Assembly (NCBI RefSeq): GCF_016858125.1
Contig: NZ_CP064781.1
Location: 496,001 to 560,000 of the forward strand
Reading direction: 5' to 3'
Length of the DNA: 64,000 bases
From: Azospira restricta
Lineage (GTDB): Bacteria > Pseudomonadota > Gammaproteobacteria > Burkholderiales > Rhodocyclaceae
The notes below the pieces were generated by a model that saw nothing but the letters and a program-made list of their open reading frames with translations, did no database searches and was not told the DNA's origin. Shown here piece by piece: positions 1 through 64,000 of the stretch. Made by a program: the position numbers and the translations under genes. Position 1 is the stretch's first letter, and the number at the start of each line of letters is the position of its first letter.

Positions 1-1
1 C

Positions 2-835
2 GACTTCGTCACGCTGCGCGTCAAGGACGGCATCTGCGACCGCTTCCGCCGCGACTGCGGCGACGTCCGCCCGAGCATCGACACGCGCCAGCCCGACGTG
101 CGCGTGCAGGCCTTCCTCACCGAGGACAACTGCACGCTGTACGTCGACACCTCGGGCGACCCGCTGTGGCAACGCGGCCTGCGGCAGAAGACGGTGGAGG
201 CGCCGCTGAAGGAGAACCTCGCCGCCGGCATCCTGCGGCTCGCCGGCTGGCAGCCCGGCACGCCGCTGTTCGACCCGATGTGCGGCAGCGGCACCTTCCT
301 GCTCGAAGCCGCGCAGATCGCCCACGGCATCGCCCCGGGCAGCCGCCGCAGCTTCGCCTTCGAGCGGCTCAAGGGCTTCGACGCCGAAACCTGGCGGCGG
401 ATGCGCGAAGCGGCGCTCGCCGCCGAGAAGCCGGTCGCCTGGGCGCAGCTGTTCGGCGCCGACGTTTCCGCCCAGGCCGTGCGCGCGGCGACCGCCAACC
501 TCGACCGCGCCGGCCTGCTGGAGGCCGTCGAATTGATCCAGTCCGACATCCTCGAAGTCGCGGCGCCGGCCGACGGGGGCATCCTCGTCTGCAACCCGCC
601 GTACGGCGTGCGCCTGGAAGAACAGGAATCGCTCGCCGCGTTCTACCCGCAGCTCGCGACCGCGCTGAAGAAGAATTTCGCCGGCTGGACCTGCCATTTC
701 TTCACCGCCGACCTGCGCATGCCGAAGCTGATGCGGCTGACGCCGAGCAGGAAGACGCCGCTCTACAACGGCGCGCTGGAATGCCGGCTGTTCGAGATCA
801 GGATGGTGGCAGGGAGTAATCGGCCGGCGAAGTAA
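2..835 (+). CDS. rlmL: RlmL-type 23S rRNA guanine-N2 methyltransferase (5' end outside window)
   Basis: The reading frame is open from base 2, so the gene starts upstream of the window. The first 30 or so codons look like the end of a THUMP RNA-binding domain. A class I SAM-dependent methyltransferase domain follows, with the SAM-binding motif FDPMCGSGTFLLEAA (about 269-313) and the catalytic NPPYGVRL motif (about 594-617) typical of N2-guanine or N6-adenine methylation. Family members equivalent to the N-terminal half of E. coli RlmKL are about 380-400 residues; 277 are visible here. There is no sign of the second RlmK-like domain. The exact target base is inferred from the family. Confidence 0.85.
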   Translation, partial: DFVTLRVKDGICDRFRRDCGDVRPSIDTRQPDVRVQAFLTEDNCTLYVDTSGDPLWQRGLRQKTVEAPLKENLAAGILRLAGWQPGTPLFDPMCGSGTFLLEAAQIAHGIAPGSRRSFAFERLKGFDAETWRRMREAALAAEKPVAWAQLFGADVSAQAVRAATANLDRAGLLEAVELIQSDILEVAAPADGGILVCNPPYGVRLEEQESLAAFYPQLATALKKNFAGWTCHFFTADLRMPKLMRLTPSRKTPLYNGALECRLFEIRMVAGSNRPAK

Positions 836-1048
836 CCAGCGCTGGTGGATTTTTCTGGATTCCGGCGTTCGCCGGAATGACGTGGGTGCGCAAGACCGGT
901 GCGATCCCACTATCCGCAAGGCGAAGCCAGAACGAGGCGGCAAGCGCTAAGGCGACGAGATGACCGCAGGAAATCCCTGTGGGACAGTAGCTGCGCTACG
1001 GCGAGGAGCCGCAGCGCGCAGCCAACGAAGTGCTGGCGAGCAACCCAC
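836..1048. other. intergenic region with possible dispersed repeat
   Basis: This gap between the 3' ends of the convergent rlmL and pilU genes has no convincing gene. It holds the palindrome at 859-878 and then about 150 bases (899-1048) rich in small inverted repeats, for example GTAGC-TGC-GCTAC at 987-999 and CGGC-GAGGA-GCCG at 999-1011. The stretch has the look of a dispersed intergenic repeat, but no second copy exists in this window to prove it. Confidence 0.4.
859..878. repeat. REP-like palindrome
   Basis: The sequence ATTCCGGCG-TT-CGCCGGAAT is a perfect 9-bp inverted repeat with a 2-base centre. This style of palindrome is common in intergenic regions of beta- and gammaproteobacteria as an interspersed repeat. 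It lies between convergent genes and has no T-tract, so it is probably not a classical terminator. Confidence 0.6.
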
Positions 1049-2185
1049 TTAAACGATGTCGAGGTGGCCGATGCCGGTGGTGAGGTCGCGGTCCTTCGAT
1101 TCCTTGCCGTGCAGCTTGATCTGCAGCCGCAGGTCGTTCACCGAGTCGGCGTTCCTCAGCGCATCCTCGTAGGTGATCTTGCCCGACTCGTAGAGGTCGA
1201 ACAGCGCCTGGTCGAAGGTCTGCATGCCCAGTTCGCGCGACTTCTTCATGATCTCCTTGATCTCGTGGATCTCGCCCTTGAAGATCAGATCGGAGATCAG
1301 CGGCGAATTGAGCATCACCTCGACCGCGGCGACGCGGCCCTTGCCGTCCTTCTTCGGCAGCAGGCGCTGCGAGACCATTGCGCGCAGGTTCAGCGACAGG
1401 TCCATCAGCAGCTGCTGGCGGCGGTCTTCCGGGAAGAAGTTGATGATGCGGTCGATCGCCTGGTTGGCGCTGTTGGCATGCAGCGTCGCCAGGCACAGGT
1501 GGCCGGTCTCGGCGAAGGCGACCGCGTAGTCCATCGTCTCGCGGTCGCGGATCTCGCCCATCAGGATCACGTCCGGCGCCTGGCGCAGCGTGTTTTTCAG
1601 CGCCGCCTCCCAGGTGTCGGTATCGATGCCGACCTCGCGCTGCGTGACGATGCAGTTCTTGTGCTCGTGCACGTACTCGATCGGATCCTCGATGGTGATG
1701 ATGTGGCCGTAGCTGTTGGCGTTGCGGTAGTCGACCATCGCCGCCAGCGAGGTCGTCTTGCCGGTGCCGGTGCCGCCGACGAAGATGATCAGCCCGCGCT
1801 TGGTCATGCCGATGTCCTTGATGACGGTCGGCAGGCCGAGCTCGTCAAGGTTCGGGATGGTCATGTTGATCGTGCGACAGACGACGGCGACGCGCCCCTG
1901 CTGCACCAGCGCGTTCACGCGGAAACGGCCGATCCCCGACGGCGAGATGGCGAAGTTGCACTCCTTGCTCGCCTCGAAGTCCGCGGCCTGGCGGTCGTTC
2001 ATGATCGACCGCGCCAGCTCGGCGGTGTGCTGCGCCGACAGCGTCTGGTTCGACACCGGCGTGATCTTGCCGTCGATCTTGATCGCCGGCGGGAAGCCGG
2101 CGGTGATGAACAGGTCCGAGCCTTTCTTCTGCACCATCAGGCGCAGCAGGTCGTGCATGAATTTGAGTGCCTGGTCTCGTTCCAT
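1049..2185 (-). CDS. pilU: type IV pilus retraction ATPase accessory protein PilU
   Basis: A cytoplasmic hexameric ATPase of the GspE/PilT secretion family that assists PilT in retracting type IV pili. The 378-residue protein has Walker A GGTGTGKTT, an Asp box, Walker B LMGEIRDRET and a His box HLCLATLH. It lacks the AIRNLIRE motif of PilT and carries the longer C-terminal tail typical of PilU. A strong ribosome site (AAGGAGGT, about 7 bases before the ATG) supports the start. It lies 30 bases downstream of pilT on the same strand, so the two are almost certainly cotranscribed. Confidence 0.95.
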   Translation of the reverse strand: MERDQALKFMHDLLRLMVQKKGSDLFITAGFPPAIKIDGKITPVSNQTLSAQHTAELARSIMNDRQAADFEASKECNFAISPSGIGRFRVNALVQQGRVAVVCRTINMTIPNLDELGLPTVIKDIGMTKRGLIIFVGGTGTGKTTSLAAMVDYRNANSYGHIITIEDPIEYVHEHKNCIVTQREVGIDTDTWEAALKNTLRQAPDVILMGEIRDRETMDYAVAFAETGHLCLATLHANSANQAIDRIINFFPEDRRQQLLMDLSLNLRAMVSQRLLPKKDGKGRVAAVEVMLNSPLISDLIFKGEIHEIKEIMKKSRELGMQTFDQALFDLYESGKITYEDALRNADSVNDLRLQIKLHGKESKDRDLTTGIGHLDIV

Positions 2186-2215
2186 CAGTAAACCTCCTTC
2201 GCTTCCGCGCGGCGC

Positions 2216-3259
2216 TTAGCCCGGGATCGCATCCTTGTTCGCCGCCTTGGTGCGCGCCTCGTTGCCGGAGACGACGTTGCGCCGGACCAGGTCGATCAGG
2301 CACTGGTCCAGCGTCTGCATGCCGAACTGCTGGCCGGTCTGGATCGCCGAGTACATCTGCGCGACCTTCGCCTCGCGGATCAGGTTGCGGATCGCCGGCG
2401 TGCCGATCATGATCTCGTGCGCGGCGACGCGGCCCTGGCCGTCCTTGGTCTTCAACAGCGTCTGCGAGATCACCGCGCGCAGCGATTCGGACAGCATCGC
2501 GCGCACCATTTCCTTTTCCGCCGCCGGGAAGACGTCGATGATGCGGTCGATGGTCTTCGCCGCCGACGAGGTGTGCAGCGTGCCGAACACCAGGTGGCCG
2601 GTCTCGGCCGCGGTCAGCGCCAGCCGGATCGTCTCCAGGTCGCGCATTTCGCCGACCAGGATCACGTCCGGGTCCTCGCGCAGCGCCGAGCGCAGCGCGT
2701 TGTTGAACGACAGCGTATGCGGGCCGACCTCGCGCTGGTTGATCAGGCACTTCTTCGACTCGTGCACGAATTCGATCGGGTCCTCGACGGTGAGGATGTG
2801 GCCGTACTCGTTCTCGTTGACGTGGTTGACCATCGCCGCCAGCGTCGTCGACTTGCCGGAACCGGTCGGCCCGGTGACCAGCACGACGCCGCGCGGGAAT
2901 TCGGAGATGTCCTTGAAGATCTTCGGGCAGTTGAGATCTTCCAGCGTCAGCACCTTCGACGGAATGGTCCGGAACACGGCGCCGGCGCCGCGGTGCTGGT
3001 TGAACGCGTTGACGCGGAAGCGGGCGAGGTTCGGCACCTCGAACGAAAAGTCGCACTCCAGCGTCTCCTCGTAGATCTTGCGCTGCCCGTCGTTCATGAT
3101 GTCGTACACCATCGCATGCACGTCCTTGTGCTCCATCGCCGGCAGGTTGATGCGGCGCACGTCGCCATGGACGCGGATCATCGGCGGCAGGCCGGCCGAG
3201 AGGTGCAGGTCGGAAGCCTTGTTCTTGACGCCGAAGGCGAGCAGTTCGGTGATATCCAT
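2216..3259 (-). CDS. pilT: type IV pilus twitching motility ATPase PilT
   Basis: The motor that depolymerises type IV pili and powers twitching. The 347-residue protein has the N-terminal MDITELL start typical of PilT, Walker A GPTGSGKSTT, Walker B VGEMRDLET, a His box around HLVFGTLH, and the diagnostic PilT motif AIRNLIRE near the C terminus. GAGGA lies about 9 bases before the ATG. It is divergent from yggS, with only 70 bases between the two starts, an arrangement conserved in many proteobacteria. It forms a functional set with pilU and with the Pil-Chp signalling operon at 11.9-21.4 kb. Confidence 0.97.
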   Translation of the reverse strand: MDITELLAFGVKNKASDLHLSAGLPPMIRVHGDVRRINLPAMEHKDVHAMVYDIMNDGQRKIYEETLECDFSFEVPNLARFRVNAFNQHRGAGAVFRTIPSKVLTLEDLNCPKIFKDISEFPRGVVLVTGPTGSGKSTTLAAMVNHVNENEYGHILTVEDPIEFVHESKKCLINQREVGPHTLSFNNALRSALREDPDVILVGEMRDLETIRLALTAAETGHLVFGTLHTSSAAKTIDRIIDVFPAAEKEMVRAMLSESLRAVISQTLLKTKDGQGRVAAHEIMIGTPAIRNLIREAKVAQMYSAIQTGQQFGMQTLDQCLIDLVRRNVVSGNEARTKAANKDAIPG

Positions 3260-3295
3260 GCGGGGGAGTCCTCGGGGCGTGTGGCAGGGCGCTGC

Positions 3296-3304
3296 TGCTA
3301 TACT
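3296..3304 (+). promoter_or_regulatory. extended -10 promoter element for yggS
   Basis: TGCTATACT matches an extended sigma-70 -10 element (TGn plus TATACT at 3299-3304). The expected transcription start is near 3311, about 19 bases before the yggS ATG. The complementary strand reads AGTATAGCA, so a divergent pilT promoter could share these bases. No clear -35 is seen. Confidence 0.5.
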
Positions 3305-3329
3305 TCGCTGCCCTGATCAGCGACCGATT

Positions 3330-4013
3330 ATGACGCCAATTTCCGCCCAGCTGCAAGCCGTGCACGCCCGCATCGACGCGGCCGCGCGGGCCGCCGGCCG
3401 CGATCCGGCGGCGGTTTCGCTGCTTGCGGTGAGCAAGACCTGGCCGGCCGACAGCGTGCGCGCGGCGGCCGCCGCCGGGCAGCGCGCCTTCGGTGAGAAC
3501 TATGTGCAGGAAGGCTGCGCGAAGGCGGCGGAGCTCGCCGCGCTCGGCCTCGACTGGCATTTCATCGGACCGCTGCAGAGCAACAAGACGCGCCCGGTGG
3601 CGGAAGCCTTCGCCTGGGTGCACTCGGTGGACCGGCTGAAGATCGCCGAGCGGCTGTCGGCGCAGCGCCCGCCGGCGCTGCCGCCGCTCAACGTCTGCCT
3701 GCAGGTGAACGTCAGCGACGAGGCGAGCAAGAGCGGCTGCACGCCGGCGGCAGCGCCGGCGCTGGCGCACGCGATCGCCGCGCTGCCGCGGCTGCGCCTG
3801 CGCGGGGTGATGTGCATCCCGGAGCCGACCGCCGACGTCGTCGCGCAGCGCCGCGCGTTCGCCGCGTTGCGCACGCTTTACGAACGCCTGCGACAGGAAG
3901 GACTGCCGCTCGACACGCTGTCGATGGGCATGTCGCACGACCTCGAGGCGGCGGTCGCCGAGGGCGCGACGCTGGTACGCGTCGGCACCGCCATTTTTGG
4001 AGAACGGAACTAG
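3330..4013 (+). CDS. yggS: YggS-family pyridoxal phosphate homeostasis protein
   Basis: A cytoplasmic PLP-binding protein (PLPBP/YggS) that buffers pyridoxal phosphate; it has a TIM-barrel fold and no known catalysis. The PLP lysine is K36 in LLAVSKTW, and the family signatures FGENYVQE, WHFIGPLQSNK and SMGMSHD are present. The 227 residues are normal for the family. The frame is open further upstream, but the ATG at 3330 gives the usual N terminus and follows the -10 element at a sensible distance. It ends 2 bases before proC, so it heads a yggS-proC-yggT-yggU operon. Confidence 0.93.
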   Translation: MTPISAQLQAVHARIDAAARAAGRDPAAVSLLAVSKTWPADSVRAAAAAGQRAFGENYVQEGCAKAAELAALGLDWHFIGPLQSNKTRPVAEAFAWVHSVDRLKIAERLSAQRPPALPPLNVCLQVNVSDEASKSGCTPAAAPALAHAIAALPRLRLRGVMCIPEPTADVVAQRRAFAALRTLYERLRQEGLPLDTLSMGMSHDLEAAVAEGATLVRVGTAIFGERN

Positions 4014-4015
4014 CC

Positions 4016-4828
4016 ATGAAGATCACCTTCCTCGGCGGCGGCAACATGGCCAACGCCCTCATCGGCGGCCTCGTCGGCAAGGGCTTCGCCGCCGCCGACA
4101 TCGCCGCGGTCGAACGCGAACCGGACAACCGGGCGAAGCTCGAAGCCGCCTACGGCATCCGCACCTACGCCGGCCCCGATGCGGAAGCCTGGAATTGCGA
4201 CCTGATCGTGCTCGCGGTGAAGCCGCAGCAGATGAAGGAGGCCTGCGCACCGCTGCTGCCGCACCTCCGGCAGCAGCTGGTGGTAAGCATCGCCGCCGGC
4301 CTGCGCCTCGCCGACCTGTCGCGCTGGCTCGGTGGCCATCGCCGCCTGGTGCGCACGATGCCGAACACGCCGGCGCTGATCGGCGCCGGCGTCACCGGCC
4401 TGTACGCGCTGCCGGAAGTCGACGCCGCCGGCCGCGCCGCCGCCGAGCGCGTGCTGCAGGCGGTCGGCAGCACGCTGTGGATCGCCGACGAGGCGCTGAT
4501 GGATTCGGTCACCGCCGTCTCCGGCAGCGGCCCGGCCTACGTCTTCCTGTTCATCGAGGCACTGCAGCAGGCGGCGCTCGACCTCGGCTTCGCGCCCGAG
4601 CAGGCGCGCCAGCTGGCGATTGAAACGACGCTCGGCGCCGCCAAGCTCGCCGCGCAGTCGGCGGAGCCGGCCAGCGTGCTGCGCGAGCGGGTCACCTCGA
4701 AGGGTGGCACCACCGCCGCCGCGCTGGCGAAGATGGACGAATGCGGCGTGCTCGCCGGCATCGTCGCCGGCGTGATCGCCGCCGACGCGCGCGGCCGCGA
4801 GCTCGGCGAGCTGCTCGGCAAGGACTGA
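4016..4828 (+). CDS. proC: pyrroline-5-carboxylate reductase
   Basis: Catalyses the last step of proline synthesis, NAD(P)H-dependent reduction of pyrroline-5-carboxylate. The 270-residue protein starts with a Rossmann dinucleotide-binding motif (FLGGGNMANAL) and has the ProC signature around the segment SGSGPAYVFLFIEAL and the C-terminal VTSKGGTTAAAL. The start lies 2 bases after the yggS stop, with GGAGAACGG upstream. Its substrate is also in equilibrium with glutamate semialdehyde, the product of the arginase-aminotransferase at 56.3 kb. Confidence 0.96.
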   Translation: MKITFLGGGNMANALIGGLVGKGFAAADIAAVEREPDNRAKLEAAYGIRTYAGPDAEAWNCDLIVLAVKPQQMKEACAPLLPHLRQQLVVSIAAGLRLADLSRWLGGHRRLVRTMPNTPALIGAGVTGLYALPEVDAAGRAAAERVLQAVGSTLWIADEALMDSVTAVSGSGPAYVFLFIEALQQAALDLGFAPEQARQLAIETTLGAAKLAAQSAEPASVLRERVTSKGGTTAAALAKMDECGVLAGIVAGVIAADARGRELGELLGKD

Positions 4829-4847
4829 CGGGAAACGGGGGGGAACC

Positions 4848-5384
4848 ATGCAGGCATTGCTCTTTCTGCTCGACGCGCTGGCCGCCTTCTTCAGCCTGCT
4901 GCTGCTGACGCGCTTCTTCATGCAGCTGAACCGCGTCGCCTTCTCCAACCAGCTCGGCAGCTTCATCATGCAGCTGACCAACTGGGCGGTGAAGCCGCTG
5001 CGCCGGATCATCCCGGGCGTCATGGGCTGGGACTTCGCCAGCCTGCTGCCGGCGTGGTGGCTGCAGTGCCTGTTGCTGCTGATCGTCGTCTCCCTGCGCG
5101 GGATCGCGCCGGACGGTGCGGAGATGGGTCAGCTGGCGTTGCTGGTGCTGTGGCGCGGCGCCGTCGCGACGCTGCGGCTGGCGATTTACCTGTTCATCGG
5201 CGCCCTCTTCGTGCAGGCCGTGCTGTCCTGGGTCAATCCCTTCTCGCCGCTGGCGGCGCCGGTCAACCAGTTCAACCGCCCGCTGCTGCAGCCGATCCAG
5301 CGCTTCCTGCCGCCGATCGCCAACATCGACCTGTCGCCGCTGGTCGCCATCCTGCTGCTGCAGGTCGTGCTGATGCTGCTGTGA
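4848..5384 (+). CDS. yggT: YggT-family integral membrane protein
   Basis: A 178-residue inner-membrane protein with two YGGT repeats. Each has two hydrophobic segments, and the conserved FxxxLNRVAF-type loop and NPFSPLAAPVNQF are visible. The family is linked to osmotic or ion homeostasis but has no settled biochemical role. It follows proC by 19 bases and overlaps the next gene by four (GTGA). Confidence 0.85.
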   Translation: MQALLFLLDALAAFFSLLLLTRFFMQLNRVAFSNQLGSFIMQLTNWAVKPLRRIIPGVMGWDFASLLPAWWLQCLLLLIVVSLRGIAPDGAEMGQLALLVLWRGAVATLRLAIYLFIGALFVQAVLSWVNPFSPLAAPVNQFNRPLLQPIQRFLPPIANIDLSPLVAILLLQVVLMLL

Positions 5385-5683
5385 GCGGGCTGCCGTCCTG
5401 GCTGCGCTTCGCTGCCGACGGCCGCGCGACGCTGACGCTGCACATCCAGCCGGGGGCGAAGACGACCGAGGTCGCCGGCGAGCACGGCGACGCGCTGAAG
5501 CTGCGCCTTGCGGCACCGCCGGTCGACGGCAAGGCGAACGCGGCGCTGCTCGCCTTCATCGCCGCGCGCCTCGGCGTCGCCAAGGCCGCGGTCACGCTGA
5601 AGAGCGGACAGACCTCGCGGCGCAAGGTGGTCGACGTCGCCGACGCGCCGGCGGATACCGCGCAGCGCCTGTCCCCCGGCTAG
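5381..5683 (+). CDS. yggU: DUF167 (YggU) family protein
   Basis: A small 100-residue cytoplasmic protein with the DUF167 core: IQPGAKTTEVAG, LKLRLAAPPVDGKANAAL and the SGQTSRRKVV stretch. Its function is not established. The GTG start overlaps the yggT stop (GTGA), which indicates translational coupling and picks this start over upstream candidates in the same frame. It is the last gene of the yggS-proC-yggT-yggU group and is followed within a few bases by a strong hairpin. Confidence 0.85.
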   Translation: MSGLPSWLRFAADGRATLTLHIQPGAKTTEVAGEHGDALKLRLAAPPVDGKANAALLAFIAARLGVAKAAVTLKSGQTSRRKVVDVADAPADTAQRLSPG

Positions 5684-5686
5684 AAG

Positions 5687-5716
5687 CGACAACCCCGGCC
5701 GCAGCCGGGGTTGTCG
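5687..5716. terminator. bidirectional hairpin terminator
   Basis: A perfect 13-bp stem (CGACAACCCCGGC with its complement) around a 4-base loop lies between the convergent yggU and cytochrome genes. It can act for both strands. The T-run on either side is short, so efficiency is uncertain. Confidence 0.7.
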
Positions 5717-5740
5717 TCGTTCGCCGTGGCGGCGGGCGCG

Positions 5741-6637
5741 CTACTGCTTGCTCGCCTTGACGTCGGCGGCAACCCCCAGCCCCAGCGTATAGCCGAGCGA
5801 GACGTGGTGGAAGCGGAAGATCGTCTGGTCAGCGTGAATGGCGATCCCGAACGGCACCACCGCCCCCTCGGCGAGCGGCAGGTCGCCTTCGCCGCCGACG
5901 AGCTTGCGGGTGAAGGTGACGACGTACCGGCCGTCCTTGCCCTCGCCTTCGGCCTTGACCAGCGCCTTGCCATCCTTGTTCACGCGGCTGTCGGCGACGT
6001 GGCCGTCGAGCTGGACGGCACCCTTGCCGCCCTCCCCGCTCTTCCACTGGAAGTAGTCGGCGTAGATTTCGCCGCCGAGATTGGCGCCGGACACGTACTT
6101 CTTCTTGTTCGGATCGGCACCGGGCATCGAGCGCACGTCGTTGTGGCAGCTCACCCAGCAACCGGCCTGGGCCGCCAGCGGCACTTTGGCGCCGACGAAC
6201 ATCACCGCCGCCTTGACCTCGTGCTTCGGCGACTTCTCTTCGCGGTCGGCGCCGGCAGCCGCATCCTTCGGCGCCTTGAAGCTGAGACGGAGGTACAGGT
6301 GCTCCTTGTCGTAGGCCGCCTGCATCGTCACCGGAAAGCTCAGCGTCTTCGGCGCGCCGACCGGCTCCACTTCCTTGCCGGCCATCCGCTTCAGGTCGAG
6401 GTTCAGCCCGCCCTTCTCCTCGTGGCAGCCGACGCAGCTCTCGCCCTTGTTGATGCCGGTGCGGCCGCTGTGGTCGGACTTCTTCATGATCCATTCCATC
6501 GGCGTCACGCCCGGGCTGAAGACGACGATGTCGCGCTTCGGCACCTTGCTCCAGTCGGGCGCCGCGACGGCGGCATGGGCAGTACAGGCAAGGGCCAGCG
6601 CAGCGCCCCCCCGGGTCAGGCTGAAACGGACATTCAT
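5741..6637 (-). CDS. periplasmic ethylbenzene dehydrogenase-related c-type cytochrome
   Basis: A 298-residue exported haem protein. A signal peptide covers about residues 1-26 (AVAA before PDW), followed by a canonical haem c motif C68-V-G-C71-H72. A second cysteine pair, C160-W-V-S-C164-H165, forms a non-standard CX3CH. The rest resembles the EB_dh haem-binding domain found in gamma subunits of DMSO reductase-family enzymes and in stand-alone cytochromes of denitrifiers. The start was chosen for the GGAGGAG ribosome site about 7 bases upstream and for the signal peptide; an upstream in-frame ATG would spoil it. It is a single-gene unit. The electron partner is unknown. Confidence 0.8.
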   Translation of the reverse strand: MNVRFSLTRGGAALALACTAHAAVAAPDWSKVPKRDIVVFSPGVTPMEWIMKKSDHSGRTGINKGESCVGCHEEKGGLNLDLKRMAGKEVEPVGAPKTLSFPVTMQAAYDKEHLYLRLSFKAPKDAAAGADREEKSPKHEVKAAVMFVGAKVPLAAQAGCWVSCHNDVRSMPGADPNKKKYVSGANLGGEIYADYFQWKSGEGGKGAVQLDGHVADSRVNKDGKALVKAEGEGKDGRYVVTFTRKLVGGEGDLPLAEGAVVPFGIAIHADQTIFRFHHVSLGYTLGLGVAADVKASKQ

Positions 6638-6680
6638 CGCTCGACTCCTCCGAATACACACGTTCTCGTCATGGTTACTC

Positions 6681-6717
6681 ATCATGACAGCATCGTGATC
6701 CGGCGTAAACGTTTGCG
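6681..6717. promoter_or_regulatory. two palindromes upstream of the cytochrome gene (possible operators)
   Basis: ATCATGACAGCATCGTGAT at 6681-6699 is an inverted repeat with 7-base arms (6 of 7 paired) around 5 bases. CGTAAACGTTTGCG at 6704-6717 is a 14-base near-perfect palindrome. Both lie 44-80 bases upstream of the cytochrome ATG, where a regulator would bind. I cannot assign either to a known regulator. Confidence 0.4.
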
Positions 6718-6719
6718 GT

Positions 6720-6739
6720 GCTTGCCGCGGCCGGCAAGC
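6720..6739 (-). terminator. hairpin downstream of pyrC'
   Basis: GCTTGCCG-GCCG-CGGCAAGC is an 8-bp stem with a 4-base loop, 12 bases after the stop codon of the pyrimidine operon. There is no T-tract, so it may be a weak terminator or an mRNA end-stabilising hairpin. Confidence 0.45.
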
Positions 6740-6751
6740 GCGAGCCGCCGC

Positions 6752-8008
6752 TCAGCCGGCGAAGACGACGCGGCCGCCGACCAGCGTCATCGCGACGCGG
6801 CCCTGCATGCCGCAGCCGAGGAAGGGCGTGTTCTTGCCTTCGCTGCGCAGGCCTGCGGCGCTCACCTGCCACTCCGCCTCCGCGTCGAAGACGCAGACGT
6901 CGGCCGGCGCGCCGACCGACAGCTCGCCGCCGGCGCAGCCGAGGATCGCCGCCGGGTCGCAGGTGACGCGCGCCAGCGCCTGCGCCAACGGCACGCCGGC
7001 CGCCGCCGCCCATTTCAGCGTCAGCGGCAGCAGCAATTCCAGCCCGCTGGCACCGGCCTCGGCCTCGCCGAACGGCAGCTGCTTGCCGTCCGCGTCGACC
7101 GGGGTGTGGTCCGAGCAGATCGCCGCCAGCCCGTCGGCGGCGGCCGCCGACAGCGCCTCGCGGTCGCGCTGCGCGCGCAGCGGCGGCTCGAAGCGGGCGG
7201 CGCTGTCGAAGAAGCCGATGTCCATCTCGGTCAGGTGCAGGTGATGCACGCCGACGTCGCAGGTGACCGCCAGTCCGTCGGCACGTGCGCGGCGCACCAG
7301 CTCGACGCCGGCGGCGGTAGACAGGCGGGCGAGGTGCAGGCGGACGCCGGTGGCGCGGGCCAGCTCGAGCGCGGTGGCGACCGCCACCGCCTCGGCGGCG
7401 GCGGGGATGCCGGGCAGGCCGAGGCGCGCGGCGACCTCGCCGTCGTGGGCGACGCCTTCGCCGGCGAGGTACTTGTCCTGCGGCCGCAGCCACACCGGGT
7501 AGCCGAAGGTCGCCGCGTACTGCAGCGCGCGCAGCAGCACCTGCGTGTCGGCCGGCGTCGCGTTGCCCTGCGAGAAGGCGACGCAGCCGGCGCGCGCCAG
7601 ACTGCCCAGTTCGGCGAGCGCCTCGCCGCGCAGGCGCGCGGTCAGCGCGCCGAGCGGCAGCACGCGGGCGAGGCCGGCGTCGTGTGCGCGGCGGACGATG
7701 CGTTCGACCAGGCCCGGTTCGTCGAGCGGCGGCCGCGTGTCGGGCGGACAGGCGAGCGAGGTGACGCCGCCGGCGACGGCCGCGGCGAGTTCGCCCTCGA
7801 GTCCCGGCAGGCGGGCGGCGAGGTCGATCAGGCCGGGGCAGACGACGCGCCCGCCGGCGTCGATCACGCGCGCCGCGGCGAAGCCGTCGGGCGCCGCACC
7901 GAGCGCGGCGACGCGGCCGTCGGCGAGGTGCAGGTCGAGCTGGCCATCGACGCCGCTCTTCGGATCGACCAGGCGGCCGTTCTTGATGGAAATCTTGTCG
8001 CTCGCCAT
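6752..8008 (-). CDS. pyrC': dihydroorotase-like protein PyrC' (probably inactive partner of PyrB)
   Basis: A 418-residue amidohydrolase-fold protein encoded one base after pyrB. Active type I dihydroorotases carry a metal-binding DxHxH after the first strand (usually PGLIDLHVHLREPG). Here the segment reads PGLIDLAARLPGLEGE, so both zinc histidines and the following RExG are gone. Later family landmarks are partly kept (HHLHLTE, CSDHTPVD). In Pseudomonas, PyrC' proteins with the same defect are non-catalytic but needed to assemble aspartate transcarbamoylase; the same role is inferred here. The true dihydroorotase must be encoded elsewhere. ATG at 8008 gives TGAGATG with the pyrB stop. Confidence 0.87.
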   Translation of the reverse strand: MASDKISIKNGRLVDPKSGVDGQLDLHLADGRVAALGAAPDGFAAARVIDAGGRVVCPGLIDLAARLPGLEGELAAAVAGGVTSLACPPDTRPPLDEPGLVERIVRRAHDAGLARVLPLGALTARLRGEALAELGSLARAGCVAFSQGNATPADTQVLLRALQYAATFGYPVWLRPQDKYLAGEGVAHDGEVAARLGLPGIPAAAEAVAVATALELARATGVRLHLARLSTAAGVELVRRARADGLAVTCDVGVHHLHLTEMDIGFFDSAARFEPPLRAQRDREALSAAAADGLAAICSDHTPVDADGKQLPFGEAEAGASGLELLLPLTLKWAAAAGVPLAQALARVTCDPAAILGCAGGELSVGAPADVCVFDAEAEWQVSAAGLRSEGKNTPFLGCGMQGRVAMTLVGGRVVFAG

Positions 8009-8009
8009 C

Positions 8010-8990
8010 TCAGTTCCCCGCAACGATGCTCATCACCGCCATGCGCACGGCGATGCCGAAGGTGACTTGCGGCAGGATCACCGCCTGCGCGCCGTCGGCC
8101 ACTTCCGAATCGATCTCGACGCCGCGGTTCATCGGCCCCGGATGCATCACGATCGCGTCCGGCTTGGCCAGCGCCAGCTTCGCCGGCGTCAGCCCGTAGC
8201 GGCTGAAGTACTCGCGTGCCGACGGCAGCAGCGCGCCGTTCATGCGCTCGTTCTGCAGCCGCAGCATGATCACCACGTCGCAGCCGCGCAGCCCCTCGGC
8301 CAGGTCGTGGAAGACGCGCACGCCGAGCTTGTCGAGGTGCGCCGGCAGCAGCGTCTGCGGGCCGATCGCGCGCAGCTCGCCGACGCCGAGCGTGGTCAGC
8401 GCGTGGATGTCGGAGCGGGCGACGCGCGAATGCAGGATGTCGCCGACGATCGCCACCGTCAGGTTGTGGAACTCCTTCTTGTAGTGGCGGATCGTGTACA
8501 TGTCGAGCAGCCCCTGCGTCGGGTGCGCGTGGCGGCCGTCGCCGGCGTTCACCACGTGGATGTCGTCGCGGCCGACGCGCGCCAGGTGCTCGGCGATCAG
8601 GTACGGCGCGCCCGAGGTGGCGTGGCGGACGACGAACATGTCGGCGTGCATCGCGCACAGGTTGTCGATGGTGTCGAGCAGGGTCTCGCCCTTGGCCGTC
8701 GACGAGCGGTTGATGTCGAGGTTGATGACGTCGGCCGACAGGCGCTTGGCGGCGATCTCGAAGGTCGTCCGCGTCCGCGTCGAGTTCTCGAAGAACAGGT
8801 TGAAGACGCTTTTCCCGCGCAACAGCGGCACCTTCTTCACGTCGCGCTCGGACACTTCCATGAACGACGCGGCGGTGTCGAGGATGTGCGTCAGCACCTC
8901 GCGCGGCAGGCCCTCGGTCGACAGCAGGTGGGTCAGTTCGCCGTTGGCGTTGAGCTGCGGGTTGTTGTGGCTCCGCCGCGCGTCACTCAT
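8010..8990 (-). CDS. pyrB: aspartate carbamoyltransferase catalytic subunit
   Basis: Joins carbamoyl phosphate and aspartate to form carbamoyl-aspartate, the committed step of pyrimidine synthesis. The 326-residue protein has the carbamoyl phosphate site [13 protein letters not shown] and the HPTQGLLD signature. An N-terminal extension of about 20 residues before the first conserved helix resembles that of Pseudomonas PyrB, where it takes part in nucleotide regulation. The start overlaps the pyrR stop by 8 bases, and pyrC' follows with a 1-base gap, consistent with a PyrB-PyrC' complex. No pyrI regulatory subunit is present. Confidence 0.96.
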
Positions 8991-9486
8991 GGTCCAGCCT
9001 CCACGAAAGCCGTCCGGCGTCGTCGCGCGCGAGCACCAGCGTCTCGCCCGCCGCCAGCGTCACGTCCCAGGTGTTGTACTGCGCCGCGACCGGCAGCTCG
9101 CGGCCGCCGCGGTCGGCGAGCACCGCCAGCTCGACCTTCGCCGGCCGCCCGTAGTCGAAGATCTCGTTCAGCGCGGCGCGCGTCGTGCGCCCGGTATACA
9201 GCACGTCGTCGACGAGCACGATGTGCCGCCCCTCGACCTCGAACGGGATCGAACTCGGCTTGATCTGCGGGTGCAGGCCTTTCGCGGCGAAGTCGTCGCG
9301 GTAGAAGGAGACGTCGATGGTGCCCGGCTCGTCTGGCATGCCGAGCAGGGTGCGCAGGCGTTCGGCGATCCAGACGCCGCCGCTGTGGATGCCGATCAGG
9401 GCGGTGTCGGGGCCGACGTGCGGGCGCAGCTGCTCGGCGAGCGCGGCGCACTGCCGTTCGGCATCAGGAAGTGGTGGCATGGGCAT
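8983..9486 (-). CDS. pyrR: PyrR bifunctional regulator / uracil phosphoribosyltransferase
   Basis: A phosphoribosyltransferase-fold protein of 167 residues with the PRPP-binding loop [16 protein letters not shown] and the [14 protein letters not shown] segment. In Gram-positive bacteria PyrR is an RNA-binding attenuator; in pseudomonads and betaproteobacteria a regulatory role on pyr genes is reported but the mode differs. I see no obvious PyrR anti-antiterminator leader here. The gene is packed in the operon, overlapping ruvX by 23 bases and pyrB by 8. Confidence 0.88.
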
Positions 9487-9910
9487 GGTGCTCGGTATCG
9501 AAATAAGTCTGCAGGATCAGTTGCGCGGCAACCGCGTCGAGGTGCGCCTTGGCACGCTTCGCGTCATGGCCGCTCTCGCGCAGCCGGGTCTCGGCCTCGA
9601 CCGAGGTCAGGCGCTCGTCGGCGAAGGCGACCGGCAGGCCGAAGCGGCCGTGCAGCTGGTTGGCGAAGCGCGTGCAGCGGGCGGCCAGCGCGTGCGGCGC
9701 GCCGTCGACGGTGCCGGGCAGGCCGACCACCAGCCGCGCCGGCTGCCACTCGGCGATCAGCGCGGCGATCGCGGCGAAGCGCTCGGCGTTGGCGTGGGCA
9801 TGGATCACGGTCAGCGGGTGCGCCTGGCGCAGCGTCGTTTCGCCGACGGCGACGCCGATGCGCTTCTCGCCGAAGTCGAAGGCCAGCACCGTGCCGGCCG
9901 GCTCAGGCAT
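9464..9910 (-). CDS. ruvX: RuvX/YqgF pre-16S rRNA nuclease
   Basis: An RNase H-like nuclease of 148 residues, involved in 5' maturation of 16S rRNA and once proposed as a Holliday junction resolvase. Acidic active-site motifs are visible: [13 protein letters not shown] near the N terminus, ADERLTS in the middle and [11 protein letters not shown] near the end. It overlaps yqgE by 8 bases and pyrR by 23, in the yqgE-ruvX-pyrR-pyrB-pyrC' order common in betaproteobacteria. Confidence 0.93.
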
Positions 9911-10472
9911 GCCCGGCGTCCTCGGCCAGGTTGGTGAAGCTGACGCCGAGCGCGCTCATCGCCGCCGGCAGGCGCGCCTCGAAAGGCATATCGAAAAGGA
10001 TTTCCGGCTTCGCCGGCACCGTCAGCCAGGCGTTCTGCGCCAGCTCTTCCTCGAGCTGGCCGGCCGACCAGCCGGAGTAGCCGAGGGTGACGATGATCTC
10101 GCGCGGGTCGCCCTCGTGGCCGACCGCCTGCAGCACGTCGCGCGAGCTGGTCAGCCCGACCTGCTGGTTGACCGCCAGCGTCGACTGCCAGCCGCCGATC
10201 GGGCGATGCAGCACGAAGCCGCGGTCGGTCTGCACCGGCCCGCCGAAATAGACCGGCATCCGGTCGAATCCCTGCGTCTCCAGCGGCACCTCGATCTTCT
10301 CGAAGAGCGCCGCCAGCGTCATGTCGATCGGGCGGTTGACGATGATGCCGAGCGCGCCCTGCTCGTTGTGTTCGCAGATGTAGACCAGGGTTCCGGAAAA
10401 ATACGGGTCCGCCATCGCCGGCATGGCGATGAGGAAGTGATCGGTCAGATTGACGGACTGCATGCCCGGCAT
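9903..10472 (-). CDS. yqgE: YqgE/AlgH family protein
   Basis: A cytoplasmic protein of the UPF0301 family with the hallmark [12 protein letters not shown] start, [18 protein letters not shown] and [15 protein letters not shown]. The biochemical function is not settled; AlgH was first tied to alginate regulation in Pseudomonas. Two in-frame ATGs three codons apart are possible; the upstream one (10472) has GGCGGGG six bases before it, while the downstream one (10463) gives the more usual [11 protein letters not shown] terminus. It is first in the pyr operon and divergent from the photolyase gene, 48 bases away. Confidence 0.9.
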
Positions 10473-10520
10473 TTTAATCCCCGCCGGAACCCGAGACAAA
10501 CGCAACGGTCCGATCCGCTC

Positions 10521-11936
10521 ATGAGCCCTCCCGCCCTCGTCTGGTTCCGCCGCGACCTGCGCGACGTCGACCATGCGCCGCTGGCCGCCGCGCTCGCTGC
10601 CGGCGGCCCGGTGTACTGCGCCTTCGTCTTCGACGCGACGATCCTCGCCCCGCTGCCGCGCGACGACTGCCGCGTCGCCTTCATCCACGCCTCGCTGCAG
10701 GAACTCGATGCCGCCCTGCGCGCGCGCGGCGGCGGCCTGCTCGTGCGCCACGGCGATCCGCGGCACGAGATTCCGGCGCTGGCCGCTGCGCTCGGCGCCG
10801 GCGCGGTCTATGCCGGCCGCGACTACGAGCCGGCGGCGAAGGCGCGCGACGCCGCCGTCGCTGCGGCGCTCGCCGCCGACGGCCGGCGTCTCGAACTGCT
10901 GCGCGACCAGGCGGTGCTCGACGGCGATGCGGTGCTGACGCAGGCGGGAACGCCGTTCACGGTGTTCACGCGGTACCGCGACGCCTGGCTGAAGCGGCTG
11001 CGCGCGGACGATCTCGCGCCCCGCCCCAGCGCGCATGGCCGGCTGGCGGAACCCCCGCTGCCCGGCGGCGTGCCGCCGCTGGCGGCGATCGGATTCACCG
11101 CCGGCCGTGGCGGGCCGGGCGTCGCGCCCGGCATGTCCGGCGCGCAGGCGCTGTTCGACGAGTTCCGCGGCCGCCTCGCCCGCTACCGCGAGCAGCGCGA
11201 TTTCCCGGCGGCCAAGGGCGTCTCCTACCTCTCCGCGCACCTGCGCTTCGGCACCGTGTCGATCCGCGCGCTGGCGGCGCATGCCTGGCAGGAAGGCGGC
11301 GACGGCGCGATGGCGTGGCTGTCGGAGCTGATCTGGCGGGATTTCTACTTCATGATCCTCGACCGCTTTCCGCACGTCATCGCGGGCAGCTTCCGCCCGG
11401 CCTACGACCGCATCGCCTGGGACGACTGGCCGGAAGGGCTCGCCGCGTGGCAGGCGGGGCGCACCGGCTATCCGCTGGTGGACGCGGCGATGCGCCAGCT
11501 GGCGGCGACCGGGTACATGCACAACCGGCTGCGCATGGTCGCCGCCTCCTTTCTGTGCAAGGACCTCGGCATCGACTGGCGGCACGGCGAGGCCTGGTTC
11601 GCCGGCCGGCTGCTCGACTTCGACCTCGCCGCCAACAACGGCGGCTGGCAGTGGGCGGCCTCGTCCGGCTGCGACGCGCAGCCCTGGTTCCGCATCTTCA
11701 ACCCGGTGACGCAGTCGGAAAAATTCGATCCGCGGGGGGCGTTCATCCGCCGCTACGTGCCCGAGCTGGAGACGGTGCCGGACCAGTGGATCCACGCGCC
11801 GTGGCGCATGCCGGCGGAAGCGCAGCAGGCCTGCGGGGTGATCGTCGGTCGCGACTACCCGCCGCCGCTGGTCGATCACGCCGCGGCGCGGGAGCGCACG
11901 CTGGCGCGCTACGCGGTCGTGAAAAAGGCCGGCTGA
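10521..11936 (+). CDS. phrB: class I deoxyribodipyrimidine photolyase
   Basis: A blue-light enzyme that splits cyclobutane pyrimidine dimers, using FAD and an antenna chromophore. The 471-residue protein has the N-terminal alpha/beta domain ([13 protein letters not shown]) and the C-terminal FAD domain with [25 protein letters not shown] and [17 protein letters not shown], which carry the tryptophan path and FAD contacts. It is a single-gene unit between divergent yqgE and convergent chpA, 31 bases from the chpA stop. Confidence 0.95.
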
Positions 11937-11967
11937 GCGCCGGCCCCTTCCGCAGCGCCGCCGGTGC

Positions 11968-14900
11968 TCAGTGCTGGCGCTTGGCCCGCGTGTAGTCGCC
12001 GACCAGCCGGAGCAGCTCGTCTTCCTGGTAGGGCTTGCCGAGGTAGTTGTTCACGCCGATCTCGAACGCGTAGTTGCGGTGCTTGTCGGCGGTGCGCGAG
12101 GTGATCATGATGATCGGCACGTCCTTCAGTTTCTCGTCGGCGCGCACGTTGCGCGTCAGGTCGAAGCCGTCCATGCGCGGCATCTCGATGTCGACCAGCA
12201 GCACGTCGGGGATGATGTCGAGCATCTGCTCCAGCGCATCGACGCCGTCCTTCGCCGTCAGCACCTGGTAGCCCTCGCGCGACAGCAGGCGGCCGGTGAT
12301 CTTGCGCACCGTCAGCGAGTCGTCGACGACCATCACCGTCGGCAGCGTCGCCGCCGTCGCCTTGTGCTCGTCCGGCGCCTGCAGCGCGGTCGGCGCGACC
12401 TCCGGCAAGTGCGCGGCGCGGGCGCGCGAAGCGAGCGCCACCGGGTTCAGGATCAGCACCACCTGGCCGTCGCCGAGCACCGTCGCCCCGTCGATGCCGA
12501 CGACGCGGGCGAGCTGCGGGCCGATGTTCTTGACGACGATTTCGCGGTTGCCGCGCAGTTCGTCGACCTGCACCGCGACGCGCTGCGCGCCGGAGCGCAG
12601 CAGCAGCACCCAGTACTGGCGCCGCGCCTCGGGCAGCGCGCCGGTGTCGCCGAGCAGGTGCGGCAGGAAGCGGTAGGGATACCGGTTGCCCAGCCACTCG
12701 GCTTCGCCGGCCTCGCGAATGCGGGCGAGGAAGGTTTCCTTGAGCTCCAGCACCTGCTCGATCATCGACGACGGGATCGCATAGAGGTGCGATCCGGCGC
12801 GGACCAGCAGCGCCTGCGTCACCGCCAGCGTCAGCGGGATGTAGAGGCGGAAGGTGCAGCCCTTGCCGGGCAGCGAATTGACTTCGATGCGGCCGCCGAG
12901 CGCCCCGATCTCGGTCTTCACGACGTCCATGCCGACGCCGCGGCCGGCGATCTGGCTGACCTCGGCGGCGGTGGAGAAGCCGGGCGTGAAGATCAGTTTG
13001 ATCAGGCGCCCCTCGTCGGCCTCCTCGTCGGCGGCGAGCAGCCCGGCCTCGATGCCGCGCGCGCGGATGCGCGCGAAGTCGAGGCCGGCGCCGTCGTCGG
13101 CCATGCTCAGGATGATTTCGTTGCCTTCCTGCGCCAGCGTCAGCGTCACTTCGCCGATCTCGGTCTTGCCCGCGGCGAGCCGCGCCTCGCGGCCTTCCAG
13201 GCCGTGCGCGACGGCGTTGCGCAAGAGGTGCTCGAGCGGCGCGCCGATCTTGTCCAGCACCGAGCGGTCGAGTTCGACCTGGCCGCCGCGGATTTCCAGG
13301 TTGGCGCGCTTGCCGAGCTCCTTCGCGGTCTGCCGCACGATGCGGTAGAGGCGGTCGGCCTGGCTGGCGAACGGCACCATGCGCACGCTCATCAGTTCCT
13401 GCTGCAGCTGGCGGTTCATGCGCGCCTGCGCGAGGATCGCCGCGTTGGCATCGTCGAGGTTCTTGAGCAGGTTCTGCTGCACCGTCGCGACGTCGTTCAC
13501 CGACTCGGCCATCATCCGCGTCAGTTCCTGGAAGCGGGTGAAGCGGTCGAATTCGAGCGGGTCGAAGCCGGCGTGCTTCTCGTCGGTCTGCGCGATGCGC
13601 GACTGCATCTGCGTTTCGGCCTGGATCTCGATGTCGCGCAGCTGGCGGCGCAGACGGATGACGTTTTCGGTGAGGTCGAGCAGCGAGCCCTTCAGGCTGA
13701 CCATCTCGCCCTCGATCCGCGCGCGGGCGATCGACAGTTCGCCGGCCTCGTTGACCAGCTGGTCGATCAGGTCGGCGCGCACGCGCAGCGTTGCCTTCTG
13801 CGCCGCCGCTTCCTCGCCGCCGGCCTCGACCGACGGCGCGGCGGCAACGCCGGCCGCCTCGACCACGGTCACCGGCAAGGCCGGGGCGGCTTCTTCGGCC
13901 AGGGCGACGGCGGACGCCAGCTCCGGCGAGGCGTCGGCAGCGGCGACGGGCGGCGCCTCCAGCGACTCGCCGCGCTGCAGGCGCTCGACGATCTGGACGA
14001 CGCTGTCGAAGGCCGACTCGACGTCGTCGATCAGCTCGGGCGGCGCGCTGCCGGCCTTGTCGGCCTGCTCGACGCGCGATTCGATGGCATGGGTGATTTC
14101 GCCGAGCGTCATCGCGCCGGCCATGCGGGCGCTGCCCTTCAGCGTGTGGAACAGGCGGTGCAGCGCACGCAGGGTTTCGTGGTCGCCGGGCGCGGCACGC
14201 CACTGGCGAAGCTGTTCGTTGATGCCGCCGATCAGCTCGAAGGCTTCCTCGAGGAAGATCGGCAGCAGCTGCTCGTCGAGCTCGTCCTTGACGCCGGCGA
14301 GCGGCGTGACGATGGCGCCGGGCACGGCGGCCGCCGCCGGCGCGGGTTCGGCCGGTGCCTCGGGCGTCGCCGGCGTCGGCGCCGGCGGTGCCGCGTCGAT
14401 CAACTCCTCGCCGAGCACCAACGCCGCGGGCGGCGGATAGAGCTGGTCGAGCGCGTCGATCAGCTGCGGATTGGCCTCCGGCAGCCGTTCGTCGGCGACA
14501 CCGACGACCATTTCCTCGAGCGCCGCGATCGTCTGCCGGACGACCTCGACGCCGGCGATGCTTTCCGGGTGGTCGGTCGTCTCGCGGCGCAGCAGCGCAT
14601 GCTCCAGCGTCGCACCGAGGCGGTTGATCACGGCCAGGCCGACCGTGCCGGAAATGCCGGCCAGCGTGTGCGCGGCGCGCGCCATCGGGTACGGCGTCGG
14701 CTGCGTCGGGTCGGCGGCGAACGAGGCAAACTCGCGGTTGAGCGTGGCGATGTGGCTGCGTGCCTCCTCGAGGAAGATGTCGAAGAGGGTGGCCGAAATG
14801 CCCAGGCTCGCGCCGCGCTCGGCCGGCGGTACCTCGGCCGGCGCGGGCAGCTCGACGCCCGGCTCGGCTTCGGCCGCCGGCATCGCCAGCTCGATCACTT

Positions 14901-17781
14901 CCGCCAGCGGCGCCTCGTCGGCCAGCTCGGGCAGCACGAATTCCTCGGCCGGCAAGGTCGGCACCGTCGCCACCGGTTCCGGCGGCAGCAGATCGATGAC
15001 GAGCGGCTCGTCGGCCGGCAGCGACGGTTCGCGGTCGGCGGCGTCGGCTTCCGGCTCAGGCGTCCGCTGCCCGAAATGGCCGACGACGACGGTCGCACTC
15101 GGCGGCTCGGCGGGAAGCTCCGCCGGCAGCTCCGGCAGCACGACCTCCTCGGGCACCGTGGCGGCCTCCACCGGCGCCTCGGCAAACGGAATGTCGCCGA
15201 GATCGATCGGCGCGATGTCGATGATTTCCAGCGGCTCGGCCGGCGGCGGCGCTGCTTCGGCGGCGCCGAAATTGCCGAGGACGACGGTCGTCGCCGCCTC
15301 GTCGTACGTCTCCTCGTCGCCGGTCGCCGCCGGCAACGCTTCTGCCGGCGGCTCCGATGCCGCGGGCACCGGGGTAGGCGGCACCTCGCCGCCGACGCGC
15401 AACGCGTCGGCGAGCGCGACCAGCGGCCCGGCGTCGGGCAGCGGCAGGCTGCGCTCCTCGAGGTGGGCGACCCAGGCCGTGAACACCCGCTGCCCCTCGC
15501 TGACCAGTTCGAACACCGGCTGCGTCACCTCGAGCTCCTGCCGCAACCAGAGGTTGAGCACCTGCTCGATGCCCCAGGCGACCTCGCCCAGCTCGCGCAG
15601 CCCGACCATGCGCCCGGACCCCTTCAGCGTGTGGAAGGAGCGGCGGATGTTGGTCAGCACTTCGACGTTGTGCGGCTGCTCTTGCAGCAGCGTGAGGTTG
15701 CCGGCGACCGCCTGCAGCACCTCCTTCGCTTCCTCGATGAAGATCGCCAGCAGTTCGGCGTCGAGGTCCTCTTCGTCGGCTTGTGCCAGCTGCAGCGTTT
15801 CCGCCGACGGCGTCGGCGCCGCGGCGGTCTGCGGCCGCAGGCCGGCCAGCGCCTCGTCGACCGCCGGCGCGCCGCCGGCGTCGAGCGCCGACAGCGCCGC
15901 CTTCGCCTGCTGGCCGAGTGCGCTGTCGGCAACCAGGTCGGCGTCCTGCTTCAGCGTCTCCAGGTTCTGCTTCAGCTCCTGGCGCAGGCCTTCGTCGGCC
16001 GGCTGCTCCTTCAGCGCAATCAGCAGCGCCTGCGTCTCGCGCTTGGCCTGCTCCAGTTCCTGCTCGACGCTGCCGGCGGCCGCTTCCTCCTCGGCCGCGG
16101 CTGGCGGCGGGGCGCTCATCGAGCGCGTGAACTCGGCGAAGTCGGTCGCTCCGTGCTGCATCGCGTCGATGAAGAAACCGAGCGCCGACAGGCGGTCGGC
16201 GACGCGTTCGAAGTCGCCTTCCTGCGGCACGTAGTCGGCCGCGGCAAAGCGGCGGATCTCGCCCTCGCATTCGTGCAGGGTGTCGACCGCGGCGTTCTGG
16301 CCCATGATCATCAGCGCGCCGACGATCTGGTGCAGCGGGCCGTCGAGCCCGGCCAGGTCGCCGCGCTTGTCGGCGTCGCGGAAGAAGCCGTCGAGCACCT
16401 GTTCGATCTGCGCCAGGTTGCTCTGGATTTCCTTGGCGACCTGGCCGATCAGCAGCTTTTCCTGCGCCTGGCGCGACATCTCGTCGAGCAGCGGCACCTC
16501 GGAGCCGGGGGCCGGCGGATTGTCGGCGAGGAAGCCGTGCAGGCGGGCGACCATCACGTCGACCTGGTGCGCGAAATCGGCGCCGAGGCGGGTGAAGTTC
16601 TCCTGCGCGTTCTGCGCCAGCAGGATCGCCGTCGCGATTTCCATCGCCAGCGCCTCGCTGTGCCGCGACGGCTTCTCCGCCAGCCAGTTGGCGGCGCTGG
16701 CGATGGCCTGCGCCAGCCGGCGGTAGTCGGTATGGCCGAGCTGCTCGACGGTCTGCTGCATGGTCGCGGCGTGGTCGCGGAAGACCGGCAGCGACTGCGC
16801 CGTGCCGGCGCAGAACTTGTTCCAGGCCTCCTCGGTCGCGGCGATCGACTCGCGCAGGCGGCGGCGCAGCGCTTCCTGCGGCGCCGCCACCGCGGCTGCC
16901 TGCGCCGGCAGCAGCGATTGCAGCTGGTAGGTGTCCTTGATCTGGCGGACGAGGCCGTCGGCGGACGCCTCGGCCTGCGCGACATAGTAGAGGGCGTCGC
17001 GCATCAGGCGCTCGGCGACGTTCTGCGAACCCTCGATCAGGCGGCGGATCTGCAGGTCGATGCGTGCGCACAGCTGCTTGATGTCGACGCCGGCCGGCAG
17101 GCGGTCCTCGGCGAGCGCGGTGAGCATGCCGGCGGCGACCCACCAGAAGGCGCGCGCCGCGGCCAGTTCCTGCGTCGCCTCGACCTGGCGCGTGGCGTCG
17201 AGCATCTCGGCGATGCCGCCGCGCTCGGCGGGATTGCGCAGCCAGGCGAGCAGGCCGCGCTGGAAGCGGGCGCGCTGCGCGCGCAGCAGCTGCTGCAGCT
17301 CGTCGCGCGGCAGCGCCGGCGCCGGCGCCCGCCGCGGCGGGCGCAGCGACAGGTCGGGGAAGAACAGGTCGGTCGCCGACACGCGCTTGTGGCCGCGCGC
17401 GGCGAGGATTTCGCCGTAGACCGGAAGCAGCCGCAGCGGCTGGTTCGGCTCGCCGTTGACCAGGTCGTCGAGGTAGTGGCGAACGGCATCGATCGCCCGC
17501 AGCACGAGCGCGACGCGCTCGCCGTCGGCAGCGACCTTCTGCTGCTCGAAATCGTCGAGCAGCCCTTCCTGGGCATCGACGCACTGCGTGACGCCGTCGA
17601 GGCCGACGATCGCCAGCGCGCCGCGCACCTGGTGCAGGTGCGTGCGGGCGAACTTGAGCTGCGTCGCGTCGCCGCCGGCAGTGAATTGCCGGAGCGCCTC
17701 GGCGGCGCGCTCCAGCGCCAGGTCGATTTCGCTCTTGACCCAGGTCAGCGGACCGACGTCGAATTCCGTCGCAGCGTTCAT
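11968..17781 (-). CDS. chpA: ChpA/PilL hybrid chemosensory histidine kinase with multiple HPt domains
   Basis: The CheA-like kinase of the Pil-Chp system that controls twitching and, in Pseudomonas, surface sensing through cAMP. In order, the 1937-residue protein has a FimL-like N-terminal phosphotransfer-type domain (HLHQVRG, about residue 49), a long helical region with a degenerate one (LHQIVGA), then canonical HPt sites HTLKGSGRM (about 717), HTLAGISG (about 1036) and HTLKGSARM (about 1211). A dimerisation segment, a kinase core with N box [12 protein letters not shown] (about 1522) and [10 protein letters not shown], a CheW domain and a C-terminal receiver ([12 protein letters not shown], about 1862) follow. 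Acidic Pro/Ala-rich linkers separate the HPt domains. It is last in pilGHIJ-chpA. Confidence 0.95.
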
Positions 17782-17825
17782 GCGGACTTCTTTCTCCTCT
17801 ACGGGCGTCGTGATGGCCCTGCGCT

Positions 17826-19991
17826 TCAGGCGACCTTGAAGCCGGCGACCGAACCCTTCAGTTCAGTCGCCAGACCGGCCAGTTCGCCGACCGCCTCGGC
17901 GGTGCGCTGCGTGCCGGCAGTGGCCTGTTCGGTGACGCGCAGGATTTCCTGCATCTTGCTGGCGACGCCGGTCGCCGACTGCGCCTGCTTCTGCGTGTCG
18001 GCGGAAATGTTCTCGATCAGGCCGGCGAGGCTCTTCGACACGTCGCCGATCTCGGCCAGCGCCTGGCCGGCGGCGTCGGACAGCTTGGCCCCTTCGACCA
18101 CGCCCTGCGTCGATTGCTCCATCGCGGAGACGGCGTCCTGCGTGTCGGTCTGAATCGTCTTCACGATCGCCGCGATCTGCTTGGTCGCTTCCGCCGAGCG
18201 TTCGGCGAGGCGCTGCACTTCCTCGGCAACCACCGTGAAGCCGCGGCCGGCGTCGCCGGCGGAGGCCGCCTGGATGGCGGCGTTCAGCGCCAGCACGTTG
18301 GTCTGCTCGGTAATGTCCGAGATCAGTTCGACGATTTCGCCGATCTCCTGCGAGGATTCGCCGAGGCGCTTGATCCGCTTCGACGTTTCCTGGATCTGCT
18401 CGCGGATTTCGTTCATGCCCTTGATCGAGTCCTGCACCGCCTGCGCGCCCTTCTCGGCGGCGGCCAGCGACTGGCGCGCGACCTGCGCCGACTGGTTGGC
18501 GTTGCTCGACACCTGGTTCATCGAGCGCGCCATGTCCAGCGCCGAGCGGCCGGCGTCCTGGATTTCCTCGGACTGCTTCTCGGCGGCGGCGAGCAGCTCG
18601 GCCGAGGTCTGCTGCGCGATCTCGGTCGCCTGCGTCACGCGGCCGGCGGCGTCGTTGATGCGGCCGACCAGCACGCGCAGTTCCTCGATCGTGTAGTTGA
18701 TCGAGTCGGCGATGGCACCGGTGATGTCCTCGGACACGGTCGCGGTGACGGTCAGGTCGCCGTCGGCGAGGTCGCCCAGTTCGTTCATCAGGCGCAGGAT
18801 CGCGTCCTGGTTGGTGCGGTTGACGCGTTCGGTCTCCTGCCGACTCTGCTCGGCCTCCGCCGCGCGGCGCGCCGAGTCGTCGAGGTAGACCTTGGCCATC
18901 AGGCCGAGGATCAGCAGCACGAGGCCGCCGAGGATGACCAGGAAGAGCACGTAGCCGGTGCGCTCGGCGAGTTCCCCCTGGTACGCGCCGGCCAGCTTGT
19001 CGGTCGCGGCGAGCAGGTTTTCCGAATCGCGGAAGATGTTGGCGCCGGCCTGCTTCGCCAGCACCAGCCGCTGCATCGAGCCGAGGATGCCGCCGACCGC
19101 GCCCTGGTAGTCCTTGAAGGTCGCTTCCAGTTCGCCGAGCTTCTGCCGCGTGTCGGCATCGCTGGTGGCACTGATGCGCAGCGTGTCGCTGCCCTTCGAC
19201 AGCGCCTGCAGCAGGTCGCGGAACGTGTTGGTGTCCTTGCCGAGGAGGAAGGCGACTTCCGGGTCGATCGCGTCGCCGACGAGCAGCGCCGAGGCGTTCT
19301 TCGCGACGCGCTGCGTCAGCATCACCAGCTGGTTCGCGGCGACCACCTCGCGCGTGCCGCCGCCGGCCTGCAGCTTCAGCGCCGCGACCTGTTCCGCCTG
19401 TTCCAGCAGCTGCGGGTTCTTGTTGTTGATCGTCGCCACGTCGTTGCCGAGCGCGATCAGGTTCTTCTCCATCTCCAGCAGCTGGCCGGCGTTCTTGTCG
19501 GTCTTGACCCACTCCTCGGTCAGCCCCTTCAGCGCCTCCTGCACCGCCTCCGGCGACGGCGGCACCTTGACTTCGTCGATCTCGCCGCCATTGGTCAGGC
19601 GCTCGATCAGCTGCGAGAAGCGCTCGCGCGAATCGCGCAGCTGCTTGAACGCGGTCGCATTGCCCTGCAGCGCCAGCGTCGAGGACTTCGCCAGCCGCTG
19701 CGACAGCATGCGCATTTCGCCGGAGGCGGCGATGTAGGCGGTACCGTACGAGGACTCGCGGTTGTCGTGGTAGATCAGCGCGATCAGCAGGATCATCGCC
19801 AGCACCAGCGCGCCGCCGAGGATCTGCAGCTGCCGGATGACCGGATACTGGCTGAGCATGCCCAGCGCCGCCCCCTTCTTCCCCTTCGCCGCCTTGCCGC
19901 CATCCATAACCGTGGGCGCGGCAATCGTCTGCTCCGCGGCACCGGGTTTCTGGCCCCCTCCGAAGCCGGGCAGGTTCAGCTTGAACGCCAT
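17826..19991 (-). CDS. pilJ: PilJ methyl-accepting chemoreceptor of the Pil-Chp system
   Basis: An inner-membrane receptor of 721 residues. A short cytoplasmic head is followed by a first membrane helix (about residues 50-72), a periplasmic domain with PilJ-type repeats, a second membrane helix (about 345-370), a HAMP region and a long coiled-coil signalling domain with the hairpin tip [20 protein letters not shown]. In Pseudomonas PilJ senses contact through pilin. It lies 44 bases before chpA and 62 after pilI. No methyltransferase (pilK) or methylesterase (chpB) gene is adjacent, unlike Pseudomonas. Confidence 0.95.
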
Positions 19992-20053
19992 GAATCGTCT
20001 CCTGTTATTTTCTCTGTGCGTATCGTCGGACCGGCCCTAACCCGAGCGCCGGC

Positions 20054-20569
20054 TCAGGCGCCGATCTCCATGAAATCGGGGTCGGCGAGCAGCGCGCGGA
20101 CGTTGAGCCGCCGCCATTCGCGGCCGTCGCCGTCGACCAGGCGCTCGCTCTCCCACGGGCGGGCGGCGTCCGCAGTCGATGCCGCCGGCGAGAACTGCTC
20201 GGGGTTCTTCAGCCCGAGCATGCGCGTCACCAGCAGCGCCGCGTTGCTGCCGTGGCGCGTGCCGATCAGCAGCAGGCGCGACGTCGCGTTGACCGGGGTC
20301 GGCTCGCCGCCGCGAAAGGCGGAAAAATCGGCAACCGAGTACAGGTTGCCGCGGATGTTGGCGATGCCGGCGAACCACGGTCGCGTCAGCGGCACCGGGG
20401 CCAGCGGCGGCAGCGGCACGATCTCGCCGGAGTCGGACAGGTTCAGCAGCCAGTAGTCGTTGCCGGCCTGGACGCCGAGCAGGGCGGCGGTGGCCTGGCC
20501 CTGCGCCGCGCTGGAGAGGCGGGCGGCCAGGTGCTCCTGGAACTCCCGGAGGCTGATCTTCTTCGCCAT
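20054..20569 (-). CDS. pilI: PilI CheW-like adaptor
   Basis: A 171-residue protein with a CheW fold, expected to link PilJ to ChpA. The conserved patch WFAGIANIRGNLYSVADFS is the usual core of the receptor- and kinase-binding surface. It starts 13 bases after the pilH stop. The C-terminal half is less conserved, as is normal for PilI. Confidence 0.9.
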   Translation of the reverse strand: MAKKISLREFQEHLAARLSSAAQGQATAALLGVQAGNDYWLLNLSDSGEIVPLPPLAPVPLTRPWFAGIANIRGNLYSVADFSAFRGGEPTPVNATSRLLLIGTRHGSNAALLVTRMLGLKNPEQFSPAASTADAARPWESERLVDGDGREWRRLNVRALLADPDFMEIGA

Positions 20570-20582
20570 GCCCGCGCGCGGC

Positions 20583-20945
20583 TCAGAGGGCGGCGATCTT
20601 GGCCAGCAGTTCTTCCGGATTGACCGGCTTCACCAGGTAATCCTGGGCGCCCTGGCGCAGGCCCCAGATCTTGTCGGTTTCCTGGCTCTTCGTCGTGCAC
20701 ACGAAGACCGGGATGTTCTTGGTGTCGTCGTCGCGGGTCAGCGTGCGCGTCGCCTGGTAGCCGTTGAGGCCGGGCATCACCACGTCCATGATGACCAGGT
20801 CCGGCAACTCCGCCTTGGCCTTGCTGATCCCTTCCTCGCCGCTCTCGGCGGTGACCACCTGGTAGCCGTTCTTGCTCAGCAGCTCGACCAGGAAATGGCG
20901 CTCGGTGGGGGAATCGTCGACGACGAGGATTTTCTTCACGGGCAT
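20583..20945 (-). CDS. pilH: PilH twitching motility response regulator
   Basis: A single-domain CheY-like receiver of 120 residues. The acidic pocket is in ILVVDDSPTE, the phosphoacceptor in VIMDVVMPGLNG and the conserved lysine in YLVKPVNPEE. In Pseudomonas PilH promotes retraction or limits signalling from ChpA. The ATG at 20945 is preceded by GGAG and gives the standard MPVKKILVVDD start; an upstream in-frame ATG would overrun the gap to pilG. Confidence 0.93.
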   Translation of the reverse strand: MPVKKILVVDDSPTERHFLVELLSKNGYQVVTAESGEEGISKAKAELPDLVIMDVVMPGLNGYQATRTLTRDDDTKNIPVFVCTTKSQETDKIWGLRQGAQDYLVKPVNPEELLAKIAAL

Positions 20946-20982
20946 GCTGTTACTCCGATGATTGCGTGTGATGCGAGTCTCG

Positions 20983-21381
20983 TTACTGAACCGACTGCGG
21001 CGCGAAGCTCGCAACCGCCTGCAGCAGGCTGTCCTTGGTAAACGGCTTGGTGAGGTACTGGTCGGAGCCGACCATGCGGCCGCGGGCGCGGTCGAACAGG
21101 CCGTCCTTGGAGGAGAGCATGATCACCGGCGTGGCGCGGAAACGGGCGTTCTTCTTGATCAGCGCGCAGGTCTGGTAGCCGTCGAGGCGCGGCATCATGA
21201 TGTCGCAGAAGATGATGTCCGGCTGATGGTCGGCGATCTTCGCCAGCGCATCGAAGCCGTCCTCGGCGAGCAGCACCTGGCAACCGGCTTGCACCAGAAA
21301 GATCTCGGCGCTGCGCCGGATGGTGTTGCTGTCGTCGATCACCATGACCTTGACGCCGCGCAGGTTTGCAGCTTCAGCCAA
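20983..21381 (-). CDS. pilG: PilG twitching motility response regulator
   Basis: A single-domain receiver of 132 residues with VMVIDDSNTIRRSAE, phosphoacceptor motif FCDIMMPRLDG and YLTKPFTKDSL. PilG is the output regulator thought to act on pilus extension and on adenylate cyclase in Pseudomonas. It is the first gene of the pilGHIJ-chpA operon and lies 93 bases downstream of the rubredoxin gene on the same strand. Confidence 0.94.
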   Translation of the reverse strand: MAEAANLRGVKVMVIDDSNTIRRSAEIFLVQAGCQVLLAEDGFDALAKIADHQPDIIFCDIMMPRLDGYQTCALIKKNARFRATPVIMLSSKDGLFDRARGRMVGSDQYLTKPFTKDSLLQAVASFAPQSVQ

Positions 21382-21457
21382 TTCCTTCCTCCATGGGCGC
21401 CGGATAATCTGTGTTCTTCGCCTGTTTTCCGGGCCGGCGCCGAAATAATTGCATCCA

Positions 21458-21463
21458 ACTATA
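21458..21463 (-). promoter_or_regulatory. possible -10 element for the pil-chp operon
   Basis: Read on the minus strand the sequence is TATAGT, in an AT-rich patch (about 21443-21475) that stands out in the 93-base gap before pilG. No good -35 is visible. It overlaps the 3' side of the rubredoxin gene boundary. Confidence 0.35.
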
Positions 21464-21474
21464 CCGTAAATGGC

Positions 21475-21663
21475 TCAGATTTCGATCATTTCGAAGTCCT
21501 CCTTGCGCGCCCCGCACTCCGGGCAGACCCAGTTGATCGGCAGGTCTTCCCAGCGGGTTCCCGGTGGGATTCCCTCGTTGGGCGCGCCGGCTGCCTCGTC
21601 GTAGATCCAGCCGCAGACCTGGCACATCCAGGTACGGGGCTTGGCGACGGTCGGAGAGTTCAT
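21475..21663 (-). CDS. rubA: rubredoxin
   Basis: A 62-residue small iron-sulfur electron carrier with both Cys pairs of the Fe(Cys)4 site, CQVCGWIYDE and CPECGARKEDFE. It contains the aromatic core residues WIYD and NWVCP. It probably passes electrons in oxidative-stress or oxygen-scavenging reactions. ATG at 21663 gives the standard length; its ribosome site is weak. It is divergent from thiD and upstream of pilG, a placement common in Rhodocyclales relatives. Confidence 0.93.
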   Translation of the reverse strand: MNSPTVAKPRTWMCQVCGWIYDEAAGAPNEGIPPGTRWEDLPINWVCPECGARKEDFEMIEI

Positions 21664-21692
21664 TGGCGGGGCGGCGAATGGAGCAGATGGGG

Positions 21693-21698
21693 TAGAAT
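21693..21698 (+). promoter_or_regulatory. -10 element for thiD
   Basis: TAGAAT lies 48 bases before the thiD ATG. A clear -35 is not seen. The short leader shows no TPP riboswitch features. Confidence 0.4.
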
Positions 21699-21746
21699 CG
21701 GCGATTCTAGCCAAACCGCTTTTGCCGTGCCAAGCCGGCGCCGCGC

Positions 21747-22586
21747 ATGAACCAGAACCCCCGACTGCTCCCGCCCATCGTCCTCACCTTCGCCGCCAGC
21801 GACCCCTCCGGCGGCGCCGGCGTGCAGGCCGACCTGCTGACCCAGGCCTCGATGGGCTGCCACCCGCTGTCGGTGATCACCGCGATCACCGTCCAGGACA
21901 CCCTCGGCGTCGAGGCGGTGCATGCGCTCGACGCCGACTGGGTCGAGGACCAGGCGCGCGCGGTGCTCGAAGACATGCCGGTGGCCGCATTCAAGATCGG
22001 GCTGCTCGGCAGCGTCGAGAACATCTCGGTCGTCGCCGAGATCCTCGCCGACTATCCGGACATCCCGCTGGTCTTCGACCCGGTGCTCGCCTCCGGCCGC
22101 GGCGACGAGCTGTCGACCGAGGAGATGGTCGAAGCGATGCGCGAGATGCTGCTGCCGCAGACGACGGTGCTGACGCCGAACAGCATGGAGGCCCGCCGCC
22201 TGGCCGAGGAGGACGGCGACGAGGACTCGCCCGACCTCGCCGGCTGCGCGCAGCGGCTGATCAGCTACGGCTGCGAATACGTACTGGTCACCGGCACGCA
22301 CGAGAACACGGCGAAGGTGATCAACACCCTCTACGGCGAGAACGGCCAGATCCGCAGCGACCGCTGGGAGCGCCTGCCCGGCAGCTACCACGGCTCGGGC
22401 TGCACGCTGGCCTCGGCGATCGCCGCCAACCTCGCCAACGGGCTGGACATCGGCGACGCCGTGCGCGACGCGCAGGAATACACCTGGCAGGCGCTGGCCA
22501 ACGGCTTCCGCCCGGGCATGGGCCAGCACATCCCCGACCGCTTCTTCTGGGCGCGCGCCGACGAGCTCGAACAGGATGAGTCCTAG
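21747..22586 (+). CDS. thiD: hydroxymethylpyrimidine / phosphomethylpyrimidine kinase
   Basis: Phosphorylates HMP twice to HMP diphosphate for thiamine synthesis. The 279-residue ribokinase-fold protein has AASDPSGGAGVQADL at the N terminus and the anion-hole motif GSYHGSGCTLASAIAANLA. The gene ends at the left boundary of the inserted element: the first two bases of its TAG stop (22584-22585) are the duplicated target TA. Before insertion the stop would have been TAA at the same codon, so the protein is unchanged by the insertion. Confidence 0.95.
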   Translation: MNQNPRLLPPIVLTFAASDPSGGAGVQADLLTQASMGCHPLSVITAITVQDTLGVEAVHALDADWVEDQARAVLEDMPVAAFKIGLLGSVENISVVAEILADYPDIPLVFDPVLASGRGDELSTEEMVEAMREMLLPQTTVLTPNSMEARRLAEEDGDEDSPDLAGCAQRLISYGCEYVLVTGTHENTAKVINTLYGENGQIRSDRWERLPGSYHGSGCTLASAIAANLANGLDIGDAVRDAQEYTWQALANGFRPGMGQHIPDRFFWARADELEQDES

Positions 22587-22611
22587 GGCGTGTTCTCATC
22601 CAATTCATGGG
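22586..22611 (+). repeat. left terminal inverted repeat of the MITE
   Basis: It pairs with 22827-22852, differing at two of 26 positions. Read outward (minus strand) it contains an ATG, as does the right copy. Confidence 0.85.
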
Positions 22612-22826
22612 CACGACGCTGTCGTCACGGGATGCAGCGCAAGGCGCGTCGGCGCTGCCTGGCTGATGCCAGGCAAGCCGAGGCAACACCGCGATGCGCC
22701 CGCGACGGCAGCGTCCCGGAGGGTTGCCCCGAGCCGGCGGCGCCCGCTTCGTTGCTCGGCTTGCCCGCACTCCAGTGCGGGCGGCGCCGCGCGTCTCGCG
22801 CTCACCGCCGGCTCGGGGCAACGCGC

Positions 22827-22852
22827 CCCACGAATTGAATGAGAACACGCCC
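22827..22852 (-). repeat. right terminal inverted repeat of the MITE, carrying the thiE start codon
   Basis: It is the inverted copy of 22586-22611. The outward-facing ATGAGAACACGCCC at its outer end supplies the only usable start codon for thiE (22839). Confidence 0.85.
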
Positions 22853-23477
22853 TAAGCTGCGCGGACTGTACGCGATCACGCCGGAAGAGACGGACGAGGC
22901 GCGGCTGATCGCCATCGCCGGCGCTGCCGTGCGCGGCGGCGCGGCGCTGCTGCAACTGCGCGACAAGACGACCGACGCCGCCCGCCGCCTACGCCTGGCG
23001 ACCGCGCTGCAGGCGCTGTGCCGCGAACACGGCGCCCGCTTCATCGTGAACGACGACCTCGAACTGGCGCGGGCCGTCGACGCCGACGGCGTCCATCTCG
23101 GCGCCGACGACGGCGACCTCGCCGCCGCCCGTCGCGCGCTGCCCGCCGGCAGGCTGCTCGGCGCCTCGTGCTACGCCGACCTCGACACGGCGCGCCGCGC
23201 CGTCGCCCTGGGTGCCGACTACGTCGCCTTCGGCGCCGTCTGCCCGTCGCCGACCAAGCCGCAGGCGGTGCGCGCGCCGCTGGCCCTGCTCAGCCGCGCC
23301 CGCGCCGAGCTCGGCGTGCCGGTCTGTGCGATCGGCGGCATCACGCTCGCCGACGCGCCGCGCATCGTCGCCGCCGGCGCCGACCTGCTCGCCGTCATCA
23401 GCGACCTTTTCGCGGCGCCGGACATCGCCCGGCGCGCGCAGGACTACCAACGATTGTTCCAGGAGCCGACAACATGA
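22839..23477 (+). CDS. thiE: thiamine-phosphate synthase with element-derived start
   Basis: Joins HMP diphosphate and thiazole phosphate to thiamine phosphate. The 212-residue TIM-barrel protein has [25 protein letters not shown], the CPSPTKPQA phosphate loop and VCAIGGIT. The start ATG and the first five codons (MRTRP) lie in the right repeat and flanking TA of the inserted element; the codon before ATG is TGA, and the next in-frame GTG is about 30 codons in, beyond the first strand. No Shine-Dalgarno sequence precedes the ATG. The ancestral start, ATGAGTCCTAAGCTG (MSPKL), would have overlapped the thiD end. The stop overlaps hemL (ATGA). Confidence 0.92.
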
Positions 23478-24754
23478 CCTCCCGCAACCAGCAACTCTTC
23501 GAAGCCGCCCAGCGGCACATCCCCGGCGGCGTCAACTCGCCGGTGCGCGCCTTCCGCTCGGTCGGCGGCGTGCCCTGCTTCTTCAAGGAAGGCAAGGGCC
23601 CGCACGTGTGGGACGCCGACGGCAAGCGCTACACCGACTATGTCGGCTCGTGGGGCCCGCTGATCCTCGGCCATGCCCACCCCGACGTCGTCCGCGCGGT
23701 GCAGGAAGCGGCCGCGCGCGGCCTCTCCTTCGGCGCACCGACCGAGGCCGAGATCGAGATGGCCGACCTGCTCTGCGAGCTGCTGCCGAACGTCGACATG
23801 GTGCGCCTGGTGTCCTCCGGCACCGAGGCGACGATGAGCGCGATCCGGCTGGCCCGCGGCCACACCGGCCGCGACGTGCTGATCAAGTTCGAGGGCTGCT
23901 ACCACGGCCATTCCGACAGCCTGCTGGTGAAGGCCGGCTCCGGGCTGCTCACCTTCGGCAACCCGTCCTCCGGCGGCGTCCCGGCCGACCTCGCGCAGCA
24001 CACGCTGGTGCTCGACTACAACGACCCGCAGCAGCTGGCAGAGGCCTTCGCCAAGCACCCGGACCGCATCGCCGCGGTGATCGTCGAACCGGTGGTCGGC
24101 AACATGAACCTGATCGCGCCGAAACCCGAGTTCCTGCAGGCGATGCGCGAGCTGTGCACCCAGTACGGCGCGGTGCTGATCTTCGACGAGGTGATGACCG
24201 GCTTCCGCGTCGGCCCGCAGTGTGCGCAGGGCTACTACGGCATCACCCCGGACCTGACCACGCTCGGCAAGGTGATCGGCGGCGGCATGCCGGTCGGCGC
24301 CTTCGGCGGCAAGCGCGAGATCATGGAAAAGATCGCCCCGCTCGGCCCGGTCTATCAGGCCGGTACGCTGTCGGGCAACCCGGTGGCGGTGGCCGCGGGC
24401 CTCGCGACGCTGAAGCTGGTGCAGCAACCCGGCTTCTACGAAGCGTTGACGCAGAAGACGCTGCGCCTGACCGACGGCCTCACCGCGGCGGCGAAGAAGC
24501 ACGGCGTCGACTTCGTCGCGCAGTCGGTCGGCGGCATGTTCGGCCTCTACTTCGCCAGGGAATGCCCGGCGACCTACGCGGCGGTGCTGGAGTGCGACAA
24601 GGAAGCCTTCAACCGCTTCTTCCACGCCATGCTGGAGGCCGGCCACTACTTCGCGCCGTCGGCCTTCGAGGCCGGCTTCGTCTCGGCCGCGCACAGCGAC
24701 GCCGACATCGACGCGACGATCGCCGCCGCCGACGCCTGGTTCGCCCGGCAATGA
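23474..24754 (+). CDS. hemL: glutamate-1-semialdehyde 2,1-aminomutase
   Basis: Converts glutamate-1-semialdehyde to 5-aminolevulinate for haem and tetrapyrrole synthesis. The 426-residue PLP enzyme has the PLP lysine K266 in [17 protein letters not shown], the FDEVMTGFR motif and the N-terminal [12 protein letters not shown] signature. It overlaps thiE by four bases (ATGA) and the next gene by four (ATGA), so all are coupled. Confidence 0.97.
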
Positions 24755-25089
24755 CGCAGACCGTCGCCTGGCTGGTGCTGCTCGTCGCCGGGCTGTGCGA
24801 GATCGGCTGGGCGGTCGGGCTGAAATACACCGACGGCTTCTCGCGGCTGTGGCCGTCGCTCGGCACCGCCGTCGCGATGGTCGCCTCGGTGGTGCTGCTC
24901 GGGCTGTCGCTGAAGGCGCTGCCGCTGGGAACCGCCTACGCGGTGTGGACGGGGATCGGCGCCGTCGGCACGGCGATCCTCGGCATCGTCCTGTTCAACG
25001 AGCCGCGCGATGCGCTGCGGCTCGCCTGCATCGCGCTGATCGTCGCCGGCATCGTCGGCCTCAAGCTGGTGACGCCGGCGGGCGATTGA
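24751..25089 (+). CDS. sugE: SMR-family exporter of the SugE/Gdx type
   Basis: A four-helix small multidrug resistance protein of 112 residues with the membrane-embedded glutamate in [18 protein letters not shown] and the Gdx-type sequence [16 protein letters not shown]. The SugE/Gdx subtype mainly exports guanidinium, so this is the inferred substrate. It is coupled to hemL by an ATGA overlap, and no guanidine riboswitch precedes it. It converges with corA with no gap (stop at 25089, corA stop at 25090). Confidence 0.87.
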
Positions 25090-26052
25090 TTACCTGAGCC
25101 AGCCCTTCTTGCGGAAGTACCAGAAGGGCAGTGCCACCGACACCACCATCAGCCCGATCGAGAACGGGTAGCCGAGCTTCCACTTCAGTTCCGGCATGAA
25201 GTCGAAGTTCATGCCGTAGATGCTGGCAATCAGCGTCGGCGGCAGCAGCGCGACCGAGGCCACCGAGAAGATCTTCACGATCTTGTTCTGGTTGATGTTG
25301 ATGAAGCCGACGGTGGCGTCCATCAGGAAGTTGATCTTGTCGAACAGGAACGAGGTGTGGCCGTCGAGCGAGTCGATGTCGCGCAGGATCTGCCGCGCCT
25401 CCTCGGCCTGGTCGGCGGTCAGCAGGCGGTTGCGCATCAGGAAGGAGACGGCGCGCCGGGTGTCCATCACGTTGCGGCGGATGCGCCCGTTCAAGTCCTC
25501 CTCGCGGGCGATGTTGGCCAGCGCCTCGGCCGCGTCCTCGTCGGTCAGCGGGCTCTTCAGCACCTGGCGGCTGACCGCCTCGAGCGCCTCGTAGACCTCC
25601 TCCAGCGCATCGGCGGAATACTCGGCGTCGGTCGCGTAGAGGTCGAGCAGAACGTCCATGCAGTCCGCGACCGAGCCCGGCTTCAGCCGCGCGCGCATGC
25701 GCACCAGGCGAAACACCGGCAGATCCTCGTGGTGCAGGCTGTAGAGCACATCGTTCTTGAGCATGAAGGCGACGCGGACGTTGCGCGCGCCCTCCTCGTC
25801 GTCGAGCAGGAAGTCGGAGCGGATGTGCAGCTCGCCGTTCTCTTCCTGGAAGAAGCGGGCCGACGCCTCGATGTCGCCGACCTCGTCCTCCTCCGGAATC
25901 TCGGTGCCGAACACCGCCTGCACCCAGTCGCGCTCCTGATCGGTCGGCGAATCGATGTCGATCCAGATCGGCTTGGCCTTCGCCAGGTCCTCGCGCGATT
26001 CGACGTGAATCTGCTTGAGTCGGCCGTTGGCGAGCTCGAAGGCGTTGATCAT
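25090..26052 (-). CDS. corA: CorA-family magnesium/cobalt transporter
   Basis: A homopentameric divalent cation channel of the inner membrane. The 320-residue protein has a large acidic cytoplasmic N domain and two C-terminal membrane helices; the first ends in the selectivity motif YGMNF, and the basic tail FRKKGWLR follows the second. GAGGAG lies about 8 bases before the ATG. The 330-base region upstream is discussed separately as a structured leader. Confidence 0.93.
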   Translation of the reverse strand: MINAFELANGRLKQIHVESREDLAKAKPIWIDIDSPTDQERDWVQAVFGTEIPEEDEVGDIEASARFFQEENGELHIRSDFLLDDEEGARNVRVAFMLKNDVLYSLHHEDLPVFRLVRMRARLKPGSVADCMDVLLDLYATDAEYSADALEEVYEALEAVSRQVLKSPLTDEDAAEALANIAREEDLNGRIRRNVMDTRRAVSFLMRNRLLTADQAEEARQILRDIDSLDGHTSFLFDKINFLMDATVGFININQNKIVKIFSVASVALLPPTLIASIYGMNFDFMPELKWKLGYPFSIGLMVVSVALPFWYFRKKGWLR

Positions 26053-26382
26053 TGCATGCTCCTCGCAATCTGCCGCGCCGCCATCGCCGGCGGCGCAGCC
26101 AATAAAACCGGCGACCGCGCCGTGGCGGGCGCCTGTCGCGATGTCTGTCGATGGAGTGCGCGGGGAGGAATCCCCGGAAAACGCACCATCCCTGGGAGCG
26201 GCGGGATGGTGGCGAGCTGGCGGCCGACCTTATCCCGTCGCGGTGCCGGCCTGAGCCGGCCTGTTGCTACAAGGGCAACTGTCCACGTGGGTGACCCCGG
26301 AAATGAGATGCGGCGGAGTTTACAACGTTTGTGCGGCCGCAACAATTACGGAAACGTTACGCCGCACGCTTTGCGCGCGGGA
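26053..26382 (-). promoter_or_regulatory. corA upstream region with structured leader
   Basis: This 330-base gap between mtgA and corA (both minus) has no convincing gene. Read on the minus strand it has an AT-rich patch at about 26325-26358 that could hold a promoter. Three hairpins follow: GCCGGC-loop-GCCGGC (26245-26260); CACCATCCC paired with GGGATGGTG (26184-26211); and a two-part stem of GTGCG/CGCAC enclosing CGGGGA/TCCCCG (26156-26186). The last two share bases 26184-26186, so they compete. It does not resemble the M-box consensus. Confidence 0.45.
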
Positions 26383-27078
26383 TCAGGGAACGGCGGCCGC
26401 CGGCATGCGCGCGAGGATGATCTCGGCCTTGCGGGCGAGCCCCGGCGCGCCGCGGTTGCGGTCGTAGAAGCGCGGGCTGGGCACCATCGCCGCCAGCCGC
26501 GCCGCCTGCTCCGGACCGAGCTGGCCGGCGCCGACGCCGTAGTAGTGGCGGGCGGCAGCCTCGGCGCCGAATACGCCGTTGCCCCACTCGATGACGTTCA
26601 GATAGACCTCGAAGATGCGACGCTTGCTCCACACGGCCTCGATCATCAGCGTGATGATCGCCTCCTCGCCCTTGCGCAGCAGCGAGCGCGTCGGCGTCAG
26701 GAAGAGGTTCTTGGCGAGCTGCTGCGAGATCGTCGAGCCGCCGGCGACGGCGCGCCCCTTCTTCTCGTTCTTCTCCATCGCACGCTGGATGCCCTCCCAG
26801 TCGAAGCCCTCGTGGTGCACGAACTTGGCGTCCTCGGCGGCGATCAGCGCACGCTTGAGATGGATCGAGATGCGCTCGTAGGGCAGCCACTGCTTCTTCA
26901 AGGCCGCGTTCGGCTGCTTCGCCTGCAGCTCGGCGAGGCGGATCTCCATGAAGCGCGTGGTGCCGGGGTTGAACCAGCCCCAGTAGAGCACCCAGCCGAA
27001 CAGCCAGAGCAGGTAGGCGAGGAGCAGCGCCAGCAGCGCGAGCAGCGTGCGGCGCAGCCAGCCGGAGATGCGCTTCAT
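26383..27078 (-). CDS. mtgA: monofunctional peptidoglycan glycosyltransferase
   Basis: A family GT51 enzyme of 231 residues that polymerises lipid II into glycan strands without a transpeptidase domain. It has one N-terminal membrane anchor ([18 protein letters not shown]), the catalytic glutamate region [16 protein letters not shown], the [15 protein letters not shown] motif and [15 protein letters not shown]. The ATG overlaps the aroE stop (ATGA). It is the last gene of the six-gene minus-strand operon that begins with the repressor at 31976. Confidence 0.95.
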
Positions 27079-27890
27079 GCCGCGCGCAGCGCGGCGAGGA
27101 CCGGCAGCGTATCCGGGCGCACGCCGCGCCAGACGAAAAAGGCCTCGGCGGCCTGCTCGACCAGCATGCCGAGGCCGTCGGCGAGGCGTGCGACGCCGAG
27201 CCGGCGGGCATGGGCGAGGAAGGCGGTGTCGCCCTTGCCGTACATCATGTCGTAGGCCAGCGCGTCCGGCGAGAAAACCCCTTCCGGCAGCGGCGGCACC
27301 TCGCCGGCGAGGCTCGCCGCGGTGGCATTGACGACGACGTCGAAGCTCTCGCCGGTGAGATCGGCGAAGCCGCAGCCGCGCACCGGGCCGACCTCGGCGA
27401 AATGCAGCGCGAGATCCTCGGCGCGCGCCGCGGTGCGGTTGGCGATCACCACCGCCTCCGGCTCGCGCTCGAGGATCGGCCCGAGCGCGCCGCGGGCGGC
27501 GCCGCCGGCGCCGAGCAGCAGCACGCGGCGGCCGGCGAGCGGTGTCTTCAGGTTGAACACCAGGTCGCGCACGAGACCGGCGCCGTCGGTGTTGTCGCCG
27601 ACGATGCGGCCGTCGGCGAAGGACAGCGTGTTCACCGCGCCGGCCAGCCGCGCGCGGTCGCTGTGCGCGTCGCACAGACGGAAGGCCTCTTCCTTGAACG
27701 GCACGGTGACATTGGCGCCGCGCCCGCCGGCGGCGGCGAAGGCGCGCACGGCGGCGGCGAAGCCGTCGAGCGGCGCCAGCCGCGCCTCGTAGACGAGGTC
27801 CTCGCCGGTCTGCCGCGCGAACAGCGCATGGATCGCCGGCGACTTGCTGTGGCCGATCGGGTTGCCGATGACGCAGTAGCGGTCGCTCAT
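27075..27890 (-). CDS. aroE: shikimate dehydrogenase
   Basis: Reduces 3-dehydroshikimate to shikimate with NADPH in aromatic amino acid synthesis. The 271-residue protein has the substrate motif [10 protein letters not shown], the catalytic lysine in [11 protein letters not shown], the aspartate in [10 protein letters not shown], and the NADP loop [11 protein letters not shown] with NRT. It starts 10 bases after the TonB-like gene and overlaps mtgA by four bases. Confidence 0.95.
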
Positions 27891-27900
27891 ACCGACTCCG

Positions 27901-28785
27901 TCAGCGCGTCTCGAGCGCGTCGCCGCGCGTGAAGGACCAGGTGCGCGTGATCTCGATGATGTCGGTGTCGCGCCGAATGTCCGGCGGGAACGGCGCATAC
28001 GGCGAGGCCATCTGCACGATGCGGCGCGCCGCATCGTCGAGCGTCCGGTGCCCGGAACTGCGGTTGATCTCGATCTTCTGCACCACGCCGTCGCTCTGGA
28101 TGCTGACCGAGAGGACCAGGCTGCCGTAGAGCTTGCCCTTGGCCGCCTCGGGGTAGTTCAGCGTGCCGACGCGCTCGACCTTCAGCCGCCAGTCCTCGAC
28201 GTACTGCGCGAAGCGGTACTCGTCGGCGCGCGTGCCGATGTTCTTCTTGCGCGGACGCTTGTTGTATTCGTCCACGTTCCGTGCGATCTCCGCCTCCATC
28301 CGCGCCATCGCCAGCGCCGACGACGCCAGCTCGCGCCCGGACAGCGCCGGCACCGGTTCCGGCTGCGCTTCGCGCTGCTCCTGCGGCGCCGCCGTCGCCT
28401 TGCTGCGCGCCTCGGCCAGCAGCTTCTGCTGGCGTGCCTCCAGCTCCTGCACGCGGCGCTGCTTCTGTTCCAGGTCGGCCCCCGCCTGCTGCCGCGCCGA
28501 CGGCGGCAGCGGCGTCTTCGCCCGGCGGTTGTCGTCGACGTTGCCGCCGCCGTCGAGGTTGGCCTGCGCCAGCGCCTGCGCTTCCGACGGCCGGCGTGCC
28601 GACTTGCTGTTCACCAGGATGATCTCGAGCGCCTTGTCCTTGACCGCGCGCGTCGCGTCGGGGAACTGGAAGTTCAGCGACAGCAGGCCACCGTGCAGCA
28701 GCAGCGAGGCGCCGACGGCCAGCCACAGCTTGCGGTCCGTCGCCGGGTCGCGCAGCGCCAGGGGCATCGGCAGCGCGGTCGCCAT
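27901..28785 (-). CDS. TonB-family energy transducer-like protein
   Basis: A 294-residue envelope protein with a short cytoplasmic head, one membrane anchor ([18 protein letters not shown]), a long Gln/Ala/Arg-rich helical segment instead of the usual Pro-Lys spacer, and a C-terminal TonB_C-like domain ([31 protein letters not shown]). No exbB or exbD gene is near and no TonB-dependent receptor is in the window, so its partner is unclear; the fold may serve another periplasm-spanning role. It starts one base after the RNB gene stop (TGAGATG). Confidence 0.82.
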
Positions 28786-28786
28786 C

Positions 28787-30697
28787 TCAGTCGCCTGCCG
28801 CCTCGTCGTCGGCGACGGCCTCGGCCGCGCCGAGGGTTTCCAGATGCCGGCAGTCGAATTCCAGCGTCAGCTCGTCGATCTCGCCGAGCGCGAGGCGCAC
28901 GCGCTGCCCCGGCGGCAGCTCCGGCAGCGACGGCACGCGCTGCAGCAGCGGCAGGTGGTCGAGCTTGACCAGGTTCTCGCGGCGCACGGTCGCGTCGATC
29001 TCGGTCAGCCCCTGCTGGCGCAGCCAGCGCAGGCACCAGTAGCGCTCCATGCCGCGCTGGAATTCGGCGTAGGCGGCGTAGGTCAGGTCGAAGTCGCGCA
29101 TCGCCGCGAACAGCGCGTCGTTGCTGGTCTTGCCCTTGCCGCCGAAGTGCGGCGTCAGGTCCTGCAGGTGGGCGATCAGCTGCCACTGGTTGACCAGGTC
29201 GACGTAGCGGCGCAGCGGCGACGAGGACCAGGCGTACTGCGCGACGCCGAGGCCGTCATGCGGCAGCGGCGAGGTCGTCATGCGCACCTTGCCGGCGGTC
29301 TGCGCGCGGTAGATGGCGGCGATCCCCTTCTCGGCCAAGAGGCCGCCCCAGGTGCTGTTGGCGACGATCATCAGCTCGGCGACCAGCTTGTCGAGCGGGC
29401 TGCCGCGCTTCCGTTCGCTGATCTCGACGCGACAGTGCTCGGCGTCGGCGAGGTCGCCCTCGATCGCGAAGTTGTAGTCGTTCACGCCCTGCACCGCCGA
29501 GGGCTTGCCGCGCCGCCCCTCGCAAGCGCAAGCCAGCTGCCAGAGCAGCTTCAACTCGTCGCAGAAGGCGAACTCGGGCAGGCCGGCGGCCAGCGTGGCC
29601 TCGTTGAACAGCGGCTCGATCTCGTGGTGGCGCAGGTTGGCGACCACCGGCACGATCTCCAGCCGCGACTCGTGGCCGGTGATCTCCAGCTCCGGCGAGA
29701 CCGTCAGGTACAGCGACACCGCCGGGCAGTTGCGGCCGGCCGACAGCGTGAAGCGCTCGACCACCGCATCGGGCAGCATCGTGATCTTGTTGCCCGGCAT
29801 GTAGACCGTCGACAGCCGCTCGCGGGCGACCGCGTCGAGCGGCGACCCGGGCAGGATGCCGAGCCCCGGCGCGGCGATGTGGATGCCGACGCGCCAGCCG
29901 ATGCCGGGCAGCGCCTGCACCGAAAAGGCGTCGTCGATCTCGGTGGTCGCCGCATCGTCGATCGAGAAGGCGCGCACCTCGGCGCGCGGCAGGCCAGCAC
30001 CGGCCTCGGGCACCGCGCAGTCGGGGAAGCCGGTGCCGCGCGGGAAGTATTCGTTGAGGAAGCGCTGGAAGTGGTAGTCGTGCGCCGAGCGGATCGCGCC
30101 GCAGCGCGCCAGCAGGTGCACGGCGGCAACGCCGAGGTCGGCGCAGGCGGTCTCCAGCGCCTTGGTCTCCGGCTTGTTGCGGTCCGGCTTGTAGAGCAGC
30201 TCGCGCAAGAGCGGCGGGAACTCCGGCGGCAGCTGCCCGCCCTTCAGCGTTTCGACCATGCGCTCGATGGCGAGCGCTTGCTGACGCTTCTTTTCAAGAC
30301 CGGCCAAAGCGGCTGCCAGAATGTCGGCAGGCGCCTTGCGGAAGCGGCCCTTGCCCTTGCGATGGAAGTAGACGGGCGCTGCGTGCAGGGCCAGCAGGAT
30401 CGCAGTCGCTTCGACCGGCGAGGCTTCGTGGCCGTAGTAGTCGCGGGCAAAATCAAGAAAAGAAAATTCGCCATCGCCAGCACACTCCCAGAGAAACTCG
30501 GCCTCGATGCCCTCGGCCACCGGCTCCGCGGCATCGAGCAAGGCGCTCGCCGCAGGCTCCCTGAACCGCAGCAGCACGTTCGCCGCCTTGATCTTGGCGC
30601 GCTTCCCGGAAACCATCTCGACCTGCAACGACGCGTCGTTGTCGGCGAGAAGTGAGCCGGCCTTGAAGGCGCCGTCTTCTTCGAATAGAACAAACAT
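28787..30697 (-). CDS. RNB-domain exoribonuclease (RNase II/R family)
   Basis: A 3'-5' exoribonuclease of 636 residues with an N-terminal cold-shock-like region, the RNB catalytic domain (about residues 230-530) and a degenerate S1 tail. Family motifs include YMPGNKITMLPD and SSPLRRYVDL. The metal-binding motif reads SIDDAATTEIDDAFS; E. coli RNase II has TIDSASTEDMDDAL, so one of the four acidic ligands is Glu rather than Asp here. It is shorter than RNase R and lacks its basic tail. It follows yqiA by 8 bases; a TATAAT overlaps the yqiA stop just before its ATG. Confidence 0.88.
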   Translation of the reverse strand: MFVLFEEDGAFKAGSLLADNDASLQVEMVSGKRAKIKAANVLLRFREPAASALLDAAEPVAEGIEAEFLWECAGDGEFSFLDFARDYYGHEASPVEATAILLALHAAPVYFHRKGKGRFRKAPADILAAALAGLEKKRQQALAIERMVETLKGGQLPPEFPPLLRELLYKPDRNKPETKALETACADLGVAAVHLLARCGAIRSAHDYHFQRFLNEYFPRGTGFPDCAVPEAGAGLPRAEVRAFSIDDAATTEIDDAFSVQALPGIGWRVGIHIAAPGLGILPGSPLDAVARERLSTVYMPGNKITMLPDAVVERFTLSAGRNCPAVSLYLTVSPELEITGHESRLEIVPVVANLRHHEIEPLFNEATLAAGLPEFAFCDELKLLWQLACACEGRRGKPSAVQGVNDYNFAIEGDLADAEHCRVEISERKRGSPLDKLVAELMIVANSTWGGLLAEKGIAAIYRAQTAGKVRMTTSPLPHDGLGVAQYAWSSSPLRRYVDLVNQWQLIAHLQDLTPHFGGKGKTSNDALFAAMRDFDLTYAAYAEFQRGMERYWCLRWLRQQGLTEIDATVRRENLVKLDHLPLLQRVPSLPELPPGQRVRLALGEIDELTLEFDCRHLETLGAAEAVADDEAAGD

Positions 30698-30704
30698 CCT
30701 GCGG

Positions 30705-30710
30705 ATTATA
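30705..30710 (-). promoter_or_regulatory. TATAAT seven bases before the RNB gene ATG
   Basis: A perfect -10 hexamer on the minus strand lies inside the hairpin CTGCGG...CCGCAG and overlaps the yqiA stop. If used, transcription would begin at or next to the ATG at 30697, giving a leaderless mRNA. No -35 is apparent. Confidence 0.35.
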
Positions 30711-31287
30711 ACCCGCAGAATTCAATGATTTGCGGCACGAAATCGGGAAAGCGGGTGAAGCTGTGGTCGCCGCCGGGCAGCACCGTCTGCCGGCAGCCGG
30801 CGTAGCGGCTGACCGCCGCCCGATAGTCGAGCAGCTCGTCGCCCTCCTCGACCAGCAGCCAGTAGCGTTCCGGCGTGATCCGCGGCACCTCCAGCGCGCG
30901 CAGCGTGGCGATGTGCGCCGCGGTGAATTCGAAGACTTCGCCGCTGTAGAGATTGGTCTGCGGCCCGACGTAGGCCTCCAGCGACAGCGGCGCGACCACC
31001 GCCGGGTTGATCAGCACCGCCGGCAAACCATATTTTTCGGCCAGCCAGGTCGCGTAATAGCCGCCGAGCGAACTGCCGAGCAGCGTGCACGCGGGATGCT
31101 CGGCGAGGATCGCCTCGGCCTGCGCAATGGCGACGGCCGGGTCGTGCGACAGCGCCGGGCAGTGGAAGCGGTCGGCGAGGCCGCGCTCGGCCAGCGCCGC
31201 GCCGAGCAGGCGGGCCTTCCAGGACTGCGGGGAGGAGCGGAAGCCGTGCAGGTAGAGCAGCGACGGCGAACCGGCAGCGAGGCTCAA
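30706..31287 (-). CDS. yqiA: YqiA-like alpha/beta hydrolase esterase
   Basis: A 193-residue serine hydrolase of the YqiA/UPF0227 type. It has LLYLHGFRSSPQSWKARLL near the start, the nucleophile elbow LLGSSLGGYYATWLAEKYG and the catalytic histidine in GGDHSFTRF. The natural substrate is unknown; E. coli YqiA cleaves short acyl esters. The start is TTG, overlapping the stop of the upstream repressor (TTGA), consistent with coupled translation. Confidence 0.88.
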   Translation of the reverse strand: MSLAAGSPSLLYLHGFRSSPQSWKARLLGAALAERGLADRFHCPALSHDPAVAIAQAEAILAEHPACTLLGSSLGGYYATWLAEKYGLPAVLINPAVVAPLSLEAYVGPQTNLYSGEVFEFTAAHIATLRALEVPRITPERYWLLVEEGDELLDYRAAVSRYAGCRQTVLPGGDHSFTRFPDFVPQIIEFCGL

Positions 31288-31976
31288 CGTCCGACCAGCA
31301 GGCGCCCGACGACGTGGCCGACGACCTCGATGCCGCTCGCTGCGAGCGCCTCCTCGGACAGCGTCTCGCTGCCGAAGCGGTTGTTGTCGCAGATCAGGCG
31401 CAGCCCGTCGACGGTGCCGCGCTGGATGCGGCGGACGACCAATGCGCCGTGCACGCGCAGTACATAGACGCCGTTGCCGACGAGGCGGTTGACGCGCGGG
31501 TCGTAGAAGACGACGTCGCCCGGGCGCAGGTAGGGGTCCATGTCGTCGGAGGCCATCCGCATCGCCGTCACGCCGCGCGGCAGGCCGACCTCGCGCAGCG
31601 CCTCCGGCAGCATATACAGCGAATGCGCCTCGTCCGCGTCGCTGCCGTGGATGTCGATCACCGTATAGCGCTCGTCGATGGCGTGCGCGCCGGTGCTCTG
31701 CGCGCCGACCACCAGCTGCTCGACGGTGGTGTTGAGGGTTTCCGCGATCTCCGGCAGCCGCGCCAGCTCGGGCACGCCTTCGCCGCGCAGCCAGTTGGCC
31801 GCGGTGTTCTGGCTGACGCCGAACAGCTCGGCTACCGCCGTCACCCGGCCGTAGCCGACCGGAATCGCCCCGCGACGATCCAGCGCCGCATTCAGGTTCT
31901 CCGCGAACTGCTTGCGGAACGCCTTCTGCCGCTGCGCCTTGTCGTCCTGATTGTCGAGTTGGATGACCGTATTCAT
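31284..31976 (-). CDS. XRE-family repressor with degenerate S24/LexA-like domain
   Basis: A 230-residue DNA-binding protein: a helix-turn-helix (about residues 40-70, AELFGVSQNTAANWLRGEG) and a C-terminal LexA/CI-type domain. In self-cleaving members the catalytic Ser is in a G-[DE]-S-M motif and the Lys in V-K-R. Here the equivalent segments are MASDDMDPYLRPGD and LVVRRIQR, so Asp and Arg appear to replace the dyad and self-cleavage is unlikely. It is the first gene of a six-gene operon and may regulate itself. Host regulator rather than phage remnant, because no phage genes are near. Confidence 0.82.
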   Translation of the reverse strand: MNTVIQLDNQDDKAQRQKAFRKQFAENLNAALDRRGAIPVGYGRVTAVAELFGVSQNTAANWLRGEGVPELARLPEIAETLNTTVEQLVVGAQSTGAHAIDERYTVIDIHGSDADEAHSLYMLPEALREVGLPRGVTAMRMASDDMDPYLRPGDVVFYDPRVNRLVGNGVYVLRVHGALVVRRIQRGTVDGLRLICDNNRFGSETLSEEALAASGIEVVGHVVGRLLVGR

Positions 31977-31982
31977 GCGCCG

Positions 31983-31988
31983 ATTATA
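31983..31988 (-). promoter_or_regulatory. TATAAT six bases before the repressor ATG
   Basis: A perfect -10 hexamer on the minus strand ends six bases before the ATG at 31976, so the expected start of transcription falls on the ATG. This would give a leaderless mRNA, as for phage lambda cI from PRM. There is no Shine-Dalgarno between the two. A -35 is not evident. Confidence 0.5.
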
Positions 31989-32184
31989 GAACGCCTTTTT
32001 GCCGCGGCGGCCAAGGGAAGAAAACCAACGTGATACGAATTCCCTGAACAACCAGGGAGATGCAGAAACCGGCAAGGCTGGCGGCCGCGGCGCTCCAGCC
32101 CGCGCCCACATGCCCCCCGCCCCGGAACACCCTCCCGCCAGCCGCGGTCTGAGCTATAAAGAATGGTGTAAGAGGAGATTGACC

Positions 32185-32496
32185 ATGATCGACGCACCGG
32201 TTGTTTCCATCCACATCCCGCCGCCGCTGCGCCCGCTGGTGGAAGGTCACGAGGAAGTTACCGTCAGCGGCGAGACGGTCGGTGAGGCGCTGCATGCGCT
32301 GGAGCATGCTTACCCGGTGCTGACCGGCAAGGTGCTCGGCAACAATGGGCAGTTGCAGCCCTCGGTCGACGTCTACCTCGGGCCGACCAGCATCCGCGCG
32401 CTGAACGGCGCGGAGACGCCGATCACCACCGAGGAGACGATCAGCATCGTGCAGCGCACGACGCGGGTGGTCGACGGCGAAATCAGCGTTGGCTGA
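32185..32496 (+). CDS. MoaD/ThiS-family ubiquitin-like protein
   Basis: A 103-residue beta-grasp protein resembling MoaD, ThiS or small archaeal modifier proteins that carry sulfur as a C-terminal thiocarboxylate. The fold signature IPPPLRPLVEGHEEV, TVGEALHALEHAYP and RALNGAETPI is seen. The C terminus ends EISVG with a single glycine rather than the usual GG, so activation by an E1-like enzyme is uncertain. AGAGGAG lies 8-9 bases before the ATG and TATAAA at 32155-32160 is a possible -10. Its 3' end overlaps the convergent ubiT by 14 bases. Confidence 0.75.
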   Translation: MIDAPVVSIHIPPPLRPLVEGHEEVTVSGETVGEALHALEHAYPVLTGKVLGNNGQLQPSVDVYLGPTSIRALNGAETPITTEETISIVQRTTRVVDGEISVG

Positions 32497-32968
32497 TGAA
32501 GGGCAGGCTGCGCGGCAGTTGCGGCAGGCGTGGCTTCAGCTGCGAGAGGTCGATCGCGTCGAGCATGTTCTTGACGATCAGGCCTAATTCGGTGTCGCCC
32601 TCGATCGACAGTTCGCGGTTGAAGAACAGCGTGTCCGGGTCTTCCTGCCGCGTCGCCACCTGCAGGAAGGCGGAGAGGTTGGCGCGGAAGGCCAGGTCCG
32701 GCGTGCCGGCCGGGCGGAACAGCGGGCGGAAGAAGCCGCCGCGGTAGGTGAAGGCGGCCTGGCCGCCGGTGTCGTAGACCTGCACGACGAAGGTCTTGCC
32801 TTCCATCGCCGCCAGGCTGTCTTCGGGCAACAGGCCCAGCTTCGCCGCGGCGTTGAGCGCGGTGGTCAGCGCCACCGCGTGCGGCCATTGCGGCAGCTTC
32901 TCGCCGATGCGGGCGATGAAGCCCGGCAGCTGGAATTTCGGAATCGTGAATCCCTGGTCCATGCTCAT
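32483..32968 (-). CDS. ubiT: UbiT SCP2-domain protein for O2-independent ubiquinone synthesis
   Basis: A 161-residue lipid-binding protein with an SCP2 fold. UbiT supplies or holds ubiquinone intermediates in the anaerobic pathway with UbiU and UbiV. Recognisable parts are a hydrophobic N-terminal helix ([23 protein letters not shown]) cut here to its conserved core, and the [36 protein letters not shown] stretch, given in part as [20 protein letters not shown]. The ATG at 32968 overlaps the ubiV stop (ATGA), so ubiU, ubiV and ubiT form one operon. Confidence 0.9.
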
Positions 32969-33870
32969 GCTCCTGTGAGTGCGGCGACGGCCTGCGTATG
33001 CCGCTGCGCGATGCCGGCGTCGCCGAACCAGTAGCCGTCGACGAGGCCTTCCGGGTTCCACGCGGCATTGGCCGCCGCCGGTTCGCCGCGGCGGGCGGCG
33101 TCGAAGGCGGCGACGATCTCGGCAGTATAGGCCGGCTGCGGGCTGACGCGGATGATGTCGATGCCCAGCTCGCGCAGCGTCGGCACTTCGGCGAGCAGGT
33201 TGTAGCTCTGCGCCGACATCGTCTGGATGCCGTTGATGGCGAGGAAGCTCTGCCCCTCGCGCGTCTTCAGCGTCATCCCTTCCGGGTGGTCGAGGCACTT
33301 GAACTGGCAGTCGTCCTTGTTCAGGTTGTAGTGGCGCGCGGTGAAGCAGCGCGCCGAGAAGGCGAGCGGCAGCTTGCCGAAGACGAAGACCTCGGTCTCG
33401 ACGCCTTCCGGACGCGAGCGGTGCAGCGTCTCGACCAGCTTGCGGTCGGCTTCCAGCGGCGGCACCCAGCGCTTCAGTCCGTAGCGCGCGTAGGTGGCCA
33501 GCGTCGCCTCGTTGTAGATGTTGAGGTGCGGGCCGGCGACGAAGGGCAGCTTGCCCTGCACCAGGTTCACCGCGCCGAGGTCGTTGGCCTCGATCTTGCA
33601 GCCCGCCTCGTCGATCAGCCGGCGCATCGCCTTCAGGTCGCTCTCCGATTCGAGCAGCGCCTGCGCCGAGACGACGACTTCCTTGCCGGCGTCGGTCAGG
33701 TCGCGGGCGAGGCCGATCCAGTCGGCGGTGCGCAGCTGCTGCCGGCGCGAGCAGACGACCTCGCCGACATAGACGATGTCGATCGCCTCGTTCTGCGCCA
33801 TCTCGGCGTAGAACTCCATGACTTCGGCCTTCGGCCAGAAATAGAGCAGGGGGCCCAGCGCGAGCTTCAT
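32965..33870 (-). CDS. ubiV: UbiV, O2-independent ubiquinone hydroxylation protein
   Basis: A U32 peptidase-family protein that forms a complex with UbiU, binds a 4Fe-4S cluster and hydroxylates ubiquinone precursors without oxygen, using prephenate as oxygen donor in E. coli. Cluster-type cysteines are visible in [19 protein letters not shown] and DDCQFKC. ATG at 33870 gives the usual [13 protein letters not shown] start, with GGATGAAG just upstream; in-frame ATG at 33879 or TTG at 33885 would add three or five residues. It lies 27 bases after ubiU and overlaps ubiT by four. Confidence 0.93.
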
Positions 33871-33897
33871 GTTCTTCATCCGCAATTCAGGAAAAAA

Positions 33898-34911
33898 TCA
33901 CCGCCACGGGCGGTTGTAGGCGCCCAGCGTCGCCTGGTTGCCTTCCGAGACCTTGGCCAGCTCGGCCTGCCAGGTCGGCTTGACGTGGTAGCGCTCGCTC
34001 TCGTTGGCGAAGGCGTCGAGCGCGGCCCTGAGCGTGCGCGTCACCTGCGTCACATAGGCCGGGCTGCGCTGGCGCCCCTCGACCTTGATCGCCTTGACGC
34101 CGATCTTGATGATCTCGGGCAGGATCTCGAGCACGTTCAGGCTGGTCGGCTCCTCGAGCGCGTAGTAGGTTTCCCCCTGCACCTCGAAGCGGCCCTTGCA
34201 CAGCGTCGGGTAGCCAGCCGGCTCGTCGTCGGCGAAGCGGTCGATGAGGATGCCGTTCAAGCGCGTGTCCATCTGCCCCGGCTTCTTGTCCCATTTCACG
34301 TATTTCGCCGGCGAGCAGGCGCCGACGGTGTTCGGCGATTCGCCGGTGGCGTACGAGGACAGCCAGCAGCGGCCCTCGTTCATCACGCACAGGCTGCCGA
34401 AGCCGAAGACCTCGATCTCGACCGGCGTGTTTTTGATCACGTGCTCGACCTGCGCCAGCGTCAGCACGCGCGGCAGCACCGCGCGCAGCACGCCGAATTC
34501 GCGGTGGGCGAAGTTGATCGCCTCGTAGCTGGTCGCCGAGCCCTGTACCGACAGGTGCAGGCGCTGCTGCGGGTGGCGGTTGCGCGCGTAGTCGAGCAGG
34601 CCGACGTCGGCGAGGATGATCGCGTCCACTCCGAGGCCGACGGCGCCGTCGACCGCCGCCCGCCAGTCGGCGACGCGACCTGGCTGCGGGAAGGTGTTGA
34701 TCGCCATCAGCACCTCGCAGCCGCGGTCGTGCGCATAGCGGACGCCATCGGCCATGGTCTTCGCGTCGAAGTTGAGGCCGGCGAAGTTGCGGGCGTTGGT
34801 GTCGTTCTTGTAGCCGAGGTAGACGGCGTCGGCGCCGTTGTCGACGGCGGCCTTCAGCGCCGGCAGGCTGCCGGCGGGGCAAACGAGGTCCGGCAGGGCG
34901 GAACGGTCCAT
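33898..34911 (-). CDS. ubiU: UbiU, O2-independent ubiquinone hydroxylation protein
   Basis: Partner of UbiV, with its own 4Fe-4S cluster. The 337-residue U32-family protein has the N-terminal DLVCPAGSLPALKAAVDNGA motif, ADAVYLGYKN, and the cysteine pattern LCVMNEGRCWLSSY, GACSPAKY and LCKGRF expected for cluster ligation. It is the first gene of ubiUVT, placed behind an FNR-type box, which fits a pathway needed only without oxygen, for example during nitrate respiration. Confidence 0.95.
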   Translation of the reverse strand: MDRSALPDLVCPAGSLPALKAAVDNGADAVYLGYKNDTNARNFAGLNFDAKTMADGVRYAHDRGCEVLMAINTFPQPGRVADWRAAVDGAVGLGVDAIILADVGLLDYARNRHPQQRLHLSVQGSATSYEAINFAHREFGVLRAVLPRVLTLAQVEHVIKNTPVEIEVFGFGSLCVMNEGRCWLSSYATGESPNTVGACSPAKYVKWDKKPGQMDTRLNGILIDRFADDEPAGYPTLCKGRFEVQGETYYALEEPTSLNVLEILPEIIKIGVKAIKVEGRQRSPAYVTQVTRTLRAALDAFANESERYHVKPTWQAELAKVSEGNQATLGAYNRPWR

Positions 34912-34943
34912 GGTTTCTGCGGAGGAAATACGGGAAGCTGGGC

Positions 34944-34949
34944 AGTCTA
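34944..34949 (-). promoter_or_regulatory. -10 element of the ubiUVT promoter
   Basis: TAGACT on the minus strand matches the TAnnnT core. Transcription from about 34937 would place the FNR box centre (34978.5) at about -41.5, the normal class II activator position. Confidence 0.55.
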
Positions 34950-34971
34950 CCGCCGCCCCGGCAAGCGCCCC

Positions 34972-34985
34972 TTGATGTGGGTCAA
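34972..34985 (-). promoter_or_regulatory. FNR/Anr-type binding site upstream of ubiU
   Basis: TTGATGTGGGTCAA matches the FNR consensus TTGAT-N4-ATCAA at nine of ten defined positions. It lies 61 bases before the ubiU start in the 222-base gap between ubiU and a divergent regulator gene. FNR control of ubiUV is known in E. coli. Confidence 0.75.
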
Positions 34986-35031
34986 TAGCGCTTTCGGCGC
35001 ATGAGTGAGCTCAATCAAGGACAAGTGCATA

Positions 35032-35037
35032 TATACT
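35032..35037 (+). promoter_or_regulatory. possible -10 for the REC-ATPase regulator gene
   Basis: TATACT in an AT-rich patch lies 97 bases before the gene start at 35134. No clear -35 is seen. Confidence 0.35.
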
Positions 35038-35133
35038 GCGTTTTCGCCGCCCCGGTGTCCGCGCAGCCGACCGCCGCCACCGCACAACAACAGGAACGGC
35101 GCCGCGACCACAACCCGAGGAGACAACCGCGCC

Positions 35134-36036
35134 ATGGCCCCGACCCGCATCCTGACCGTAGACGACGAGCCGCTGAACCTGGCGATCATCGAGGAATACC
35201 TGTCGGAAGAGACCGACTACCGGCTGGACAGCGCCGGCGACGGCGAAGCTGCCTGGCAGGCGCTGACAGGCGCCAACGCGCCGTACGACCTGGTCATCCT
35301 CGACCGCATCATGCCGGCGCTCGACGGCCTCGAGCTGCTGCGGCGGATGAAGGGCGACCCGCGCTTCGCCGGGATTCCGGTGATCATGCAGACCGCGGCC
35401 TCGACGCCGGAACAGGTACGCGAAGGGCTGGCCGCCGGCGCCTACTACTACCTGACCAAGCCCTACGAACCGGAGACGCTGTGCGCGGTGGTGCGCGCGG
35501 CGCTCGGCGACCAGCGCGCGCTGCGCAGCGCGGTGAACCGCGCCGGCAGCATGGAGCGGGCGTTCCAGCAGCTGTCGTCGATCGAGTTCAGCTTCCGCAC
35601 GCTGGACGAGGCGCGCACGCTCGCCGAGTTCCTCGCCGGCCTGTGCCCGAACCCGCAGGCCGCGCTGTTCGGCATCAGCGAGCTGATGGTGAACGCCATC
35701 GAGCACGGCAACCTCGGCATCAGCTATCGCGAGAAGACGCTGCTGCTGATGGAGAACGACTGGCACGCGGAAATCGGCCGCCGCCTGGAACTGCCGCAGT
35801 TCCGCGCGCGCGTCGCGCACGTGCGCCTGGAGCCGCAGCCCGACTGCCTGCGCTTCACGATCAGCGACGCCGGCGCCGGCTTCGACTGGCAGCGCTACCT
35901 GGACTTCGATCCGACGCGGATCTTCGACCCGAATGGCCGCGGCATCGCGATGGCGCAGCGCACCAGCTTCGCCAGCATCGAGTATCCGGGCTGCGGCAAC
36001 GTCGTCGTCGCCACGGTCAGCCGCAAGCCGTCCTGA
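35134..36036 (+). CDS. response regulator fused to an RsbW-like ATPase domain
   Basis: A 300-residue protein: a receiver domain (about 1-125; acid pocket LTVDDE, phosphoacceptor D57 in VILDRIMP, lysine in YLTKPYE) joined to a HATPase_c domain of the anti-sigma/RsbW type (about 160-300; N box ELMVNAIEHGN, G1-like SDAGAGFDW, GRGIAMAQ). No DNA-binding domain is present, so output is probably through protein binding or phosphotransfer. GAGGAGA lies about 13 bases before the ATG. The 129 bases upstream are in frame but look non-coding. It ends 6 bases before the convergent SCO gene. Confidence 0.87.
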   Translation: MAPTRILTVDDEPLNLAIIEEYLSEETDYRLDSAGDGEAAWQALTGANAPYDLVILDRIMPALDGLELLRRMKGDPRFAGIPVIMQTAASTPEQVREGLAAGAYYYLTKPYEPETLCAVVRAALGDQRALRSAVNRAGSMERAFQQLSSIEFSFRTLDEARTLAEFLAGLCPNPQAALFGISELMVNAIEHGNLGISYREKTLLLMENDWHAEIGRRLELPQFRARVAHVRLEPQPDCLRFTISDAGAGFDWQRYLDFDPTRIFDPNGRGIAMAQRTSFASIEYPGCGNVVVATVSRKPS

Positions 36037-36042
36037 CGCGGC

Positions 36043-36888
36043 CTACGGCACCGCCTGCAGCTGGTCGGCGATGCGCCGGGTCAGGTCGGCGACCGGCAGC
36101 GCATAGGGGAAGCGGGCGAGCAGGCGGCCGTCCGGCCCGAGCAGGAACATCCCCGCCGAATGGTCGACGGTGTAGCGCTCGGCCGGCGCCCCCGGCTCGC
36201 GCACCTTCTCGTAGCGCACCCTGAAGTTGTCGGCGACGCCGCGGACCAGCTCCGGCGAGCCGGTCAGGCCGAGGATGCGCGCATCGAAGGTGGCCGTGTA
36301 TTCCTTCAGCAGCGCCGGCGTGTCGCGCTCGGGATCGACGGTGACGAACAGCGGCTGCACGCGCTTCGCCGATTCGCCGAGCGCCTTCAGCACCGCCGCC
36401 ATCTCGGCCAGCGTCGTCGGGCAGACGTCCGGGCACGAGATGTAGCCGAAGGTGATCAGCTGGAAGCGGCCGCGGAAATCCTGGTCGGTGACGGTGCGGC
36501 CGTGGTGGTCGGCGAGCAGGTAGCGGGGAACGACCTCGCCGGCTGCTGGCGGCTCGGCGCCGGCGTCGCGCGCCGACGGATAGGCCAGGCGCAGTTCGAG
36601 CACCGCCGCGTCGACCTCGGCCGCCAGCCGCCGGCGCTCGCCGCACGCGGCCGGCGACAGGAAGCTGCGGTTGGTTTCCGCCTCGAAGCGCTCGCCGACC
36701 TCGCGCGTCTTCGGCGCCAGCGCGACCAGCGCATTCTTCGCCTGTGCCGCCACGTCCATCTGCTTGCAGGCCAGCGCCTGGCCGTTGAGCCGGCCGAGCC
36801 GGGCGACCGCGGCCAGCCCGTCGGCCTCGGCGGCGTGCGCGGGAACGAGCGCGGCGAGCGCGAGGGCGAGGGACAGGGGGCGTTTCAT
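36043..36888 (-). CDS. SCO1/SenC-family copper chaperone with extra N-terminal domain
   Basis: A thioredoxin-fold periplasmic protein of 281 residues that inserts copper into cytochrome oxidase CuA or acts as a thiol reductase. The copper motif is C152-P-D-V-C156 in FGYISCPDVCPTTLAEM, with the third ligand histidine in TVDHSAGMFLL. A signal peptide covers about residues 1-19 (VPAHA before AEAD). Between the signal peptide and the SCO domain (starting about residue 115) lies a helical domain of some 90 residues with two cysteines (LACKQ, AACGE) that ordinary SCO proteins lack. No cytochrome oxidase genes are adjacent. Confidence 0.9.
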   Translation of the reverse strand: MKRPLSLALALAALVPAHAAEADGLAAVARLGRLNGQALACKQMDVAAQAKNALVALAPKTREVGERFEAETNRSFLSPAACGERRRLAAEVDAAVLELRLAYPSARDAGAEPPAAGEVVPRYLLADHHGRTVTDQDFRGRFQLITFGYISCPDVCPTTLAEMAAVLKALGESAKRVQPLFVTVDPERDTPALLKEYTATFDARILGLTGSPELVRGVADNFRVRYEKVREPGAPAERYTVDHSAGMFLLGPDGRLLARFPYALPVADLTRRIADQLQAVP

Positions 36889-36934
36889 CGCGGCAATCTC
36901 TTGATCGGTCAGGCGCGGATTATAAGGACAAAAA

Positions 36935-37729
36935 TCAAAGCCGCGGCTTGCGCGGCGCAGCGACGAAGAGGCGGTCGTAAGCCCAGTTCGGCAACAGGCG
37001 CAGCAGCTTGGCGACCACCCCCATCTGCCACGGAATCACCGCGTAGCTGGTGCCGCGCGCGATCGCCGCGGCGAAGCGGCGCGCCGCCGCGTCGGCCGGC
37101 AGCAGGAAGGGCATCGGGTAGGGGTTGATCTCGGTCATCGGCGTGTCGATGTAGCCGGGAGCGATGGTCACCACCTGGATCCCGTACGGCCGCATCTCCA
37201 GGCGCAGGCTCTCCAGGTAGGCGATCGCCGCCGCCTTCGACGCGCTGTAGGCCTCGGCGCCGGGCAGGCCGCGGATGCCGGCGACCGAGGCGATGCCGAC
37301 CAGGCGGCCGCCCCCACCGCCGGCGCGCAGCGGCCCGATGAACGGCGCGAAGGTCGCCGCCATGCCGTAGACGTTGGTGTCCATGATGCGGCGGAACACC
37401 GCCAGGTCTTCGCTGTGCTCGGTCAGCGTGCCGGCCGACACCCCGGCGTTGGCGATCACGATGTCCGGCGCACCGAAGCGGGCGACGAAGTCGGCAGCGG
37501 CCGCGGCCAGCGCCGGCGCATCGGCGACGTCGAGCGGATAGGTCGCGTGTTCGCCGGGCAAGGCCGCCGCCAGCGCGGCGAGCGCGTCGGCGCGGCGCGC
37601 GGCGAGACCGAGCACGGCGCCCTCGGCGGCGTAGTGGCGGGCGAGCGCGGCGCCGATGCCGCTCGAGGCGCCGGTAAGAAAAACCCGCAGCGGGCTGCGG
37701 GTTTCCGGTGACGCGGGAACGGCCGGCAC
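36935..37729 (-). CDS. short-chain dehydrogenase/reductase
   Basis: A classical SDR of 264 residues with the NAD(P) loop FLTGASSGIGAALA, NAG (IANAGVS) and the catalytic YSASK. The substrate is unknown. The best start is GTG at 37729, 5 bases after the dsbA stop. There is no ATG, GTG or TTG between it and the first strand. The codons for residues 9-17 are also a strong terminator hairpin for dsbA, so expression depends on read-through or translation across it. Confidence 0.85.
   Translation of the reverse strand: MPAVPASPETRSPLRVFLTGASSGIGAALARHYAAEGAVLGLAARRADALAALAAALPGEHATYPLDVADAPALAAAAADFVARFGAPDIVIANAGVSAGTLTEHSEDLAVFRRIMDTNVYGMAATFAPFIGPLRAGGGGGRLVGIASVAGIRGLPGAEAYSASKAAAIAYLESLRLEMRPYGIQVVTIAPGYIDTPMTEINPYPMPFLLPADAAARRFAAAIARGTSYAVIPWQMGVVAKLLRLLPNWAYDRLFVAAPRKPRL
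37675..37704 (-). terminator. rho-independent terminator after dsbA, inside the SDR 5' coding region
   Basis: On the minus strand AAACCCGCAG-CCCG-CTGCGGGTTT is a perfect 10-bp stem followed by TTCTT, so the T-rich tail reads TTTTTCTT. It is a textbook intrinsic terminator, 31 bases after the dsbA stop. Confidence 0.8.
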
Positions 37730-37734
37730 GCGGC

Positions 37735-38379
37735 TTACTTTTTCTTCTCGCTGCGCGCCTTGGCGATCACCTTGTCGGTGCGCGCGAGCAGTTCCTCGTA
37801 GCTCTTGATGCCCTCGTTCAGCACCATGTAGCGGCCGTCGACGGCGATCGCCGGGACGCCCTGCACCTTGTAGGCCTGGGTCATCTGGTCGGCGCGCTTC
37901 ATCTTGCTCTGCACGCCGAAGGAGCCGAAGGCGTCGGCGAACTTCTTGCCGTCGACGCCCTGCTGCACGGCGAACTGCATGATCGTCGCCTCGTCGTAGA
38001 GCTTGACGCCCTTCTCGTGGATCGCCTGGAAGGCGGCGTTGTCGAGGCGGCCGAGCTCGCCGATGACCTCGGCGGCGTAGTACAGCTTGCCGATGTTGGC
38101 CCACTGCGCGCGGCCGAAGGACACCGGCACGCGCTTGAAGACGACGTCGGCCGGCAGCTTCGCCGCCCACTTGCTGATCAGCGGGTGGAAGTCGTTGCAG
38201 TGCGGACAGCCGTAGGAGAAGAACTCGATCACTTCGATCTTGGCCGGATTCTCGCTCGCCTGCGCCGGTTCGATCGGCACGTAGTCGCGGCCGGCGGCGA
38301 CCTGCGCCTGCGCCGAAGCGGAAATCATCAGGGCCGCGGCAAACCCGGCCAGCAACGAAACGAAAGTGCGCTTGTGCAT
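37735..38379 (-). CDS. dsbA: thiol:disulfide interchange protein DsbA
   Basis: A periplasmic oxidase of 214 residues that introduces disulfides into exported proteins. It has a signal peptide (about residues 1-25, ASAQA before QVAA), the active site C58-P-H-C61 in FFSYGCPHCNDFHP and the cis-proline loop VPAIAVDG. AGGAGAAG lies just before the ATG. It follows the SPOR-domain gene by 11 bases in the argS-SPOR-dsbA order common in betaproteobacteria. Confidence 0.95.
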   Translation of the reverse strand: MHKRTFVSLLAGFAAALMISASAQAQVAAGRDYVPIEPAQASENPAKIEVIEFFSYGCPHCNDFHPLISKWAAKLPADVVFKRVPVSFGRAQWANIGKLYYAAEVIGELGRLDNAAFQAIHEKGVKLYDEATIMQFAVQQGVDGKKFADAFGSFGVQSKMKRADQMTQAYKVQGVPAIAVDGRYMVLNEGIKSYEELLARTDKVIAKARSEKKK

Positions 38380-38390
38380 CGTTCTTCTCC

Positions 38391-38987
38391 TTAATCCTTC
38401 TTGGCTACGGCCGCCTCGATCCCCTGCTTGGCGAGTTCGGAGCGGACCCGGTTGACGTCGTCGATCTTCGCATACGGCCCGAGGCGGACGCGGTACCACA
38501 CCTTGTCCTGCACCATCACCTGCTGGATGGCGGCCTCCATGCCCAATAACGCGAGTTTCGCCTTCTGGTTGTCGGCGTCGCCCGGATTCTGGAACGAGCC
38601 GGCCTGCAGGTAGATGCTCTCCTTGCCGGCGGCTTCGACTTCCTTGCCTTTCGCCTCCTTCGGCTCCGGCGCCGCGGGGTCGACCTTGGCCTCGGCCTTG
38701 CCCGGCAGGATGTCGTAGAACTGGAAGCGCTTCTCCGGCACCGGATCGCCCGGCTTGCCCGGCAGCGGCGCCGGCGCGCCGTTGGCCGCGGGCACCGCCT
38801 TGGCGCCGTTGCCCGTCGCCGGCACGGCGACCTGCGGCTTGAACGGCGCCGGCATCTTGTTGATGTACCAGACGACCGCCGCCGCCCCGACGATGCCGAG
38901 GACGAGGCCGACGAACAGGCCGACCAGCGTGCCGCCGGCCGACTTCTTCTTCGCCGGGGCGCGTTTGGGTTTCATGTCGCGGCTCAT
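38391..38987 (-). CDS. SPOR-domain membrane protein (FtsN-like)
   Basis: A 198-residue bitopic inner-membrane protein: a basic cytoplasmic head ([11 protein letters not shown]), one membrane helix ([20 protein letters not shown]), a Pro/Ala/Lys-rich periplasmic linker and a C-terminal SPOR domain ([36 protein letters not shown]) that binds denuded septal peptidoglycan. It sits between argS and dsbA, where FtsN-like proteins are commonly found in betaproteobacteria. A division role is inferred. Confidence 0.88.
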
Positions 38988-39017
38988 TGCGTGGGGCTTC
39001 CTTGCGTTAGCGAATGC

Positions 39018-40790
39018 TTACATCGATTCCGGGCACGAGACGCCGAGGATCGCCATGCCGTTCCTGATCGTCCGGCGGACGGCGGCAGCGAGCGCGACGC
39101 GCGCATCCTTCAGCGCGGCATCGTCGACCAGCATGCGCTCGGCGTTGTACCAGCTGTGGAACTCGGCGGCGAGGTCCTTCAGGTAGAAGGCGATGCTGTG
39201 CGGCGCCAGGTCGGCGGCGGCGGCCTCGATCACTTCCCGGAACTCGGCCAGCTTGGCGGCGAGCGCCAGCTCGCGCGGGCTGTCGAGGCGGCCGAGGTCG
39301 GCCTTGGCCAGCTCGGCCTCGTTGCCGCCGGCCTCGGTCCAGGCGTTCAGCACCGAGCAGATGCGGGCGTGCGCATATTGGATGTAGTAGACCGGGTTTT
39401 CGTTCGACTGGCTCTTGGCGAGGTCGAGGTCGAAGTCGAGGTGCTGGTCGGACTTCCTGAGCACGTAGAAGAAGCGGCAGGCGTCGTTGCCGACCTCGCG
39501 GCGCAGGTCGCGCAGCGTCACGAACTCGCCCGAGCGGGTCGACATCGAGGCCTTCTGGCCGTTGCGGTAGAGCACCGCGAACTGGACCAGCGCCACGTGC
39601 AGCTTGGCCGCGTCGAGGTCGAGCGCCTGCAGCGCGCCGGTGACGCGCGGGATGTAGCCGTGGTGGTCGGCGCCCCAGATGTTGATGACCTTGTCGAAGC
39701 CGCGCTCGAACTTGTTCAGGTGGTAGGCGATGTCCGACGCGAAATAGGTGTAGAGGCCGTTCTCGCGCTGCACGACGCGGTCCTTCTCGTCGCCGAAGGC
39801 GGTCGAGCGGAACCACTTGGCGCCGTCCTGCAGGTAGATGTGGCCGGCCTTCTCCATGCGCTCGATGCAGCGGGCGACGAGCCCGGTGTCGTAGAGCGCC
39901 TTCTCCGAGAACCAGACCTCGAAGTGCACGCCGAACTCCTCGAGGTCGTCGCGGCAGTCGGCGAGCTGCTCGGTCAGCGCGTGGTTATGCACGTAGGCCC
40001 AGTCCTCGCCGAGCAGCGTCTTGGCGTTGGCGATCAGCGCGTCGAGATGCAGCTCGCGCTGGTTCTTCGCCTCGTCGTCGGCGCGCGCGGCGTCCGGCAG
40101 GCCGGGGGTGTTGGCGAGCACGTCGGCGGCCTTCTTCACGTACTTGTCGCGGTGCGCCAGCTGCATCTGCTTGGCCATGCCGCGCACGTAGTCGCCCTGG
40201 TAGGCGTTCGGCGGGAACGGCAGGTGCTCGTTGTGCAGCTCCAGGTAGCGCAGCCAGGTCGACAGGCCGAGGATGTCCATCTGCCGGCCGGCGTCGTTCA
40301 CGTAGTATTCGCGCGTCACGTCCCAGCCGGCGAAGGCGAGCAGGCTGGACAGCGAGGCGCCGTAGGCGGCGCCGCGGCCGTGGCCGACGTGCAGCGGGCC
40401 GGTCGGGTTGGCGGAGACGAACTCGACCTGGATCTTCTGCTTGCCGCCGGCCGTCGAGCGGCCGTAATCGGCGCCGGCGGCGAGCACGTCGCCGACCACC
40501 TTCAGCTTGGCGGCGGGCTTCAGCGTGAAGTTGATGAAGCCAGGGCCGGCGATCTCGGTCTTCTCGACCCAGGGCGAGGCCGGCAGTTCGGAAACGAGCA
40601 GCTGCGCGACGTCGCGCGGCGAGCGCTTCATCGCCTTGGCGATCTGCAGCGCGAGATTGCTGGCAAAGTCGCCGTGCGACGCCTGTTTCGGGCGGTCGAG
40701 AACGATGGCCGTGTCGGCGGCGTCGGGCGCGACGCTCTGCAGCGCCGCCTTCAGCAGCGCGGCGATATGGGTGCGGAGATCCTGAGTCAT
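39018..40790 (-). CDS. argS: arginyl-tRNA synthetase
   Basis: Class I aminoacyl-tRNA synthetase of 590 residues. The HIGH-type motif is [13 protein letters not shown] and the KMSKS-type loop is [12 protein letters not shown]. An N-terminal Add-1 domain and a C-terminal anticodon-binding DALR domain ([13 protein letters not shown] and beyond) are present. ATG at 40790 gives the normal N terminus [17 protein letters not shown]. It is divergent from ubiB across a 114-base gap. Confidence 0.97.
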
Positions 40791-40904
40791 GAAGCCGGGG
40801 AAAATTGCCAAAGCGGCGATTATACGCGCTTCCGGGACCCGGCGAATCCGTGTAAATTCGCGGTTTTCCTGCATTTTTCGCCGTTTTCCGGCGCCGCACC
40901 CACC

Positions 40905-42428
40905 TTGCGCCTCTTCCGCCTCGCCAAGATCCTCGCCGTCTCCAGCCGCTACGGGCTGGACGAGATGCTGCTCGAACACGAACCTTCCGGCCGGCTGGCG
41001 GCGATTTCGCGCGCATTACATTTCTGGCGCCGCTTCGACGAGCCGGAGGCGGTTCGCCTGCGGAAGGCGCTGGAGGCGCTGGGGCCGATCTTCGTCAAGT
41101 TCGGGCAGGTGCTGTCGACGCGCCGCGACCTGCTGCCGCCGGACATCGCCGACGAACTCGCCAAGCTGCAGGACCGCGTGCCGCCGTTCTCGTCGGCGCA
41201 GGCGCTGGCCGAGGTCGAGAAGGCCTACGGCAAGCCGGCGTCCGAAGTCTTCGCCGAATTCAGCGCCGAGCCGGTGGCCAGCGCCTCGGTGGCGCAGGTG
41301 CACCTCGCGCGGCTGCCCGACGGCCGCGACGTCGCGGTGAAAATCCTGCGCCCGAACATGCAGGGCGTCATCGAGCACGACCTGGCGCTGATGGACACGC
41401 TCGCCGGTCTGGTCGAGAAGGTCTGGTCGGACGGCAAGCGGCTGAAGCCGCGCGAGGTCGTCGCCGAGTTCGCCAAGTACCTGCGCGACGAGCTCGACCT
41501 GATGCGCGAGGCGTCGAACTGTTCGCAGCTCAGGCGCAACTTCGAGGGCTCGACGCTGCTTGTCGTTCCGGAAGTCTACTGGGACTGGTGCACCGCGTCG
41601 GTAATGGTCATGGAGCGCATGCGCGGCATCCCGATCAGCCACCGCGACGCGCTGGTCGCCGCCGGCGTCGACCTGAAGGCGCTGTCGCGGGCCGGCGTCG
41701 AAATCTTCTTCACGCAGGTCTTCCGCGATGGCTTCTTCCACGCCGACATGCACCCCGGCAACATCTTCGTCGCCACCGAGGGCGAGAAGCACGGCCGCTA
41801 CATCGCGCTCGACTTCGGCATCGTCGGCACGCTGACCGACACCGACAAGAACTACCTGGCGCAGAACTTCCTCGCCTTCTTCCAGCGCGACTACAAGCGC
41901 GTCGCGCAGGCGCACGTCGAGGCCGGCTGGGCGCCGGCGGACACCCGCGTCGACGAGTTCGAGGCGGCGATCCGCGCCGTCTGCGAGCCGATCTTCGACC
42001 GGCCGCTGAAGGAAATCTCGTTCGGCAAGGTGCTGCTACGCCTGTTCCAGACCTCGCGCCGCTTCAACGTCGAGATCCAGCCGCAGCTGGTGATGCTGCA
42101 GAAGACGCTGTTGAACATCGAGGGCCTCGGCCGCCAGCTCGACCCCGACCTCGACCTGTGGAAGACCGCGAAGCCCTTCCTCGAGCGCTGGATGAGCGAG
42201 CAGCTCGGCTGGCGCGGCGTGAAGAGGAACCTCGCCGCCGAGGCGCCGAACTGGGCGCGCACGCTGCCGCAACTGCCGCGGTTGGTGCATCAGGCGCTGT
42301 CGCGCCCGCCGGCGGCCGACCTGTCGCCGCTCTTGGCCGAAATCGCCGCCGGCCAGCGCCGGCAGAACTGGCTGCTGGCGGCGATCGCCGCGCTGCTCGC
42401 CACGGCGCTGGCGCTGCCCTACTTGTAA
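40905..42428 (+). CDS. ubiB: UbiB-family kinase-like protein for ubiquinone synthesis
   Basis: A 507-residue atypical protein-kinase-like ATPase that supports ubiquinone biosynthesis, perhaps by extracting lipid intermediates from the membrane. The KxGQ motif [16 protein letters not shown], the alanine-rich loop [21 protein letters not shown] and the ALDFGIVG motif are present. One C-terminal membrane helix follows (about the last 20 residues). The start is TTG at 40905 (LRLFRLAK), since no ATG or GTG in this frame fits the family N terminus. Confidence 0.92.
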
Positions 42429-42483
42429 TCGGCCGCCGCCGGCGCCAGACTGCGGGCCTCCCCTGCCCTTGCGAGGTGCTGCC

Positions 42484-42933
42484 ATGCCGCTGTCGACCGT
42501 TCCCGCCGCGCCCGGCCAGTGCATCTTCTGCCGGCTGGTCGCCGGCGAAATCCCCGCCTCGCGCGTCTACGAGGACGAACAGACGATCGCCTTCATGGAC
42601 CTCGGCCAGCTCAACCCCGGCCACACCTTGGTCGCCGTCAAGCGCCACGCGGCGACGCTGCTCGATCTGACGCCGGACGAGGCCGCCGCCGCGATGCGCA
42701 CCGCGCAGCGCGTCGCGCAGGCCGTCGCCGCCGCCTTCGACCCGCCCGGAATCACGCTGCTGCAGGCCAACGGCAGGGAGGGCGAGCAGACCGTCTTCCA
42801 TTTCCACCTGCACGTCGTGCCGCGCCATGCCGGCGACGGCGTCGGCCTCGCCTGGCCGCGCAAGGACCCGCCGCGCGAGCTGCTCGAAGGCTACGCCGAG
42901 CGCCTGCGCCGGGCGCTGGCGTCGGCGGGCTGA
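42484..42933 (+). CDS. HIT-family hydrolase
   Basis: A 149-residue histidine-triad protein with CIFCRLVAGEIPASRVYED at the N terminus and the active site HFHLHVVPRH. Family members hydrolyse nucleoside phosphoramidates or dinucleotide polyphosphates; this specific substrate is unknown. GAGG lies about 8 bases before the ATG. It is 55 bases downstream of ubiB and may be cotranscribed. Confidence 0.92.
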   Translation: MPLSTVPAAPGQCIFCRLVAGEIPASRVYEDEQTIAFMDLGQLNPGHTLVAVKRHAATLLDLTPDEAAAAMRTAQRVAQAVAAAFDPPGITLLQANGREGEQTVFHFHLHVVPRHAGDGVGLAWPRKDPPRELLEGYAERLRRALASAG

Positions 42934-42997
42934 CGCCCCCGTCCGCCGCCGGGGTCGCCGGCGGGCGGTGCCTGTGCTATCTTCGCCGCCACACAAT

Positions 42998-43013
42998 TTA
43001 AACGGTCGTTTGA
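42998..43013. promoter_or_regulatory. possible TetR-type operator before the FabH-like gene
   Basis: TTAAACGGTCGTTTGA contains AAACG-GT-CGTTT, a near-perfect inverted repeat covering the place where the ribosome site would be, directly before the ATG at 43015. TGCTATCT at about 42974-42981 could be an extended -10. The palindrome resembles operators of TetR-family regulators of fatty-acid genes. Confidence 0.45.
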
Positions 43014-43014
43014 T

Positions 43015-44136
<1,122 letters not shown>

Positions 44137-44195
44137 GGCTGCCGGCGCACCATCGGGGTGCGGAAAAAAGCGTCAAGAACCAGTGACTTGTCGCA

Positions 44196-44222
44196 TATAA
44201 TCGCCCCCGTTCGAAAGGGGGC
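44196..44222 (+). promoter_or_regulatory. consensus -10 and leader hairpin of the symporter gene
   Basis: TATAAT at 44196-44201 is a perfect -10 element. It is followed at once by GCCCCC-GTTCGAAA-GGGGGC (44203-44222), a 6-bp GC stem that would lie at the very 5' end of the mRNA and could stabilise it. The -35 region is weak. Confidence 0.55.
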
Positions 44223-44245
44223 CGCCGGGGTGCCTCCGGGCATTC

Positions 44246-45766
44246 ATGGGGGAACGCCAGACCATGCTGATCTGGTTCGTAGTGATCTATCTGATGGTGT
44301 CGATCGGCATCGGCCTCTACGCCGCGACGCGCGTGCACAACGCCAAGGACTTCGCGGTCGCCGGCCGCCACCTGCCGACGCCGGTGGTGATGGCCACGGT
44401 CTTCGCTACCTGGTTCGGCGCCGAGGCGATCTTCGGCGTCTCCGCCACCTTCGTCAAGGAAGGTCTCGGCGGCGTCGTCGCCGACCCCTTCGGCTCGTCG
44501 CTGTGCCTGATCATCGCCGGTTTCTTCTTCGCCACCAAGCTGTACCGGCTGAACATCCTGACCCTCGGCGACTACTACCGGATGCGCTACAACCGCACCG
44601 TCGAGGTGCTGACGACGCTCGCCATCGTGATCTCCTACCTCGGCTGGGTGTCGGCGCAGATCAAGGCGCTCGGGCTGATCTTCAACTTCGTCACCGACGG
44701 CGCGGTCAGCCAGGAAATGGGCATGGTCCTCGGCGCCGCGATCGTGCTCACCTACACCACCTTCGGCGGCATGCTCTCGGTCGCCATCCTCGACTTCGTG
44801 CAGATGGGCGTGATCATCGCCGGCCTGCTCTACATCGCCTCGGTCGTCGCCGACATGACCGGCGGCGTCGCGCCGGTGGTCGAGCACGCGGCCGCCGCCG
44901 GCAAGCTCGACTTCTTCCCGCCGGCCGACCCGTGGCTGTGGCTGACCTTCCTCGGCGCCTGGGTGACGATGATGCTCGGCTCGATCCCGCAGCAGGACGT
45001 CTTCCAGCGCATCACCTCGGCGAAGAGCCCGAAGGTGGCGATCGCCGGCTCGCTGCTCGGCGGCTCGATCTACTTTTTCTTCTGCTTCGTGCCGATGTTC
45101 ATCGCCTACTCGGCGACGCTGATCGACCCCGAGCTGTTCAACACGCTGATCGCCGAGGATTCGCAGCGCGTGCTGCCGACGCTGGTGATGCAGCACACGC
45201 CGCTCTTGGCGCAGGTGATCTTCTTCGGCGCGGTGATCTCGGCGATCATGAGCTGCTCGGCGGCGACGCTGCTGGCGCCGCCGGTGTCGTTCGCCGAGAA
45301 CATCGTGCGCGGCTTCTTCCCGGGCATGAGCGACCACCACTTCCTGCGCGTGATGCGCGTCACCATCCTCGTCTTCGCGCTGTGCGTGCTCGCCTACGCG
45401 CTCAACTCCGAGCTGTCGATCTTCCACATGGTCGAGTCGGCGTACAAGATCACGCTCGCCGGCGCCTTCGTGCCGCTGTTCTTCGGCGCCTTCTGGAAAC
45501 GCGCGACGACGCAGGGTGCGCTGGCCGCGATCTTCGGCGGCATCGGCGCCTGGCTGCTGGTCGAGCTGCTCGTCGGCGAGGGCAGCCCGGTGCCGCCGCA
45601 GCTGATCGGCCTCGGCGTCTCGATGCTCGGCATGATCGCCGGCTCGCTGCTGCCGCAGTGGGTCGGCAAGGGCGCGCCGGCGGCCGACGTGCACGCCGCG
45701 CTGCACCATCACGCCGCGTCGGAAACCCACCACGTCGCGACGCCGCCGCACCACCACGAGCGCTGA
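44246..45766 (+). CDS. sodium:solute symporter (SSF family)
   Basis: An inner-membrane Na+-coupled transporter of 506 residues with about 13 membrane helices and SSF features such as FAVAGRHLPTPVVMATVFAT and a conserved GSIPQQDVFQRITSAK stretch. The substrate cannot be told from sequence alone. The last 24 residues hold nine histidines, a cytoplasmic or exposed metal-binding-like tail. Two starts are possible; the ATG at 44264 (MLIWFVV) has GGGGGA upstream and gives a cleaner first helix. It is 36 bases upstream of a polyamine ABC operon and may be cotranscribed. Confidence 0.85.
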   Translation: MGERQTMLIWFVVIYLMVSIGIGLYAATRVHNAKDFAVAGRHLPTPVVMATVFATWFGAEAIFGVSATFVKEGLGGVVADPFGSSLCLIIAGFFFATKLYRLNILTLGDYYRMRYNRTVEVLTTLAIVISYLGWVSAQIKALGLIFNFVTDGAVSQEMGMVLGAAIVLTYTTFGGMLSVAILDFVQMGVIIAGLLYIASVVADMTGGVAPVVEHAAAAGKLDFFPPADPWLWLTFLGAWVTMMLGSIPQQDVFQRITSAKSPKVAIAGSLLGGSIYFFFCFVPMFIAYSATLIDPELFNTLIAEDSQRVLPTLVMQHTPLLAQVIFFGAVISAIMSCSAATLLAPPVSFAENIVRGFFPGMSDHHFLRVMRVTILVFALCVLAYALNSELSIFHMVESAYKITLAGAFVPLFFGAFWKRATTQGALAAIFGGIGAWLLVELLVGEGSPVPPQLIGLGVSMLGMIAGSLLPQWVGKGAPAADVHAALHHHAASETHHVATPPHHHER

Positions 45767-45786
45767 CGGATGACGTCGGGCTGATC

Positions 45787-45792
45787 TACACT
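45787..45792 (+). promoter_or_regulatory. possible -10 for potA
   Basis: TACACT, with CTGACG 18 bases upstream as a weak -35, lies just before potA. The operon could have this promoter of its own besides read-through from the symporter gene. Confidence 0.35.
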
Positions 45793-45802
45793 GAGAGCAG
45801 CC

Positions 45803-46897
45803 ATGACGATCCTCGACATCCGCAACGTCACGCGCCGCTTCGGTGAACTGAAGGCCGTCGACGACGTCTCGCTGACCATCGAGGCCGGCGAGTTCTTCAC
45901 GCTGCTCGGCCCTTCCGGCTGCGGCAAGACGACGCTGCTGCGCATGATCGCCGGCTTCGACGAGCCGGACGAGGGTGAATTGTTTCTCGACGGCCGGCCG
46001 CTGGCCGGCATCCCGCCCGAGCGGCGGCCGGTGCATACGGTGTTCCAGAGCTACGCGTTGTTCCCGCACATGACGGTCGCCGAGAACGTCGTCTTCCCGT
46101 TGCAGATGGCCGCTACGCCGGGCGACGAAAGCCGCCGCCGGCTCAAGGAAACCCTCGAACTGGTGCACCTCGCCGACAAGGCCGGGCACTACCCGCACGA
46201 GCTCTCCGGCGGCCAGAAGCAGCGCGTCGCGCTGGCGCGCGGGCTGATCAACCGGCCGCGCCTGTTGCTGCTCGACGAACCGCTCGGCGCGCTCGACGCC
46301 AAGCTGCGCGAGCAGATGGAGCGCGAGCTGATCGCGCTGCAGCGCGAGGTCGGCATCACCTTCGTCTTCGTCACGCACTCGCAGCAGGAGGCGCTGGCGC
46401 TGTCGCACCGCATCGCGGTGATGAACGCCGGCCGCGTCGAGCAGGTCGACATTCCCGAACAGCTCTATGGCTTCCCGAAGAACCGCTTCGTCGCCGACTT
46501 CATCGGCACCATCAACCTGATCGACGTCGCGGTCAAGGAAGCCGGGACGCACCACCTGCTGCTCGCCGCGCCCGGCATCGGCGACATCCACGCACCGCCG
46601 GCGGCGGACGCGCGGCCCGGCGCGCCGGGAGCCTTCGCGCTGCGCCCGGAGCAGATCCGCGTCGTCAGCGCAAAGGCGGCGGCCGAGCTGAAGAACCACT
46701 TCCCCGGCCGCGTACGCAGCTATCTCTACCTCGGCGACGTCACCGTCTACAAGGTGGCGATGGGCGCCGACGGCGACGGGGCGGTGATCGAGGCGCTGCA
46801 GGCCAACGCCGCGCCCGGACGCGCCAAGTTCCACGAGGTCGGCGACGCGGTCAGCGTCTGCTGGCGCCACGATGCCGGAATCTACCTGCCGGGCTGA
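45803..46897 (+). CDS. potA: spermidine/putrescine ABC transporter ATPase
   Basis: The 364-residue ATP-binding subunit with Walker A GPSGCGKTT, signature LSGGQKQRVALARG, Walker B LLLLDEPLGALDAK and a C-terminal TOBE domain. It energises uptake of putrescine or spermidine with PotB, PotC and PotD encoded just downstream. The 3' end overlaps potB by 26 bases. Confidence 0.93.
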   Translation: MTILDIRNVTRRFGELKAVDDVSLTIEAGEFFTLLGPSGCGKTTLLRMIAGFDEPDEGELFLDGRPLAGIPPERRPVHTVFQSYALFPHMTVAENVVFPLQMAATPGDESRRRLKETLELVHLADKAGHYPHELSGGQKQRVALARGLINRPRLLLLDEPLGALDAKLREQMERELIALQREVGITFVFVTHSQQEALALSHRIAVMNAGRVEQVDIPEQLYGFPKNRFVADFIGTINLIDVAVKEAGTHHLLLAAPGIGDIHAPPAADARPGAPGAFALRPEQIRVVSAKAAAELKNHFPGRVRSYLYLGDVTVYKVAMGADGDGAVIEALQANAAPGRAKFHEVGDAVSVCWRHDAGIYLPG

Positions 46898-47726
46898 CCC
46901 CCGCGCGCGCGCCGACCGGGCGACGAAATGGGCGGTCTGCCTGCCGCCCGCGCTGTTCCTGATCGTCTTCTTCCTGCTGCCGTCGCTGATCATGGTCGCC
47001 GCCTCGTTCCGCCAGCCCGGCGAGTTCGGCGGGCTGGCACCGCTGCTCGTCGACGGCCGGCCGCAGCTGACGCTGGAGACCTACCGCTTCTTCGCCGGAG
47101 ACCTGATCTACGCCGAGATCTTCCTGCGCTCCTTCGCCGTCGCCGGCGCCAGCACGCTGCTCTGCCTGCTGCTCGCCTACCCGCTGGCGCTGCTCATCGC
47201 GCGCAGCCCGCGGAAGCGGCGCGACCTGCTGGTGCTGCTGGTGATCCTGCCCTTCGCCAGCAACTTCCTGATCCGCGTCTACGCCTGGATCATGCTGCTC
47301 GGCCCGGCCGGACTGCTGTACTCGCCGGTCGCGGTGATCGTCGGCATGGTCTATGTGCACCTGCCGTTCATGATCCTGCCGCTGTACACCAACCTCGAGA
47401 AGCACGACCCGGCGCTGCTCGAGGCGGCGCAGGACCTCGGCGCCGGCGCCTGGACGCGCTTCTGGCGGATCACCTTCCCGCTGTCGCTGCCCGGCATCTG
47501 GTCCGGCGCGGCGCTGGTCTTCATCCCGGTGCTCGGCATGTTCGCCGTTCCCGAGCTGCTCGGCGGCACCGGCGACCTGCTGGTCGGCAACCTGATCAAG
47601 GAGCAGTTCCTCGACAACCGCGACTGGCCGCTCGGGTCGACGCTGTCGATCCTGCTCACCATCGCCGTGCTGGCGCTGGCGGCGTTCGCCGCGCGCGCCG
47701 GCCGCCTGCGCGGGAGGGCGTCGTGA
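46872..47726 (+). CDS. potB: spermidine/putrescine ABC transporter permease PotB
   Basis: A 284-residue inner-membrane permease with six predicted helices and the EAA loop LEAAQDLGAGAWTRFWRITF that docks on PotA. The ATG at 46872 lies inside potA and the stop overlaps potC (GTGA). The polyamine assignment rests on the set of four genes and the similarity of the binding protein. Confidence 0.92.
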   Translation: MPESTCRADPRARADRATKWAVCLPPALFLIVFFLLPSLIMVAASFRQPGEFGGLAPLLVDGRPQLTLETYRFFAGDLIYAEIFLRSFAVAGASTLLCLLLAYPLALLIARSPRKRRDLLVLLVILPFASNFLIRVYAWIMLLGPAGLLYSPVAVIVGMVYVHLPFMILPLYTNLEKHDPALLEAAQDLGAGAWTRFWRITFPLSLPGIWSGAALVFIPVLGMFAVPELLGGTGDLLVGNLIKEQFLDNRDWPLGSTLSILLTIAVLALAAFAARAGRLRGRAS

Positions 47727-48508
47727 AGCGCGGACGCTGGCTGTGGGCGGCCGCGCTCGCCGTCTATGCCTTCCTCTACGTGCCGCTGGCGGTGGTCGTC
47801 CTCTTCTCGTTCAACGACTCGGCGCTGAACGCCGAATGGGTCGGCTTCACCACGCGCTGGTACGCGAAGCTCTTCGCCGACGACGAGATGCTGCGCGCCG
47901 CCGGCAACTCGCTGCTGATCGCCGTGCTGTCGGCGGCCGCCGCGACGCTGCTCGGGACGATGGCCGGCATCGCCATGCACCGCTGGCCGAGCGGACTCAC
48001 CCGCCTCCTGCCCGTCCTCGTGCTGACGCCGGTGGCGATGCCGGAAATCCTGCTCGGCGTCTCGCTGCTGCTGTTCTTCCGCCAGGTGCTCGACCTCACG
48101 CTCGGTTTCTTCTCGATCCTCGTCGCGCACATCACCTTCTCCATCGGCTTCGTCGCCATCGTCGTCCGCGCGCGGCTGGCCGGCATGGACGAGAGCATCT
48201 TCGAGGCCGCCCGCGATCTCGGCGCAACGCCGTGGCAGACCTTCCGCCGCATCACGCTGCCGCTGATCCTGCCCAGCGTCGTCGCCGGCTACCTGATGAG
48301 CTTCACGCTGTCGATCGACGACTTCGTGATCACCTTCTTCGTCGCCGGCGTCGGCGTCACCACGCTGCCGCTGCAGATCTATTCGATGATCAAGGTGGCG
48401 GTGACGCCCGAGGTGAACGCGGTGTCGACGCTGCTGATGGCGCTGACGCTGACGATGATCGCGCTCGCCTCGCGGCTGGCGCCGGACCTGCTGAAGGCGA
48501 AATCATGA
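47723..48508 (+). CDS. potC: spermidine/putrescine ABC transporter permease PotC
   Basis: The second permease, 261 residues, with six helices and the EAA loop FEAARDLGATPWQTFRRITL. Conserved PotC features include YVPLAVVVLFSFNDS and SLSIDDFVITFFVAG with one substitution. It starts with GTG overlapping the potB stop and ends overlapping potD by four bases (ATGA). Confidence 0.93.
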   Translation: MKRGRWLWAAALAVYAFLYVPLAVVVLFSFNDSALNAEWVGFTTRWYAKLFADDEMLRAAGNSLLIAVLSAAAATLLGTMAGIAMHRWPSGLTRLLPVLVLTPVAMPEILLGVSLLLFFRQVLDLTLGFFSILVAHITFSIGFVAIVVRARLAGMDESIFEAARDLGATPWQTFRRITLPLILPSVVAGYLMSFTLSIDDFVITFFVAGVGVTTLPLQIYSMIKVAVTPEVNAVSTLLMALTLTMIALASRLAPDLLKAKS

Positions 48509-49566
48509 GGGGGTTCGCCGCGCTGCTCGCCGCGCTGCTGCTCGGCCCGGCCTTCGCCGCCGAACCGACGCTGTACCTCTACAACTGGAACAACTACATC
48601 AGCGACGAGACGCTGGCGCGCTTCGAGGCGCACTGCCGCTGCCGCGTGAAGCAGGACTACTACTCGGACAACGAGGAGATGCTGGCCAAGCTGGAGGCCG
48701 GCGCAACCGGCTACGACCTGCTGGTGCCGACCGGCAACGCGGTCGAGGCGCTCCTCCGCCGCGACGCGCTGCGCCCGCTCGACAAGGCGCGGCTGCCGCA
48801 CTTCGCCAACCTCAAGCGCGAATTCCTCGACGCCTGGTACGACCCTGGCAACCGCTACGCGGTCCCCTACGCGACCTCGATCACGCTCATCGGCTACAAC
48901 GCGACGAAGCTGGCCGAGCTCGGCCTGCCGACCGATACCTGGGCGCTGATCTTCGAGCCGCGACACCTGGCGAAGATCAGGGGTCGCATCACCGTGCTCA
49001 ACAGCCAGCGCGAGCTGATGGCGGCGGCGATGCGCTACCTCGGCCATTCGGTGCAGGACACCGACCCGGCCAAGTGGGACGCGGCGAAGCGCCTGATCAT
49101 CCGCGCCAAGCCGTACTGGGCGACCTTCTCCAACAGCACCTACATCAAGGACCTGGCAATCGGCAATATCTGGGTCGCCCACGGCTACTCGAACGACATG
49201 TTCCGTGCGCAGCAGGACGCCCTCGCCGCGAAGCGGCCGTTCGCGATCGGCTTCGCGACGCCGAAGGAGGGCGCGGTGCTGGCGGTCGACAACTTCGTGC
49301 TCCACAAGTCCGGCCGCAACCCCGAGCTGGCGCACGCCTTCATCGACTTCATGCTCGACGGCCGCAACGCCGCCGACGTCTCCAACCTGATCGGGGCCGG
49401 CAATCCGAACGCCGCGGCGACGCCCTACCTGGACGCGGCCATCGCCGCCAACCCGGCGATCTTTCCGGGGCCGACGGAAATGCACCGGCTGGAGATGCTG
49501 CGCGACTTCGACGCCACGCTGCGGCGCACGCTGTCGCGGATGTGGACGGAGATCAAGGTGCGCTGA
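48505..49566 (+). CDS. potD: polyamine ABC transporter substrate-binding protein
   Basis: A periplasmic binding protein of 353 residues. A signal peptide covers about residues 1-18 (GPAFA before AEPTL). The mature start LYLYNWNNYISDETLARF is the family hallmark, and YDLLVPTGNAVE and VPYATSITLIGYN line the ligand pocket. It could bind putrescine, spermidine or a related amine. A tight potABCD operon of this order is typical. Confidence 0.93.
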   Translation: MRGFAALLAALLLGPAFAAEPTLYLYNWNNYISDETLARFEAHCRCRVKQDYYSDNEEMLAKLEAGATGYDLLVPTGNAVEALLRRDALRPLDKARLPHFANLKREFLDAWYDPGNRYAVPYATSITLIGYNATKLAELGLPTDTWALIFEPRHLAKIRGRITVLNSQRELMAAAMRYLGHSVQDTDPAKWDAAKRLIIRAKPYWATFSNSTYIKDLAIGNIWVAHGYSNDMFRAQQDALAAKRPFAIGFATPKEGAVLAVDNFVLHKSGRNPELAHAFIDFMLDGRNAADVSNLIGAGNPNAAATPYLDAAIAANPAIFPGPTEMHRLEMLRDFDATLRRTLSRMWTEIKVR

Positions 49567-49621
49567 GCGGAGCGCCTTGCGGTAAGATTCGACGAAACAA
49601 CCGCCTCAGGGGAGGGCCGCC

Positions 49622-50494
49622 ATGACCGACGCCGCGCTGATCGACGCCGCACGCATTCTCGACGGCAGCCCGGTGCCCACCTTCGTCATCGACAGCAGCC
49701 ACGTCGTCGTCTACTGGAACGAGGCGCTGGCGAGGATTTCCCGCATTCCCGCCGCCGAGGTGCTCGGCACGCACCAGCAGTGGCGCGCGTTCTACCCCGC
49801 GCACCGGCCGGTGATGGCCGACCTGGTCGTCGACGGCAGCGATCGGAGCCTGCTCGAGAAGTTCTACCGCGGCCGCTACCGGCGCTCGCCGCACAACCCG
49901 GACGCCTGGGAATCCGAGGACTTCTTCCCGCACTTCGGCGACGGCGGCCGCTGGCTGGCCTTCTCGGCGGCGCCGATCCGCAACGCCGACGGCCAGGTGG
50001 TCGGCTGCGTCGAGACGCTGCAGGACATCAGCGAGCGCAAGGAGGCCGAACTCGCGCGGCGCGAGGCCGAGCGCCGGCTGAACGAGATCGTCGCCGGCAG
50101 CCCGGTGGCCACCTTCGTCATCGACGCGCAGTGCCGCGTCACGCACTGGAACCGCGCCTGCGAGGCGCTGACCGGCGTCGGCCATGACGAGATGATCGGC
50201 CGCGACGACGTCTGGCGCGCCTTCTATCCGTACGAAACGCGCCGCGTCGTGCTCGCCGAGATGATCGTGCGCGGCGCCCGCGAGGCTGAGGTCAGCGAGC
50301 GCTACACCGGCCACGCGCGACCGTCGAAGCTGGTGCCCGGCGCCTTCGAGGCACGCGACTTCTTCCCGAGCTTCGGCGCCGGCGGGCAATGGCTGCACTT
50401 CATGGCGGCGCCGCTGCACAACCTCTCCGGCGACGTCGTCGGCGCCATCGAGACCCTGGTCGAGCTCGGCGGGGAGACGCCGGTCGACGCCTGA
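49622..50494 (+). CDS. tandem PAS-domain protein without output domain
   Basis: A 290-residue cytoplasmic protein built of two similar PAS repeats (about residues 8-145 and 155-285). Both begin GSPVxTFVID, both contain WRAFYP followed by RRVVLAEMIV or a close variant, and both end in an EDFFP/RDFFP plus W-L stretch, so the gene arose by internal duplication. The linker SERKEAELARREAERR is a coiled-coil. No kinase, cyclase, EAL or HTH domain follows. The ligand is unknown. A ribosome site GGGGAGGG precedes the ATG. Confidence 0.83.
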   Translation: MTDAALIDAARILDGSPVPTFVIDSSHVVVYWNEALARISRIPAAEVLGTHQQWRAFYPAHRPVMADLVVDGSDRSLLEKFYRGRYRRSPHNPDAWESEDFFPHFGDGGRWLAFSAAPIRNADGQVVGCVETLQDISERKEAELARREAERRLNEIVAGSPVATFVIDAQCRVTHWNRACEALTGVGHDEMIGRDDVWRAFYPYETRRVVLAEMIVRGAREAEVSERYTGHARPSKLVPGAFEARDFFPSFGAGGQWLHFMAAPLHNLSGDVVGAIETLVELGGETPVDA

Positions 50495-50520
50495 CGCGCG
50501 GCCCCCGCCGCCCACCCGCC

Positions 50521-53157
50521 ATGACCACCGGTCGCACCCCGCTGCACCCCTTCCTCGAACCGCGCTCGATCGCCGTCTTCGGCGCCAGCCCGCAGCCCGG
50601 GACGCTTGGCCACGGCCTCGTGCGCAACCTGCGCGACGGCGGCTACCGCGGCCGCCTGCACCTGATCTCCGACCGCCATGCCGAAATCGACGGCACACCC
50701 TGCCTGCATAGCCTGGACGAGGCGCCGCAGCCGGTCTCGCTGGCGGTGATCGCCACTCCCGCCGCCAGCACTCCCGAGATCATCGACGCCTGCGGGCGGC
50801 ACGGCATCCGCGCGGCGGTGATCCACGCCGCCGGCCTGCGCGAGGACGACGCGCGCAGCGCCGGCACGGCGGCACGCCTGCGCGCCGCCGCCGCGCGCCA
50901 CGGCATCCGCCTGTTCGGACCGAAGGCCTTCGGCTACATCCTGCCGCACGCCGGCCTCAACGTCTCGCCGCTGGCGAAGCCGGTGCCGGCCGGCAACCTG
51001 GCGCTGGTGACGCAATCGGCGGCGGTCTGCTCGCACATCCTCGACTGGAACCAGAACGACGAGTTCGGCTTCTCGGCGATCTTCGCGCCGGGCGAATCGG
51101 CCGACATCGAGCTGCCGGAGATCCTCGACCACCTCGCCGGCGACCCGAAGACCGAGGGCATCCTGCTCTACCTCGAAGGCCTGCGCGACGCGCGCGGCTT
51201 CCTCAGTGCGCTGCGTGCGGCGGCGGCGGTGAAGCCGGTGATCGCGGTGAAGGCCGGCAACTATCCGAGCTCGGCGCGCATCGCCGAGATGCACAGCGGC
51301 GCCCGCGTCGGCCGCGACGACGCCTTCGACGCCGCGCTGCGCCGCTGCGGCGCGCTGCGCGTGCGCGCGATCGGCGACATGTTCTCGGCGGCGCGGGCGC
51401 TGACGACGCCGCGGAAGCCGCGCGGCAACCGGCTGGCGATCGTCGCCAACGGCGGCGGACCGATGGTGATGGCCGCCGACCAGGCGGCCGAGCTGGGCAT
51501 CGCGCTTGCCGAACCGACGCCGGCGACCTGCGAGCGCCTGCGCGGCATCGACCCCTTGAGCTGGTCGGACGGCAACCCGCTCGACCTCGGCTTCGACGCG
51601 ACGCCGGCAAAATTCGTCACCGCGATCACCGCCTGCCTCGCCGACCCGCTGGTCGACGGCGTGCTCGCGGTGCTGACGCCGAACAGCATCGCCGACCCGC
51701 AGGCGGTGGCCGAGGCGACCATCGCCGCCGCGGCCGGCGCCGACAAGCCGGTCCTCGCATGCTGGCTGGGCGAGGTCGAGGCGCGGGCGCCGCGCGGCAC
51801 CTTCGCGCGCGCGCGCTTCCCGGTCTTCCGCACGCCGGAGAACGCGGTCGCCGCCTTCGCCTTCATGGTGAACTGGGTGCACGGCCAGGCACTGCTGCTG
51901 GAGACGCCGCCGGCGCTGTCGTCGTACTCGCCGCCGGACACGCGCGCCGCGCGCGGCATCGTCGAGAACGCGCTCGACGCCGGCCGCCGCAGCCTGACGC
52001 CGGCGGAGGCGAAGGCGGTGCTCGCCGCCTTCCACATCCCGGTATCGCCGACGCTCGCCGCCGACACGCCGACCGAGGCGGTCAATATCGCCAACCATCT
52101 CGGCTACCCGGTGGCGATGAAAACCACCGCCGGCGACACCCGCCTGCACCTGCGCTCGGCGCCCGAGGTCGCGCTCGCCTTCCGCGAGCTCGCCGCCCGC
52201 GGCGGTTCGCCGGTGCTGCTCGAACCCTACGTGCACAAGCCGCAGGGCCGCCAGCTGTCGATCGCGATCCGCCCGGACCGGGTGTTCGGACCGATGATCA
52301 CGCTGTCCGAGGGCGGCATCGCGCCGGAGATCTACAACGCACGCTCGATCGGCCTGCCGCCGCTGAACCCGCGCCTGGTCGGGGCGATGCTCGGCGTCCC
52401 CTACGTCGCCCGGTTGCTCGGCCCGCTGAAGGGCAAGGCGGCGGTCGCCGAGGCGCCGCTGCGCGAGATCCTGCTGCGCGTCTCCGAGCTGGCGAGCGAG
52501 CTGCCGTGGGTGCGCGCGCTCGACATCGGCGCGCTGATCGCCGACGCCGACGGCGCCATCGCCGTCGATGCGGCGATCGACATCCAGCCGCTGCCTGCCG
52601 CCTGCGGCCAGGACCGCTACGGGCACATGGCGATCTGCCCCTACCCGGCGCAGCTCGAAGGCGAATGGACGCTGAAGGACGGCAGCCGCTGCACGATCCG
52701 GCCGATCCGCCCGGAGGACGCGCTGCCGCTGCAGGACTTCGTGCGCGGGCTGTCGTCGCGCAGCAAGTATTTCCGCTTCTTCAACACGGTCAGCGAGCTG
52801 TCGCGCCACCAGCTCGCCCGCTACACGCAGATCGACTACGGCCGCGAGCTGACGCTGGTGGTCTGCGCCGAGCGCGAAGACGGCAGCGTCCTGCTCGGCG
52901 AGGCGCACTACGCGGTGCTGCCCGACGGCGAAACCGGCGACTTCGCGGTGGTGATCGCCGATGCGATGGCCGGCCAGGGACTCGGTTCGCGGCTGATGCG
53001 CTGCCTGATCGACGCCGCCCGCGTGCAGGGGCTGCGCCGGCTGCGCGGGCAGGTGCTGGCCGACAACGAACCGATGCTCGGCCTGATGGAATCTCTCGAC
53101 TTCGTCGTCAGTCTTACCGACGACGAGAGCACGGTGGAAGTCACCCGCCCGCTCTGA
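50521..53157 (+). CDS. Pat-type protein acetyltransferase (acyl-CoA synthetase plus GNAT)
   Basis: An 878-residue multidomain protein: CoA-binding domain (SIAVFGASPQPGTLG), a succinyl-CoA ligase-like domain, an ATP-grasp domain (EAKAVLAAFHIPVSPT, LEPYVHKPQGRQLSIAI) and a C-terminal GNAT domain (about 715-870; GLGSRLMRCLIDAARVQG). Pat/YfiQ enzymes of this layout acetylate lysines such as that of acetyl-CoA synthetase. In ADP-forming acyl-CoA synthetases the phosphorylated His lies in SHTGxxxG; here H258 in MHSGARVG occupies that place, whereas Salmonella Pat has lost it. It may therefore retain a nucleotide activity. Confidence 0.88.
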   Translation: MTTGRTPLHPFLEPRSIAVFGASPQPGTLGHGLVRNLRDGGYRGRLHLISDRHAEIDGTPCLHSLDEAPQPVSLAVIATPAASTPEIIDACGRHGIRAAVIHAAGLREDDARSAGTAARLRAAAARHGIRLFGPKAFGYILPHAGLNVSPLAKPVPAGNLALVTQSAAVCSHILDWNQNDEFGFSAIFAPGESADIELPEILDHLAGDPKTEGILLYLEGLRDARGFLSALRAAAAVKPVIAVKAGNYPSSARIAEMHSGARVGRDDAFDAALRRCGALRVRAIGDMFSAARALTTPRKPRGNRLAIVANGGGPMVMAADQAAELGIALAEPTPATCERLRGIDPLSWSDGNPLDLGFDATPAKFVTAITACLADPLVDGVLAVLTPNSIADPQAVAEATIAAAAGADKPVLACWLGEVEARAPRGTFARARFPVFRTPENAVAAFAFMVNWVHGQALLLETPPALSSYSPPDTRAARGIVENALDAGRRSLTPAEAKAVLAAFHIPVSPTLAADTPTEAVNIANHLGYPVAMKTTAGDTRLHLRSAPEVALAFRELAARGGSPVLLEPYVHKPQGRQLSIAIRPDRVFGPMITLSEGGIAPEIYNARSIGLPPLNPRLVGAMLGVPYVARLLGPLKGKAAVAEAPLREILLRVSELASELPWVRALDIGALIADADGAIAVDAAIDIQPLPAACGQDRYGHMAICPYPAQLEGEWTLKDGSRCTIRPIRPEDALPLQDFVRGLSSRSKYFRFFNTVSELSRHQLARYTQIDYGRELTLVVCAEREDGSVLLGEAHYAVLPDGETGDFAVVIADAMAGQGLGSRLMRCLIDAARVQGLRRLRGQVLADNEPMLGLMESLDFVVSLTDDESTVEVTRPL

Positions 53158-53187
53158 CCCCGGCCACCGACGACACCCCCGAAACCC

Positions 53188-54426
53188 ATGCCGAAAACCC
53201 CGATCGACCGCCTGCAGCCTGGCGTCTTCATCTCGCTCGCCGAAGTCGGCTGGATCCGCCATCCGTTCATGTTCAACGAGTTCCGCATCGCCAGCGAGAA
53301 GCAGATCCAGGCGCTGCAGGCGATGGGGCTGAAGGAGATCGCCTGGGACCCGGCGCGCAGCACCGCGCAGCCGCTGCCGGCCGCCGCGCCGGCGCCGGCC
53401 GAGGAGGATTTCGGCAGCCTCGCGCTGTCCGGCATGCTCGACGAGAAGAAGGCGCGCATCGCGCGCGTCCGCCAGCGGCGCGAACAGTTCGCCCGGCGCG
53501 AGCGCGAGTACGAGAAGGAGGCGGTGGCCGCCGGCGAGATCCTGAAATCGATCGCCGGCCGCCCGAACGACATGCACCCGCAGGCGAGGAGCCTGGTCGG
53601 GCGCCTCGTCGGCGGCCTGATCGGCGCCGAGAACGACATCATCCAACTGGTGCACAGCAAGAGCAAGGACGCCGGGCCGGCCTTCCACGCGATGAACGTG
53701 ACCGTGCTCTCGCTGCTGCTCGGCAAGGCGATGGGGCTCGGCGAGGAGGAGCTGAAGGCGCTCGGGCTGGGCGCGCTGCTGCACGACGTCGGCAAGTCCG
53801 AGGTGCCGCCGCGCATCCTGCGTGCGGCCAGCCGGACGCAGCCAGAGGAGGACTTCTACCGCGCCCACGTCGGCTACGGGATCAAGGCGGTGGCCGGCGT
53901 GCGCGACCTGCCGCTAGCGGTCAGGAACGTGATCGCGTGCCACCACGAGCACTTCGACGGCAGCGGCTTTCCCAACAAGCTGGCCGGCGACAAGATCCCG
54001 AAGCTGGCGCGGCTGGTGGCGATCGCCAACCGCTACGACAACCTGTGCAACCCGTTCGACCTGAAGCAGGCGAAGACGCCGGCGGAAGCGATCGGGCAGC
54101 TGTTCCGGAACGAGGCAGCGCGCTTCCAGCCGGAGGCGCTGCAGCTGTTCGTGAAGACGCTCGGCGTCTATCCGCCGGGCAGCTTCGTGCAGCTCTCGAA
54201 CGGCGCCGTCGGCCTGGTCATCGAGGCCGATTCGCGCGACCTGCTGCGGCCGACGCTGATGCTGCACGACGCCGACGTGCCACGCGCCGAGGCGATCCTG
54301 CTCGACCTGCGCGACACCGACCTGAAGATCGCCGGCGCGGTCAGCCCGGCGGCGCTGCCGGTGGCGGTCGTCGAATACCTGGCGCCGCGCGGGCGCATCG
54401 ACTACTTCGTCGAAGGCGCCGGCTGA
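53188..54426 (+). CDS. HD-GYP domain c-di-GMP phosphodiesterase
   Basis: A 412-residue protein with an N-terminal DUF3391 domain (about 5-120) and an HD-GYP domain (about 150-340). Metal motifs are GALLHDVGKSEVPPRIL, the following RAHVGYGIKAV and CHHEHFDGSGFP, in which GSGFP replaces the consensus GxGYP. It likely hydrolyses c-di-GMP and so influences pili, adhesion or motility. No sensor or receiver domain is attached. Its last 25 bases overlap the convergent DUF945 gene. Confidence 0.9.
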   Translation: MPKTPIDRLQPGVFISLAEVGWIRHPFMFNEFRIASEKQIQALQAMGLKEIAWDPARSTAQPLPAAAPAPAEEDFGSLALSGMLDEKKARIARVRQRREQFARREREYEKEAVAAGEILKSIAGRPNDMHPQARSLVGRLVGGLIGAENDIIQLVHSKSKDAGPAFHAMNVTVLSLLLGKAMGLGEEELKALGLGALLHDVGKSEVPPRILRAASRTQPEEDFYRAHVGYGIKAVAGVRDLPLAVRNVIACHHEHFDGSGFPNKLAGDKIPKLARLVAIANRYDNLCNPFDLKQAKTPAEAIGQLFRNEAARFQPEALQLFVKTLGVYPPGSFVQLSNGAVGLVIEADSRDLLRPTLMLHDADVPRAEAILLDLRDTDLKIAGAVSPAALPVAVVEYLAPRGRIDYFVEGAG

Positions 54427-55913
54427 GCGGCGCCGGGCGCGCCGATCGCCAGCGGGTCGAGGGTCTGCCCGTTCACCGTCAGCCGGCCGTTGCTGAACGC
54501 CAGCGTCGAGCGCAACAGGCTGCCCTCGCGCACGACGAAACCCTGCGCCATCAGTTCGGCGACGCGCTGCCGCAGCAGTGCGCCGCGCTGCGCGGCGGGA
54601 TCGACCAGCACACCGGTCGCCGCCTCGCCCTCCGGCGCCGCCGCCGGCCCGGCGACCTCGCCGAGCAGCCCTTCCGGCAGCGCGATGTCGGCGCTGGCGT
54701 CGAGCTTGGCGAGCAGCAGCAACGGGTTCGACACATCCTGTGCCTGCAGGTCCTTGAGGCGGACGCGGGCGGCCAGCGCGGCGTCGCCGTGCGGGCTGCG
54801 GAAGCTGATGCGGTCGACGCTCAGCTCCGGGCCGTGCTTGAGCAGCTCGAGTGCCGGCTTGGCGAGCGGGGCGAACAGCCGCGCCGGTTCGGCCTGCGCC
54901 GCCAGCTGCAACTCGGCGTCCGACGACAGCCGCAGCAGTTCGCGGTAGAGCGCGGCGGCGGTGCGCGCGTGCAGGTGACGCAGCGAGAAATCGTAATGCG
55001 CCGGCCCGTAGTCCTTGCCGTCGATGCGCAGCGACTCGCTGCCGAGGCGGCCGATCAGGTCGATGAATTCGCCGTTGACCGGAATCTCCGCCTCGTAGCT
55101 GACCCGCCGCGCCTCGACCGGTTCGCCGCCCGACTCGCCGGCGGCGACGGCCAGGCGGGCCACGGTCAGCCGCTGCGCGCCGGAGTAGAGCAGCGGATCG
55201 TCGTCGAAGACGCGCTGCTGCGAGCCCTCCAGACGCATCTCGGCCAGCGTCAGCTGGCCGCCGCGGCTCCCCTTCAGCTCCAGCTTCGGCGCCTCGGCAC
55301 GAATGCTGTAGCGGCGCATGCCCGGTGCAAAGTCGACGTGCATGCTGAGCCCGCCCCAGGCCAGCGTGTTGTGCCCGGCCCCCTCGCTCGCCTGCCAGTG
55401 CGTCGAGAACGCCGGGCTGGCGAGCGTCGACGTGCCGCTGCCGTCGAAGCGGTATTCGCTGCGCACCTGCAGCGGTTTCTGGTCGCCGAGCACGCCCTCG
55501 ACCTGCTTCTGCAGTTCGCCGGCGAGCACCAACTCGCTGTCGACGCTCGCCGCGGCGAAGCTGCGCAACCCGGGGAAGGGGCCGTGCTTGATCCGCGAAC
55601 GGACGGTCAGCAGGATCGGCCGCACCGGTGGCAGCTGGACGCCGGGATTGGCGGCGATCGCCTCCTGCCGCTGCCGGGCGATCGCCTGCGTGACGTTGCC
55701 GAGCAGCTCGACGGTCAGCGTCTCGGTGGCCGAAAACAGGCCGCGCTGGTAGTCGCGGCTGACGATCTTCACTGACGGGTTGTCGTCGAGCAGGCGGTAG
55801 TTCTGCGCGATCGCCGTCTCGACCTGCTGGCCGACGATCCAGGCCGTCGCCGGGTAGGCCAGGGCCAGCGTGAGCGGCACGGCGGCGAGCGCGACGGCAG
55901 TGTTCTTGTTCAT
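54402..55913 (-). CDS. YdgA-family (DUF945) protein
   Basis: A 503-residue exported protein with one N-terminal hydrophobic segment (TAVALAAVPLTLALAYPATA) that is a signal anchor or signal peptide. It has DUF945 family features: VGQQVETAIAQNYRLL, VSRDYQRGLFSATETLTVEL and the C-terminal LAFSNGRLTVNGQTLDPL. The function is unknown in E. coli YdgA; the repeats suggest an AsmA-like beta-rich envelope protein. The 3' end overlaps the HD-GYP gene by 25 bases. Confidence 0.85.
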   Translation of the reverse strand: MNKNTAVALAAVPLTLALAYPATAWIVGQQVETAIAQNYRLLDDNPSVKIVSRDYQRGLFSATETLTVELLGNVTQAIARQRQEAIAANPGVQLPPVRPILLTVRSRIKHGPFPGLRSFAAASVDSELVLAGELQKQVEGVLGDQKPLQVRSEYRFDGSGTSTLASPAFSTHWQASEGAGHNTLAWGGLSMHVDFAPGMRRYSIRAEAPKLELKGSRGGQLTLAEMRLEGSQQRVFDDDPLLYSGAQRLTVARLAVAAGESGGEPVEARRVSYEAEIPVNGEFIDLIGRLGSESLRIDGKDYGPAHYDFSLRHLHARTAAALYRELLRLSSDAELQLAAQAEPARLFAPLAKPALELLKHGPELSVDRISFRSPHGDAALAARVRLKDLQAQDVSNPLLLLAKLDASADIALPEGLLGEVAGPAAAPEGEAATGVLVDPAAQRGALLRQRVAELMAQGFVVREGSLLRSTLAFSNGRLTVNGQTLDPLAIGAPGAAQPAPSTK

Positions 55914-56252
55914 TCGGCGGGTCTCCTTGTATGCGGGGCTCCGTGGCGGCGGCGGGAGATCGGCGGCGCGGCGCAGCAGCAGCCCGCCGTTCTCCTCCCG
56001 TGTTCGCGGATTCCTGTTCTTGTCGTGATGGCGAAGCGTGCGAACGCATGACTCTAAGGTCCCGGGAAGCTTCGGTCAATATGACTTTCGTATAAACCGG
56101 AATAACAGAAAATGCTTGTGTTACGCGGGTTCGATGCAGTTCCGTAGCGCCGTATCACGTCGCCACGCCGGCGTCATCGGCGGCATCCTGAACAAAAAAA
56201 CCGCCCGCCGGTCTATATTGATAGCGGAGATCCCGCGGAACGGGAGGTTGCG
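55914..56252. other. divergent promoter region between the DUF945 gene and the arginase fusion
   Basis: This 339-base region has no convincing gene. It is AT-rich at 56074-56115 and 56185-56225 relative to its surroundings. TATATT at 56214-56219 is a likely -10 for the arginase fusion gene, 34 bases before its ATG. GTCA-ATA-TGAC at 56075-56085 is a small palindrome of unknown meaning, and TATAAA at 56091-56096 may serve another promoter. I cannot recognise an ARG box. Confidence 0.4.
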
Positions 56253-58373
56253 ATGTCTGCCACAAGCCAGGTGCTCGCGCTCAATCCAATGCTGCGCTTC
56301 ATCGGCGTCGCCAGTGCGCTTGGCGCGCCGCTTCCCGATCCCAAGGATGGCCCCGCCGCGCTGCGCGAGATGGGTATCGTCGCCGCCGCGCGGCGCGCCG
56401 GCCTCGACGGCGGCTGGGGGACCAGCATCGAGGCGCCGCCCGGGCCGCGCCTGCCGGCACTGGCGGCGCTGCTCGAGCAGGTCGCGCACGAGGTCGCGGC
56501 GAGCCTCGCCAGCGGCCGCGTGCCGGTCATCCTCGGCGGCGACCACAGCATCGCCGCCGGCACGTGGCGCGGGGTCGGTCGCGCGCTCGGCGAGGCGCCC
56601 GGCCTGATCTGGATCGACGCCCACCTCGACGCCCACACCCCGGACAGCAGCCCGACGCACAACGCGCACGGCATGCCGCTGGCCGCGCTGCTCGGCGCCG
56701 GCGCGCCGGAGATGTGTGCGGTCGACGGCCCGCCGCTCGATCCGCAACGCGTCGCGGTGATCGGCGTGCGCAGCTACGAACCTGAAGAGATGCGCCTACT
56801 CGCCGCCTTCGGCGTGCCGGTGTACGGCATCGCCGAGATCCGCCGCCGCGGCCTGCCGACGGTGTTCGCCGAGGCATTGCAGATCGTCGCCGGCGACAGC
56901 CGCCCGTTCGGGATCAGCGTCGACCTCGACGCGCTCGATCCGCGCGCGGCCCCCGGCGTCAGCACCCCGGTGGCCGACGGCCTCGCCGTCGCCGAGTTGG
57001 CAACGGCGCTCGCCGGCCTGATCCGCGACGGCCGCTGCCGCGCCTTCGAGATCGCCGAATACTGCCCGGCGCGAGACGCGGGCGGCCTCGCCGCACGTGC
57101 CGCGATCGACCTGCTCGAAGCCGCCTGCCGCCCGGATGCCGCCGGGCTGCGACAGTGGGAAGAAACGCGCGGCGCGGCCAACTACGCGCCGCTGCCGGTG
57201 GTGCTCGCATCGGGCGAAGGCTGCTGGCTGCGCGACGTGAACGGGGCGCGCTACCTCGACCTGATGTCGGCCTACTCGGCGGTCAGCTTCGGCCACGCCC
57301 AGCCGCGCCTGGTGGCGACGCTGTCGGCGCAGGCGGCACGGCTGGCAGTGACCTCGCGCGCCTACTCGAACGACCGCCTGCCGCTGTTCCTCAAGCGCCT
57401 CACCGACATCACCGGCTACGCCCGCGCACTGCCGGTGAACACCGGGCTGGAGGCGGTCGAGACGGCGATCAAGGCAGCCCGCAAATGGGGTCACAAGGTC
57501 AAGGGCATCGCCGACGGCCGGGCCGAGATCATCGCCTGCCACGGCAACTTCCACGGCCGCTCGACGACCATCGTCGGCTTCTCGTCGGAGGCCCAGTACC
57601 GCGACGGCTTCGGTCCCTTCGCCCCCGGCTTCCGGCTGATCCCCTACGGCGACGCGGCGGCGCTCGACGCCGCGATCACCCCGCACACCGCCGCCTTCCT
57701 GGTCGAACCGATCCAGGGCGAGGGCGGCATCATCATCCCGCCCGACGGCTACCTCGCCGCCTGCGCCGACATCTGCCGCCGCCACGACGTGCTGCTGATC
57801 GCCGACGAGGTGCAGACCGGGCTCGGCCGTACCGGCTACCTGCTCGCCAGCGAGCACGACGGCGTCCGCGCCGACGGCGTGATCCTCGGCAAGGCGCTCG
57901 GCGGCGGCCTGCTGCCGGTTTCCGCCTTCCTCGCCGACGAGCGCGTGATGCAGGTATTCACGCCCGGCGACCACGGCTCGACCTTCGGCGGCAACGCGCT
58001 CTCCGCTGCGGTCGCCGCCGAGGCGCTGGAGCTGCTCGGCGACCTGCGCCTGGTCGAGCATTCGGCCGAGCTCGGCCGGCGGCTGCTGGCGCGGCTCGCC
58101 GCGATCGCCGCCGGCACGCCGCTGATCCGCGCCGTGCGCGGCCGCGGCCTGTTCGCCGGCATCGAGGTGGACGCCGCGCTGACCGACGCGCGCGCGCTGG
58201 CCGAGGCGCTGCTCAAGCGCGGCGTGCTGACCAAGGACACGCACGGCACGGTGCTGCGCATCGCGCCGCCCTTGACGATCAGCGCCGAGGAACTGGACTG
58301 GGGCCTCGACCGCATCGCCGAGGTTTTCGCCGACGCCGGCAAGTCGCTGCCGCGATTGCCGTGCGCCGCCTGA
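56253..58373 (+). CDS. arginase-ornithine aminotransferase fusion protein
   Basis: One open frame of 706 residues joins two complete enzymes. Residues 14 to about 295 are a manganese arginase: GGDHS (H98), D122-A-H-L-D-A-H128, and D224-L-D-A-L-D229. Residues about 303-700 are ornithine aminotransferase: NYAPLPVVLASGEG, NTGLEAVETAIKAARKWG, DEVQTGLGRTG, and PLP lysine K547 in LGKALGGGLLP. The pair would turn arginine into ornithine plus urea and then ornithine plus 2-oxoglutarate into glutamate semialdehyde plus glutamate. GGGAGG lies 5 bases before the ATG. The next gene, an aldehyde dehydrogenase, could finish the path to glutamate. Confidence 0.9.
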   Translation: MSATSQVLALNPMLRFIGVASALGAPLPDPKDGPAALREMGIVAAARRAGLDGGWGTSIEAPPGPRLPALAALLEQVAHEVAASLASGRVPVILGGDHSIAAGTWRGVGRALGEAPGLIWIDAHLDAHTPDSSPTHNAHGMPLAALLGAGAPEMCAVDGPPLDPQRVAVIGVRSYEPEEMRLLAAFGVPVYGIAEIRRRGLPTVFAEALQIVAGDSRPFGISVDLDALDPRAAPGVSTPVADGLAVAELATALAGLIRDGRCRAFEIAEYCPARDAGGLAARAAIDLLEAACRPDAAGLRQWEETRGAANYAPLPVVLASGEGCWLRDVNGARYLDLMSAYSAVSFGHAQPRLVATLSAQAARLAVTSRAYSNDRLPLFLKRLTDITGYARALPVNTGLEAVETAIKAARKWGHKVKGIADGRAEIIACHGNFHGRSTTIVGFSSEAQYRDGFGPFAPGFRLIPYGDAAALDAAITPHTAAFLVEPIQGEGGIIIPPDGYLAACADICRRHDVLLIADEVQTGLGRTGYLLASEHDGVRADGVILGKALGGGLLPVSAFLADERVMQVFTPGDHGSTFGGNALSAAVAAEALELLGDLRLVEHSAELGRRLLARLAAIAAGTPLIRAVRGRGLFAGIEVDAALTDARALAEALLKRGVLTKDTHGTVLRIAPPLTISAEELDWGLDRIAEVFADAGKSLPRLPCAA

Positions 58374-58409
58374 GCGCGGCGCACCGGGAGGAAGGGGGAA
58401 CGACACGCC

Positions 58410-59969
58410 ATGCCGCACCGCACCGAAAGCGAAACCCTGCTCGAACGCCTCGGCATCGAGGAACTGAACCCGGCGACCGCGCTCGGCGACGGTTCCTGGC
58501 GCGCCGGCGTCGGCGGCTTCGCGTCGATCGACCCGGCGGTCGGCGAGCCGCTGACGATGGTGCAGCGCGCCATGCCGGACGACCTGGAGATGGCGGTCGC
58601 CGCCGCCGTCCGCGTCTTCCGTCACTGGCGCGAGGTGCCGGCGCCGCGCCGCGGCCTGTTCGTGCGCGACCTCGCCGACGCGCTGCGCGACCGGAAGGAC
58701 GACCTGGGCACGCTGATCGCGCTCGAGACCGGCAAGATCAAGGCCGAGGCCGACGGCGAGGTGCAGGAGATGATCGACATCGCCGACTTCGCGGTCGGCC
58801 TGTCGCGCCGCCTCGAAGGCAGCGTGCTCGCCTCGGAGCGGCCGCAGCACCGGCTGTTCGAGCAGTGGCACCCGCTCGGGCCGGTGGCGGTGATCACCGC
58901 CTTCAACTTCCCGGCCGCAGTCTGGGCGTGGAACGCGATGATCGCCGCCGTCTGCGGCGACACGGTGATCTGGAAACCGAGCCCGAAGGCGCCGCTGACG
59001 GCGATCGCGGTGCAGCGCATCGCCGACGAGGTCGCCTCCCGGCACGGCGCCGGCGGCGTCTTCTCGCTGCTGCTGTCCGACGAGACCTGGCCGGTCGCCG
59101 GACTGGCCGCCGACGGCCGCGTGCCGCTGGTCTCCTTCACCGGCTCGTCGGCGGTCGGCAAGAAGATCGCGCCGCTCGTCGCCGCCCGCTTCGGTCGCTG
59201 CCTGCTCGAGTGCTCGGGCAACAACGCGGTGATCGTCGACGAGTCGGCCGACCTCGAGCTGGCGCTGCCGGCGATCGTCTTCGGCGCGGTCGGCACCGCC
59301 GGCCAGCGGTGCACGACGACGCGCCGGCTGTTCATCCACCAGCGGCGCTGGGACGAGACCGTCGAGCGCCTGCTGCACGCCTGGCGGCAGCTGCGCGTCG
59401 GCGACCCGCTCGACCCGCACACGCTGCTCGGCCCGCTGATCGACGAGGAGGCGCGGCGCGCCTTCGTCGCCGCGGTGGCCGAGGCCAAGGCCGCCGGCGG
59501 CGAATTGCTGCACGGCGGCAAAGCGCTGCCCGGCCACGGCTTCTACGTCGAGCCGACACTGCTGCGGGCCGACAACGGGTGGCCGGTGGTGCAGCGCGAA
59601 ACCTTCGCGCCGCTGCTGTACCTGATGCCGTTCGCCCGCATCGACGACGCGATCCGCCTGCAGAACGCGGTGCCGCAGGGGCTGTCGTCGGCGCTGTTCA
59701 CCAACGACCTGCGCCACGCCGAGCGCTTCGTCGCCGCCGCCGGCAGCGACTGCGGCATCGCCAACGTGAACCTCGGCACCTCGGGCGCCGAGGTCGGCGG
59801 CGCCTTCGGCGGCGAGAAGGAGACCGGCGGCGGCCGCGAGGCCGGGTCGGATGCGTGGAAGGCGTACATGCGCCGGCAGACCTCGACCATCAACTGGGGA
59901 AGCACACTGCCGCTGGCGCAAGGCATCGAATTCAGAGTACCGTCAACCAAAACGGACGCCGATCCGTAA
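58410..59969 (+). CDS. aldehyde dehydrogenase, ALDH7-like
   Basis: An NAD(P)-dependent aldehyde dehydrogenase of 519 residues with catalytic C301 in VGTAGQRCTTTRRLFIH, the motif of family 7 (antiquitin, alpha-aminoadipic semialdehyde dehydrogenase) and the NAD-site FNFPAAVWAWNAM. The nearby segment reads LLECSGNNA where most members have ELGGNNA, but the glutamate is kept. Starting 36 bases after the arginase-aminotransferase stop, it most likely oxidises glutamate semialdehyde to glutamate. Piperideine-6-carboxylate or betaine aldehyde are alternative substrates. Confidence 0.88.
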   Translation: MPHRTESETLLERLGIEELNPATALGDGSWRAGVGGFASIDPAVGEPLTMVQRAMPDDLEMAVAAAVRVFRHWREVPAPRRGLFVRDLADALRDRKDDLGTLIALETGKIKAEADGEVQEMIDIADFAVGLSRRLEGSVLASERPQHRLFEQWHPLGPVAVITAFNFPAAVWAWNAMIAAVCGDTVIWKPSPKAPLTAIAVQRIADEVASRHGAGGVFSLLLSDETWPVAGLAADGRVPLVSFTGSSAVGKKIAPLVAARFGRCLLECSGNNAVIVDESADLELALPAIVFGAVGTAGQRCTTTRRLFIHQRRWDETVERLLHAWRQLRVGDPLDPHTLLGPLIDEEARRAFVAAVAEAKAAGGELLHGGKALPGHGFYVEPTLLRADNGWPVVQRETFAPLLYLMPFARIDDAIRLQNAVPQGLSSALFTNDLRHAERFVAAAGSDCGIANVNLGTSGAEVGGAFGGEKETGGGREAGSDAWKAYMRRQTSTINWGSTLPLAQGIEFRVPSTKTDADP

Positions 59970-60062
59970 TACCATCGAAACGCTTTTTAAACTTTCTCTC
60001 GGAGACCTGTCCAAGGAGTAGAGTCGAGCAACACGCTGCCGATCGATCAGAGGAGGTGCACC

Positions 60063-61985
60063 ATGTCGATTTTCGCCCGCTACCAGAGCCGCTACGAGGC
60101 GGCGCAGGAAGAGGAGATGTCGGTCCAGGAATACCTGGAACTGTGCCGGAAGGATCCCACCGCCTACGCCAGCGTCGCCGAACGCATGCTGATGGCGATC
60201 GGCGAGCCGCAACTGGTCGACACCCGCATGGATCACCGGCTGTCGCGCATCTTCGCCAACAAGATGATGAAGCTCTACCCCGCCTTCCGCGAGTTCTACG
60301 GCATGGAGGAGGTGATCGAGAACATCGTCTCCTACTTCCGCCACGCGGCGCAGGGGCTGGAGGAGAAGAAGCAGGTGCTGTACCTGCTCGGCCCGGTCGG
60401 CGGGGGCAAAAGCTCGCTCGCCGAGCGCCTGAAGGCGCTGATCGAGAAGGTGCCGTTCTACGCGATCAAGGACTCGCCGGTGCACGAGTCGCCGCTCGGC
60501 CTGTTCAACCCCGAGGAGGACGGCTCGATCCTCGAGGAGGACTACGGGATCCCGCGCCGCTACCTGTCGACGATCATGAGCCCGTGGGCGGTGAAGCGCC
60601 TGCACGAGTTCGGCGGCGACATCTCGAAGTTCCGCGTCGTCAAGATCCGGCCGTCGGTGCTGCAGCAGATCGCGGTGACCAAGACCGAACCCGGCGACGA
60701 GAACAACCAGGACATCTCCTCGCTGGTCGGCAAGGTCGACATCCGCAAGCTGGAAACCTACTCGCAGAACGACCCCGACTGCTACAGCTACTCCGGCGGC
60801 CTATGCCTGGCCAACCGCGGCGTGCTCGAATTCGTCGAAATGTTCAAGGCGCCGATCAAGGTCCTGCACCCGCTGCTGACCGCGACGCAGGAGCAGAACT
60901 ACAAGGGCACCGAAGGCTTCGGCGCGATCCCCTTCGACGGCCTGATCCTCGCGCACTCGAACGAGGCCGAGTGGCAGACCTTCAAGAACAACCGCAACAA
61001 CGAGGCCTTCCTCGACCGCATCTACATCGTCAAGGTGCCGTACAGCCTGCGCGTCACCGACGAGATGCACATCTACGAGAAGCTCTTGTTCAACTCCTCG
61101 CTGTCGCAGGCGCCGTGCGCACCGGACACGCTGCGGATGATGGCGCAGTTCTCGGTGCTGTCACGGCTGAAGGAGCCGGAGAACTCGTCGCTGTTCTCGA
61201 AGATGCGCGTCTACGACGGCGAGAACCTGAAGGACACCGACCCGAAGGCCAAGAGCTACCAGGAGTACCGCGACTTCGCCGGCGTCGACGAGGGGATGAC
61301 CGGGCTGTCGACGCGCTTCGCCTTCAAGATCCTGTCCAAGGTGTTCAACTTCGACCACCGCGAGGTCGCCGCCAACCCGGTGCACCTGATGTACGTACTC
61401 GAGCAGCAGATCGAGCAGGAGCAGTTCCCGCCCGAGGTCGAGGACAAGTACCGGCGCTTCATCAAGGAATACCTGTCGCCGCGCTACGCCGAGTTCATCG
61501 GCAAGGAGATCCAGACCGCCTACCTCGAGTCGTACAGCGAGTACGGCCAGAACATCTTCGACCGCTACGTGACCTACGCCGACTTCTGGATCCAGGACCA
61601 GGAGTTCCGCGACCCGAACACCGGTGAGATCCTCGACCGCGGCGCACTGAACGACGAGCTGGAGAAGATCGAGAAGCCGGCCGGCATCAGCAACCCGAAG
61701 GACTTCCGCAACGAGGTGGTGAACTTCGTGCTGCGCGCGCGCGCCAAGCACGACGGCAAGAATCCGGCCTGGACCAGCTACGAGAAGCTGCGTGCGGTGA
61801 TCGAGAAGAAGATGTTCTCGAACACCGAGGAGCTGCTGCCGGTGATCTCGTTCAACGCCAAGGCCAGCGCCGACGAGCAGAAGAAGCACCAGGACTTCGT
61901 CAACCGCATGATCAGCAAAGGCTACACCGAGAAGCAGGTCCGGCTGCTGTGCGAATGGTATCTGCGGGTGAGGAAATCGTCTTGA
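60063..61985 (+). CDS. prkA: PrkA serine protein kinase / AAA ATPase (YeaG)
   Basis: A 640-residue protein with an AAA-type ATPase domain (Walker A LLGPVGGGKSSLAERLK, K116) and a C-terminal PrkA kinase-like domain. E. coli YeaG acts with YeaH under nitrogen starvation and in stress; Bacillus PrkA is a protease-linked sporulation factor. A strong ribosome site (AGAGGAGG) precedes the ATG. It is first in a prkA-yeaH-spoVR operon, and a 74-base palindrome lies between it and yeaH. Confidence 0.95.
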   Translation: MSIFARYQSRYEAAQEEEMSVQEYLELCRKDPTAYASVAERMLMAIGEPQLVDTRMDHRLSRIFANKMMKLYPAFREFYGMEEVIENIVSYFRHAAQGLEEKKQVLYLLGPVGGGKSSLAERLKALIEKVPFYAIKDSPVHESPLGLFNPEEDGSILEEDYGIPRRYLSTIMSPWAVKRLHEFGGDISKFRVVKIRPSVLQQIAVTKTEPGDENNQDISSLVGKVDIRKLETYSQNDPDCYSYSGGLCLANRGVLEFVEMFKAPIKVLHPLLTATQEQNYKGTEGFGAIPFDGLILAHSNEAEWQTFKNNRNNEAFLDRIYIVKVPYSLRVTDEMHIYEKLLFNSSLSQAPCAPDTLRMMAQFSVLSRLKEPENSSLFSKMRVYDGENLKDTDPKAKSYQEYRDFAGVDEGMTGLSTRFAFKILSKVFNFDHREVAANPVHLMYVLEQQIEQEQFPPEVEDKYRRFIKEYLSPRYAEFIGKEIQTAYLESYSEYGQNIFDRYVTYADFWIQDQEFRDPNTGEILDRGALNDELEKIEKPAGISNPKDFRNEVVNFVLRARAKHDGKNPAWTSYEKLRAVIEKKMFSNTEELLPVISFNAKASADEQKKHQDFVNRMISKGYTEKQVRLLCEWYLRVRKSS

Positions 61986-61992
61986 GGGGCCA

Positions 61993-62066
61993 GGGGTTAG
62001 GGACCAGAGGCTAGGGACTGGAAGAACAATGCATTTGCCAGCCCCTAGTCCCTAGACCCTAACCCC
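61993..62066. repeat. long imperfect palindrome between prkA and yeaH
   Basis: Arms of 29 bases (61993-62021 and 62038-62066) match at 24 of 29 positions and enclose 16 bases. The arms are built from CTAGGGA-like units, and the outer 10 bases (GGGGTTAGGG) pair perfectly. The gap of 101 bases otherwise holds only the yeaH ribosome site. No T-tract follows. Confidence 0.7.
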
Positions 62067-62086
62067 GCCAAGCAAAGGGAGGCCCA

Positions 62087-63355
62087 ATGACCGTCCGCAT
62101 CATCGACCGCCGGTTCGACAGCAAGCACAAGAGCTCGATCAACCGCAGCCGCTTCATCCGCCGCTTCAAGTCGCAGATCAGGAAGGCGGTGGCGGACGCG
62201 ATCTCGAAGCGCGGCATCCGCGACCTCGACAACGGCGAGAAGGTCAGCATCCCCGGCAAGGACATCGCCGAACCGCAGTTTTCGCTCGGCCACGGCGGCG
62301 TCTGGGAACAGGTGCACCCGGGCAACGACCGCTTTGCCAGCGGCGACGAGGTGGACCGCCCGCTCGGCGGTGGCCGCGGCCAGGGCAAGGGGTCGGCGAG
62401 CAACGAGGGCGAGGGCATGGACGAGTTCGCCTTCACGCTGACGCGCGAGGAGTTCCTCGACATCTTCTTCGACGAGCTGGCCCTGCCCAACCTGGTCAAG
62501 CGGCAGCTGGCGAAGATCGAGGAATACAAGCGCGTGCGCGCCGGGTTCACCTCGACCGGGGTACCGACCAACATCAACCTGCGGCGCACGATGCGTGGCG
62601 CCGCCGGCCGCCGCATCGCCGTCGGCGGCCCGTACGCAGCGAAGCTGCGCGAGCTGGAGGAGGCGCTGGAACGGCTGCGGCTGTCCCAGCGCGACGGCGA
62701 TCCCGAGGTCGAGGCGCTGAAGCGCGAAATCGAACGCCTGCGCGCGAAGATCGAGACGATCCCGTTCATCGACTCGTTCGACCTGCGCTACAGCAACCGC
62801 ATCCGCATCCCGCAGCCGACGACGCAGGCAGTGATGTTCTGCGTGATGGACGTTTCCGGCTCGATGGACGAGGAGAAGAAGAACATCGCCAAGCGCTTCT
62901 TCATGCTGCTCTACCTGTTCCTCGACCGCAACTACGAGAAGATCGACGTCGTCTTCATCCGCCACCACACGACGGCGCAGGAAGTCGACGAGGACGAGTT
63001 CTTCAACTCGCGCGAGACCGGCGGCACGGTCGTCTCGTCGGCGCTGGAGATGATGAAGGACGTGATCCGCGAACGCTACGCCAGCGGCAACTGGAACATC
63101 TACGGCGCGCAGGCCTCCGACGGCGACAACTGGAACGACGATTCGCCGAAGTGCCGCGACCTGCTCGCCGAGAGCATCCTGCCGGCCTGCCAGTACTTCG
63201 CCTACATCGAGGTCACCGAGGGCGAGCCGCAGAACCTGTGGCACGAATACGAGAAACTGGCCACCACCCACCCCGGCCACTTCGTGATGCAGCGCATCGC
63301 CGCGGTGACCGACATCTACCCGGTATTCCGCGAACTGTTCAAGAAACGGGCCTGA
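62087..63355 (+). CDS. yeaH: YeaH-family DUF444 protein with vWA-like domain
   Basis: A 422-residue cytoplasmic protein. A basic N-terminal stretch (RSRFIRRFKSQIRKA) is followed by a Gly/Arg-rich region and then a von Willebrand A-like fold with the metal-site motif CVMDVSGSMDEEKKN (DxSxS). DUF444 proteins are nearly always encoded with PrkA and SpoVR and are thought to form a complex that acts in stress or starvation. AAGGGAGG precedes the ATG, after the palindrome. Confidence 0.93.
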   Translation: MTVRIIDRRFDSKHKSSINRSRFIRRFKSQIRKAVADAISKRGIRDLDNGEKVSIPGKDIAEPQFSLGHGGVWEQVHPGNDRFASGDEVDRPLGGGRGQGKGSASNEGEGMDEFAFTLTREEFLDIFFDELALPNLVKRQLAKIEEYKRVRAGFTSTGVPTNINLRRTMRGAAGRRIAVGGPYAAKLRELEEALERLRLSQRDGDPEVEALKREIERLRAKIETIPFIDSFDLRYSNRIRIPQPTTQAVMFCVMDVSGSMDEEKKNIAKRFFMLLYLFLDRNYEKIDVVFIRHHTTAQEVDEDEFFNSRETGGTVVSSALEMMKDVIRERYASGNWNIYGAQASDGDNWNDDSPKCRDLLAESILPACQYFAYIEVTEGEPQNLWHEYEKLATTHPGHFVMQRIAAVTDIYPVFRELFKKRA

Positions 63356-63357
63356 CC

Positions 63358-64000
63358 ATGATGCGCAAGAAGAAGGAGAAGGGCCTGCTGCCGCAAGGCT
63401 CCGAGTGGACCGAGGAGGCGATCGCGGAGTACGACGAGGCGATCGGCGCCGTCGCCCGCCGCTACGCGCTCGACTGCTACCGGCACCAGCTCGAGATCAT
63501 CAGTTCCGAGCAGATGATGGACGCCTACGCGTCGATCGGCATGCCGGTCTATTACCACCACTGGTCGTTCGGCAAGCACTTCCTGTCCACCGAGAACCGC
63601 TACAAGCGCGGGCAGATGGGGCTGGCCTACGAGATCGTCATCAACTCCAACCCGTGCATCGCCTACCTGATGGAGGAGAACACGCTGCCGATGCAGGCGC
63701 TGGTGATCGCGCACGCCGCCTACGGCCACAACTCGTTCTTCAAGGGCAACCACCTGTTCAAGCAGTGGACCAGCGCCGACGCGATCGTCGACTACCTGGT
63801 CTTCGCGCGGAACTACATCGCGCAGTGCGAGGAGCGCCACGGCGTCGACACCGTCGAGCAGCTGATCGACGCCTGCCACGCGCTGATGAATCTCGGCGTC
63901 GACCGCTACAAGCGCTCGCCGCGGCTGTCGCTGGAGAAGGAGACGCTGCGCCAGAAGGAACGCGAGGCCTACCTGCAGGCGCAGGTGAACGACCTCTGGC
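63358..64000 (+). CDS. spoVR: SpoVR-family protein (3' end outside window)
   Basis: About 214 residues of a normally 500-residue protein are visible. Conserved SpoVR motifs include MPVYYHHWSFGKHFL, EIVINSNPCIAYLMEEN and AHAAYGHNSFFKGNHLF. The family works with PrkA and the DUF444 protein, but its reaction is unknown. It starts 2 bases after the yeaH stop; two tandem ATG codons (63358 and 63361) are possible starts. Confidence 0.93.
   Translation, partial: MMRKKKEKGLLPQGSEWTEEAIAEYDEAIGAVARRYALDCYRHQLEIISSEQMMDAYASIGMPVYYHHWSFGKHFLSTENRYKRGQMGLAYEIVINSNPCIAYLMEENTLPMQALVIAHAAYGHNSFFKGNHLFKQWTSADAIVDYLVFARNYIAQCEERHGVDTVEQLIDACHALMNLGVDRYKRSPRLSLEKETLRQKEREAYLQAQVNDLW

Follow-up and report, generated by a model that had tools for sequence, protein, structure and literature searches.

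We identify a candidate FNR box in front of ubiU in Azospira restricta which, with a probability of about 0.87, would act as operator in a class II promoter that is activated by FNR and drives ubiU, ubiV, and ubiT as one unit. The box occupies positions 34972 to 34985 on the minus strand of the window, by which we mean the whole 64,000-nucleotide stretch of DNA analyzed, and reads TTGACCCACATCAA on this strand and TTGATGTGGGTCAA on the plus strand. An earlier note on this DNA had described a fit to FNR at nine of ten positions, and this is borne out, as TTGATGTGGGTCAA has one mismatch to TTGATNNNNATCAA. The site is close to the TTGAT-N4-ATCAA sequence expected at class II FNR promoters. It is the single match without mismatch to TTGAYNNNNRTCAA in the whole window, where a mean of 0.03 is expected (100 shuffles, three of which held one). 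Allowing up to two mismatches to the strict pattern gave 20 matches in the window compared with 4.2 expected, so that weak matches by themselves say little. The 3.98-Mb genome, a single contig, holds 31 perfect TTGAYNNNNRTCAA sites and none of the reversed control pattern.

The ubiUVT genes, their predicted promoter, and Fnr

All three genes lie on the minus strand in the order ubiU, ubiV, ubiT, and their products score above the NCBIfam cut-offs for the UbiU, UbiV, and UbiT proteins of the O2-independent ubiquinone pathway. The gene ubiU (33898 to 34911) encodes the O2-independent ubiquinone hydroxylation protein UbiU (NF047963, 553.3 bits against a cut-off of 440). The open reading frame of ubiV extends from 33885, from where it was scanned (NF047965, 386.1 bits against 275), and its probable start is the ATG at 33870, which gives a gene at 32965 to 33870. 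The start of ubiT (32483 to 32974), encoding an SCP2-domain accessory factor (NF047962, 127.3 bits against 46.9; PF02036), overlaps the end of ubiV. Downstream of the end of ubiT, also on the minus strand, there is a gene for a protein with HTH_3 and Peptidase_S24 domains (31284 to 32111), which we take to be CI/LexA-like. Two genes elsewhere in the genome exceed the TIGR01988 cut-off for Ubi-hydroxylases; together with UbiUVT, these two O2-dependent hydroxylases indicate that the genome carries both ubiquinone routes. UbiB serves both routes. The gene ubiB, to which the earlier note had pointed, is indeed present in the window, but it is a weak argument since UbiB is unspecific for the O2-dependent route, of which the TIGR01988 hydroxylases are the better sign.

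On the minus strand, in the direction of ubiU, the box (34985 to 34972) is followed after 22 nucleotides by the predicted -10 hexamer TAGACT (34949 to 34944) and then by the ubiU ATG at 34911, which is 67 bp downstream of the box center. When TAGACT is set at -12 to -7, the predicted transcription start falls at 34937 and the box center at -41.5. The placement near -41.5 proposed earlier would follow from the 22-nucleotide gap, relative to a start predicted from the hexamer. In a class II promoter, the site of the activator takes the place of the -35 element.

The genome encodes a canonical Fnr (NF008365, 249.7 bits against a cut-off of 228). A solved FNR-type regulator aligns with it over residues 19 to 242, with the N-terminal cysteine motif and the central cysteine in register, and the cluster-binding cysteines of the A. 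restricta protein (CSNCNLHELC and the central Cys) match those of the solved FNR. As oxygen falls, Fnr would retain its [4Fe-4S] cluster and dimerize, and the dimer would bind the box centered near -41.5 and contact RNA polymerase positioned on the TAGACT element. The resulting UbiU, UbiV, and UbiT would sustain ubiquinone synthesis under conditions in which the O2-dependent hydroxylases cannot work.

A good part of the 30 further perfect TTGAYNNNNRTCAA boxes lie near respiratory and denitrification genes, according to a reading of the surroundings of all 30 and a family scan of 20 of 30 candidate proteins. Genes next to boxes include nirJ (above cut-off), the cbb3 oxidase gene ccoN, two nirB-like genes, and one nosZ; the nirB-like and nosZ matches are strong yet below the curated cut-off, as the fetched stretch ends within the gene. 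Other boxes adjoin genes for a cytochrome b and two hemerythrins, for three proteins that match cytochrome c (two only weakly), and for one protein each that is indolepyruvate oxidoreductase-like, ferredoxin-like, or of the CtaA type. One box is centered 41 bp upstream of the fnr ATG and 62 bp upstream of a divergent radical SAM gene, presumably hemN. Boxes without a plain anaerobic link adjoin genes for a GntR regulator, an HDOD protein, a sulfate permease, a zinc hydrolase, and an OmpW-like protein, and for some of the 30 boxes no adjoining gene was named. Three perfect FNR boxes lie within 130 bp at C1:1034068-1034195 (positions 1269 to 1396 of locus L113), in the interval between a nirB-like gene and its divergent neighbor, and one of the three is identical to the 14-mer of the window. 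The start of this nirB-like gene is at least 210 bp from its three boxes, and the divergent gene is closer to them.

Conservation of the box and co-occurrence with Fnr

We compared the DNA upstream of ubiU in the best 80 of 120 UbiU relatives. Among these, the nearest UbiU relatives of the window are from metagenome-assembled genomes (MAGs) of Rhodocyclaceae, and Azonexus, Dechloromonas, Propionivibrio, and Accumulibacter are more distant. Scoring covered 78 promoters, those of the window and 77 relatives; L055, L076, and L077 have no ATG in reach, and the sites of L076 and L077 are degenerate as judged by eye. Within the range tested, a box with at most one mismatch is present in 71 of the 78 promoters, with its center 53 to 83 bp upstream of the ATG, whereas a control stretch of equal width 90 bp further upstream holds one in none of the 78. 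The earlier note had suggested checking whether relatives carry the box ahead of their own ubiU, and this check is passed. The seven promoters without such a box are those of L051, L057, L065, L078, L079, L081, and L082.

Spacing was counted in the 74 promoters with no more than two box mismatches (60 with none, 11 with one, and three with two), which all differ from one another in the 90 nucleotides preceding the ATG. When spacers of 10 to 31 nucleotides were tested, a TANACT hexamer was found downstream of the box in 72 of the 74, at 21 nucleotides in 65 promoters and at 22 nucleotides in seven (those of the window and of L003 to L008); none of the other spacers gave a TANACT. It is missing in L080 and L082. 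On the opposite side of the box, TANACT occurs four times among the 74, and the bases upstream of the box show little conservation. A box followed at 21 or 22 nucleotides by TANACT, with little conserved upstream of it, is what a class II promoter looks like, so that conservation and spacing together provide strong evolutionary support for a predicted class II FNR promoter.

For the occurrence of Fnr we searched 48 genomes, that of the window and 47 of the 80 relatives picked to cover the box types (L034 is not among them). Fnr scored above cut-off in 31 genomes; best scores in the other 17 were at most 50.9 bits. The perfect ubiU box is present in 30 of the 31 genomes with Fnr and in none of the 17 without it, an association that rests largely on one Fnr-negative clade, several members of which are MAGs. 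The 31st Fnr-positive genome is that of L076, outside the scoring by script, which has a ubiU site with two mismatches by eye. The earlier reading of an oxygen-controlled switch is thus supported by the box in relatives, its fixed spacing, and a canonical Fnr; the oxygen control itself would follow by analogy with Escherichia coli and Pseudomonas.

Other targets and other regulators

Perfect sites occur about once per 128 kb (31 per 3.98 Mb), so that lone matches do arise, but an expectation of 0.03 in the window and a box conserved at fixed distance from TANACT over 74 promoters make a functionless chance match so improbable that we discard it. It is also very improbable that the box serves the divergent neighbor (35134 to 36036, plus strand), a response regulator gene encoding a receiver domain (PF00072, above cut-off) and a HATPase-like domain (PF13581, just below). 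The box does lie between ubiU and this gene, and toward the latter a conserved GCATATATACTG element is present in the window (35027 to 35038) and in L003 to L006, at a variable distance from the FNR box. A tblastn search (E value 1e-10) of the DNA fetched for the 80 relative loci (best 80 of 120) detected the divergent gene in 28, and its side was compared, as direct neighbor, in the window and 22 of the 28; no GCATATATACTG element was seen in the rows listed for the remaining 18 relatives compared. From the box to TATACT on the divergent side there are 46, 46, 26, 26, and 39 nucleotides in the window, L006, L005, L004, and L003, respectively, whereas the distance to TANACT on the ubiU side is 22 nucleotides in all five. 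This variation speaks against activation toward the divergent gene, and the box is kept in relatives whose fetched DNA gave no divergent gene. We therefore reject the divergent gene, with its unfixed spacing, as a candidate; the box probably does not control it.

The genome contains nine PF13545 matches to CRP/FNR-family proteins in all, and other members of this family, one of them Dnr-like, may read the same sequence. We consider it unlikely, if less so than the preceding alternatives, that the box is read mainly by such a protein and that the operon answers nitric oxide or denitrification and not directly oxygen. The candidate, encoded at C1:3773156-3773851 and 82 percent identical to the query, is one we take to be Dnr-like, and Dnr-like kin carry an E-x-x-S-R recognition helix like that of FNR. 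Further, in Fnr-negative genomes a perfect TTGAYNNNNRTCAA box lies within 480 bp upstream of ccoN in 9 of 12 full loci (L167 to L175, L177, L178, and L181), and ten such genomes contain 11 to 31 TTGAYNNNNRTCAA sites each (reversed control, 2 to 11). Canonical sites kept without Fnr suggest that some different protein can probably use them in place of canonical Fnr. At ubiU, however, the perfect box follows canonical Fnr across the genomes searched, and 10 of the 14 genomes of one Fnr-negative clade, where the ubiU box has changed, also have matches to the Dnr-like protein at 65 percent identity or more (two of these truncated). We accordingly favor Fnr as the main predicted reader of the box.

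Propionivibrio and the published rule

Fourteen of the 17 Fnr-negative genomes, mostly Propionivibrio, form one fork of the UbiU tree with support 91/98 (L046, L049 to L054, L056, L057, L061, and L063 to L066). Since these are one clade, there may have been a single event, and they are not 14 independent pieces of evidence. The remaining three (L078, L079, and L082) have no good box. The ubiU boxes of the clade are of the TTGATNNNNRTCAT type or decayed, at unchanged promoter spacing: 11 of 14 are TTGAT-N4-RTCAT, L051 and L057 carry one change more, and L065, from Propionivibrio dicarboxylicus, has lost the left half-box but kept the right half, 21 nucleotides, and TATACT. The title of the paper describing P. 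dicarboxylicus gives the species as strictly anaerobic.

In two Fnr-positive genomes, TTGAYNNNNRTCAA occurs 31 and 23 times (reversed control, 0 and 5), so that the counts given above show no plain depletion of canonical sites in genomes without Fnr. Because of this, and because ccoN boxes are kept, some FNR-type protein probably still works in the clade; a total loss of FNR-type control is unsupported, given the ccoN loci that keep a perfect box. A single replacement regulator was not found among the CRP/FNR proteins examined, none of which is present in all 14 genomes. One FNR-like protein of the CRP/FNR family, with N-terminal cysteines but distinct from Fnr (L155, L151, and L187 to L191), has matches at 67 percent identity or more in five of the 14 genomes, and in two of these five it is encoded within about 1.1 kb of ccoN. 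Counts of TTGATNNNNATCAT on both strands, uncorrected for composition, ranged from 10 to 21 in the ten genomes without Fnr and were 9 and 10 in the two with it; as these ranges touch, we set aside an excess of TTGATNNNNATCAT as an argument. Loss of the O2-dependent hydroxylases in the clade is rejected, with 11 genomes (G006 to G016) above cut-off.

Tentatively, we propose that Fnr was lost in Propionivibrio, that an outer base of the ubiU operator changed to give TTGATNNNNATCAT with the 21 nucleotides to TATACT frozen, and that control passed to another CRP/FNR-family protein; in P. dicarboxylicus the operator would have decayed, leaving the promoter free of oxygen control. This sequence of events is possible but far from assured. 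Within the set of papers searched, none joined Propionivibrio, ubiquinone, and a regulator, and of two that matched Propionivibrio and FNR, one names fnr solely in a cited title. The Fnr-less clade with an altered ubiU box may be new.

The box of the window itself follows a general rule already known: according to the text of PMC11707229, 1362 of 1566 ubiTUV sets across Pseudomonadota have FNR sites of the same kind, placed ahead of ubiU, of ubiT, or of both. That text relates site position to the start codon; we give instead the 21 or 22 nucleotides to TANACT, in a mostly Rhodocyclales set. According to the account of the ubiUV promoter in PMC10470549, the E. coli promoter likewise has an Fnr box in front of ubiU, there with a mapped start, and Fnr activates it through site F1, 36 nucleotides upstream of that start. 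The right half-site in E. coli (GGCAG) is poorer than that of the window, and E. coli ubiT stands apart from ubiUV and has an Fnr site of its own as well as a second promoter (PMC10470549), whereas here ubiT ends the ubiUVT run. In Pseudomonas aeruginosa, ubiUVT is transcribed at low oxygen under the FNR homolog Anr, with additional translational control by the small RNA SicX, as described in the part of PMC10247376 on these genes.

In conclusion, the reading of an FNR box upstream of ubiUVT, made from sequence alone, is confirmed as sound. We provide the promoter geometry (box, 21 or 22 nucleotides, TANACT) for genes of O2-independent ubiquinone synthesis in this mostly Rhodocyclales set. In the Fnr-less Propionivibrio clade, the published rule can be put to a natural test, namely of the fate of an operator once its regulator is lost.
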